Assembly: GCA_003645455.1 (NCBI GenBank)
Contig: QNFE01000011.1
Location: 1 to 45,273, forward strand
Direction of reading: 5' to 3'
Source of the DNA: Gammaproteobacteria bacterium
GTDB lineage: Bacteria > Pseudomonadota > Gammaproteobacteria > QNFE01
DNA length: 45,273 bases
Shown here one piece after another: positions 1-45,273 of the stretch. The stretch's first letter is position 1. Every line of letters begins with the position of its first letter. Both the position numbers and the translations under genes were made by a program. Below the pieces are notes generated by a model, which made no database searches, was not told where the DNA came from, and saw nothing but the letters and a program-made list of their open reading frames with translations.

Positions 1-262
1 GCGAATGTATATGCGTGAAATGGGAGTTGTTGATCTCTTAACTCGCGAAGGTGAGATAGAAATAGCCAAAAGAATTGAAGAGGGTTTAAGAATTACCACC
101 GATGCCCTCTCATCCTACCCTGTGGCTGCAAAACTTGTGATAGATTTTTATCACAGGGTAACAAATCAAGAGGCAAAACTTACCAACCTTATCAAAAGTT
201 TTGTTGATTTAGAAGCGCAAGAGTTTGAAAAAAAACAAGAGGCGATGATAGAGAAAAAATAG
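1..262 (+). pseudogene. rpoD: rpoD 5' part (sigma-70 region 1.2), cut by window start, truncated
   Basis: The frame is open from the left edge and reads RMYMREMGVVDLLTREGEIE followed by IAKRIEEG, the near-invariant region 1.2 of the housekeeping sigma factor RpoD, then the start of the non-conserved region ([18 protein letters not shown]) before a TAG stop at 260-262. In the family this segment is followed by more than 300 residues holding regions 2 and 3 (core binding, -10 recognition). None of that is present. The next conserved sigma sequence, region 4.2, starts 9 bp later in another frame. The true start lies outside the window. I read this as the front piece of a broken rpoD copy. A functional rpoD must exist elsewhere, unless the assembly is wrong here. 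Confidence 0.8.
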
Positions 263-270
263 TAATCAAT

Positions 271-417
271 ATGAGATTTAAAGGTCACACCTTGGAACAA
301 GTTGGCAGGCAATTAGAGGTAACTCGCGAAAGAATTCGTCAAATTGAGGGTAAAGCTATCCGAAAACTTCGTCATCCAACTCGTGCCGGTAACCTTAAAA
401 TGTATGCGACAAGTTAA
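271..417 (+). pseudogene. rpoD: rpoD 3' part (sigma-70 region 4.2 remnant)
   Basis: This 48-codon frame starts with ATG and carries [20 protein letters not shown] followed by [15 protein letters not shown], the helix-turn-helix of sigma-70 region 4.2 that reads the -35 box, and ends at TAA 415-417. It is the natural C-terminus of RpoD. The linker before it is also shortened: family members have about seven residues (GIDMNTD type) between MRF and HTLE, and here there are two. It is in a different frame from the region 1.2 piece upstream, so even readthrough of the first stop would not join them. On its own it would be a free sigma 4.2 domain. I saw no convincing ribosome site, so a remnant is more likely than a small regulator. 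Confidence 0.75.
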
Positions 418-422
418 TAATA

Positions 423-492
423 GAGACCTTTGCATAATTCAAGCACTATTTTCTGTCCTCTCTAAACAGCAATTGAGTTATGCAAAGGTCTC
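423..492. repeat. 70-bp palindromic mobile element (MITE-like), family A copy 1
   Basis: The arms are GAGACCTTTGCATAA at 423-437 and its exact reverse complement at 478-492, flanked on both sides by TAATA (418-422 and 493-497), a likely 5-bp target duplication. It carries no coding capacity. The copy at 28488-28557 has the same length and differs at about 6 of 70 positions. The ends resemble those of IS5-type elements, which is family knowledge and not proof. It lies between the converging rpoD remnant and eptA-like gene, where the hairpin could end transcription from both sides. Confidence 0.8.
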
Positions 493-533
493 TAATAGTA
501 TTTTTTGGCGATTAGGTTAAATAACATTTGTAT

Positions 534-2126
534 TCATTTTATAGGTTTTAGTATGTCTAATTTTGGCTGGTATATTTTGGTTTGCATCTCATAGGCTCCG
601 ATTATGGTATGAAAAATATTTTGATGTGAGTGGGATTTTTTTTGCACTATTGATTTTATATTTTTTTTGTTTTTAAATTTGGTGGATAACCAGATCATAA
701 ATGGTATTTTGGTTTGGTAATCAGGGGCTATGGAGTAAGGGGTGCCGTGAAGATATAAACCATATTCCCCCAGAGATTCGCCATGATCTGAGGCATAGAT
801 TAACATTGATGGGATGTTATTTAAGTCTTTGAGTTTATTTATTGTTTTGTTGATAAAATAATCGGTATAAAAAATTGTATTATCATAGGCATTTATAAGC
901 TCTTCATTACTGCATTTACTTAATTCTACTGATTTGCAAACCGGAATGTATTTTTCAAATTCTGGTGGATATTGAGTATTATAGGACGGTCCGTGAGAGC
1001 CTTTGGTATGCAAAACTACAAATATTTTTTGTTTTTTTGATGATAAAATTCTATTTTTTAAACCTGTTAATAATACTTCATCATAATCACAGCCTGATTG
1101 TTTTTGTTGCTTGCATTGTTTTTCTAAGGTGTTATTCCTCTGGTATGTCTGCACTTTTAATTCAGGTTCTCCCCAGTTTTTGGTTCGCCATATGGTATCT
1201 GCTCCTTGTCTTTGCAGATAACTTGGTAGGTTTTCATATAAAGTTGTAAGAGATGAATCGTTGTTGTGGGATAACATACAGGCAATTGATTTGGTAGTAT
1301 AGGTAGAACAGGAGGTAGAATTTTTTAAAACTGTTATATTTGTTTTGGATAGTTTTGGATTAGTCTGTCTTTTATAACCATACAAAGAAAAATTATGTGC
1401 TCGTGCTGTCTCGCCGATAATCAAAACAACTAACATTTTTTCATCATCGGCAAATTTACCATCTGGCAATAAAGTCTGTTGTTTTGATTTTGATAGATAA
1501 TTTGCTCCATTGGCAATTGAATTTACGATATATGACCATGGCATCATTTTACCACCGAGTATTTTTGAGTTTTTATCAAACCATAACCAAGTATTAGCAA
1601 ATAAATATATCCACCCTAAACTTATGACGATTATAATCAAACCATAAAATGAGAGTTTTAATCTTTTGGTGTTTTGAATTTTTATTTTTAAAATTAGCAG
1701 AGACGGAATTATACCAAAAATTAAAATATAACTTAGAATTTTAAAATGAAAAAGATCTGTCGCCTCTGCCATGTCCGTATTAAAAACATTCCCCATCATC
1801 GTTTTGTCTAATATTATCTGGTAGGTATCAACAAAATATAAAGCAATGGAAGACAAAATCGCCGATATTATGCAAAAAGGTTTGATAAGATATGAGGATA
1901 TATTAAATAAAATTATTAGTATTATGGAGGTAAACATAAACATCACAACCAACATGGTTAAAAATGTTTGCACTCCATTGATGGAAAAAATATCAAGATT
2001 ATCAACAGCAAAAGAATATAACGGAATATGATATATCAACATATTCGCCAAAGTAATTATAATGACAAATTTTGCAGAGCTTATGTTCCATGTTAAATTA
2101 GTAAAATATTTTATGATTTTTTGCAT
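534..2126 (-). CDS. eptA: EptA-like phosphoethanolamine transferase
   Basis: Members of this sulfatase-fold family move phosphoethanolamine from phosphatidylethanolamine onto lipid A or other envelope sugars on the periplasmic face. The 530 residues start with about five membrane segments (roughly 20-35, 52-75, 82-102, 130-150, 160-180). The periplasmic domain follows, with metal/catalytic motifs IGETARAHNFSLYGY (Glu239), SCSTYTTKS (probable nucleophile Thr275), HTKGSHGP (about 375-382), SDHGESLGEYG (Asp449, His450) and LHGTPYS (His462). Length is normal for the family. The ATG overlaps the stop of the PAP2 gene upstream (TAATG), implying coupled translation. A lipid A target is inferred from lptF, lptG and the PAP2 gene next door. 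Other acceptors (core sugar, as for CptA/EptB) are possible. Confidence 0.88.
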   Translation of the reverse strand: MQKIIKYFTNLTWNISSAKFVIIITLANMLIYHIPLYSFAVDNLDIFSINGVQTFLTMLVVMFMFTSIILIILFNISSYLIKPFCIISAILSSIALYFVDTYQIILDKTMMGNVFNTDMAEATDLFHFKILSYILIFGIIPSLLILKIKIQNTKRLKLSFYGLIIIVISLGWIYLFANTWLWFDKNSKILGGKMMPWSYIVNSIANGANYLSKSKQQTLLPDGKFADDEKMLVVLIIGETARAHNFSLYGYKRQTNPKLSKTNITVLKNSTSCSTYTTKSIACMLSHNNDSSLTTLYENLPSYLQRQGADTIWRTKNWGEPELKVQTYQRNNTLEKQCKQQKQSGCDYDEVLLTGLKNRILSSKKQKIFVVLHTKGSHGPSYNTQYPPEFEKYIPVCKSVELSKCSNEELINAYDNTIFYTDYFINKTINKLKDLNNIPSMLIYASDHGESLGEYGLYLHGTPYSIAPDYQTKIPFMIWLSTKFKNKKNIKSIVQKKSHSHQNIFHTIIGAYEMQTKIYQPKLDILKPIK

Positions 2127-3012
2127 TATTTTTTTATTTGTTGATAAAAATTATTTAAAATAAGATAACAAGATACCATTGTTCCCATAACCATTGCTGA
2201 ATAAATTATCAACAAACCATCGTCCGTAGGGGTTATAAGATCTCTTAAATAAATGCTTAACAATAAAAGAATTATAGCAAAAAATAACTTACCGGAGGAT
2301 TTATCATTTTCTAACCAGCCCCACCATTTTTTATAATGAAGAACAAGATAAGCACCACTTATGCCACCGACAAAGCCAAATACCGCACCCAATAAAATAT
2401 CCAAAGGCCAGTGAGCTCCCACAGCAATCCTGGACGAGGATAAAAATACAGCTATTATAAAAGCGATTAAAATTGATATTTTATATTTTTTGCATATGTG
2501 TTTGTGTTGAGTAAGAGTTGGGGGGGGGGGGTAAAAATTATTGTTATGGCAGTTATGGCGGCAAAAATTGTAATCGCATGTCCTGATGGCAAACTGGTAT
2601 CGGTTGTAATAGCATAACCTATAATATTAAATGAGTCATTATCCAAAACCGCAGCAGGGCGAGGGATAGCAAATAAAATTTTACCTGTAATTGACAAAAT
2701 TGAGGCCAGAGGAATTGTCGCAACAATTGCAGCCCAAGCTTGGGTTCGCCATATAATTAAAAATGATAATAACAACAACAAAACTGCCCCATCGCCTAGA
2801 TGAGTTAAATTAGCCCAAAAATCAATAGATAAAATTGCAAAAAAATCATTTAATTGCAAAAACCAACCCTCTTGCATTGCCACATAAGAATTCTCCCAAC
2901 CATTAAAAGAAATAGCCACAAAAAAGAATAACAAAACAATTAAAATAGGAACGAACATCAAAACCAATAGTTGTTTTTTGCTCCAAATATGATTTTTATT
3001 TTCAACATTCAT
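2126..3012 (-). CDS. PAP2-family phosphatase, out of frame at a poly-C tract (possible phase-variable LpxE-like enzyme)
   Basis: The first part (3012 down to 2467, 181 codons) has several membrane segments and the acid-phosphatase motifs KILFAIPRP (Lys111-Pro119) and LPSGHA (142-145). It then reads into a run of C, changes frame and stops. The third motif, SSSRIAVGAHWPLD, lies in another frame that is open from the tract to the stop at 2126. Adding one C (13) or removing two (10) would join them into a roughly 295-residue protein with all three PAP2 motifs. These enzymes remove phosphate from lipid A, undecaprenyl pyrophosphate or phosphatidylglycerophosphate. Placement 3 bp after lptG and overlapping eptA suggests a lipid A substrate, as in the LpxE-EptA pair of Helicobacter pylori. 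A sequencing error in the homopolymer is the main alternative. Confidence 0.8.
2520..2531 (-). repeat. Poly-C tract of 12 inside the PAP2 gene
   Basis: The plus strand has twelve consecutive G (twelve C in the coding direction), the longest G/C run I noticed in this AT-rich window. It sits within codons that read ACC CCC CCC CCC CAA. The frame before the tract and the frame carrying the final PAP2 motif match only if the tract is 10 or 13 long. Such runs change length by slipped-strand mispairing, so this is a candidate on/off switch. Confidence 0.85.
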
Positions 3013-3015
3013 AAT

Positions 3016-4074
3016 CTAACTATTAAAAACATATTTTTTATTGCCGATGAAGGCGGCGGTGGCAAATAGCATTATTGGAATAACGACACTTATCAATGGC
3101 ATTATGCCATATAACAAACCCAAATTACTAATAAGATAGGATAACATTGAGTAGGAGATTCCTATAATTGAGCCTATGACTATCCTTATCCCGGCATTGG
3201 ATGCTCTTTGCATTCCAAAGATAAAGGGTAGGGCTAAGGCTTGCATGATAAAAAGAGCAAGAGGGCTGAATATTTTTTGCCATAAGGCAAGTTGATAAGG
3301 TTCATATTTTAATTTATTTGTTTTAAGATAATTTATATAAGTTAATAATTTGCCAATTGATAGGCTATCGGCTTTTAATATTAAAACCTCAAAGATATTT
3401 GTTTTCAATAGATCGCTCATTTTTAATGTTTTTTTAAATTCTTTTTTAATTGCTTGTTGTTGATAGGTAAGAATTTTAACATCTTGTAAAACCCATTCAT
3501 TTTTACTGATTTCATAGGCTGTTTTTGCCGTGTATTCGCGGCTTATTTGTTGGTTATTTTTCTCATAAATTTTAATATCCTTAATTGATTTATCAGGGTT
3601 TACCTTACCAATTTTTATTATTAAATTTTTATTTTTAAGCCATAAACCTTCTTTTATCTGAGTCAGTTGCCTGGGGTTTTTTATCTGCATAGCTTTTTGT
3701 TCGGATAGAGGAATTATAAACTCTCCCATGCTCAATAAAGCTGCCATCAATACTAATCCTACCGCAAAAACATTAAGGCTAATTTGAGCGATTGAATAAC
3801 CTGATGCTCGCAGCACGGATAATTCATTATTAGAGGCAAGGGAGCCTAATGAGGTAAGGGTGCCGATTAAAACTGCCATAGGAGCGATATCTGCCATTCT
3901 TTTGGGGGTTGTGTAGAGGATAAACAGCAAAACATCAGCCCAACCATAATCTGGTTTTAGTTTATCAGATTCACTTATGAGTGTCATCAAAGCAAACAAA
4001 AAAGATAGAATTACCAGCACAAATAATATGTTGATAGATATTGTTTTGAATAAATAACGATTAACTATGTTCAC
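3016..4074 (-). CDS. lptG: LPS export permease LptG
   Basis: LptG is one of two inner-membrane permease subunits of the LptB2FGC transporter, which extracts lipopolysaccharide and feeds it to the periplasmic bridge. The protein (352 residues) has the YjgP/YjgQ layout: N-terminal membrane segments with the LptG-typical opening IVNRYLFKTI, a periplasmic beta-rich middle from about 130 to 255, and more membrane segments at the end. The start is GTG at 4072-4074, which overlaps the TAG stop of lptF by one base. Its own stop is 3 bp before the PAP2 start. Order and spacing with lptF are standard for the family, so identity is firm. Confidence 0.93.
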   Translation of the reverse strand: MNIVNRYLFKTISINILFVLVILSFLFALMTLISESDKLKPDYGWADVLLFILYTTPKRMADIAPMAVLIGTLTSLGSLASNNELSVLRASGYSIAQISLNVFAVGLVLMAALLSMGEFIIPLSEQKAMQIKNPRQLTQIKEGLWLKNKNLIIKIGKVNPDKSIKDIKIYEKNNQQISREYTAKTAYEISKNEWVLQDVKILTYQQQAIKKEFKKTLKMSDLLKTNIFEVLILKADSLSIGKLLTYINYLKTNKLKYEPYQLALWQKIFSPLALFIMQALALPFIFGMQRASNAGIRIVIGSIIGISYSMLSYLISNLGLLYGIMPLISVVIPIMLFATAAFIGNKKYVFNS

Positions 4075-5186
4075 TATTTTTTACCTGCCTCCACCTTGTT
4101 CTTTTTTGTGTTTATGGCTTTACCATATTGTTTTTTTATTAACATATAAACTACCAACAAAGCCAAAAGATGAGTCCACCACATTCCTATATATCCTGGA
4201 ATTGTGCCGTCCATAATCCATCTTTTAGAAAAAATCAAAATATTTGAATATCCTATATAGGTTACCAATGCAACCATAAGTCTACCAAATTTGCCTGCTC
4301 GAGGGTTGCTATATGATAAAGGCACAGCAAGCGCTACGAGCAAAATTGTCGCAAGTGGCATTGAGATTCTCCATTGCAGCTCGCCGATATGTCGCGGATT
4401 AACTGATTTGAATAAATCCATAGTCGGGATAGATGCAAGAGTTGTTTTTTCTGTTGTTTTTTCTGTGCCAAATTTTGTGCCGTGTTCGGCAAATTCGGTA
4501 ATAGTTATCCTATCATTTTGTTTGTTAATTATATTGCCATTTTTAAAAATAAAATAATTTTCATCATATTTTTTTATATTTTCAATTGTGGCAGTTTTAG
4601 CATTTTCAATTGTTGTTATATTTTTATTATCGTTAAATAAAAAAATATTTTCTTGATGAGTTTTGTCAGCACTTAGTTTCTGGGTAAACATAACTGCTTT
4701 ATTGTTGTTTGCCATATTAAATTTACCAGATTCAATTTGATAAATTTGGGATTGGCGTTTCATTTTATTTTGCATTTCTAAGTCCACAGCAGCGGCGATA
4801 GGTGAGATATAGAGGGTAAATAAAAACATCACCGAGGCTATCACAGTAGCAAAAATAAGAGAGATTTTTAATGTTTGTAATGGAGTCCACCCACAAGCTG
4901 CCATAACTGCCATCTCTGAATCTTTATATAGTCTACCAAGCCCTATGATGACCCCAAGATATAAACCAAGCGGCAGTAAAGTCACACTAAACCTGACAAT
5001 TTGAGCGATAAACATCGGCAATAATGCATCCAAAGGCAATAACCCCTCCATTATATCCTCTAAGATTAAAATTAAGATATTTGCGAGGAATATCATCAAA
5101 AGGATGAGGGTTGTGCCAAGCCACGCACCCATTATCTCTTTGAAAATATAGCGCTCTAAAATGTTTAGTTTTAATATTTTTATCAT
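4074..5186 (-). CDS. lptF: LPS export permease LptF
   Basis: LptF pairs with LptG in the LPS exporter. The start LNILERYIFKEIMGAW followed by three membrane segments is typical, with a periplasmic jellyroll-like middle (about 140-260) and a membrane C-terminus containing the conserved ELQWRISMPLATILLVALAV segment and SNPRAGKFGRL loop. Length (370 residues) fits the family. The ATG at 5186 gives a short extra MIKILK before LNILERYIF. It lies 6 bp after trkH, and the stop overlaps the GTG start of lptG. In many relatives lptF is divergent from pepA, whereas here it is downstream of the potassium genes. Confidence 0.93.
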   Translation of the reverse strand: MIKILKLNILERYIFKEIMGAWLGTTLILLMIFLANILILILEDIMEGLLPLDALLPMFIAQIVRFSVTLLPLGLYLGVIIGLGRLYKDSEMAVMAACGWTPLQTLKISLIFATVIASVMFLFTLYISPIAAAVDLEMQNKMKRQSQIYQIESGKFNMANNNKAVMFTQKLSADKTHQENIFLFNDNKNITTIENAKTATIENIKKYDENYFIFKNGNIINKQNDRITITEFAEHGTKFGTEKTTEKTTLASIPTMDLFKSVNPRHIGELQWRISMPLATILLVALAVPLSYSNPRAGKFGRLMVALVTYIGYSNILIFSKRWIMDGTIPGYIGMWWTHLLALLVVYMLIKKQYGKAINTKKNKVEAGKK

Positions 5187-5192
5187 AATTGC

Positions 5193-6638
5193 CTATCCTC
5201 GCCAAAAAGCTGGGGTTAGCAAGATTAAAATTGTAAATATTTCTAATCTACCAAGCATCATGGACATTGTACTTATCCATTTCGCAAAATCAGTCAGTCC
5301 TCTGAAATTATTAGCAACCTCGCCGAGCCCTGGACCCAAATTATTAATAGTGGCAGCCACGGCGGCAAAAGAGCTTACTTGATCTAATCCTGTGGCTGAA
5401 AACATTAACATCAATAGGACAAAAACGGCAACATAGGTCGCAAAAAATCCCCAAACGGCATCCATAACTTTGTTACCAACAGCTCGTCCGCCTAATTTTA
5501 CATAAATCTTTGCATTGGGATGAATTAGTCTTTGCAACTCGCGTCTGCCTTGTTTGATAAGAAGCAAAACTCGGATAACTTTTAAACCGCCACCAGTAGA
5601 ACCCGCACAGCCGCCGACAAAACTTGCAAAGATTAAAAGAATCGGCAAAAATCCTGGCCAAATTGCATAGTTATGGGTTGTAAAACCTGCGGTTGTGCCA
5701 ATCGATACTGCTTGAAAAATTGCCGCAGTCAAACTCTCGCTGGCATCAAATTTGCCATTAAAAAATAAATATAAAAAACAAATCAAAGCTACAATAAATA
5801 AAATTACAAAAAATGCTTTAAATTCACTGTCATTAAAATAAAGTTTAAAATTAAGTTTATGCCAGACGGTAAAATGCAAGGCAAAATTCATCCCAGATAA
5901 TAACATAAAAAAAACAGCTATCATTTCTATTAATGAGCTATCATAAAAACCTATGCTTTGGTTGTGGGTTGAAAAACCGCCGATTGATATTGTTGAAAAA
6001 CTATGAGAGATGGCATCAAAAACACTCATCCCCGCAAACCAATATGCAAGCGCACAAGTTATCGTTAGCAACATATAGATATACCACAAAGCTTTGGCAG
6101 TCTCGGTAATTCGGGGGGTAAGTTTATTATCTTTAATTGGCCCTGGGGTTTCAGCTTTATATAGTTGCATTCCACCAATTCCGAGCATCGGTAACACTGC
6201 CACCGCCAGCACGATAATTCCCATTCCACCGAGCCATTGCAGTTGTTGGCGATAGTATAAAATTGATTTGGGCAGAATATCTATATTAGAGATAATCGTA
6301 GCACCTGTTGTTGTAAGCCCTGAGGTGGACTCAAAAACAGCATCAACAAAAGACAAGCTAATCCAGTTATGAAAATAAAAAGGAATAGCACCAAAGAGGC
6401 TTAAGACGCTCCAAAATAGAACAACAATTAAAAACCCATCACGAATGCGAAGCTCACGATGATGAGATAAAAATGGTAGGTATAAAATCAATCCTGTAAA
6501 AAAAGTCAATAAAAAACTTTCAATAAAAACTATTGTCGGCTCGGCATACCAAAGAGCCACCGCGACAGGCACTAACATTGAAAAACTAAATAATGATAGA
6601 AGTAATCCTAATATTTTGATGATGAGTTTATATTGCAT
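5193..6638 (-). CDS. trkH: Trk potassium uptake channel subunit TrkH
   Basis: TrkH is the membrane channel of the TrkAH potassium system. The 481 residues contain four pore loops with the selectivity glycines visible in TTGATIISN, SIGGFSTHN, TAGFTTHNY and NNLGPGLG, each next to membrane helices as expected for the SKT superfamily. Length matches E. coli TrkH (483). It starts 3 bp after the restriction-modification gene that separates it from trkA, its regulatory partner. The tight spacing suggests all three are on one transcript. Identity is secure. Confidence 0.95.
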   Translation of the reverse strand: MQYKLIIKILGLLLSLFSFSMLVPVAVALWYAEPTIVFIESFLLTFFTGLILYLPFLSHHRELRIRDGFLIVVLFWSVLSLFGAIPFYFHNWISLSFVDAVFESTSGLTTTGATIISNIDILPKSILYYRQQLQWLGGMGIIVLAVAVLPMLGIGGMQLYKAETPGPIKDNKLTPRITETAKALWYIYMLLTITCALAYWFAGMSVFDAISHSFSTISIGGFSTHNQSIGFYDSSLIEMIAVFFMLLSGMNFALHFTVWHKLNFKLYFNDSEFKAFFVILFIVALICFLYLFFNGKFDASESLTAAIFQAVSIGTTAGFTTHNYAIWPGFLPILLIFASFVGGCAGSTGGGLKVIRVLLLIKQGRRELQRLIHPNAKIYVKLGGRAVGNKVMDAVWGFFATYVAVFVLLMLMFSATGLDQVSSFAAVAATINNLGPGLGEVANNFRGLTDFAKWISTMSMMLGRLEIFTILILLTPAFWRG

Positions 6639-6641
6639 TTT

Positions 6642-8984
6642 TTATAAATTCGTTGAATAAGCAAGAGATTTTATATAGTTTTTCATAAATTGCCAATCTG
6701 GTTTGCCGTTTTTATCTATTGGCAATAAGATCGTTTCAGATTCTAATCTTTTTAATCTAACCTGTCTCCCGTAGTTGTATCTAATTGAAATTTGTTGCAA
6801 TAGGGTAGCGACAAAAATATGGATATATTTATTGTCGTGTTTTAAAAATTTTAGATTCATTGTTAGTGTGTGCACATTATCATCACTATAGTATTTGTAT
6901 CCGTGATAAAAAACATTTGACAGCATATCTATTGTAATTTTGTTTGAAAATATTTTTTTGTTATCTTTAAATGTTTCATGATCAATTAAAGCTGATATGC
7001 CATTATTTAGCGAAGATGAGGTTATAAGTGGCACTTGTCCTTTTGTTCTGGTATTTTTATTTAACCTCTCGCCCTTTTCTATTTTAAAAATTCCATCTTT
7101 GCCGCTTAAATTAAAATATTTGAATTCTTGATTTATGAGTTGTGTTTTATTTTTAATTTTTGATTCTATTTTGATTGTGTCGATTTTTTTTAATAAGAAT
7201 AAATTACCAATATAATTGAATAAGAAATTTTTAAAATCTTGTTTTTTTGTTTTTAGATAGTTAATTTTTATATATCTCTCTGCTATCCATTCGTCTTTAT
7301 GGCTTACTATGTGTTTTATGCTATGCCCTACATATTCATCTTTGTTTTTATAATTGGTTAAATATTTTTTACTAATTATGTCCCAGTTATTGTTGCTATC
7401 TGATCTTCCTAGGTGTTTTGTTTTAGTGAAACCGTCATCGTTCCAGATTGCAAAGTATGTTTTATAGTTATTTTGGTGTTTTTCATGGGCTTTTAAGACG
7501 ATAATGCAGGTTGAAACCGCAACTTTTGAATTGTAAAATAATTCAGATGGCATCGAAAATACTGCATCTAATGTATGATTTTTTAATATTTTTTCTTTAA
7601 AACTTAATATCAATCCATTGTTTGCTATCAAGCAACTCGTTGGAATGATTGCCACCAAATAGCTCCCTTTTTGCAAAAAATTGGCATTGTTTAAAATAAA
7701 TTGAAACTCTTCTGTGTCAGTTGATTTTACTTTATAAGGTGGATTTAAAAAACCAACATTAGGTTTGTATTTTTTTATTTGCTCTATTATTTTTTCATCA
7801 AAACAACTACCTTTTATTAAATTTGAGCGACCATCACCGTGAATATACATATTAGAGCAGGTCAGAGAAAAAATGCTATGTTGCAACTCAACCCCTATGA
7901 TTTGTTGTGATTTAATCTCAAGTTCTTTTTGTTTGTCGCCTGCGGCATCTATTATCATTTTTTTCATCGCCGAGATTAAAAACCCACCAGTGCCGGTGCA
8001 AGTATCAAGCACTATGCTGTCTTTATTTATATTGGCAATTTCACAAAATAAATCTGTTATGTGTGGTGGAGTTAAAACTATTCCTAAGCCCTTATCATTA
8101 TTGGCATATCTTAAAAATTCAATATAAAACTGCCCTAAAGTATCAAAATATTTATAGGTTTTGATGAAGTTATTTATTTTTTCATCCACCTCGACGATAA
8201 CATCTCTTAGTTTATTTTCTTGTTTGGCTAGAATCGTATGAGTTTTGATAAAGTTATAACTTGTCACAATATCTTTTATATGTTCGTTTTGTCCTGCAAT
8301 CAATTTATTTTTAATTGTGTTAATAAGATTTTCTGATAACTCCTGTGGACTTTGATATTTATAAGAATTATAAAAAGCCTTATCATGTAAAGCAATCAAA
8401 GTGCCACTTATCAACAAACTGCGGTCAGATTCTGGTACTTTTAAGGTATGCAAGTTATCATTTAGGGTTTTTGAGTATTTTAATAGTTGTTGAAAATCTT
8501 GGTTAAATTTTCTCTCATCCGTCTCATAACCATTTAAATAATCTGCTAGATTTAAAAAAATATCATCTTTAAAGATTGGGTGATATTTATCTGTGCCTTT
8601 TAATTGTAAAAAATGTGAGATTTTTAAATTATTTTTGCTCTGTCCACTTATGGCAATTGACAAAACATCATATTCTTTTGCCAAAAAAGATGAATAAAGC
8701 AAAACCCCATCAACGGCATAATCTTTATGTTTGTTTTGGTACTCTGATTTATGGAATTTTATATCTGCTTTGCATTCAACAACAATTATAAAATCTGGAT
8801 TGTTTTTGTATTGAATAATAAATTCAGGATAACCTTTGCCGATGCCACTTTTTGATGAATTTTTTAGTAGTTTATCAATTTTTGGACTGGCTGATTTTTG
8901 TTTCTCTATGATGATATTTTTATAATCCTCATCATTGCGAACAAAGTCTCTTAAAATATTTTCTGTCAATCTCTCGTTTGCCAT
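6642..8984 (-). CDS. Single-chain restriction-modification enzyme (nuclease + N6-adenine methylase + specificity domain, type IIG-like)
   Basis: Three parts are visible in 780 residues. Residues about 50-75 (GYPEF, then NPDFIIVVECKAD: Asp64, Glu70, Lys72) form a PD-(D/E)xK nuclease signature. Residues about 285-540 are an HsdM-like N6-adenine methylase, with SAM-binding VLDTCTGTGGF (Asp328) and catalytic NPPY (415-418). From about 600 to the end is a HsdS-like target recognition region (GERLNKNTRTKGQVPLITSS; RQVRLKRLESETILLPI). This is the layout of type IIG enzymes, which cut and methylate with one polypeptide. It sits 6 bp after trkA and 3 bp before trkH, in the same direction. I see no good ribosome site before its ATG, so translation may depend on trkA. 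All catalytic motifs look intact; the recognition site cannot be read from sequence. Confidence 0.85.
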   Translation of the reverse strand: MANERLTENILRDFVRNDEDYKNIIIEKQKSASPKIDKLLKNSSKSGIGKGYPEFIIQYKNNPDFIIVVECKADIKFHKSEYQNKHKDYAVDGVLLYSSFLAKEYDVLSIAISGQSKNNLKISHFLQLKGTDKYHPIFKDDIFLNLADYLNGYETDERKFNQDFQQLLKYSKTLNDNLHTLKVPESDRSLLISGTLIALHDKAFYNSYKYQSPQELSENLINTIKNKLIAGQNEHIKDIVTSYNFIKTHTILAKQENKLRDVIVEVDEKINNFIKTYKYFDTLGQFYIEFLRYANNDKGLGIVLTPPHITDLFCEIANINKDSIVLDTCTGTGGFLISAMKKMIIDAAGDKQKELEIKSQQIIGVELQHSIFSLTCSNMYIHGDGRSNLIKGSCFDEKIIEQIKKYKPNVGFLNPPYKVKSTDTEEFQFILNNANFLQKGSYLVAIIPTSCLIANNGLILSFKEKILKNHTLDAVFSMPSELFYNSKVAVSTCIIVLKAHEKHQNNYKTYFAIWNDDGFTKTKHLGRSDSNNNWDIISKKYLTNYKNKDEYVGHSIKHIVSHKDEWIAERYIKINYLKTKKQDFKNFLFNYIGNLFLLKKIDTIKIESKIKNKTQLINQEFKYFNLSGKDGIFKIEKGERLNKNTRTKGQVPLITSSSLNNGISALIDHETFKDNKKIFSNKITIDMLSNVFYHGYKYYSDDNVHTLTMNLKFLKHDNKYIHIFVATLLQQISIRYNYGRQVRLKRLESETILLPIDKNGKPDWQFMKNYIKSLAYSTNL

Positions 8985-8990
8985 AATTTT

Positions 8991-10373
8991 TTATATAAAT
9001 AGGACTCTAACTTGCAGTAGTTTTTCTAAGTTGTTGATCTGGTTTTTATCCATCAAAAATATTATTAAATGATCTTGGTCTTGTAATATCTCATCATCAT
9101 CTGGCATTATCATTTTTGTATTTCTTATAATCGCAGCGATAGAAGTTTTATCTGGTAATTTTGTTTTTATATTTTTTATTTTTTGTTCGATGATTTTTGA
9201 GGTTAATTTATCACCATGAATTATCACTTCTAATATCTCCGCTTCGCCATTTTTTAAAGCATGGCAAGACACAACATCGATTCTGCGAATATGCTTCAAC
9301 AAAGATCCGATGGTAATTTGTTGAGGTGAGAATGGAATATTTATCGTTGAGTTATCCATAAGCTTTAGATAGTGTTGATTACTTATCAAAGAGATAACTT
9401 TATTGCAGCCTATTTTTTTGGCAAGCATAGCAGATAAAATATTAGTCTCATCGCGGCTTGTCAGTGCAATAAATAAATCAGAACTATTAATATCTTCATC
9501 GTTTAACAGCTCATAGTCACTAGCATCTCCATTTAAAACGGTAGTTTTTGTTAATTTTTTAGCAAGATCTCTGGTGCGAGACATATTTTTTTCAATTATT
9601 TTGACTTGATAGTTTTTCTCCAAATCCAGACATAAAGTTTCACCAATATGGCCACCTCCTGCGATAATTATTGATTTTGGTTTTTTAGTATTTTGACACA
9701 AACGAGACAAAATAAATTCTAAATATAAATTTTTACAGATAAAAAATACCTCATCATCAACCCTAATGCTCGTCTCATTTTCAGGAATGATCTCTCTATT
9801 ATGGCGATAAATTGCCAAAATATTTATTGGTTTATCATCTATGTATTGTCCTATTTCTTTAATTTTTTTGCCAACCAATGGACTTTTGCTATAAATCTTT
9901 ACTTTCGCAAAATTAACCTCGCCCTTATTAAAGTTAATTATTTTGAGCGATCCTGGGTATTTAATTAGGTTTAAGATATAGTCCTTAACTAATTCTTCTG
10001 GGCTTATTAGGTTATCAATCGGTAGAGATTCTTGTCTGAATAATATTTTCTCGCCAAGATATGCTTTGGATCGCAGGCGAGCGATTTTTGTAGGAGTTTG
10101 AAACATCGTAAAGGCAACTTGACAGGCTATCATATTGGTTTCATCAGAGGAGGTTACAGCGAGAATAAGATCTGCATGTTCTGCTCCTGCCTGTCGTAAA
10201 ACAGCAGGGTTTGAAGCAACCCCTATAACAGTGTTAATATCAAGCCTATTTTGAATTTTTTCAAGGGTTGCGGCATCTGTATCTACTAAGGTTATATCGT
10301 TATCTTCGCTTGATAGATAAAACGCCACCGATGATCCCACTTGTCCTGCACCGAGTATTATTATTTTTTTCAT
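8991..10373 (-). CDS. trkA: Trk potassium uptake regulator TrkA
   Basis: TrkA is the cytoplasmic NAD(H)-binding gating ring of the TrkH channel. The 460 residues are two tandem RCK units: Rossmann folds starting IIILGAGQVGSSVA (Gly8-Gly13) and IIIAGGGHIGETL (about 233-246), each followed by a TrkA-C domain. The acidic residue ending the second strand is present in both (LVDTD, IIEKN). Length is as in E. coli (458). The ATG overlaps the recN stop by four bases (ATGA). TrkA is normally next to TrkH or alone. Here a restriction-modification gene lies between the two. Confidence 0.95.
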   Translation of the reverse strand: MKKIIILGAGQVGSSVAFYLSSEDNDITLVDTDAATLEKIQNRLDINTVIGVASNPAVLRQAGAEHADLILAVTSSDETNMIACQVAFTMFQTPTKIARLRSKAYLGEKILFRQESLPIDNLISPEELVKDYILNLIKYPGSLKIINFNKGEVNFAKVKIYSKSPLVGKKIKEIGQYIDDKPINILAIYRHNREIIPENETSIRVDDEVFFICKNLYLEFILSRLCQNTKKPKSIIIAGGGHIGETLCLDLEKNYQVKIIEKNMSRTRDLAKKLTKTTVLNGDASDYELLNDEDINSSDLFIALTSRDETNILSAMLAKKIGCNKVISLISNQHYLKLMDNSTINIPFSPQQITIGSLLKHIRRIDVVSCHALKNGEAEILEVIIHGDKLTSKIIEQKIKNIKTKLPDKTSIAAIIRNTKMIMPDDDEILQDQDHLIIFLMDKNQINNLEKLLQVRVLFI

Positions 10374-12061
10374 GACATTATGTGCTTTGCTCCTCTTTTT
10401 GATTGCTCTAAAAATTCTTTGGCATGCACCACCGCGGAATCTGTTTGTTTATCACCTGATAACATCCTTGTTATCTCTGTTATTCTGGCAGATTCATCTA
10501 ATAGATTTATTTTTGTTGTAGTTAGTTCATTTTTGGTGTTTTTTGAAACTCGATAATGAGAATCGGCAAAAGATGCCACCTGTGGCAGATGGGTTACACA
10601 CAACACCTGCACATTTTCGGATAATTTTTGTAAATATTTACCCACGGTATTTGCCACCTCACCACCGATTCCGCTATCCACCTCATCAAAAATCATCGTG
10701 GGGGTTGATTTTTTATTTGCCAACACCAAAGCTATGCTTAAAGATATTCTTGATAATTCACCGCCTGATGCCGTTTTTCTCAAATCAGTAGGTGGCATAC
10801 CATAATTGGTGCTAACTTTAAATAATATTTTATCTATACCATAGGCTGTCGCTTTATCATCCGTTATTTTTTCAATCTCTATGATAAACCTACCACCTAC
10901 CATCGATAATTGTTCCATAATTTTGCTAATCTTAGGGCATAGATTATCAATGGCTATGACTCTTTTTTGATGTAATTTTTCAGCCTGCAAAAAATAATTT
11001 TCTTTTAACTTATCTGTCTTTTCGGTAAGCTCCTCGATAAGTTGCAAGCTGTTATCAATTTGTTTCAATTGCTCTTTTTTTTGGGATAAAATATTTAAAA
11101 TATCACCGCTATCACACTGATGATGTTTAGCGATAGCCTCAATTTCTCGCAGATGATTTTCAATATATATAAGCCTTTTGGGGTCTATTTCTAATCTATT
11201 ATGATAATTTTTTATCTCGCGGACCGCCTCTTCAATTTCAATTATAAGATTGTCAAAATTAAAATCATCATCAAACGAGTTTTTATCAATTTGCCTGATT
11301 TGTTGAATGCTATTTGTGGCTTTATTTAAAACACTCAATATTGAATTTTCTTTATTATAAAAACTATCTAATAAATAATTTGAGTGGCTAATTAAATTAT
11401 CGGCATTAGCAAGTTGCAGATATTCTTGCTCGATTGATTTTAACTCCTCTTTTTTAAGATTTAGTTTCTCAATTTCCCCTATATCTGTTTTTAATGCCAA
11501 GATTATATTGCTATTTTTATCTGATAAGTCTAATTGTTTGTGTAGTTCTTTTTTTGTATCTTGCCATAGATTATATGTCTCGTTGATAGATTTTATTAAA
11601 TTTGGGGCATCTAAATGTGCATCTAAAATTCGCAGTTGTGAGATGGGATTTGACAATGAATGATGCTCATGTTGTCCGTGAATGTCTAAGATTAAACTGG
11701 CAAATTCTTTGAGTTTTTGCACTCTGGTAGGAATATCGTTGACATAAGAGCGAGATTTTTTGTCAGCAGATATAACTCTTCGTAAAATGCAATCTGTGCC
11801 ATCGTCTAGATCATATTTTTTTAAAAAATCCATAACATCTTGATTTTCTGTGACATCAAACGAGGCACTAATGGTGGTTTTATCGCAACCGTGGCGAATA
11901 ACCGTGACATCACCTCTGCCTCCTAATACCAAATTTAAAGCATCGATTAAAATTGACTTTCCTGCTCCGGTTTCACCTGTCATAGCACTCATTCCAGATA
12001 AAAAATTAACATTCAAATTGTCAATTATAGCAAAATTTTTAATTTGTAAGCTTTGCAACAT
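10370..12061 (-). CDS. recN: DNA repair ATPase RecN
   Basis: RecN is an SMC-like ATPase that gathers broken DNA ends in double-strand break repair. The 563 residues show Walker A GETGAGKS (29-36), a long coiled coil in the middle (about 160-360), the ABC signature ASGGELSRISLSIALVLA and Walker B TMIFDEVDSGIGG, followed by VLCVTHLPQVA. Length matches the family (553 in E. coli). The ATG at 12061 is preceded by TATAAT (reverse complement of 12073-12078) only 11 bases upstream. No matching -35 box is clear, so the promoter is uncertain and no LexA box is obvious. It is the first gene of the eight-gene minus-strand run. Confidence 0.95.
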   Translation of the reverse strand: MLQSLQIKNFAIIDNLNVNFLSGMSAMTGETGAGKSILIDALNLVLGGRGDVTVIRHGCDKTTISASFDVTENQDVMDFLKKYDLDDGTDCILRRVISADKKSRSYVNDIPTRVQKLKEFASLILDIHGQHEHHSLSNPISQLRILDAHLDAPNLIKSINETYNLWQDTKKELHKQLDLSDKNSNIILALKTDIGEIEKLNLKKEELKSIEQEYLQLANADNLISHSNYLLDSFYNKENSILSVLNKATNSIQQIRQIDKNSFDDDFNFDNLIIEIEEAVREIKNYHNRLEIDPKRLIYIENHLREIEAIAKHHQCDSGDILNILSQKKEQLKQIDNSLQLIEELTEKTDKLKENYFLQAEKLHQKRVIAIDNLCPKISKIMEQLSMVGGRFIIEIEKITDDKATAYGIDKILFKVSTNYGMPPTDLRKTASGGELSRISLSIALVLANKKSTPTMIFDEVDSGIGGEVANTVGKYLQKLSENVQVLCVTHLPQVASFADSHYRVSKNTKNELTTTKINLLDESARITEITRMLSGDKQTDSAVVHAKEFLEQSKRGAKHIMS

Positions 12062-12132
12062 AGATAAAAAATATTATAACAACCCCCATATTCTACTTTT
12101 TTTAATTTTTTTTATCCAATTTTAAGTATACA

Positions 12133-12310
12133 GAGACCTTTGCATAAATCAAACATTTCATTTATGTAACAAGTCCTGTCATGTAGTTTGAATAGATTGC
12201 CGTGTTTTTAAGAAAAAAGGGGCTGGCATTGAATAAAAACAAAAAATATAATTGTTGCACAACCTAATACAACAAACTATTTTTGTGAGACCTTTGCATA
12301 ATTCAAGCAC
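12133..12310. repeat. Two direct half-copies of the family A element end in a gene-free stretch
   Basis: GAGACCTTTGCATAA occurs at 12133-12147 and again, same orientation, at 12287-12301, the second continuing TTCAAGCACG like the intact 70-bp copies. Neither has its inverted partner nearby, so these are broken or deletion-derived ends. They fall in the 496-bp interval 12062-12557 between recN and hemW, in which I found no credible gene. The rest is AT-rich sequence plus the 77-bp repeat at 12420-12496. Confidence 0.7.
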
Positions 12311-12419
12311 GTTTTAATAACAACAATAAAATGCACCTATTCTATTAAAAAATTCGTCAAATAGCAGGTTATGGTTAAAATTTTAAAAGTATTGTCCGAA
12401 AGTATTGCATAAGGTAAGG

Positions 12420-12496
12420 TCTGATTAACTGCTAACAAGGGGACATGTCCCCTTGTTATAACTGCATTTGTTGTTTGTTCTTGGCAGTTAATCAGA
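12420..12496 (-). repeat. 77-bp palindrome-bearing repeat, family B copy 1
   Basis: The ends TCTGATTAACTGC and GCAGTTAATCAGA are exact inverted repeats. Inside is a GC-rich perfect palindrome made of AACAAGGGGACA and its reverse complement. The reverse complement of this copy matches the copy at 34762-34838 in 76 of 77 positions by eye, which means recent movement or conversion. No coding potential. It lies downstream of hemW. Confidence 0.85.
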
Positions 12497-12557
12497 GTCT
12501 CCTTATAAAATAATTAAGGAATTTAACCGGAGATATTCTAATAACAAATCAAAAAAC

Positions 12558-13703
12558 TTAATGGATAAAATACTCAATGATACTATCTAACAACATCGCT
12601 CCTTTTTTTGTTGTTGTGTAGTTTTTATCTTGGTTTATTTTTAAGTAATTTTTATTTATTAAATCTTTTACCGTTTTTTCTATTGTGGTAAATTCTATAA
12701 AAGTTCGCTCGTTAAATAACTTTTGGTTAAAACCTGTGTTTAAGCGCAAAACATTCATCATAAATTCCACTATAATATCTTGTTGTTTTAGAAGCGCTGT
12801 TGTTTTGGTAGCGATAGGATTATTTTGATATTTTTTGATGTTTGTCTGATTCATTGTGCGATATATTTTTTTGTCATAACTTGTAATTTTGCCACCTGCT
12901 CCTGCTCCTATGCCGATAAAATCACCATAATTCCAATAGTTTAAATTGTGAATACTTTGGTAATGGTCTTTGCAATAGGCAGATATTTCATATTGCTTCA
13001 TGTTTTTTTTATTTAAAAAATTAAATCCTGCGTCCATAGTTTTTATAATTTTACTTTCATTTGGTAGGTTTTGCGGTTTGTTTTTATAAAAATAGGTCCG
13101 AGGTTCAATGCTTAACTGATACCAGCTCACATGAGTAATCGGCAAATCTATGGCTTGTTTTAAATCATCAAGTGCTTGATTTATGTTTTGTGATGGTAAT
13201 CCATAAATTAAATCCAAATTTATATCGTCGAAACCCATATTATGGCTATCCTTGATAGTTTTTATAATATCACTGCTGTCGCAAGCTCGATTTATTTTTT
13301 TTAAGATTTTATCGTCAAAGCTTTGGGCTCCGATAGATAAGCGATTTATTTGGGCTTGTTGATAAAACTCTAAATCTCTTTTTGTAATTGTAGCAGGATT
13401 TATCTCAATTGTTATTGAGGGATTTTTGGTTGTAACAATTCTGTTTTTTATTGTTGATAATAATTCATGTATTTGTATGCCTGATAGGATTGACGGTGTG
13501 CCACCACCTATATATATGCTGTGGATAGGGCGACTTTTGGTAATTTTTAACTGCTGTTTTAAATCTATTAAAAGTGCATTTAAATAGTCTTTGAAATTTA
13601 TTTTTGCAGGATTGATGGCAATTGAATTAAAATCACAATAATGGCATTTTTGCAAACACCAAGGCAGATGAATATAAAGGCTCAGTGGAATTTTATTTTT
13701 CAA
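12558..13703 (-). CDS. hemW: Heme chaperone HemW (radical SAM, HemN-like)
   Basis: HemW is a radical-SAM protein that binds heme and is thought to insert it into respiratory enzymes. It was long annotated as oxygen-independent coproporphyrinogen oxidase. The 381 residues open with YIHLPWCLQKCHYCDF, giving the CxxxCxxC cluster ligands Cys16, Cys20 and Cys23, followed by GGGTPSIL, the SAM-binding EINPATI and GLPSQN motifs. The short N-terminus without the extra HemN region, and the length, favour HemW over true HemN. The start is TTG at 13701-13703, overlapping the TGA of ybeD by two bases; no ATG lies before the cluster motif. In many gammaproteobacteria it follows rdgB, but not here. Confidence 0.9.
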   Translation of the reverse strand: MKNKIPLSLYIHLPWCLQKCHYCDFNSIAINPAKINFKDYLNALLIDLKQQLKITKSRPIHSIYIGGGTPSILSGIQIHELLSTIKNRIVTTKNPSITIEINPATITKRDLEFYQQAQINRLSIGAQSFDDKILKKINRACDSSDIIKTIKDSHNMGFDDINLDLIYGLPSQNINQALDDLKQAIDLPITHVSWYQLSIEPRTYFYKNKPQNLPNESKIIKTMDAGFNFLNKKNMKQYEISAYCKDHYQSIHNLNYWNYGDFIGIGAGAGGKITSYDKKIYRTMNQTNIKKYQNNPIATKTTALLKQQDIIVEFMMNVLRLNTGFNQKLFNERTFIEFTTIEKTVKDLINKNYLKINQDKNYTTTKKGAMLLDSIIEYFIH

Positions 13704-13966
13704 AGTGCCATTAAGACATTTTCATTGTCACTTAGTTCTTGATATATGTGGTCCAATTGTTGTTTTGATTTGGCTTTAATCTTAAAGGATAACGAGCAAT
13801 ATTTATCTTGTTTTGAATAGTTTGTTGTGATGTTTGAGCTTTGTAATTCAGGGGCATATATTTTTATCAGGTTGGTAGTTTTGATAACATAATTAGAGCA
13901 GTTAAAACCTATGGCTTTGATGGTAAAATCGCAGGGGAATTTTAACAAGGTTTCTTTTTTATTCAT
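13700..13966 (-). CDS. ybeD: YbeD family (DUF493/UPF0250) small protein
   Basis: This 88-residue protein aligns with E. coli YbeD (87 residues): LLKFPCDFTIKAIG corresponds to LLEFPTPFTYKVMG, with APE and the C-terminal LDHIYQEL also matching. The fold is an ACT-like ferredoxin fold. The function is not established; in E. coli the gene lies between dacA and lipB. Here dacA, dat and ybeD remain in order, but lipB is replaced by hemW. Overlaps the dat stop at its start and the hemW start at its end, so translational coupling along the run is likely. Confidence 0.88.
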   Translation of the reverse strand: MNKKETLLKFPCDFTIKAIGFNCSNYVIKTTNLIKIYAPELQSSNITTNYSKQDKYCSLSFKIKAKSKQQLDHIYQELSDNENVLMAL

Positions 13967-14805
13967 TTTAAGGCATTAAAAAGATTCATAACTTTATACC
14001 ACATCATAGGTTTTTTGTGATCTTTTATGTTTCCTATGGATCTTTTATTTATCAAGCCTACATATCTTATCTCTTTCGTGGAGCTGGTAAGCCATAACTC
14101 ATCGGCCAAAAACAACTCGTTAAAACGAATATTTTTTTCAATTATTTTTATATTATTTTTCAATGTTATGTCAATTATTATCTCTCTTGTGATTCCAGGT
14201 AGAATTGTGCTTGATAATGGGGGAGTATAAATAACATTATTTTTGATTAAAAATAAATTGGATGCCCCACCCTCTTGGGCAAACCCTCGACGGATAAAAA
14301 TTGCCTCATCTGTTTGCAAATTATGCGCTTGTTGTTTTTGCATAATATTGGCCAATAAATTTATTGTTTTTAGGTTACAAATTTTACCACGATTATCGTC
14401 TGTGGTAATAACATCAATAGGATCAATTTTATCAAGGGATTGGTTTTTAAAGTCAAAAATGTTGATAAATATTGTAGGATTCATATTTTTGGAATACACA
14501 TGGGATCTGGTTTTATCTGCACCACGAGTAATTTGGAGATAAATCGCAACTGTTTGTTTTTTGTTATTGTGCAATAATTTTTTAATAATATTGCTTATCT
14601 GTTCTTTATTATAAGGATTTTTTATGTCCACTCCTTTTAGAGAATTTTTTAATCTTTTAAAGTGCTTATCAAAAAAAAATATTTTGTTGTTGTAAACAGG
14701 AATAACCTCATATACCCCATCACCGAATAAAAAACCGCGATCCATAACACAGACAGATGCATCTGCCACTGGTAAAAATTTACCATTTAAAAAAACATTT
14801 GTCAT
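13963..14805 (-). CDS. dat: D-amino acid aminotransferase-like class IV PLP enzyme
   Basis: Class IV aminotransferases use PLP to move amino groups, and D-alanine transaminase makes D-glutamate or D-alanine for peptidoglycan. From the ATG at 14805 the protein has 280 residues: FLNGKFLPVADASVCVMDRG at the start, the PLP lysine in NLKTINLLANIM (Lys146), and EGGASNLFLI with Glu177, matching Lys145/Glu177 of Bacillus Dat. I chose 14805, not the upstream 14841, because GGAG lies 6-7 bases before it and the family starts at this point. The ATG is 4 bp after the dacA stop. Position next to dacA supports a D-amino acid role, but branched-chain or aminodeoxychorismate-lyase-like activity cannot be ruled out by sequence. 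Confidence 0.85.
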   Translation of the reverse strand: MTNVFLNGKFLPVADASVCVMDRGFLFGDGVYEVIPVYNNKIFFFDKHFKRLKNSLKGVDIKNPYNKEQISNIIKKLLHNNKKQTVAIYLQITRGADKTRSHVYSKNMNPTIFINIFDFKNQSLDKIDPIDVITTDDNRGKICNLKTINLLANIMQKQQAHNLQTDEAIFIRRGFAQEGGASNLFLIKNNVIYTPPLSSTILPGITREIIIDITLKNNIKIIEKNIRFNELFLADELWLTSSTKEIRYVGLINKRSIGNIKDHKKPMMWYKVMNLFNALK

Positions 14806-14809
14806 TTTG

Positions 14810-15946
14810 TTACTCCTCAAAATATTGATATGCTTTATCAATCATTCTTGAAAAAAATCCACTTTGTGGGATGTCTTGTTTAGCAACAAGAGGATACCGA
14901 GCGATTATTTTTCCTCCAAGATTTATAACTAAAGTCCCTACCTTTTGATATTTTTTAATAGGTGCAATTATTGATTTTGGAATTTTAATTTGTGCTTTTA
15001 AAGATTTTATATCCTTTTTTTTGATGTTTACATTAACAGTATTGGAGACTGTGAGCTGCAATGTATCGATTTCGCCTTCATAAACCTTAATGTTGCTTAT
15101 ATTTTGGCTTGCTTTAAACACTGCATAAGACATGTAATTATAAAAACCATAGTCTAATAATTTTTTGGATTGACGAGTTCTCTCTAAATCTGATTTTGTT
15201 CCCATTACAACACTTATCAGACGCATATTATTTTTCAAAGCTGATGCTACAAGACAAAAACCTGCATCTTTTGTGTGTCCTGTTTTGATGCCATCTACCT
15301 TATCATCTTGCCACAATAAACCATTACGGTTATATTGACGAATATTGTTATAAGTGAACTCTTTGACTTTATACATTTTGTAGTATTGAGGAAAATCTCT
15401 AATCAAAGCTTTTGATAATTTTAAGGTGTCGGCAACTGTTGTTTTATGATTTTTATGAGGCATTCCTGTGGCATTTTGATAATGAGTGTTTGTCATTTTT
15501 AAGTGTTGGGCTAGTTTGTTCATATAATCAACAAATTTCTGTTCTGTTCCTGATATGTGTTCGGCTAAGGCGACCGCCGCATCATTGCCAGATTGAACAA
15601 CCAATCCCTTTAATAGAGTCTCTAATTTTTCACTTTTACCAACATTTAAAAACATCTTAGATCCTGTCATGCCCCAAGATTTTTTACTTATTTTTACTTT
15701 GTCATTTATGGTTATAATTTTATTATAAATAGATGAATATATAGCATAAGAGGTCATTATTTTAGTGATGCTGGCAGGATCAATTTTTTGATTTATATTC
15801 TTAGATAAGATTATATTGCCAGTTGTATAATCCATAAGTGCATAACTATTAGATTTTAACTCAGGTGCAAAACTATCAGGAGGAGGAGCCACGGAATAGG
15901 ATAATTTTGCAACAAATAACAAACATAAAAAAATTAAACTTCTCAT
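14810..15946 (-). CDS. dacA: D-Ala-D-Ala carboxypeptidase (PBP5/6 type)
   Basis: The enzyme trims the terminal D-alanine from peptidoglycan pentapeptides in the periplasm. The 378 residues show a signal peptide (RSLIFLCLLFVAKLSYSVA), then active-site motifs PASITK (Ser59, Lys62), SGN (119-121) and KTG (220-222), then the C-terminal PBP5_C beta domain and an amphipathic tail (QSGFFSRMIDKAYQYFEE) typical of membrane anchoring. GAGG about 7 bases before the ATG is a good ribosome site. It lies 9 bp after ygfB and 4 bp before dat, which may supply D-amino acids to the same pathway. Confidence 0.93.
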   Translation of the reverse strand: MRSLIFLCLLFVAKLSYSVAPPPDSFAPELKSNSYALMDYTTGNIILSKNINQKIDPASITKIMTSYAIYSSIYNKIITINDKVKISKKSWGMTGSKMFLNVGKSEKLETLLKGLVVQSGNDAAVALAEHISGTEQKFVDYMNKLAQHLKMTNTHYQNATGMPHKNHKTTVADTLKLSKALIRDFPQYYKMYKVKEFTYNNIRQYNRNGLLWQDDKVDGIKTGHTKDAGFCLVASALKNNMRLISVVMGTKSDLERTRQSKKLLDYGFYNYMSYAVFKASQNISNIKVYEGEIDTLQLTVSNTVNVNIKKKDIKSLKAQIKIPKSIIAPIKKYQKVGTLVINLGGKIIARYPLVAKQDIPQSGFFSRMIDKAYQYFEE

Positions 15947-15955
15947 AAATAACCT

Positions 15956-16471
15956 CTATTTTAAATCCAATTGTAATATATAAATTCCAGTTTTGATATA
16001 CTCGCAAATCTCAATGAAAGAGTTCTCATCCGACTCATTATCATCCGCATCATTTAACCTACAGACATGTAATACATCTTTTAAAAATTCATCAGATTGC
16101 GATGATAGTTTTTTTTTATTTGTGGCTACCGTCAAACCGATACCATACATAAAACCATCACACCAAAAACTCAAATTTTTAATCCTATCTCTTAGGTTAG
16201 AATTATCATCTGGCAAAAATAATTGATAAGAATAATCTTGTTGCCCTAAACTATAAACAGAAAAAATATGTAATTTTGCCAATGACTGGAGATATTTTTT
16301 TTCAATTTTGTCAATTTTTATACCATTTGACATAATCTCTTCAATCCACGAGACAAATTTTAAATCACTGTCACCTAAAATCAGGGCAGTTAAAATCCCA
16401 TGAGCTTCACTCAACTCAAACTTATATTTGTCACATCCAAAATCATCAACACTATATACCGGGATATTCAT
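15956..16471 (-). CDS. ygfB: YgfB family protein (UPF0149)
   Basis: The 171-residue protein has the UPF0149 pattern: SEAHGILTALILGD near residue 21, then the acidic LFLPDDNSNLRDR and NLSFWCDGFMYGIGL, and a final helix region rich in Asp/Glu. E. coli YgfB is 192 residues with the same motifs. The biochemical role is unsettled; in Pseudomonas, YgfB has been linked to control of peptidoglycan recycling genes. Being 9 bp upstream of dacA is consistent with a wall connection, but that is inference. A 65-bp gap separates it from rarA. Confidence 0.82.
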   Translation of the reverse strand: MNIPVYSVDDFGCDKYKFELSEAHGILTALILGDSDLKFVSWIEEIMSNGIKIDKIEKKYLQSLAKLHIFSVYSLGQQDYSYQLFLPDDNSNLRDRIKNLSFWCDGFMYGIGLTVATNKKKLSSQSDEFLKDVLHVCRLNDADDNESDENSFIEICEYIKTGIYILQLDLK

Positions 16472-16536
16472 CGCACAAATTATAACAAATATAAAAATTA
16501 AAAATTAAAAAACTTGTAATATGCAACTTTTGCTTT

Positions 16537-17844
16537 TTATTGTTTTTTATCAGAATTATTGCATAATGCTTCTAATTTTTTAAGTTTCTCTTTTATTTTT
16601 ATTTCTAATCCTCGATTAACCGGGTTATAAAATTTTACAGGAGATAATCCATCTGGCAAATAAGTCTGTCCTGTGCTATAAGCATTCACCTCATCATGAT
16701 CGTATCTGTATTTTTTACCATAACCAAGATCACCCATAAGTTTTGTGGGAGCATTACGAAGATGCAAAGGCACAGGTAAATCAGCACTATTTTTAACAAA
16801 ATTACAGGCTTTTTTATATGCCATATAAACAGCATTGCTTTTGGCAGCACAGGATATATATATTATCGCCGCAGCAATAGCAAGTTCACCTTCGGGACTG
16901 CCGAGTATTTTATAGACCCTGTGGGCATTTAATGCCAGATGTAAAGCTCTGGGGTCGGCATTGCCTATGTCTTCTGTTGCCATCCTTATGACACGACGAA
17001 TAATATATAAAGGATCACAACCACCGTCTATCATTCGGATTAACCAATATAAAGCAGCATCAGGGTCGGATCCACGCACAGATTTATGGAGGGCGGATAT
17101 TTGTTCATAAAAAATATCAGAGCCCTTGTCAAAATTTTTTAAACTATGCTGTTGCAGGTGTTGCAAAGTTTTCAGGTCTATGGCTTGATTGTTTTCAATT
17201 AAATCAGATGATATCTCCAATAAATTCAGAGCGACACGGCCATCACCATTTGATGATTGGATTAAAAAATCAAGAGCAGCAGAGTCAATTGTTATTTTTT
17301 TATCCAACAAACCACGAGGAGCTTTTAAAGCTTGCACGATTATTTTTTTAATATCATCTTGTTTTAATGCTTTTAAAACATAGATGCGAACTCTTGATAA
17401 CAGTGCGTTATTTAGTTCAAAAGATGGATTTTCGGTCGTAGCTCCGATCAGATAAAATAATCCTGATTCAACATAGGGCAAAAAAGCATCTTGTTGCGAT
17501 TTGTTAAAACGATGAATCTCATCAATAAAAAGAATTGTTTTTAAGTTTTTTTGAAGATTTATCTGGGCTTGTTTGACAGATTCTCTGATATCTTTTACCC
17601 CGGATAAAACTGCCGATAGGTTGATAAATTTTGCCTGTGTTTTTTGTCCTATCAGACGAGCGATTGTAGTTTTGCCACATCCTGGCGGACCCCAAAATAA
17701 CATCGAGTGCAAAGCCCCTTGTCGGATTGCATTATAAAGAGGTTTATCCGCTCCCAACAAATGAGATTGTCCGATAAATTCATCCAATGATTGCGGTCTC
17801 ATTCTATCGGCAAGCGGAGAAAAATTATTCATTATTTTTTGCAT
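16537..17844 (-). CDS. rarA: Replication-associated recombination ATPase RarA
   Basis: RarA (MgsA) is a clamp-loader-like AAA+ ATPase that acts at stalled replication forks. Motifs: the opening PLADRMRPQSLDEFIGQ, Walker A GPPGCGKT (about 52-59), Walker B FIDEIHRFNKSQQD, sensor GATTENPSFELN and the tetramerisation/MgsA_C domain with GSDPDAALYWLIRM and MGDLGYGKKYRYDHD. The length of about 435 is standard. Possible starts are ATG 17844 or ATG 17832; neither has a clear ribosome site. I use 17844, but the later one is equally compatible with the family. It is 13 bp after mltC. Confidence 0.92.
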   Translation of the reverse strand: MQKIMNNFSPLADRMRPQSLDEFIGQSHLLGADKPLYNAIRQGALHSMLFWGPPGCGKTTIARLIGQKTQAKFINLSAVLSGVKDIRESVKQAQINLQKNLKTILFIDEIHRFNKSQQDAFLPYVESGLFYLIGATTENPSFELNNALLSRVRIYVLKALKQDDIKKIIVQALKAPRGLLDKKITIDSAALDFLIQSSNGDGRVALNLLEISSDLIENNQAIDLKTLQHLQQHSLKNFDKGSDIFYEQISALHKSVRGSDPDAALYWLIRMIDGGCDPLYIIRRVIRMATEDIGNADPRALHLALNAHRVYKILGSPEGELAIAAAIIYISCAAKSNAVYMAYKKACNFVKNSADLPVPLHLRNAPTKLMGDLGYGKKYRYDHDEVNAYSTGQTYLPDGLSPVKFYNPVNRGLEIKIKEKLKKLEALCNNSDKKQ

Positions 17845-17857
17845 CAAAGCATCTAAA

Positions 17858-18991
17858 TCAAATATATTTTTGTTTTTTTGTGGTAACTTTTACTAAGTAT
17901 TTGCGGGCTTCGGCATGTTGGAGGTTTTTTTGTAAATACTGATAAACCTGATTTGAGTTTAATTGATTTATTTTATTGAATGCTGTGTTTCTGCTTTTAG
18001 AAAATGACCGTAACACATTACCTGCACCAGTATTATAAGCGGCTATTACGCAGTATTCTTGGGATTTTTTATTTTTTATTTTTGCAAGATAACGATCATA
18101 CAAAATTGACAGATATGCCGTCCCCATCTCAATATTATTGTCGGCATTTAATAGATAATTTTTGCTGGGAATGCCATCTTTTTTATACAACAGGCGATAA
18201 GCATCAACACCTGCGGTTTTTGGCACAATCTGCATCAGTCCATAAGCTGGAATATGACTCATAGCATAGGGATTAAAACTACTTTCGGTTTCAATTATAG
18301 CATATATTATTGCCTGATCTACATTAAATCTTTTGGATTGTTTTATAACCTGATTATAGTATTTTTGTTGTTGATTTTTTTGTTGATTTTTTACCATTTT
18401 GAAAGTCACAAAATAGATTTTTTTATTTTTTACAGTTGCAGTTTGATAGTTATTTTGTAATAAATAATCTGCATAATTGCCCGCACGCCAACCCCAACGA
18501 ATCGGTTTTTGGTCCATATCAAGAACAAGGTTATATAAAAAAGGTTGTTTGCCGATTATTATTTGTTTATCGCTTAGAATATCAACCTCGTGAGGGTCAT
18601 CAGGAGCAAGCAGAGTATTTATAATGGCTTTTTTTAGAGTTTCTAACGGTTTTTGTGTTTTGATGCTTTGAACTTTTATAATGCCTGTATCAAAATTTAC
18701 AATGGCGCGAGTTTGATATTTATCAGTATATTTTACATATTCACGAGGCTTGGGGGCTTTTTTATCGCCCCATTTTTCAGAGGCTTTTTTGAATATATTG
18801 CTTATTTTTTCGTGGAATAATTTGTCTAATTCGCTAATTCCTGTTTTGGGCAATTTTTTACTAATATTCTTAGGAATCTTACCATGTCTTATATCATCAG
18901 CAGTATCTATGGTGTCGTTTATATCACTAATACTGCAAGCGCTCATAACAGATAAGGATAAAAATGATAAAAAATTACGCCGATTAAGCAT
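17858..18991 (-). CDS. mltC: Membrane-bound lytic murein transglycosylase C
   Basis: MltC cleaves glycan strands to 1,6-anhydro-muramyl products at the outer membrane. The 377 residues include the MltC-specific N domain (REYVKYTDKYQTRAIVNFDT; QPFLYNLVLD; PIRWGWRAGNYADYLL, all matching E. coli MltC) and the SLT domain with ETESSFNPYA (catalytic Glu236), GLMQIVPKTAG and YNTGAGNVLR. The start MLNRRNFLSFLSLSVMSACS has a lipobox Cys19 and also a twin-arginine-like RRNFL, unusual for this family, so export route is uncertain. It lies 8 bp after infC, where rpmI and rplT are usually found. Confidence 0.92.
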   Translation of the reverse strand: MLNRRNFLSFLSLSVMSACSISDINDTIDTADDIRHGKIPKNISKKLPKTGISELDKLFHEKISNIFKKASEKWGDKKAPKPREYVKYTDKYQTRAIVNFDTGIIKVQSIKTQKPLETLKKAIINTLLAPDDPHEVDILSDKQIIIGKQPFLYNLVLDMDQKPIRWGWRAGNYADYLLQNNYQTATVKNKKIYFVTFKMVKNQQKNQQQKYYNQVIKQSKRFNVDQAIIYAIIETESSFNPYAMSHIPAYGLMQIVPKTAGVDAYRLLYKKDGIPSKNYLLNADNNIEMGTAYLSILYDRYLAKIKNKKSQEYCVIAAYNTGAGNVLRSFSKSRNTAFNKINQLNSNQVYQYLQKNLQHAEARKYLVKVTTKKQKYI

Positions 18992-18999
18992 GGCAGTTA

Positions 19000-19521
19000 T
19001 CAGAGCTTTTTAAGCGGAGCTAAAACCATTATCATCTGCCTGCCCTCTAATTTTGGCATGGCCTCAACCTGAGTTATGTCTTTTAAATCCTCTTCAATTC
19101 TTGTTAACATATTCATTCCTAACTCACGATGATCCATCTCGCGCCCTCTAAAGCGAATCGTAATTTTTGTTTTGTCGCCATTTTCAATAAACTTTTTAGC
19201 ATTGCGAAGTTTAATATTATAATCTCCTATATCAGTTACTGGACGAAATTTAATCTCTTTGATTGTGGTTTTTTTTTGTTTTTTACGAGAACCTGCAACT
19301 TTCTTTTTTTTGTCAAATACATACTTGCCATAGTCTAAAATTCGGCATACAGGTGGGTTAGCATTTGGCACAATTTCAACTAAATCAAGGTTTGCATCAG
19401 ATGCATGCTTGCGTGCATCAATTATAGACATAACTCCCTGTTGGTTGCCGTCTTTGTCAATCAACCTTACCTCTTTGGCAAATATTTTTTCATTGACTCT
19501 AGTTCTTTTAATGGTTGCGAT
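19000..19521 (-). CDS. infC: Translation initiation factor IF-3, probable ATC start
   Basis: IF-3 keeps ribosomal subunits apart and checks the start codon. Two domains are visible: RLIDKDGNQQGVMSIIDARK with LDLVEIVPNANPPVCRILDY, then a lysine-rich linker and EIKFRPVTDIGDYNIKLRNA with FRGREMDHRELG. There is no ATG or GTG before the conserved KRTRVNEKIFAKEVRL. A strong AAGGAGGT (reverse complement of 19528-19535) stands 7 bases before ATC at 19519-19521. An ATT three codons further in (19510-19512) is the alternative. Rare AUU/AUC/AUA starts are the known basis of IF-3 autoregulation, because IF-3 rejects its own start codon. That gives 173 residues (E. coli 180). It follows thrS. Confidence 0.9.
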   Translation of the reverse strand: MATIKRTRVNEKIFAKEVRLIDKDGNQQGVMSIIDARKHASDANLDLVEIVPNANPPVCRILDYGKYVFDKKKKVAGSRKKQKKTTIKEIKFRPVTDIGDYNIKLRNAKKFIENGDKTKITIRFRGREMDHRELGMNMLTRIEEDLKDITQVEAMPKLEGRQMIMVLAPLKKL

Positions 19522-19558
19522 ATTTATACCTCCTTGGTATTTTAATTTAAATCAAAAC

Positions 19559-19605
19559 TTTTGCATAAATCAAACATAACTAAACAATACTTGATTTATC
19601 CAAAA
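19559..19605. repeat. Degenerate family A element overlapping the thrS stop
   Basis: TTTTGCATAAATCAA (19559-19573) pairs with TTGATTTATCCAAAA (19591-19605) with one mismatch. The arms resemble the CTTTGCATAAATCAA ends seen elsewhere. The right arm covers the last residues and stop of thrS, so the element provides the end of that gene. It lies between thrS and the infC leader, where it could fold in the mRNA. Confidence 0.55.
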
Positions 19606-21480
19606 ATTTTAAAATCTTTAACTGATGAAAATTCTTTATTTTCACCTGATAAACTGCGAGCTGTAATTGTGCCTGATTCCATCTCTTTGTCCCCGATTAT
19701 CATCATAAATGGGGTTTTATTATTGCAAGCTTTGCGAATTTTATAACTTATTTTTTCATTTGAAAAATCACTCTTAGCACGGATATTTAACTTTTTTAAT
19801 TCTTGCAATATCTCGCTTGCATAATCTTGTTGTTGCTCACTTATGTTAGCAATTATAACCTGCACGGGAGCTAACCAAAAGGGTAGTTTGCCAGCATAGT
19901 GTTCAATTAAAATGCCGATAAATCGCTCAATTGATCCCAAAATTGCCCGATGTAACATAACCGGTGTTTTTTTGTCACCATTTTTATCAATATAGGTAGC
20001 ATCTAATCTGCCGGGCATTGAAAAATCAACCTGCATAGTGCCACATTGCCACACCCGATCCAAACAATCTTTTAAAGAAAATTCAATTTTAGGGCCATAA
20101 AAAGCTCCCTCTCCTGGTTTTATTTCATATTTTATCTGTTTTTTTTGTAGGGCATCTTCTAAGGCTTTCTCTGCTTCATCCCAGATTTTATCGTCCCCTA
20201 CTCTCTTTGCAGGACGAGTTGATAATGCCACCTCAATCTCATTAAAACCAAAGTGTCTATATACCTCATACACCAAATCAATAAAAGCTAAAACCTCAGA
20301 TGATATTTGCTCTTTGCTACAAAAAATATGGGCATCATCTTGAATAAAATTCCGCAATCTCATAAGTCCGTGTAAAGTGCCAGAGGGTTCATTACGATGA
20401 CACGAGCCGAACTCTGCCATTCTAAGTGGCAAGTCTTTATAAGAGGTCAGAGTTGTATTATAAATTTGAATATGACAAGGGCAATTCATAGGTTTGATGG
20501 CATACTCTCTATTCTCAACCGAGGTGGTAAACATCTGCTCTTTGAATTTATCCCAATGTCCTGATCTCTCCCACAGGCTCCGATCAACCATTTCAGGAGT
20601 TCGCACCTCGGTATAATTTTTTTCATTGAGAATTTTGCGAATATAATCAACAATAATGTTATAAATTATCCAGCCATCATTATGCCAAAACACCATGCCT
20701 GGGGATTCAGGTTGCAGATGAAAAAGATTTAACGCGGTGGCTAATTTGCGATGATCTCGTTTTTTTGCTTCATCTAACTTATTTAAATGTTGTTTAAGTT
20801 GTTTTTTGTGAGAGAATGCCACCCCATATATTCTTTGCAACATTTCATTATTGCTATCTCCTCGCCAATAAGAACCTGCTATTTTGGTAAGTTTAAAATG
20901 CCCTAAAAAACCTGTTGATGGCACATGAGGACCGCGACATAAATCTGTGAAATCATCTTGGGTATATAGGGATATAGGCTGGTTTTTATCAAGATCTGCT
21001 ATTATTTTAGTTTTGTAGGTTTCATTGATACCATTAAAATAATCAATAACATCTGTGAGGTTCATTTCTGTGCGAATAAGAGGAATATCTTTTTTGACAA
21101 GTTCCTGCATTTTGTTTTCAATCTTGGTTAAATCTTCTGGCGTAAATGGTTCAGAGGTTGCAAAGTCATAATAAAACCCATAATCAATCACAGGACCTAT
21201 GGTAACCTGCACCTTAGGATATAGTTGTTTGACGGCATGGGCTAAAAGATGGGCTGTGGAGTGGCGAATAATTTGCACCCCCTCATCTGTCTGGGAGGTT
21301 ATTATTGATAATTTAATATTGTTTTTGATAATATGTGAAGTATCATACAAAACCCCATCAATACAGCCTGCCACAGCAACCTTAAACAAACCGCTACCGA
21401 TTGCCAAAGCAACATCTGCTATACTTACATCTTTATCAAAATTTTTAATACTACCATCTGGTAGTGTAATATCTGGCATA
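19596..21480 (-). CDS. thrS: Threonyl-tRNA synthetase
   Basis: ThrRS charges tRNA-Thr and edits mis-attached serine. From the ATG at 21480 the protein has 627 residues: TGS domain (PDITLPDGSIKNFDKDVSIA), editing domain with HSTAHLLAHAVKQLYP, catalytic core with the zinc-site KPMNCPCHIQIYN, motif 2 RNFIQDDAHIF, motif 3 PVMLHRAILGSIERFIGIL, and the anticodon-binding domain. A GTG three codons upstream is possible, but the family begins at MPDITLPDG. The order thrS-infC is ancestral. The last residues are formed by a repeat arm, so the C-terminus may differ slightly from relatives. Confidence 0.95.
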
Positions 21481-21498
21481 ATCCTCACAAAAAAATAA

Positions 21499-21575
21499 TG
21501 GTAGTCGCAAGTGGATTCGAACCACCGACCCCCACCATGTCAAGGTGGTGCTCTAACCAACTGAGCTATGCGACT
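21499..21575 (-). tRNA. tRNA-Val (GAC)
   Basis: The minus strand folds into a full cloverleaf: acceptor AGTCGCA with TGCGACT, D-arm GCTCAGTTGGTTAGAGC, anticodon stem CCACC/GGTGG around loop TTGACAT (anticodon GAC), T-arm GGTTCGAATCC, discriminator A and encoded CCA. It is 77 nt long. It precedes thrS by 18 bp in the same direction and probably shares its promoter. Confidence 0.95.
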
Positions 21576-21591
21576 ACAATAAAAAACAAGT

Positions 21592-21619
21592 ATTATAGTT
21601 TATTTTTAAAAAAAATCAA
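21592..21619 (-). promoter_or_regulatory. Predicted sigma-70 promoter for tRNA-Val and possibly thrS-infC
   Basis: On the minus strand TTGATT (21614-21619) and TATAAT (21592-21597) are separated by 16 bases, and the -10 box ends 16 bases before the tRNA 5' end. This is a near-consensus arrangement. I see no other promoter between the tRNA and thrS. Confidence 0.7.
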
Positions 21620-21679
21620 ATTTAATCCGCAAAACAAACGATTAATCATCGTATTTAAGTCATTATCGCACAATACACC

Positions 21680-21746
21680 GTAGGGGCGAACCTATGTGTT
21701 CGCCATAGTTTTGTGATTATGGCAAACACATAGGTAAAGCCACTAC
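21680..21746. repeat. Imperfect inverted repeat (GTAGGGGCGAACCTATGTG type)
   Basis: GTAGGGGCGAACCTATGTG and a trailing GTTCGCCATA pair with TATGGCAAACACATAGGTAAAG and CACTAC on the other side of a short loop. The stem is long but has several mismatches. Similar GTAGGGGCGA repeats are common as dispersed sequences in many bacteria. It starts 104 bp upstream of tRNA-Val and ends 5 bp beyond the stop of the methyltransferase, where it could act as its terminator. Confidence 0.65.
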
Positions 21747-21751
21747 ATATC

Positions 21752-22534
21752 TTATTTTTTGGCTAACACATTGATGCGACGAAATGTTTCAAAACAAGTT
21801 CCTTCTGGCTGGCTTGTTTCTTCAATCATCTGCTTTATTACAGTATCCCTAAATTCCTTTTTATCTTTCTCTTTAATGTGCATCAAAAATGGAACAATAC
21901 TTGGCTGATCTATCCATTTAATCATTGTCTCTTTATCTGGAAAATTTCTGTCTGCGTTCTCTCCCCAGACTTTAATTTCTGAAAAAAGAGATTGTCCCAT
22001 TAATAATTTATATTCATTTATTTTTGGCATATACCAAGGCCAAATAAAATCTTTAAAATATTTTTTATATCTTGGGTATTTTATTATCCGCTTAATTGCT
22101 TTTAAAAAATTAGAACAGTTCTCATTAGCTGCAAAATTGAACCTAACAATCCCATTATTCTTTAATGCCATATAAATATTTGCAAGCAATTGTTTGTGAT
22201 TTTTTATCCAGTGAAGAGCTGCATTTGAAACAACGATATCAAATTTATCTAAATAACGAATTGTATTTATATCAAGAAGTTTAAAATCTATATTGTCTAA
22301 TTTGTATGTTTTTTTTGCTGTGTTAATCATACCTTTGGAGGCATCAATTCCTACAACATATCCGTTTGGCACATGTTTGGATAAAAGGGCGGTTATAGTG
22401 CCATCACCACAACCTAAGTCAAGAATATGCTCCGTGCCGTCTAACTTTAATTCTGAAATTAATTTAGAACCCCATTCTTTCTGGTGATTTGAGGCTTCTC
22501 TGTATTTTTCTCCATCAAAGTCAAAGGTTGTCAT
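21752..22534 (-). CDS. Class I SAM-dependent methyltransferase (Tam-like)
   Basis: The 260-residue protein has the class I methyltransferase motifs HILDLGCGDGTITALLS (SAM-binding), VVGIDASKGMI, DFKLLDIN and DIVVSNAALHWIKNH. The NAALHW stretch and overall length are shared with trans-aconitate 2-methyltransferase (Tam) and related small-molecule methyltransferases. The substrate is not shown by sequence, so I give no gene symbol. It lies between tRNA-Ser and tRNA-Val, facing the same way, separated by 45 bp and about 176 bp, and probably represents an inserted gene within an older tRNA region. Confidence 0.8.
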   Translation of the reverse strand: MTTFDFDGEKYREASNHQKEWGSKLISELKLDGTEHILDLGCGDGTITALLSKHVPNGYVVGIDASKGMINTAKKTYKLDNIDFKLLDINTIRYLDKFDIVVSNAALHWIKNHKQLLANIYMALKNNGIVRFNFAANENCSNFLKAIKRIIKYPRYKKYFKDFIWPWYMPKINEYKLLMGQSLFSEIKVWGENADRNFPDKETMIKWIDQPSIVPFLMHIKEKDKKEFRDTVIKQMIEETSQPEGTCFETFRRINVLAKK

Positions 22535-22579
22535 TAGTTTGTTCTACAATTTTTAAGCATAATAATCACATAAAATATT

Positions 22580-22667
22580 TGGTGGAGAGAGAGGGATTCG
22601 AACCCTCGATACCCTAAGGTATACACACTTTCCAGGCGTGCGCCTTCGACCACTCGGCCATCTCTCC
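22580..22667 (-). tRNA. tRNA-Ser (GGA)
   Basis: The 88-nt cloverleaf has acceptor GGAGAGA/TCTCTCC, the long variable arm of class II tRNAs (about GTGTATACCTTAGGGTATC), anticodon loop CTGGAAA with anticodon GGA, T-arm GGTTCGAATCC and encoded CCA. The base before CCA reads A, whereas E. coli serine tRNAs have G at this discriminator position. Confidence 0.94.
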
Positions 22668-22718
22668 GGTATTTAATTGATAATTGACAATGGATAATAG
22701 ATAATTTTTTTCATGCTT

Positions 22719-23090
22719 TTATTTGGCATTATTTTGTTTGGATGTTTTTATTATTGATGTCAATAGTTTTAATAATTCTGTGATATCTATTATAATTGAA
22801 TCATATGATTTATCATCAAAATAATCTGATTTGTGTAATAATTTTAACCAATATTCTGTCTCTTTTGCCTCTTTTAATGCTATTGATAATTTATGAATAA
22901 AGTCTGCTTTACTTTCTGCTTGCTGAGATTCGCAAATCAATGCACCGATTGCTGTGCCACTTCTCAATAATTGTTTTGATAAAACATATTCATTTTTTGA
23001 TTGCAAAAATTTATAAAGCTTTACTATTCTTAGTGCAAAAGTAAAAGATTTGTCTTCCACAGGATTTTGTTTTATATTATCAATTGTCAA
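22719..23090 (-). CDS. Four-helix bundle protein (23S rRNA IVS-type family)
   Basis: The sequence EDKSFTFALRIVKLYKFLQS, then VLSKQLLRSGTAIGALICES, QAESKADFIHKLSIALKEAK and ETEYWLKLL is the hallmark of the small four-helix bundle family first found in 23S rRNA intervening sequences. Function is unknown. The longest frame starts at TTG (23090); a GTG nine codons later at VEDKSF gives a more usual N-terminus. The gene sits between tRNA-Ser and tRNA-Leu and is bordered by AT-rich AATTGATAATTGACAAT-type sequence in inverted orientation, which suggests it was inserted into the tRNA array. Confidence 0.85.
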   Translation of the reverse strand: MTIDNIKQNPVEDKSFTFALRIVKLYKFLQSKNEYVLSKQLLRSGTAIGALICESQQAESKADFIHKLSIALKEAKETEYWLKLLHKSDYFDDKSYDSIIIDITELLKLLTSIIKTSKQNNAK

Positions 23091-23114
23091 TTTTCAACTT
23101 TCAATTAAAGAAGG

Positions 23115-23202
23115 TGGTGCCCAGGGCCGGAATCGAACCGGCACGGATTATACATCCGAGGGATTTTAAGTCCCTTGCGTCTACCAATTTCGCCACCTGG
23201 GC
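23115..23202 (-). tRNA. tRNA-Leu (UAA)
   Basis: The 88-nt class II cloverleaf has acceptor GCCCAGG/CCTGGGC, D-arm GCGAAATTGGTAGACGC, anticodon loop ACTTAAAAT with TAA, long variable arm (CTCGGATGTATAATCCGTG), T-arm GGTTCGATTCC, discriminator A and CCA. It is third in the Gly-Cys-Leu order that matches E. coli glyW-cysT-leuZ. Confidence 0.95.
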
Positions 23203-23280
23203 TTTCTTGTTAATTGAAAATGGTTAATTGATAATGGAGAATTTAAGGTTATTTTCAATTTTCAATTTTCAATTAAAGAG

Positions 23281-23354
23281 TGGAGGCTGAGGTCGGAATC
23301 GAACCGGCGTCCACGGCTTTGCAGGCCGCTGCATAACCACTCTGCTACTCAGCC
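23281..23354 (-). tRNA. tRNA-Cys (GCA)
   Basis: The 74-nt cloverleaf has acceptor GGCTGAG/CTCAGCC, anticodon loop CTGCAAA with GCA, T-arm GGTTCGATTCC, discriminator T as expected for cysteine and encoded CCA. Between it and tRNA-Leu are 78 bp of low-complexity AATTGAAAAT-type sequence. Confidence 0.95.
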
Positions 23355-23374
23355 ATTTTTATTTTATTGCAAAA

Positions 23375-23400
23375 TAAAAAAACCTCACACGGACGAGGTT
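23375..23400 (-). terminator. Rho-independent terminator or processing hairpin after tRNA-Gly
   Basis: In the minus direction AACCTCGTCCGTGTGAGGTT forms a 6-7 bp stem followed directly by TTTTTT, 10 bases after the end of tRNA-Gly. If it acts as a terminator, downstream Cys and Leu tRNAs would need partial readthrough or their own promoter. Confidence 0.7.
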
Positions 23401-23409
23401 TTTAGAGTT

Positions 23410-23484
23410 TGGAGCGGGAAACGAGGCTCGAACTCGCGACCCCAACCTTGGCAAGGTTGTGCTCTACCACTGAGCTACTCCCGC
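23410..23484 (-). tRNA. tRNA-Gly (GCC)
   Basis: The 75-nt cloverleaf has acceptor GCGGGAG paired with TTCCCGC (one mismatch-like end pair), D-arm GCTCAGTGGTAGAGC, anticodon stem CAACC/GGTTG around TTGCCAA (GCC), T-arm with GTTCGAG, discriminator T and CCA. It is first in the tRNA run. Confidence 0.95.
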
Positions 23485-23512
23485 TTAATTAAAACTTAAT
23501 TAGAATTGCTGT

Positions 23513-23540
23513 ATTATATTTATTTCTACACAAAAGTCAA
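23513..23540 (-). promoter_or_regulatory. Predicted promoter for the tRNA-Gly-Cys-Leu run
   Basis: On the minus strand TTGACT (23535-23540) and TATAAT (23513-23518) are spaced by 16 bases, with the tRNA starting 28 bases past the -10. It is back to back with the promoter of rlmE-ftsH. Confidence 0.8.
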
Positions 23541-23545
23541 GTTTT

Positions 23546-23574
23546 TTGTTATGTTGTTTTTTTTTTGCTATAAT
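23546..23574 (+). promoter_or_regulatory. Predicted promoter for rlmE-ftsH
   Basis: TTGTTA (23546-23551), 17 bases, then TATAAT (23569-23574), 33 bases before the rlmE ATG. The -35 boxes of this promoter and the tRNA-Gly promoter are only 5 bp apart, so the two may compete for polymerase. Confidence 0.7.
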
Positions 23575-23607
23575 TTGAAAATTTTATGCAACAGTCAATT
23601 TACAACA

Positions 23608-24228
23608 ATGAAGAGATCAAAATCATCTGCTAAGTGGTTAGATAGGCACTTTAATGATGAGTATGTCAAAAAAGCAAGGCAATTGGGGCTAAGGTCGCGT
23701 GCTGTTTTTAAGTTGATGGAAATTGACGAGAAATATAATCTTTTTTCTGCCAATCAGAGGGTTGTTGACCTGGGATCTGCCCCTGGTGGATGGAGCGAAT
23801 ATGTTGTTAAAAAAATAGGCAAGAGTGGGGTAATTGTTGCCACAGATATTTTGCCGATGGATAAAATATTAGGGGTTAAATTTGTCCAAGGAGATTTTTC
23901 TTGTAATGAGACACTTGACAAACTTACCAATTTAATAGATAATAGCAGGTTTGATGTTGTGTTGTCTGATATGGCACCAAATATGAGCGGAGTAAAAGCC
24001 ATTGACCAACCTAAGAGTGAATTTCTTAATGAATTGGCATTAGATTTCGCCATCAAAACCTTAAAAAAAGATGGTAATTTTATCTGTAAAACCTTTGCAG
24101 GTGCAGGTTTTGAAAGCTTTTATCGCACTTTAAAAAATGAGTTTATAAGTGTTCGCACTTTTAAACCAAAATCGTCTCGCAGCCACAGTGCTGAGAGTTT
24201 TATCTTGGCATTTAACAAAAAAATATGA
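23608..24228 (+). CDS. rlmE: 23S rRNA 2'-O-ribose U2552 methyltransferase RlmE
   Basis: RlmE (FtsJ/RrmJ) methylates U2552 in the A-loop of 23S rRNA, late in 50S assembly. From ATG 23608 the protein has 206 residues with SAM motif [10 protein letters not shown] (54-63) and the catalytic tetrad Lys35, Asp121, Lys161, Glu196, each three residues earlier than in E. coli (38, 124, 164, 199). I chose this start over the upstream in-frame one because the family starts with [10 protein letters not shown]. Overlap ATGA with ftsH; the rlmE-ftsH order is conserved in gammaproteobacteria. Confidence 0.95.
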
Positions 24229-26222
24229 AAAACTTTTTATTATGGTTAGTTATTATCGCAGTGCTTATGTTCGTTTTTGAAAAATTTGACACCGCAGGAG
24301 GTGGTAGCACAGACATAAGTTATAGTGAATTTATCAAAAAAGCCAAAAATGGCGAGATTGCTACGGTCATTATTGATGGCAAAAACATCCAGGGGCAATA
24401 TCGCAATGAATTATCTTTTGCCACCGTAAGCCCTGAAACGGACAACAAAGCGATGATAGGTGATTTATTGGATTCAGGCGTTAATATTCACGGCGAATCT
24501 GCTCAAAATAACAATATTTTATTAGGATTTTTAGCCAACTGGTTTCCTTTGTTAATGCTGGCGGGGATTTGGTTTTTCTTTATGCGCCAGATGGGTGGTG
24601 GTTTAGGCGGTGCAGGAGGTCGTGGCAACCCATTATCTTTTGGCAAAAGCAAAGCTAAGATGTTAAGCGAAGACCAAATTAAAATCACTTTTGATGATGT
24701 TGCAGGTATTGACGAGGCAAAAGAAGAGGTGGGAGAATTAGTAGATTTTTTAAAAGATCCTGGTAAGTATCAAAAACTCGGTGGTATAATTCCACGTGGA
24801 GTTTTGATGGTAGGGTCTCCTGGTACTGGCAAAACTCTGATAGCAAAAGCCATCGCAGGTGAGGCTAAAGTGCCGTTTTTTACTATATCTGGGTCTGATT
24901 TTGTTGAAATGTTCGTAGGTGTCGGTGCCTCTCGGGTTCGCGATATGTTTGAGCAGGCAAAAAAACATGCACCTTGTATTATTTTTATTGATGAGATTGA
25001 TGCAGTCGGTGGCAAACGAGGTGGTGGTATGGGTGGCGGACATGATGAACGCGAACAAACTCTAAACCAACTTTTGGTAGAGATGGATGGCTTTGAGGGC
25101 AATGAGGGAGTTATTGTGTTAGCTGCCACCAACCGCCCTGAAATTTTGGATAATGCCCTATTGCGCCCTGGTAGATTTGATCGACAAGTAGTTATCTCTT
25201 TGCCTGATATCAGAGGGCGAGAAAAAATATTAAAAGTTCACGTTAGAAAATTACCTAACCTTGCCAAAATAGATCTGGCAAAAATTGCCCGTGGAACTCC
25301 TGGTTTTTCCGGAGCTGATTTAGCAAATCTTGTTAATGAAGCCGCTTTATTTGCTGCCAAATCTGATAAAACTATTGTTTCAATGGATGATTTTGAAAAA
25401 GCCAAAGATAAAATTATTATGGGGGCAGAACGCCAATCTTTGGTGATGGACGAGAGTGAAAAAGAAATGACAGCTTATCACGAAGCGGGCCATGCTATCA
25501 TCGGTAAATTAGTGCCAGAACACGACCCGGTATATAAGGTAAGTATTATTCCTCGTGGGCGTGCACTCGGGGTTACTATGTTTTTGCCAGATCAAGACCG
25601 ATATAGTCATTCCAAACAAAGATTAGAATCACAAATTTGCTCAATGTATGGCGGTAGAATTGCCGAGGAATTAATTTATGGCAAAGATAAAGTATCAACA
25701 GGTGCCTCAAATGATATTGAACGTGCCACAGAAATTGCTCGTAATATGGTATTAAGATGGGGCTTATCAGAAAAAATGGGACCGATAAACTATGTGGGTG
25801 CCGAACAGGAAAATTATCTTGGAATGCCATCTGATAATAGCCAGATGGTATCAGATGCCACAGCTCAAGACATTGACAAAGAAATCCGCAAATTTATTGA
25901 TGACAACTATAAAAAATCATATAAATTATTAACAGATAATATTGATATTTTACATGCCATGGCAAAAGCCTTGATAAAATATGAAACAATTGATGAAAAA
26001 CAAATAAGTAATGTTATGGCAAAAAAAGAGGCAGGCGAACCAGAGGATTGGATTGAACAAGATCGATTAAAAAAGAAAAAAGAAAGAGAGGCAAAAGCTA
26101 ATACAAAAGCAAAAACTAAAACTAAAAAAACGACTGCTGCAAAAAACAAAACAACAAAAAAAACTCCTGTAAAAAAACCTGCAACCGCCAAAGCAAAACC
26201 TGTGCCAAAAAATAAAAAATAA
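24225..26222 (+). CDS. ftsH: ATP-dependent zinc protease FtsH with lysine-rich tail
   Basis: FtsH is the membrane AAA+ protease that removes damaged membrane proteins and regulators such as LpxC. Two membrane segments (about 4-18 and 100-120) flank a short periplasmic domain. Then come Walker A GSPGTGKT (197-204), Walker [13 protein letters not shown], the second region of homology RPGRFDRQV, and the zinc site HEAGH (about 419-423). The last 50 or so residues are almost only Lys, Ala, Thr and Pro ([19 protein letters not shown]), a histone H1-like extension that E. coli FtsH lacks. Its role is unknown. It follows rlmE with a 4-base overlap, and ends 4 bp before the next gene. Confidence 0.95.
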
Positions 26223-26226
26223 AAAA

Positions 26227-26766
26227 GTGGGTAAAAAATATCAAGAATTAGAGTCACGACATATTGATTTTATTAAAAAACAACATATGTTTTTTGTGGC
26301 AACAATAGGCTCTAATACGACTATCAATATCTCACCCAAAGATACAGAAAATTTTAAAATAATTGACAAAAATACCTGTATTTGGCGAAATCTTACAGGC
26401 TCTGGCAATGAAACCGCCGCCCACTTGCAAGAAAACAACAAAATGACAATTATGTTTAATTCTTTTGATGAGTCTCCTAAGATTTTACGCTTATATGGCA
26501 CAGCTACCACCTACCTATCAAACTCAAAGCAATTCAAGGAATTAGATAATCATTTTATAAAAGATATCGGGGCAAGGCAAATTTTTAAAATGAAAATCAA
26601 TCTTGTCCATATCTCTTGTGGTTTTGGTGTGCCACTATATCAATACCAAGGAAAGCGAGATTTGATAGAATCATGGACCAGTAAAAAAGGAATCGATGGA
26701 ATCAAGCAATACCAAAAAGACAGAAATCAAACCAGCCTTGATAACAAAAAAATAAAAATTTGTTGA
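26227..26766 (+). CDS. Pyridoxamine 5'-phosphate oxidase-family flavoprotein
   Basis: The 179-residue protein has the split-barrel PNPOx-like pattern: HIDFIKKQHMFFVATI, then INISPKDTENFKIID, CIWRNLTGSGNETAAHL and MTIMFNSFDESPKILRLYGT. This subgroup usually binds FMN or F420-like cofactors; the substrate is unknown. The start is GTG at 26227, four bases after the ftsH stop, with no ATG near the conserved N-terminus. It probably belongs to the rlmE-ftsH transcript. No partner gene gives a further hint. Confidence 0.8.
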   Translation: MGKKYQELESRHIDFIKKQHMFFVATIGSNTTINISPKDTENFKIIDKNTCIWRNLTGSGNETAAHLQENNKMTIMFNSFDESPKILRLYGTATTYLSNSKQFKELDNHFIKDIGARQIFKMKINLVHISCGFGVPLYQYQGKRDLIESWTSKKGIDGIKQYQKDRNQTSLDNKKIKIC

Positions 26767-26792
26767 TGTTATAAAACCTCAATCTCAAAAAT

Positions 26793-27133
26793 CCGTCACT
26801 GCGAGTGTGGCAGTCTCTCTTTTTACCCCAAGAGATTGCTTCGTGCCTCGCAATGACGACAAAACCGTCACTGCGAACGAGCGTGCGAGTGTGGCAGTCT
26901 CTTTAAAAGAATCCGTCACTGCGAGCGTGCGAGTGTGGCAGTCTCCCAGGGTGTCCGTTATCCCTGATGAGATTGCTTCGTGCCTCGCAATGACGACAAA
27001 ACCGTCACTGCGAACGAGCGTGCGAGTGTGGCAGTCTCTTTAAAAGAATCCGTCACTGCGAACGAGCGTGGCGAAACGTGGCAGTCTCTCTTTTTACCCC
27101 AAGAGATTGCTTCGTGCCTCGCAATGACGGGGG
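26793..27133. repeat. Array of interspersed palindromic repeats (CGTCACTGCGA / CTCGCAATGACG type)
   Basis: CCGTCACTGCGA occurs at 26793, 26865, 26913, 27002 and 27050, each followed by a GTGGCAGTCTC core, and GATTGCTTCGTGCCTCGCAA followed by TGACG occurs three times as the opposite arm. The region is clearly GC-richer than its surroundings. The units combine into two or three long hairpins, with an internal duplication around GAACGAGCGTGCGAGTGTGG. Similar CGTCATTGCGAGG repeats are known as dispersed elements in several intracellular bacteria. This is the content of the 403-bp gap between the oxidase-like gene and trhP. No credible gene is seen there. Confidence 0.85.
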
Positions 27134-27169
27134 TTTTTGTTTGTTCGCAATGGCGAGATTAGAGGTTTC

Positions 27170-28447
27170 TTATAAAAATCTTGCTAATAGAGTTTTATTA
27201 GGTATCGTTATGGGGAGATTTAATTTAACAATATATCCGCTACCGGGGGCTGTTTTTATTTTTTTATTTTTTTCATTAAGGATTTTATCAATAATTATAA
27301 TATGATTATTTTTAGGGTTTATGACCTCAATTTTATCACCCACCGAAAAACGATTTTTGACATCAATTAGATATAAATCTGTTATGTTGTCATATCCTAT
27401 TACCTCACCTATAAACTGTTGGGCAAAACTTATCGAGCGATTATCTTCATAACTTTGGAGATTTTCAGGGGCGAATCTGTCAAAAAAACCTGCGGTATAT
27501 CCTCTATTTGATAAATTATTTAATTTTTCTTTAAGATTCTGATTAAAATCTCGTCCTGCTATGGCATCATCAATTGCTTCTTTATAAATAGCAGTTGTGC
27601 GAGCGGTATAATAGTATGATTTGGTGCGCCCTTCAATCTTCAAAGAATCTATGCCAATTTTTATTAAATCTGCTACATACTCTATGCCTCGTAGATCTTT
27701 GGAGTTCATAATATAGGTGCCGTGTTCGTCTTCGGTAATTGGCATATACTCTTGTTGCCTTTTTTGTTCTTCTAACAGGTATTCTTGGGTTGTGTATGAG
27801 TTTGGATTATTGGTTGATTTATTGTTATCTGAGTTTTTTAGTTTATAATCCCAACGACAGGAATTGGTGCAAGTGCCTTGGTTTGGATCACGGTGATTAA
27901 AATAACCTGATAACAAACAACGTCCTGAATAAGCGATACACAAAGCACCGTGAATAAAAACTTCTAACTCAATATCGGGATTATCGTCTCGTATTTCTTT
28001 GATCTCGTCAATTGATAACTCGCGGCTTAATATTATTCTTTTTATACCTTGTTTGTGCCAAAATTTAACGGCGGCGGAGTTGATGGTATTCGCTTGCACA
28101 CTAAGGTGTAAGTTAATATCTGGATATGTTTCTCTCATCATCATTATAAGCCCTGGGTCTGCGACAATTACAGCATCAGGTTGATAACTTATAATCGGCT
28201 CAATATCAGACAAAAAAGTTTTAATTTTGGTTTGGTGTGGTAAAATATTAGAGGTAAGATAGAATTTTTTATTTAATTTATGGGCATATTTTATGCCATC
28301 TTTGATTTGAGGCAATAAAAATTCATTATTGCGAACCCGCAAAGAATAACGAGGCATGCCAGCATAAACCGCATCTGCCCCAAAAGCCAAGGCATATTCC
28401 ATATTTTTGACCATACCAGCAGGTGATAATAATTCTATTTTTTTCAA
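27170..28447 (-). CDS. trhP: tRNA U34 hydroxylase TrhP (YegQ, U32 peptidase family)
   Basis: TrhP makes 5-hydroxyuridine at tRNA position 34 using prephenate, the first step toward cmo5U. The 425 residues start KIELLSPAGMVKNMEYALAF, with GADAVYAGMPRYSLRVRNNE, then LHLSVQANTINSAA and the cysteine-bearing FIHGALCIAYSGRCLLSGYF and GTCTNSCRWDY segments that mark the U32 family. A C-terminal beta domain follows. E. coli YegQ is 453 residues. The family was formerly called a collagenase-like peptidase. ATG 28447 is directly next to the nested repeat at 28470-28586. Paralogues such as RlhA/YdcP are longer, so TrhP is the better match. Confidence 0.9.
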   Translation of the reverse strand: MKKIELLSPAGMVKNMEYALAFGADAVYAGMPRYSLRVRNNEFLLPQIKDGIKYAHKLNKKFYLTSNILPHQTKIKTFLSDIEPIISYQPDAVIVADPGLIMMMRETYPDINLHLSVQANTINSAAVKFWHKQGIKRIILSRELSIDEIKEIRDDNPDIELEVFIHGALCIAYSGRCLLSGYFNHRDPNQGTCTNSCRWDYKLKNSDNNKSTNNPNSYTTQEYLLEEQKRQQEYMPITEDEHGTYIMNSKDLRGIEYVADLIKIGIDSLKIEGRTKSYYYTARTTAIYKEAIDDAIAGRDFNQNLKEKLNNLSNRGYTAGFFDRFAPENLQSYEDNRSISFAQQFIGEVIGYDNITDLYLIDVKNRFSVGDKIEVINPKNNHIIIIDKILNEKNKKIKTAPGSGYIVKLNLPITIPNKTLLARFL

Positions 28448-28469
28448 GATGTTTTAAGGATAAATAAAA

Positions 28470-28586
28470 GAGACTTTTGTATAAATAGAGACCTTTGCAT
28501 AATTCAAGCACAATTTTCTGCATTCTCTAAACAGCACTTGAATTATGCAAAGGTCTCAAATAAAATGTTATTTATACAAAAATCTC
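28470..28586. repeat. Family A element inserted into an older copy of itself
   Basis: The inner copy (28488-28557, 70 bp) has perfect GAGACCTTTGCATAATTCAA arms and a 5-bp AAATA duplication on both sides. Outside it, GAGACTTTTGTATAAAT (28470-28486) pairs with ATTTATACAAAAATCTC (28570-28586), one mismatch, and looks like a diverged version of the same ends. The element lies between divergent trhP and mod. Confidence 0.8.
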
Positions 28587-28636
28587 TGTAAGAATTAAAA
28601 ATTATAACACAATTTTATTAGAATTATATTTTTTAC

Positions 28637-28665
28637 TTGACTTCATTCTAAAAATGTATTATATT
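28637..28665 (+). promoter_or_regulatory. Predicted promoter for mod
   Basis: TTGACT (28637-28642), 17 bases, TATATT (28660-28665), then 31 bases to the ATG. It lies 50 bp beyond the nested repeat. No strong ribosome site is visible before the ATG (ATTATTACTATG). Confidence 0.6.
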
Positions 28666-28696
28666 TAATCAGTTTTAAATCATAAAAATTATTACT

Positions 28697-30517
28697 ATGC
28701 CCCAATCATTCAAAAAATCATCAAAGGATATATTCAAAGATGAGTTAGCAAAATTCGCCCAAATCTTTCCGCAATTTATCAAAGATGACAAAATTGACTT
28801 TAAGTCATTTAAGCAATTTTTAAAAAAGAAAAATCTCAAAGATAATAAAAATAACGGTTTTGGTTTTAGATTCGCCGGCAAATCCCGGTCATTCAACCAC
28901 ATAAAAAAACAAAACACAGATACATTAAACCCACAAAAAGAAAATTCTGTTAATTTTGACAAATCAGAGAATTTGTTTATTGAAGGTGATAATCTGGATG
29001 TTTTGAAACTTTTGCAAAAATACTACCACAATAAAATCAAAATGATCTATATTGACCCACCCTATAATACTGGCAAAGATTTTATTTATAAAGACAATTA
29101 CACAGACAACAAAAGCGATTATTTGGAGAAAATAGGGGCAAGCAAAGATGGCATAAAATTAGAAACCAACGCTAACTCAAACGGCAGATACCACTCCGAC
29201 TGGCTCTCTATGATTTATCCGCGATTATTTCTTGCCCGCCAACTTTTAAAAGATGATGGAGTAATTTTCATAAGCATCGATGATAACGAACAACACCATC
29301 TGCGAATGTTGATGAATGAGGTTTTTGGTGAGGTTAATTTTGTTGCAAATGTTGTTTGGAAAAGAAAAAGAGGCAGAGATAATTCAGCAAGATGGTTTAG
29401 TAAATCCCATGAGTATTTAATTACTTTTGCTAAAAATAAAGATTTATTTGAGGTTAATTATTTAGAGTTAGATGAGACAACAAAAAAAGCATATAAAAAT
29501 CCAGATAAAGACAAAAGAGGAAATTATCGCATGCTTGCTACATGGGCAAGAGGAACGCAAGGCGGTGTAAAATACGATTTTACAGATAAAAATAATCAGT
29601 ATTTTAAAACAAGATTATGGTTGATGAGTAAAAAAAACCTAACAAAATTAGACAATGAAGATAAATTGATAATTCGTGGAGACAATATTTATAGAAAACT
29701 ATTTTTAACGGAAAACAAAGGCAAAATTCCAGAGACAATATGGCAAGATGTATCAAATGCTGCTAATGCTTCGGATGAGATAAAAAGTATTTTTTCAAAT
29801 ATAATTTTTGATACTGCAAAACCAATTCCATATATTCAAGAAGCCATTAAGGTAGCCACCAACAAAAACGATATTATCTTAGATTTTTTTGCAGGTTCGG
29901 CGACAACTGGACAGGCTGTTATGGATTTAAATCAAAGCGATGACGGGACGCGAAAATTTATCCTCGTGCAAATCCCAGAGACGACAGATGAAAAATCAGT
30001 AGCCTATCAAGCAGGTTATAAAAATATCGCCCAAATCGGCATAGATAGATTAAAAAAAGCCATAAAAAAGCATGACTATAAAGACGGATTTAAAGTCTTC
30101 GCCCAAGCCGACACCAATTTTAACCTGCCACCAAACACGAACAAAACACCGCAAAAAATCTTAAATTATAACACCCTGAAAACAAATATAAAAATAGAAA
30201 ATCTGTTATATGAAATAATCCTCAAACAAGGTTTGTCGCTCCACTCAACTATTGTTAAAAACTCGCTCTTGCAACAATCATCAAATAAAGAAGTTTTGAC
30301 AAGGGGGCATGCCCCCTTGTTAGAAAATGATATATGGCAAATCACCGACAAGCAAGCGGAGAGAACAATCTATTTTACCCTAAGCGATAAATTAGACAAT
30401 GCAACCATAAAAAACCTTAAAGTCCAAAACGGCGACACCCTCATCTGCCGTGACCAAGCATTAAACGACACTCAAAAAACGAATCTTACCAAAAATATAA
30501 AATTATTAACTTTCTAA
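28697..30517 (+). CDS. mod: Type III DNA methyltransferase Mod
   Basis: Mod is the modification and recognition subunit of a type III restriction system and makes N6-methyladenine at an asymmetric site. The 606 residues have the beta-class order: catalytic DPPYNTG (Asp120 onward), a recognition region in the middle (about 220-380), then SAM-binding ILDFFAGSATTGQ (Asp396, Gly400). The N-terminus FIEGDNLDVLKLL and the DYLEKIGAS...HSDWLSMIYPRL block are typical. Residues 535-542 (TRGHAPLL) are encoded by a palindrome related to the repeats nearby. The partner res is 1.6 kb downstream; usually the two genes are adjacent. Confidence 0.93.
   Translation: MPQSFKKSSKDIFKDELAKFAQIFPQFIKDDKIDFKSFKQFLKKKNLKDNKNNGFGFRFAGKSRSFNHIKKQNTDTLNPQKENSVNFDKSENLFIEGDNLDVLKLLQKYYHNKIKMIYIDPPYNTGKDFIYKDNYTDNKSDYLEKIGASKDGIKLETNANSNGRYHSDWLSMIYPRLFLARQLLKDDGVIFISIDDNEQHHLRMLMNEVFGEVNFVANVVWKRKRGRDNSARWFSKSHEYLITFAKNKDLFEVNYLELDETTKKAYKNPDKDKRGNYRMLATWARGTQGGVKYDFTDKNNQYFKTRLWLMSKKNLTKLDNEDKLIIRGDNIYRKLFLTENKGKIPETIWQDVSNAANASDEIKSIFSNIIFDTAKPIPYIQEAIKVATNKNDIILDFFAGSATTGQAVMDLNQSDDGTRKFILVQIPETTDEKSVAYQAGYKNIAQIGIDRLKKAIKKHDYKDGFKVFAQADTNFNLPPNTNKTPQKILNYNTLKTNIKIENLLYEIILKQGLSLHSTIVKNSLLQQSSNKEVLTRGHAPLLENDIWQITDKQAERTIYFTLSDKLDNATIKNLKVQNGDTLICRDQALNDTQKTNLTKNIKLLTF
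30298..30321. repeat. Palindrome within the mod reading frame (family B-like core)
   Basis: ACAAGGGGGCA and its reverse complement make a 22-bp perfect palindrome. It resembles the core of the 77-bp repeats (AACAAGGGGACA arms), with GGCATGCC at the centre in place of GACATGTC, and is followed by TTAGAA as in those repeats. It adds roughly eight residues without breaking the frame. Confidence 0.75.
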
Positions 30518-30530
30518 GAGAAAATAAAAT

Positions 30531-31361
30531 ATGAACACAACAATGGCAATCGCATACGATTTTGATGGAACTTTGGCTCATGGCAATATGCAAGAACATT
30601 CATTTATTCCCCAATTAGAAATAGATAAAGATGAATTTTGGAAAGAAGTTAATGTAATAGCAAAAGACAATGACATGGATCAAATTTTAGCATATATGTA
30701 TTTAATGCTTGACAAAGCAACAAAAAAGAAAGTAAGAGTAAAAAAAGAAGATTTTAATATGCATGGCAGAGATGTAGAATTCTTTGATGGAGTTGAAAAA
30801 TGGTTTGATAATATAAATGAATATGCAAAAAACAAACAGATAAATATTGAGCATTATGTTATATCGTCTGGATTAAGAGAGATGATAGAAGGAACAAGCA
30901 TTTATAAAAAATTTGAACATGTTTTTGCATCAGGTTATAAATATGATCATCATGGAATAGCCGAATACCCTGCTTTGGCAATCAACTACACCACAAAAAC
31001 ACAATATTTATTTAGGATAAACAAAGGCATAAAAAATTCATGGGAAAACTCTAAAATTAATGAATATATACCAGACAACAAAAGAGCAATACCATTCAAA
31101 CACATGATTTACATAGGTGATGGTGACACAGATATACCAGCTATGAAAATGGTAAACTATCAAGGAGGAAAATCAATTGCAGTTTATAAAAAAAATGCCA
31201 AGAAAAAATACACCCATAAAGCAGCAAAGAAATTAGTAGAGGAAGGTAGGGCAACAATTTGTGCCGAAGCAAATTATTTGCCAAATAGTGATCTAGACAA
31301 ATCCGTTAAAGGCATGATTGATCAAATTACTGTTGATATAATGCTTAATAAAATGAAATAA
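30531..31361 (+). CDS. HAD-family hydrolase
   Basis: The 276-residue protein has the HAD phosphatase motifs DFDGTLA (nucleophile Asp10, acid Asp12), VISSGLREMIEG (motif II Ser) and GDGDTDIPAMK (motif IV, Mg binding). A cap region separates motifs I and II. The substrate is unknown. It starts 13 bp after mod and is transcribed the same way, so it probably shares the mod promoter. Similar HAD genes occur in phage and defence regions. Its place between mod and the toxin-antitoxin pair makes a defence role or a passenger gene equally possible. Confidence 0.8.
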   Translation: MNTTMAIAYDFDGTLAHGNMQEHSFIPQLEIDKDEFWKEVNVIAKDNDMDQILAYMYLMLDKATKKKVRVKKEDFNMHGRDVEFFDGVEKWFDNINEYAKNKQINIEHYVISSGLREMIEGTSIYKKFEHVFASGYKYDHHGIAEYPALAINYTTKTQYLFRINKGIKNSWENSKINEYIPDNKRAIPFKHMIYIGDGDTDIPAMKMVNYQGGKSIAVYKKNAKKKYTHKAAKKLVEEGRATICAEANYLPNSDLDKSVKGMIDQITVDIMLNKMK

Positions 31362-31393
31362 AATAAAATAATTACTCACAAAAAAGAGAAAAC

Positions 31394-31422
31394 TTGACAT
31401 TGTCATCCAAATGGGATACAAT
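31394..31422 (+). promoter_or_regulatory. Promoter with overlapping operator-like palindrome for the toxin-antitoxin pair
   Basis: TTGACA (31394-31399), 17 bases, TACAAT (31417-31422) is close to consensus, 26 bases before the antitoxin ATG. TGACATTGTCA (31395-31405) is a perfect inverted repeat over the -35, a likely binding site for the RelB-type antitoxin, whose family represses its own operon. Confidence 0.75.
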
Positions 31423-31448
31423 AAAATTTTTTACATTCTTTTAGAATT

Positions 31449-31724
31449 ATGATTCATAATAAAACAGACAAAATAAGTGCCAGAATACAGCCTAATATAA
31501 AAAAAAGAGGCAATGCTATTTTATCTTCAATTGGCATTAAACCATCAGATGCTATAACTTTATTTTATCATCAGATTATAATTCATCGCGGATTGCCGTT
31601 TGAGGCAAGGCTTCCTAATGATGAAACGATTGAAGCTATCAATGAATTAAAAGATCCGAACAAAAGAGCGAGGTTAAAAAAATATGATAATGTTGAACAA
31701 CTAATGGCAGATTTAGATTCGTAA
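31449..31724 (+). CDS. RelB/DinJ-family antitoxin
   Basis: The 91-residue protein starts with a ribbon-helix-helix DNA-binding part (DKISARIQPNIKKRGNAILS, then IGIKPSDAITLFYHQIIIHR) followed by GLPFEARLPNDETIEAINEL and a C-terminal toxin-binding helix, the DinJ pattern. It ends 6 bp before the toxin gene. It has its own promoter and probable operator and so is expected to be controlled independently of mod. Name DinJ rather than RelB is suggested by the YafQ-type partner. Confidence 0.9.
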   Translation: MIHNKTDKISARIQPNIKKRGNAILSSIGIKPSDAITLFYHQIIIHRGLPFEARLPNDETIEAINELKDPNKRARLKKYDNVEQLMADLDS

Positions 31725-31730
31725 GCATCA

Positions 31731-31997
31731 ATGAAAAAAATCATAAAATCTGTTAAGTTTAAAAAAGATTATAGGAGAATGATAAAAAGAGGAGTTGATA
31801 AAAACAAACTAATAGTTATTTTGTTAATGTTGTCCCAAGATGAAAAATTGCCAGATAAAAACAGAGACCATAAACTAATAGGCGATTATGCAGGTTTTTA
31901 TGAGTGCCACATTGAACCTGACTGGTTGCTAATTTATGACATTAAAGACGACGAGATAGGTTTGGTGAGGACTGGCACACATTCGGACTTATTTTAA
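31731..31997 (+). CDS. YafQ-family toxin (RelE superfamily mRNA interferase)
   Basis: YafQ toxins cut mRNA in the ribosomal A site. The 88 residues include FKKDYRRMIKRG, the conserved DHKLIGDYAGFYECHIEPDW and LLIY, and the C-terminal VRTGTHSDLF with the catalytic His near the end (YafQ His87 equivalent), so the toxin looks intact. It follows its antitoxin by 6 bp. A 77-bp repeat starts 6 bp after the stop and may end transcription before res. Confidence 0.92.
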   Translation: MKKIIKSVKFKKDYRRMIKRGVDKNKLIVILLMLSQDEKLPDKNRDHKLIGDYAGFYECHIEPDWLLIYDIKDDEIGLVRTGTHSDLF

Positions 31998-32003
31998 TGA
32001 GGC

Positions 32004-32080
32004 TCTGAATAGCTCCCAACAGCGACCACGAGATGCAGTTATGACAAGGGGACATGTCCCCTTGTTGGTAGTTGATCAGA
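32004..32080 (+). repeat. 77-bp palindrome-bearing repeat, family B diverged copy
   Basis: Same length and layout as the copies at 12420 and 34762: TCTGA and TCAGA ends and the core ACAAGGGGACA with its reverse complement. The left half is diverged while the core and ATGCAGTTAT are kept. It lies between yafQ and res. The core hairpin could act on the transcript. Confidence 0.75.
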
Positions 32081-32135
32081 GGAAGCCCAAAAACTGAACT
32101 TCAAAGTTTTTGAGGTTAATTTTATGATGTAAAAA

Positions 32136-34730
32136 ATGAAAATCCAATACGAATTATTAGACTATCAAACCGAGGCGGTGGACTCCGTCATAGATTTGTT
32201 GAATTTTGGCAGTGAATTTTATCGGACAAATAATGATAAAGGTTTTTTAAATGTCTCGGTGGTTGGCAATGAATTTGAGATTGATAAAAAATTATTACAG
32301 CAAAATTTGGGCAAAATTCAAACTTTAAATTCCATTGAAAATAATCAGTCTAAAATTATTGATGATAATCTGGCAGATTTTTCAGTTGAGATGGAAACAG
32401 GAACTGGCAAGACTTTTGTGTATTTAAAAACTATTTTCCAATTATATAAAAATTATGATTTGAAAAAATTTATTATCATTGTGCCATCGGTGGCAATTCG
32501 TGAGGGAGTGTTAAAAACTCTTCAATGCTCGGTTGATTATTTTTATAAAAATTATCAGACTCGGGCGGATTATATGGCATATGAGGGGCAAAGCAATCGT
32601 AAGATATCTACCCTAAATACCTTTGTCAATAACAATAATTTGAGTATTTTGTTGATGAGTATTCAAGCCTTTAACTCTGATAACAATATCATCAATGAAG
32701 CACGAGATGATGCTATGGGGCAAAAAATGATTGATATTATTGCCACCACAAAACCTGTTTTGGTTTTGGATGAACCGCAAAACATGGAATCAGATTTATC
32801 AAAATCTGCCATTGGTAAACTAAATCCCTTAATAAAACTTCGCTATTCTGCCACCCATAAAAATTATTATAATTTGTTATATAGATTGTCCGCTTTTGAT
32901 GCTTATAACAAAGGTTTGGTTAAAAAAATTGAAATTGCCTCGGTAGTGGTTGATGACCCTAACTCTTTTATTTTTGAGCCTTTGAAAATTATTTTAAAAA
33001 AAGGAGCAAGTCCGCAAGTTGCCATAAAAGTTGAGATAAAAAATAACCAAGACGAATATCAATTTAAAACATTAAATTTTAAACTATCGGAGAATATTTT
33101 TTTAAAAACCAATAATTTGAAATATAAAGATTTACGCATTAATGAAATATCAACGGCAAAAAATGGGGCAGGTTTGAGTGATGGCAGGTTTTTTGTTATC
33201 GGCAAAAATGATGATTTGTTAAAAGAGGATATTTTTCGCACCCAGATAAGAGAGACTATCAATAATCATTTTATCAAACAGCAACAAGTTGGCAAAAATA
33301 TCAAAGTTTTGTCATTGTTTTTTATTGACAGGGTTAAAAACTATGTGCCAGATAATGGTTTTATCAAAACAATTTTTAATGAGGAGTTTGATGAGTTAAA
33401 AAAGCAGTTCCCATTTTTTAAAAACAAAAAATCAGATGAAGTGCAAAATGGTTATTTTTCAAAATCTGGTAATTTATACAAAGATACTCGTGGTGATAGT
33501 CAAGCGGATAAAAAAACCTATGATTTGATAATGAAAGATAAGTTTAGGTTGCTGTCGTTTGATGAGCCAACTTGTTTTATATTCTCCCACTCGGCTTTAA
33601 AAGAAGGCTGGGATAACCCTAATGTTTTTAATATCTGCACTTTAAATGAAACCAAATCAATAATGAAAAAACGCCAAGAAATTGGGCGAGGAATGCGCTT
33701 GTGTTTGGATATAACAGGCAAGCGAGTTTATGATAGCAACACCAACAAACTAATTGTTGTGCCAAATGAATCATATCAAGATTATGTTGCCACTTTGCAA
33801 AGTGAATTTAAAACAAGCGGACAAAAGGGCTTTACACCTGCGGACAGAAACAAAAGAGTCGTGGTAAAATTTAAAAAACAATTTGCCACAGATAATAAAA
33901 GTTTTAAAATTCTATGGCAAAAAATTAGCCAAAAGACTCGTTATAATATTAAAATCAATAGCGAGGAGTTTATAAAAAATACCATCAAAGCCATCAATGA
34001 TAGGTTGTCGGTAGGCGAGAGCATGATTAAAATTCAAAGGCAAGATTTAAGTTTTTCCGATAAAAATATCATAAGTTCGTTTTATAATAGCGAGCAACTC
34101 GGGGCTGTTATCAACACAAAAAACCAAACCCATGATATTGTCAAAGAGATTGGCAGCATCACTAATTTAACATATAAAACCATAACAACTATTTTGCAAG
34201 GCATTGAAAATTTTGCCATGTTTGATAAAAATCCTGCGGGTTTTACCAGGAGTGTAATTGTCATTTTCAAACAAGAGTTGCGAGCTGTTATTGTCAATGG
34301 CATTGAGTATTTTAAAATAGATCAAAGTTATAAAATGGAGTTATTTAAAGATATTGAAACTTACCAAAACAAAACAATTGCCTCACAAAAATCAATTTAT
34401 GATAAGAGTATTTTTGATAGTGCAGGTGAGATGGAGTTTGCAAAAAATTTGGATAAAAATGACAATGTCCGATTATTTGCTAAATTACCTAATTGGTTTG
34501 TAGTGGATACCCCCGTAGGAGATTATAATCCTGATTGGGCGATTGTTTGGCAAGAGCAAACACAAAAAGAGAAATTATATTTGGTGCGTGAGAGTAAATT
34601 TGTTGATGATTTGATGAATTTAAGAACCCATGAGAGTGATAAAATAATATGTGCCAAAGAGCATTTTGAGGCAATTGATGTTGATTTTAAAACTTGTCAA
34701 GACCAAAATTTAAATGATTTATTTGGTTGA
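32136..34730 (+). CDS. res: Type III restriction enzyme subunit Res
   Basis: Res translocates or switches along DNA using ATP and cuts when complexed with Mod. The 864 residues begin with the helicase core: ETGTGKTFVYLKT (Walker A, about 87-98), IIVPSVAIREG, DEPQ (about 211-214, in place of DEAH), FSHSALKEGWDNPNVFNICT and QEIGRGMRLC. The C-terminal endonuclease part holds NPDWAIVW and LYLVRESKF (about 798-822), the PD-ExK site. All motifs appear intact. It is 55 bp beyond the diverged 77-bp repeat; no clear promoter was found there, so expression may depend on readthrough. Confidence 0.93.
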   Translation: MKIQYELLDYQTEAVDSVIDLLNFGSEFYRTNNDKGFLNVSVVGNEFEIDKKLLQQNLGKIQTLNSIENNQSKIIDDNLADFSVEMETGTGKTFVYLKTIFQLYKNYDLKKFIIIVPSVAIREGVLKTLQCSVDYFYKNYQTRADYMAYEGQSNRKISTLNTFVNNNNLSILLMSIQAFNSDNNIINEARDDAMGQKMIDIIATTKPVLVLDEPQNMESDLSKSAIGKLNPLIKLRYSATHKNYYNLLYRLSAFDAYNKGLVKKIEIASVVVDDPNSFIFEPLKIILKKGASPQVAIKVEIKNNQDEYQFKTLNFKLSENIFLKTNNLKYKDLRINEISTAKNGAGLSDGRFFVIGKNDDLLKEDIFRTQIRETINNHFIKQQQVGKNIKVLSLFFIDRVKNYVPDNGFIKTIFNEEFDELKKQFPFFKNKKSDEVQNGYFSKSGNLYKDTRGDSQADKKTYDLIMKDKFRLLSFDEPTCFIFSHSALKEGWDNPNVFNICTLNETKSIMKKRQEIGRGMRLCLDITGKRVYDSNTNKLIVVPNESYQDYVATLQSEFKTSGQKGFTPADRNKRVVVKFKKQFATDNKSFKILWQKISQKTRYNIKINSEEFIKNTIKAINDRLSVGESMIKIQRQDLSFSDKNIISSFYNSEQLGAVINTKNQTHDIVKEIGSITNLTYKTITTILQGIENFAMFDKNPAGFTRSVIVIFKQELRAVIVNGIEYFKIDQSYKMELFKDIETYQNKTIASQKSIYDKSIFDSAGEMEFAKNLDKNDNVRLFAKLPNWFVVDTPVGDYNPDWAIVWQEQTQKEKLYLVRESKFVDDLMNLRTHESDKIICAKEHFEAIDVDFKTCQDQNLNDLFG

Positions 34731-34761
34731 AGTTTTGTAAAGAGACTTTCTTATGGAAAAC

Positions 34762-34838
34762 TCTGATTAACTGCCAAGAACAAACAACAAATGCAGTTAT
34801 AACAAGGGGACATGTCCCCTTGTTAGAAGTTAATCAGA
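34762..34838 (+). repeat. 77-bp palindrome-bearing repeat, family B copy 2
   Basis: The ends TCTGATTAACTGC and GTTAATCAGA flank TGCAGTTATAACAAGGGG and its palindromic partner. It matches the reverse complement of 12420-12496 at 76 of 77 positions. It lies between converging res and the LysR gene, at the right border of the type III locus, and can serve as a two-way terminator. Confidence 0.85.
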
Positions 34839-34851
34839 GGCTCCTATAGAG

Positions 34852-35784
34852 TTATTGTAAAACAAATTTATGGGCGTTTTGCAAGGTGTAATTATAAAAT
34901 TCTGTGGCAATCGGCGATAGTTTTTTTTGAGTTAAATGGGCTACAAACCACTGTCTTTTGATAGGAAAACTTTCAGCTGGCACAACTGATAATTTTTTTG
35001 CCTCTAATTCCCACTCTATCGTATGTTGTGAGACAATTCCCAAACCAAGCCCTGCGGCAACTGATTGTTTGATTGCCTCGCCAGAGTTCATCTCCATAGC
35101 GACTTTAAGCTCACATTTATATTTTTTAAAATGTTTTTGAATGGCTAATCTGGTGCCGGATTGTGCCTCACGCACGACAAATTTTTCTTGGGATAATTTT
35201 GATAGAGTATGAGGTTTTTTGCGGATTAGTTTATTATTAAAAGGGGCAATTATAACTAACGGATTTTCCATAAATGGTTTGGCTTGTAGGGCATAATTTG
35301 CTTTGGGAGTTTGAAAGATTTTATTTTTTGAAAACGGCTCACCCATAATTACCAAATCACATAGATTTTCCTCCAATTGTTGATACATAGTTTTTTGATT
35401 CACTATTGATAGACTAATTTTTATTTTGGGATATTTTTCTACAAAATTTTTCAATAATCTGGTGGCAAATAAACCTGCGGTACTAACAACTGATAAACTT
35501 AAACTGCCTTGTTCTAATTTTAAGGTTTGTTGGACGAAGTCATTGATTTTGCTAAATTGATAGATGGTTTTTTGGGCTTGTTCAAATAGTTGTAATCCGG
35601 TATCTGTGGGGGTTATTTTATTATTTATTTTTTCTATAATCGAGAGCGGAATTTGCTCTTGTAGCAATTTCATCTGCATATAAACTGCCGCTTGGGTAAT
35701 ACAAAGTTTGTCTGCTGTGGCAGCATATGAACTGGTTTTTATAAGGGATGAAAAAACTTGTAGTTGGCGATAGGTGATATGCAA
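34852..35784 (-). CDS. LysR-family transcription regulator (possibly CbbR-like)
   Basis: The 310 residues begin with a LysR helix-turn-helix (YRQLQVFSSLIKTSSYAATA, ADKLCITQAAVYMQMKLLQE) and continue with a periplasmic-binding-fold effector domain (SVVSTAGLFATRLLKNF; AAGLGLGIVSQHTIE). The opening HITYRQLQVF resembles CbbR, the activator of RuBisCO operons, but no Calvin-cycle gene is present, so the assignment stays open. The start appears to be TTG at 35784; no ATG precedes the conserved region. It lies 3 bp after lolB in the same direction, unusual since LysR genes are commonly divergent from their targets. Confidence 0.85.
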   Translation of the reverse strand: MHITYRQLQVFSSLIKTSSYAATADKLCITQAAVYMQMKLLQEQIPLSIIEKINNKITPTDTGLQLFEQAQKTIYQFSKINDFVQQTLKLEQGSLSLSVVSTAGLFATRLLKNFVEKYPKIKISLSIVNQKTMYQQLEENLCDLVIMGEPFSKNKIFQTPKANYALQAKPFMENPLVIIAPFNNKLIRKKPHTLSKLSQEKFVVREAQSGTRLAIQKHFKKYKCELKVAMEMNSGEAIKQSVAAGLGLGIVSQHTIEWELEAKKLSVVPAESFPIKRQWFVAHLTQKKLSPIATEFYNYTLQNAHKFVLQ

Positions 35785-35787
35785 AAA

Positions 35788-36435
35788 TTAAATCCCCATC
35801 AAAGGAATACGTTTTTTTGTTTTTGGTTTGGGTTTGTTAAAAATCCATTCATCAATATCAAAAACAATTGACAAATCGCCGCTTTTAAGGCGGACAAACA
35901 TCGGCATAGGTATGTTGTCAACTTGGGTCCAGTCTGATAATTCTGCCTGATATTTATTGTTGCTAATTTTATCAATATCACCTGCCTCATTAAAACTATA
36001 TTTATCGTTTTGGTGGGTTAAAGCAAATAGCCAAAGTTTTAATTTTTGAAGAGGGATTTTAAAACCTGTAATTTTATAGACCAAATCTTGGGCGTTTTTT
36101 GCTTTGATTTTTTCGCCCTTATTTGTTGTAGCGATAGCATTGTTTTTATCTGATTTAACACTTAGATAAGTTGTGCCAAATGAGCTTAATAACATATATA
36201 ATTTATCTTGATTTTGAATCCAAACAATATTGACACTTTGTTTTTTGTCTTTTGTTTTGATGGTTGCCTGTCCGTTTAGTTGCCAGTTTTTGATGTTTAA
36301 TAAGTCTTTGTTTCTCTGTTGCATATTTAAAACTGCATCAGATTCGCTCATCGGAGGTTTGCCAGCACAAGAGCTCAATAACAATAATATGGCAGAGAGA
36401 GCAAAGATGTTTTTAATAATTCGCATAGTTTTCAT
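35788..36435 (-). CDS. lolB: Outer-membrane lipoprotein receptor LolB
   Basis: LolB accepts lipoproteins from LolA and inserts them in the outer membrane, itself being a lipoprotein. The 215 residues have a signal with lipobox LLSSC (Cys23), then NWQLNGQATIKTKDKKQSVN, IVWIQNQDKLYMLLSSFGT and the C-terminal WTQVDNIPMPMFVRLKSGDL, following the family's eleven-strand barrel pattern. Sequence similarity to E. coli LolB is modest but pattern and length fit. Overlap ATGA with the TPR gene upstream. ispE, which follows lolB in many gammaproteobacteria, is absent; a LysR gene is there instead. Confidence 0.85.
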   Translation of the reverse strand: MKTMRIIKNIFALSAILLLLSSCAGKPPMSESDAVLNMQQRNKDLLNIKNWQLNGQATIKTKDKKQSVNIVWIQNQDKLYMLLSSFGTTYLSVKSDKNNAIATTNKGEKIKAKNAQDLVYKITGFKIPLQKLKLWLFALTHQNDKYSFNEAGDIDKISNNKYQAELSDWTQVDNIPMPMFVRLKSGDLSIVFDIDEWIFNKPKPKTKKRIPLMGI

Positions 36436-38159
36436 TTTTTATATTTTTGATAAGTTTTTAATAATACTTCATCTTCTGGAAATTTTGCAAGTGCTTTTTG
36501 CCAAATTTTCAAAGCCTCATCTTTGCGATTTAATTCCCATAAAACCTCGCCCAGATGGGAGCTTATTTCAGGATCAAATAATAATTTATGGGCTTTTTTT
36601 AAATGTAATAAAGCCGTTGATAATTGATTTTGTTTGTATTTTAACCAACCGAAGGTATCAACAATAGCAGGATTTTCAGGCTCTAACAAAAAAGCCTGTT
36701 TAGCATAAACCGCAGCCTCCTCTAATCTGTTATCAAAGCGAGTAATTAAAATATATGCCAAAGCATTTAAAGCGGATGAGTTTTTGCTATCTGCGGTTAA
36801 GATTTTAATTAAATCTTGTTCGGCAATATCTAATTTATCAAGTTTATCAGCAAGCAAAGATCTGCTAAGTAACAGTCTTTCATTGTTTGGATTATTTTTT
36901 AAACGATTGCTTAAAATAATAAATCCCTCTTCATATTTTTTTTGCTGTTGTAAAAAAGTTGCCATCAAAATATCAAGTTTTATTAAGATTTTTTCATCAT
37001 CAAAACGTGTAGATGCTCGCAGGATATAATCAATCGCAGCCTGTTCCTCTCCCAATAGATTTAAAATATGGGCTACCTCATAAACAGCTCTATAATTATA
37101 ATCACCACTTGAAACAGCGGAAAAATATTTAAGTGCTTCGTTATAGTTTGTATGTGCTTTTTTGATTTTACCCATATAATAATAACAATTTTGGGTTTGG
37201 ATCTCCGCTTGGATTAACATCTTAAATCTATGTTCTGCTTGCCGATAAAACCCACCCTCAAACAACAAAACAGCTGTGATGTATAAATATCTATCATCGT
37301 TGTGTTTAGCGGCAATCTCAAAAGCTTTGTCTAACAACTTATAGGTATTTCTATTGTGTGTCTTTGCATCAATTTGCATCGATGCATAGTTTAAAATAAC
37401 CCGCACATTATTTTTATTTTTACTCATTGATGATTTAGCAAAAGCCAAGGCTTGTTTGGTTTTTTTCAAAGCGAATAATATTTGTGATTTTAAAATCAAA
37501 CTATCAATATGATTTGGATTAGATTTTAATGATAGGTTAATTTGTTTGTGTGCTGATAAATATTCTTTATTTTCAAAAAGGATTTTTGCCTTAGTGTATA
37601 AAAAAGTAGAGTTTTTACGATATTTTGTGATAAATTTATCAACAACTGTTATTTTTATGGTTTTATTGTTATTGCTAATCAACAAAGAGCCGATAGTTTT
37701 TTTTGCATTTTTTTTATTTTTACTTTTTTTGATGCCTGTGAGTGCATTTTGATAAGCGAGATTTATATTTTCTTCTGATATATAATGACTAAATAGCATA
37801 AAATAAACCTGTGGTTTATTAGGTTCAATTTTTTGCCATTTTTTTGTTATAATTCCTTGGGCTTGGTGGTTTTTGTTTTTTATTGCCAAAGATAAAGCCC
37901 GTGAGATTATTTTTAGATCATCTGTTTTTTGGACTGCCATAAGATAACTTTTTAAGGCTAATTTATAATTATTTTTTTTGTAGGCAGTCTCTGCTAACAA
38001 AACCAAAGTAAACATTCTGTCGTCATCTATTGTCGTTATGTTTTGTGTATTTTGTTTGTTATTTGCTGTTTTTATTGAGTCGTTATTTTTTTTATCATCG
38101 GTTGTTTCGCAACCTAACAAAATAATAAAAGATATAAAAATAAACAGAAAAAATCGCAT
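36432..38159 (-). CDS. TPR-repeat lipoprotein
   Basis: The 575-residue protein has a lipoprotein signal (RFFLFIFISFIILLGCE, Cys17) and a low-complexity Asn/Thr linker. About ten TPR-like helical repeats follow to the end, for example YKKNNYKLALKSYLMAVQ, EYLSAHKQINLSLKSNPNHI, NSSALNALAYIL and FDNRLEEAAVYAKQAFLLEP. It is expected to sit in the periplasm as a scaffold. TPR proteins are common directly upstream of lolB in gammaproteobacteria; the function is not established. It overlaps lolB by four bases. No gene symbol is justified. Confidence 0.85.
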   Translation of the reverse strand: MRFFLFIFISFIILLGCETTDDKKNNDSIKTANNKQNTQNITTIDDDRMFTLVLLAETAYKKNNYKLALKSYLMAVQKTDDLKIISRALSLAIKNKNHQAQGIITKKWQKIEPNKPQVYFMLFSHYISEENINLAYQNALTGIKKSKNKKNAKKTIGSLLISNNNKTIKITVVDKFITKYRKNSTFLYTKAKILFENKEYLSAHKQINLSLKSNPNHIDSLILKSQILFALKKTKQALAFAKSSMSKNKNNVRVILNYASMQIDAKTHNRNTYKLLDKAFEIAAKHNDDRYLYITAVLLFEGGFYRQAEHRFKMLIQAEIQTQNCYYYMGKIKKAHTNYNEALKYFSAVSSGDYNYRAVYEVAHILNLLGEEQAAIDYILRASTRFDDEKILIKLDILMATFLQQQKKYEEGFIILSNRLKNNPNNERLLLSRSLLADKLDKLDIAEQDLIKILTADSKNSSALNALAYILITRFDNRLEEAAVYAKQAFLLEPENPAIVDTFGWLKYKQNQLSTALLHLKKAHKLLFDPEISSHLGEVLWELNRKDEALKIWQKALAKFPEDEVLLKTYQKYKK

Positions 38160-38207
38160 AGGAGGTTATTAACAAGAAAAAACGGTAATTATAATCTATT
38201 TTTATAA

Positions 38208-40664
<2,457 letters not shown>

Positions 40665-40697
40665 CTATTTGTTATAAAGTGATACAATAGATGAAAT

Positions 40698-40709
40698 GAG
40701 ACCTTTGCA
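40698..40709. repeat. Single family A end just before the helicase start
   Basis: GAGACCTTTGCA matches the first 12 bases of the family A elements exactly and is followed by AAAATG, the ATG being the start of the exonuclease-RecQ gene. No inverted partner is within 100 bp; the nearest is TGCAAAGGTCTC at 44671-44682 beyond the gene. Confidence 0.65.
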
Positions 40710-40712
40710 AAA

Positions 40713-43700
40713 ATGTCCCTAATAGCCTATCTTGATATTGAAGTAAACCCCAACAACTCATCAATCAAGGAGTTAGGTTTATTGGTAGAAAAATTTGGAA
40801 TAAAAGGCTCATCCATAAGTTACATTAGCAAAATTATCAAGCATTATAAACCAAATTATATTTGTGGGCATAATTTTGTCAAACATGATAAGTATTTTTT
40901 ATCTGACACTAGTTTTAATCCAATTTTTAATGAGGTTGAAATTATTGATACTTTATATTTGTCAATGTTGCTGTTCCCTCATAAAATATCACATAAACTA
41001 TTAAAACCATACAAAGATGAGATAAATATTGAAAACAATCCATTAGGAGATGCCGAACAAACAAAAAATCTATTTAATTTTTTGGATGAAAAATACAACG
41101 AATGCGATAAAAGTTTGCAACAAATTTTTTGGCAACTGTTGCATGATAATAAATACTATAAGGGGTATTTTATTTATAAAAATATATCTTACGAAAATGA
41201 CACTGATATATTTTTATACTTAAAAGAAAAATTAAAAGATAAGATTCAATGCCAACGAAATGAATTTAATGAATATGTTGCCACCTGCCCATTAGAATTA
41301 TCTTTTATAATTGCTTTTTTGTTAACTGATAATAAAACTGCCATATCAGAGATAATTTTTAAAAACCATCCTGATGTTGTCAAGATTTTAAAAGTCATAA
41401 CATTTAATAAAGAATTAATCAGCGGCGATTATTTAACTAATTTTGCCAAAAATGAATTTGGTTTCACTGATTTTAAATTCCGCAAATTTGACAAAGCAAA
41501 CAATGATATATTCAATCGTGGTGTAATTTCTCAAAAAGATATCATCCAAGATTCATCAGGTTATGATTCTGTCTTAGCGATTCTACCAACAGGTGGTGGC
41601 AAGACTTTTACCTTTCAACTGCCGGCTTTAATAAAAGCACAAGCATATAAATCTCTCACAGTTGTTATATCACCATTACAAGCATTGATGAAAGATCAAA
41701 TTCAAAGTTTTAAAGATAAGAATCAAAATTTTATTGTTACTGCTGTTAGTGGATTTTTAAGCCCAATTGAAAGATTGAATAACATTGAAGAGGTAAGAAA
41801 CGGAAATATTGATATATTATATTTAGCCCCTGAGTCATTAAGAGCAAATACTGTTATCAGTGCTTTAAAAAAAAGAATAATCGAGAGGTTTGTAATTGAT
41901 GAGGCACATTGTTTATCAACCTGGGGACATGATTTCAGACATGATTATTTTTATATTTCCACTATCATAAAAGAGTTACAAACAGAAAAACACCAACATA
42001 AAATTCCAGTATCTTGTTTTACAGCAACAGCAAAACCTGAGGTAATTTTAGATATAAAAAAACATTTTGCCGACAAACTTGCCATAAATTTTACAGAATT
42101 TATAGGCTCCGCAGAGCGAGAAAATTTAAATTACAAAGCTATAAAGGTCAACTCTGTTGAAGAAAAATATAATGTTTTGATTGAAGAATTGCAAAGAATC
42201 AATGAAAATAAAAAAGTTGCAACTATTATTTATATTCCCCACAATGCCAAAAAATGTCGTGATATTTGTGAACAATTATTACAAGACCCAAAGATCAACT
42301 CTTTGGATTTAGTAATTGAAACATTTTACTCCAAACTTGATGAAGATATTGAAAATGGAAAAAAAATAGGACGCAATAAAAATGAAATTTTAGATGATTT
42401 TATAGAGAATAAAATTGATGTTGTGGTAGCAACCACAGCTTTTGGTATGGGGATTGACAAACCAAATATTCAAGCTGTTATCCATTTTGAACAATCCGAT
42501 AGTTTAGAATCATACATACAAGAATCAGGACGTGGTGCCAGAGATGAAAAATTAGAAGCAGAATGCATCGTCCTATATTCAATTGAAGACTTTAATCGTG
42601 CTTTTAATAATTTAAATCGCAGTAAAGTAGGATATCCAGAAATCACAAGTGTAGTAAAATACTTGAAAAAAATAAATTTACAAACAATATACAAAACTCC
42701 CAAAGAAATTGCAGAGAAAATGGGTATAGATACCGAAGATTCAAAAATAGATTATAAAACTACTATCAATACAGCAATTGCAGAATTAGAGAACCATAAC
42801 ATCCTAACAAGAGGACAAAACAAAACCAGAATATTTGCTACATCATTTGATGATAATGGCAAAAGAATGGATAGGGTGCACGAAATATTAGACCCATTAG
42901 AAAAAGAAAAAAAACTTGATGATTGTTATAAAGATATGATTCTTGTTATGCAAAATATAAGCAACAGAAGCAAACTCGATGTGATTGAAATAGATGATTT
43001 AGCATCAATAGTAGGGGTAGATAACAGAAAAATGTATAAAGTTATGTCGTATCTTACGAATGCAGAATTATTAAAGTTTGATAACGATATAAGTATTTTT
43101 ATAAACAACGAAAATGATAAATTAAACAAGGAGTTTGAAAAACATTTTAAGTTAGAGTGGCAAATTTTAGAAAAAATAAAAAAATTACCAGAATATGAAA
43201 AAAATATTAATTTAAGATATTTGAATGATTTTCCAGACACCGAAAACCACATAAAACAAATTAAAAAAATAGTTCAAAGTTGGCAAACTCTTGCAAAAAT
43301 TAAAACTAAAATTTTTAATGTCAGATTTAAAAAAGACCATTGTTATTGCGAATTTAACGAAGGAGCCGGATGGAACGACATAGAAAAACAAATATTAGTT
43401 AGGCAAAACATTTGTGAGTTCATTAAAAATGAAACAATTGCATTACTTGAAGAAAAAATAAAAAATAAAATAAAATTATCAAAGAAAAAAGATGAAGTAG
43501 AATTATCAACAATCAATCTAAAAGTGGCATCCGACAACAAGAATCAAAAAATTTCAATAACAGGATTTCATCACTGCATTGTATATTTGCATAACAATTT
43601 GGATAATTTTCAATTAAGAAAAGGTAGGTTGATTTATCATCAAGCATATAAAATTATCAAACAAGAAGGTATGAATATCAATAAACCCTATCAACAAATG

Positions 43701-44486
43701 AAACATTACAATCAAACTTTAAAGCCATACTATGAAAGAAAAATTGAAGCCGTGCATATTTTAATTAAATTTTTAACTATGTTAGTTAAAGATAGCATAA
43801 AAAATACAAAGTCATATGTTGCTGATTATTTTGTTATGGATTATAAGAAATTTAAGAAAAAATATAAATTTGATGAAAGTAAAATTAAACTACCAATAAC
43901 ACAAGAACGTTTAAATGCAATTATCAAAGATTTAAACTCGGAACAGAAAAAAGTATTTGATGATGTATATATTTGCATTGAGAATAATTTTTTTCAAAAT
44001 GACTACGATAAAAGATTATTTTATGTAGCAATAAGTAGAGCAAAAAATCATTTATCAATCAACTTAAAAAATAATAATTTTCTATCATCGTATCAAGATG
44101 AAATAATAAATTACGACAATATTGATGCTGAACCAAAAAAAATAGTTTTTATGATGGGGCTGGGAGATATAAGTCTTGTAAACGAATACTCTCAACGAGG
44201 AGTAGAGCGATCAAATCCAATGGCAGGTGAAATAGTCAATATTAAAGAAATAAAAACAGATTGGTTCTGTGTTTATAAAAATAATGCTCAAATAGCATCG
44301 CTGTCAAAAGCTAACGACAATCAAAGATTAAGTTATAAAATTATACAAAAAATAAAAGCAGGATATGTTTTAAATCAAGAAGCAAAAGTAGAACACGTAG
44401 TTGTATGGACCAATAAAGATGATGACAAAAAATATCATCAAGTTTTATGTAAAATTTATATGCAGAAAAAGAATATTATTCAATAA
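40713..44486 (+). CDS. Exonuclease-RecQ helicase fusion with C-terminal SF1 helicase remnant
   Basis: Four parts are visible in 1257 residues. Residues 1-125 look like a DEDD 3'-5' exonuclease: LDIE (Asp8, Glu10), GHNFVKHD (Asp59) and NNPLGDAEQT (Asp113), with Asn where DEDDh enzymes have His. Residues about 265-640 are a RecQ helicase: LPTGGGKTFTFQLPAL (about 291-306), VIDEAHCLSTWGHDFRHDY (about 394), TATAKPEV, AFGMGIDKPNIQ and QESGRGARD (about 604). A middle helical part follows. Near 1074 LNSEQKKVFDD resembles the Q-motif start of an SF1 (UvrD/Pif1-like) helicase, and at about 1100 RLFYVAISRAKNHL is SF1 motif VI; everything between is missing. No ribosome site is seen before the ATG. A role in DNA repair or defence is inference. 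Confidence 0.85.
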   Translation: MSLIAYLDIEVNPNNSSIKELGLLVEKFGIKGSSISYISKIIKHYKPNYICGHNFVKHDKYFLSDTSFNPIFNEVEIIDTLYLSMLLFPHKISHKLLKPYKDEINIENNPLGDAEQTKNLFNFLDEKYNECDKSLQQIFWQLLHDNKYYKGYFIYKNISYENDTDIFLYLKEKLKDKIQCQRNEFNEYVATCPLELSFIIAFLLTDNKTAISEIIFKNHPDVVKILKVITFNKELISGDYLTNFAKNEFGFTDFKFRKFDKANNDIFNRGVISQKDIIQDSSGYDSVLAILPTGGGKTFTFQLPALIKAQAYKSLTVVISPLQALMKDQIQSFKDKNQNFIVTAVSGFLSPIERLNNIEEVRNGNIDILYLAPESLRANTVISALKKRIIERFVIDEAHCLSTWGHDFRHDYFYISTIIKELQTEKHQHKIPVSCFTATAKPEVILDIKKHFADKLAINFTEFIGSAERENLNYKAIKVNSVEEKYNVLIEELQRINENKKVATIIYIPHNAKKCRDICEQLLQDPKINSLDLVIETFYSKLDEDIENGKKIGRNKNEILDDFIENKIDVVVATTAFGMGIDKPNIQAVIHFEQSDSLESYIQESGRGARDEKLEAECIVLYSIEDFNRAFNNLNRSKVGYPEITSVVKYLKKINLQTIYKTPKEIAEKMGIDTEDSKIDYKTTINTAIAELENHNILTRGQNKTRIFATSFDDNGKRMDRVHEILDPLEKEKKLDDCYKDMILVMQNISNRSKLDVIEIDDLASIVGVDNRKMYKVMSYLTNAELLKFDNDISIFINNENDKLNKEFEKHFKLEWQILEKIKKLPEYEKNINLRYLNDFPDTENHIKQIKKIVQSWQTLAKIKTKIFNVRFKKDHCYCEFNEGAGWNDIEKQILVRQNICEFIKNETIALLEEKIKNKIKLSKKKDEVELSTINLKVASDNKNQKISITGFHHCIVYLHNNLDNFQLRKGRLIYHQAYKIIKQEGMNINKPYQQMKHYNQTLKPYYERKIEAVHILIKFLTMLVKDSIKNTKSYVADYFVMDYKKFKKKYKFDESKIKLPITQERLNAIIKDLNSEQKKVFDDVYICIENNFFQNDYDKRLFYVAISRAKNHLSINLKNNNFLSSYQDEIINYDNIDAEPKKIVFMMGLGDISLVNEYSQRGVERSNPMAGEIVNIKEIKTDWFCVYKNNAQIASLSKANDNQRLSYKIIQKIKAGYVLNQEAKVEHVVVWTNKDDDKKYHQVLCKIYMQKKNIIQ

Positions 44487-44682
44487 AGACCTTTTTATAA
44501 ATCAAGCATAATTTATAAAACACACAAAATCCGCCTTTTTATAGCATCACAAAATGTAGCGAGGAACTCCAAAGAACTTGCCATTTTCCTTATTTTTGCT
44601 ATATCACAAACGAAGTGAGGAAATTCAAAAATGCACTATTTTTTATACTATTTAAATAATACTTGAATTATGCAAAGGTCTC
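44486..44682. repeat. Longer, worn family A element (about 197 bp)
   Basis: AAGACCTTTTTATAAATCAA at the left and TTGAATTATGCAAAGGTCTC at the right are the diverged left and intact right ends of family A. The inside (GCGAGGAACTCC...ACGAAGTGAGGAAATTC) has inverted CGAG/GTGAGG-like parts and no gene. It begins at the helicase stop codon, so the helicase's stop overlaps the element. Region 44487-44750 otherwise holds only AT-rich sequence before the next start. Confidence 0.65.
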
Positions 44683-44750
44683 AAAAAATATTCACAACAA
44701 CAAAAAAATAACAACATATAGATAAACAATCTGTTATTATATTGCTTGTT

Positions 44751-45273
44751 ATGAAACCCAAACTTAAAAAACTACCAATCGGCATCTCAACTCTGCGAAA
44801 CATCATAGAGGGCGATTATCTATACATAGATAAAACAGATCTGGCATTAGATTTGATAAACAATGGACAATATTACTTTCTCTCGCGCCCTCGTCGTTTT
44901 GGCAAGTCTTTATTCTTAGACACCTTACGAACCATATTTGACGGCGACAAAGAGTTGTTTAAAGATTTATATATTTATGATAAATATGTTTTTATCAAAC
45001 ATCCGGTTATAAAGATTAGTTTTAATAGTGGAGATTTTAGCTCTAAGGCATCTTTTCATAAAAGAGTTTTGACTATATTAAAAATAAATCAAAATAGTCT
45101 AAGCATAGAGTGTGATCAAGATATGACAAGTGCAGATTGTTTTGAAGAACTGATTATCAAATCTTTTAACAAACACCAACAAAAAGTAGTTATCCTTATT
45201 GACGAATATGACAAACCTATTTTGGACAACATAGAAGACACACCCACTGCCACCATTATGCGCGAAGAGTTAA
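44751..45273 (+). CDS. AAA-ATPase-like / PD-(D/E)XK family protein, 5' part (runs off window)
   Basis: The frame from ATG 44751 reads PKLKKLPIGISTLRNIIEGD, YLYIDKTDLALDLINNGQYY, then FLSRPRRFGKSLFLDTL (a Walker A-like RPRRFGKS) and later VVILIDEYDKPILDNIED (Walker B). This matches the widespread AAA-ATPase-like family (Pfam AAA-ATPase_like with a DUF1703 nuclease domain), common in many copies in some Bacteroidetes, Clostridia and symbiont genomes. The first 174 codons are present; the nuclease part, if any, is outside. Function is not known. Start is supported by ACAATCTGTTATTATATTGC upstream with a TATTAT box, but no clear ribosome site. Confidence 0.85.
   Translation, partial: MKPKLKKLPIGISTLRNIIEGDYLYIDKTDLALDLINNGQYYFLSRPRRFGKSLFLDTLRTIFDGDKELFKDLYIYDKYVFIKHPVIKISFNSGDFSSKASFHKRVLTILKINQNSLSIECDQDMTSADCFEELIIKSFNKHQQKVVILIDEYDKPILDNIEDTPTATIMREEL

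Follow-up and report, generated by a model that had tools for sequence, protein, structure and literature searches.

A PAP2 phosphatase gene lying directly upstream of an intact eptA is divided between two reading frames at a run of 12 C, and we favor, at a little better than even confidence, the interpretation that the two genes form a phase-variable lpxE-eptA operon that was assembled in its OFF state. The DNA analyzed (hereafter, the window) comprises positions 1 to 45,273 of contig QNFE01000011.1 of Gammaproteobacteria bacterium, from one assembly (GCA_003645455.1). When relatives were sought at the levels of genus, family, and GTDB order, this genome was the only one to turn up. A tract of this length, a downstream frame that is preserved, and poly-C tracts at surface genes across the genome are all in keeping with a contingency locus. 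Two features expected of a contingency gene are found here: a long homopolymer within the reading frame, far above chance, and a switch between full product and early stop that would follow from a change in its length, with the two halves of the gene otherwise intact. We infer the length switching, the 1-phosphatase activity, and the phenotype discussed below from sequence and from comparison with known systems.

Gene order in the window

The genes of interest are as follows (window coordinates):

4074-5186, minus strand: lptF, LPS export permease (TIGR04407, 293 bits, cut-off 230)
3016-4074, minus strand: lptG, LPS export permease (TIGR04408, 303 bits, cut-off 240)
2126-3012, minus strand: PAP2 phosphatase gene, whole (probably LpxE-like)
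2467-3012, minus strand: 5' part of the PAP2 gene (frame A), 181 aa (Pfam PAP2 positions 4-73, E 2.9e-6)
2520-2531, minus strand: poly-C tract of 12 C, the proposed slippage site
2126-2519, minus strand: 3' part of the PAP2 gene, in the other frame (Pfam PAP2 positions 77-119, E 6.8e-9)
534-2126, minus strand: eptA, lipid A phosphoethanolamine transferase, intact, 530 aa (NF007160; EptA_B_N and Sulfatase domains)

lptG ends three bases before the PAP2 ATG, and the eptA ATG shares one base with the PAP2 stop (TAATG). These junctions bear out the close placement after lptG and before eptA that was described as coupling in the preliminary description of this DNA, including its claim that the eptA start overlaps the PAP2 stop.

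Several other features of the window are recorded here in their own right. At the contig start (5-420, plus strand) is a fragment of an rpoD-like sigma factor gene, in which one frame holds region 1.2 and the beginning of the non-essential region, another holds an end resembling region 4.2, and the middle is missing; this is either a degenerate second copy or an assembly chimera. A dispersed repeat (GAGACCTTTGCA) occurs eight times without mismatch in the window, compared with 0.15 expected when up to one mismatch is allowed, at sites that include 423-492 and 28488-28557, and also 12133, 12287, 40698, and 44671. Two pairs of copies form 70-base inverted-repeat elements, and the repeat resembles a family of small mobile elements. 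Between trkA and trkH, a gene for a 780-aa fused N6-methyltransferase and type I specificity-domain protein (6642-8984, minus strand) interrupts what is otherwise a potassium-uptake gene pair. A type III restriction-modification-like set (28697-34730, plus strand) encodes a DNA methylase, a HAD-type hydrolase, two small ORFs, and a Res-like endonuclease; no long repeat tract was found in its methylase gene.

The C12 tract and similar tracts across the genome

The tract appears as 12 G at positions 2520-2531 of the plus strand, and thus as C12 in the PAP2 coding strand. The longest other run of C or G in the window is at most six bases. Four nine-base matches are seen in the window, compared with 0.04 expected based on dinucleotide shuffling, and for runs of at least 12 bases the genome-wide expectation from base composition is 0.0012. 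Chance does not account for runs of C9 or longer.

All three PAP2 motifs (KxxxxxxRP, PSGH, and SRxxxxxHxxxD) are present, in two frames that lie on either side of the tract. Frame A (2467-3012, minus strand, 181 aa) carries KILFAIPRP and LPSGH, corresponding to the first two motifs, and frame B (stop to stop 2126-2626, minus strand, 166 aa) carries SRIAVGAHWPLD, corresponding to the third. Frame A ends at a stop 340 bases before eptA, so its product is without motif 3. Because the motif 3 histidine is catalytic in PAP2 chemistry, this early product of 181 aa should be inactive. Frame B alone scores above the Pfam PAP2 gathering score, and the two frames cover profile positions 4-73 and then 77-119, almost without a gap, so the domain is cut at the tract. 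BLAST searches show both frames matching the same intact homologs in order, at residues 58-179 (54% identity) and then 204-290 (40%) of one homolog (L070), and at residues 61-179 (48%) and then 186-250 (42%) of another (L071); overall, the identity of the 3' part to intact homologs reaches 56%. Given the other window genes as a codon-usage reference, the only frame of the coding strand with a positive score is frame A upstream of the tract (0.31) and frame B downstream from it (0.14). The motifs, the Pfam halves, and the BLAST matches thus bear out the original observation that the PAP2 motifs are split between frames at a 12-C run. It also holds that 10 or 13 C would restore the frame; the restored protein, put at 295 residues in that description, would have 294 or 295 depending on the tract length.

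The tract encodes prolines in a short basic loop that connects two helices, one starting at PSGH and the other ending at SR, and this loop is probably cytoplasmic. The spacing between motifs 2 and 3 is exactly 40 residues in seven of the eight eptA-linked relatives listed (the exception, L010, has 32), versus 47-48 residues in the joined window protein, as counted from the translations. The tract therefore lies in an insertion within a loop that tolerates one.

A broken frame could also mean that the phosphatase was lost from this lineage by a frameshift at the run and is now decaying. The gene can be absent, given that one of the two genomes in the order of G056 (a relative described below) is without a match to the PAP2 query. 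However, no second lesion was found in the PAP2 gene: frame B remains open as far as the stop/start overlap with eptA, which is conserved, and it keeps motif 3 and its coding bias. It is also about as similar to the relatives as is the first half of the gene, and the eptA downstream is intact. We consider pseudogene formation improbable. More improbable still is an explanation that involves no DNA switching at all, in which RNA polymerase or ribosome slippage at C12 yields some full-length protein. Long homopolymers can cause transcript heterogeneity, and the intact second half would be in keeping with mixed transcripts of this kind, but the other in-frame tracts and those in upstream regions would be left unexplained.

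Those other tracts belong to a genome of 2.06 Mb (98% complete; GC content about 33% in the window). A 16S search of its assembly gave no SSU match. There are 16 C or G runs of at least nine bases, compared with 0.28 expected from composition, and six of at least 12 bases. Among 184 sampled genomes of the class, only seven have more C10 matches, although some of the counts come from contig ends. An in-frame G10 occurs in an MBOAT acyltransferase gene, and another near the end of a methyltransferase gene in a sugar/glycosyltransferase-type cluster (neighbors named from sequence by eye). A G9 run splits a Methyltransf_23 gene between two frames (L067, G000:C53, 3750-4430) just upstream of glycosyltransferase-like and ABC export genes (also named by eye), making this gene a second candidate for an OFF phase-variable gene. 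A C10 run (L058, G000:C8, 3883-3965) lies 73 bases upstream of the gene for a 1079-aa CotH/Ig-like surface protein, where it is a possible promoter-spacing switch. Less telling are a G9 run inside a FabG-like gene and some other tracts whose placement is doubtful or that lie at the end of a contig. The set of tracts at surface-glycan and adhesin-like genes looks like the pattern of a genome with contingency loci; this does not in itself imply that the PAP2 tract varies.

C or G runs of 15-17 bases lie at contig ends or no more than about 75 bases from them (L061 and L066 on G000:C26 and C50, L064 on C34, and L068 on C59). Two of these contig-end runs lie where the sequence of a large Ig-like or FG-GAP repeat protein begins, and contig C26 ends, and contig C34 begins, inside a long run. 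Such assembly breaks fit either length heterogeneity or read artifacts. The two-color poly-G read artifact was considered for the contig-end tracts, and does not fit the internal, flanked PAP2 run.

It is important to consider that the assembled tract length may be wrong, in which case the gene would be intact and the true tract in frame, whether or not its length also varies biologically. Base calling and consensus are known to be error-prone at homopolymers of 12 bases, the placement of several long tracts at contig ends (e.g., C26 and C34) indicates that assembly at such runs was difficult, and three other coding tracts are in frame. On the other hand, the PAP2 run is internal and well flanked, the methyltransferase gene on C53 is split in like manner, and a coding run of C10-C13 in a genome with 33% GC would be the usual substrate for phase variation anyway. 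We regard a miscount as unlikely, although it carries appreciable weight, and it would mainly alter the assembled state rather than the mechanism because the long C run stays in the gene.

Identity of the phosphatase and its linkage to eptA

A profile of the intact eptA-linked relatives has as its best match of solved structure the LpxE of Aquifex aeolicus (PDB 6ebu, E 4e-23), followed by PgpB (E 5e-12). Among NCBIfam models, the intact relatives match SepP (undecaprenyl-diphosphatase), PgpB, and YbjG-type models, all far below cut-off, and no LpxE-named model was matched. An AlphaFold model of an eptA-linked relative matches the fold of PgpB first and of LpxE second, about equally, and its confidence (mean pLDDT 59) is too low to discriminate between the two. 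Fold alone does not fix substrate, so the tract could switch some other PAP2 phosphatase (an LpxF-like 4'-phosphatase, PgpB, or a C55-PP phosphatase), with a different change in lipid. The weak SepP and PgpB model matches, and the PgpB-first result for the low-confidence structure model, point in that direction. Against this, the profile score is clearly best for LpxE, the gene is linked to eptA, and in Capnocytophaga this same gene pair includes a proven LpxE (PMC4730577); we thus think it unlikely that the enzyme is of another kind. As judged from sequence, which is compatible with action at either the 1 or the 4' position, the PAP2 gene is probably LpxE-like, and its product would remove the lipid A 1-phosphate. 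The nearest structure, the linkage to eptA, and the EptA subtype all support the earlier assignment as a lipid A phosphatase of this type.

No PAP2 gene other than that in the window was found in the 98%-complete genome; LpxK and BacA are both present. With no other PAP2 protein found, nothing obvious could stand in at the lipid A step. Loss of the phosphatase should nevertheless be tolerated, and its contribution to C55-PP recycling dispensable, if BacA does that job. A role as the sole C55-PP phosphatase, for which the OFF state would be lethal, was rejected because BacA is present.

The EptA protein has full-length domains and scores 640.7 bits against NF007160 (cut-off 561), which we take to be the Helicobacter-type EptA model, versus 371.6 against the E. 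coli EptA model; scores against the MCR models are likewise much lower. Linkage of the two genes is conserved. In two genomes of the same class (G056, locus L070, and G272, locus L071), an intact PAP2 homolog is directly upstream of eptA, in the same order and orientation, with an ATGA overlap in the first and TAA abutting ATG in the second. In G056, lptG and lptF are about 3 kb from the pair. The longest homopolymer in these intact homologs is six bases. At five loci from Burkholderiales or related bacteria, a PAP2 homolog adjoins eptA in convergent orientation.

The overlap or abutment of stop and start in the window and in the two relatives makes translational coupling of the PAP2 gene and eptA plausible. 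The window eptA has no clear Shine-Dalgarno site, which is a weak point for coupling because most window genes are also without one. Given the profile match, the linkage to eptA, the EptA subtype, and the known order in which LpxE acts before EptA, the window operon most resembles lpxE-eptA.

The proposed switch and known systems

In the mechanism that we propose, slipped-strand mispairing at C12 would shift the reading frame, so that one length class in three would give the full phosphatase (ON) and the other two, including the assembled one, would end translation early (OFF). The 181-aa protein made in the assembled state would lack the motif 3 catalytic histidine. In ON cells, a periplasm-facing LpxE-like PAP2 phosphatase would cleave off the lipid A 1-phosphate, after which EptA would transfer phosphoethanolamine to the vacated position, making lipid A less negative and the cells more resistant to cationic peptides. 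In OFF cells, lipid A would keep the phosphate and EptA would be without substrate, if it needs the dephosphorylated form. Loss of translational coupling across TAATG could also lower the amount of EptA in the OFF state.

Precedents for the order of the two steps come from Capnocytophaga canimorsus, in which a proven LpxE is encoded in an lpxE-eptA operon with a 20-bp overlap, EptA works on the product of the preceding LpxE step, and deletion of lpxE blocks the EptA step and increases polymyxin sensitivity (PMC4730577). In Helicobacter, for which the joint action of LpxE and EptA on lipid A was pointed out when this locus was first described, the order is the same (PMC10525099), and mutation of lpxE in H. 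pylori raises polymyxin B sensitivity 16-fold (PMC3245313). Because EptA needs the LpxE product in these systems, one tract could control both steps even in cells that translate eptA, and this substrate gating would be a simpler route than translational coupling. More tentatively, and short of even confidence, we suggest that a poly-C switch in a gatekeeping 1-phosphatase gates the two-enzyme modification as a unit, aided by coupling, in a lineage with its own contingency set.

If the proposal is true, one slip-prone tract would change both surface charge and endotoxin structure via the first step of a sequential pathway, and the second enzyme need not switch separately. The list of known phase-variable lipid A enzymes would then include the phosphatase, differences in peptide resistance among the cells of one clone could be explained, and attention would be drawn to a little-studied lineage that has many poly-C contingency loci. 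In the open-access literature, we found no report of a phase-variable LpxE, LpxF, or PAP2 phosphatase. Phase-variable transfer of phosphoethanolamine to lipid A is already known, from Neisseria (see below), and a switch on the phosphatase appears to be new.

The window protein shares the PAP2 fold and the three motifs with its best profile match, Aquifex aeolicus LpxE, but it is longer (with extra N- and C-terminal regions) and split, and its eptA-linked subgroup has a longer spacing between motifs 2 and 3, of about 40 residues or more. In mcr-1 and mcr-2 with flanking pap2 (PMC10525099), a phosphatase gene also adjoins a phosphoethanolamine transferase gene; however, the MCR models give the window EptA far lower scores than NF007160 does, and the window pair follows lptF-lptG. 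The C. canimorsus lpxE-eptA (PMC4730577) and H. pylori Hp0021-Hp0022 pairs have the PAP2 gene followed by the EptA gene, as in the window, and carry out the two-step 1-dephosphorylation and phosphoethanolamine addition that we propose for the window pair. A homopolymer switch is not described for either pair in the papers cited, whereas the window phosphatase gene is split at C12, and is placed after lptG. The closest parallel to the switch itself is Neisseria eptA/lptA, in which an in-frame homopolymer stochastically sets the phosphoethanolamine content of lipid A and hence resistance to cationic peptides (PMC10525099). There, the switch is in the transferase; in the window, the tract is in the upstream phosphatase, which would supply the substrate of the transferase.
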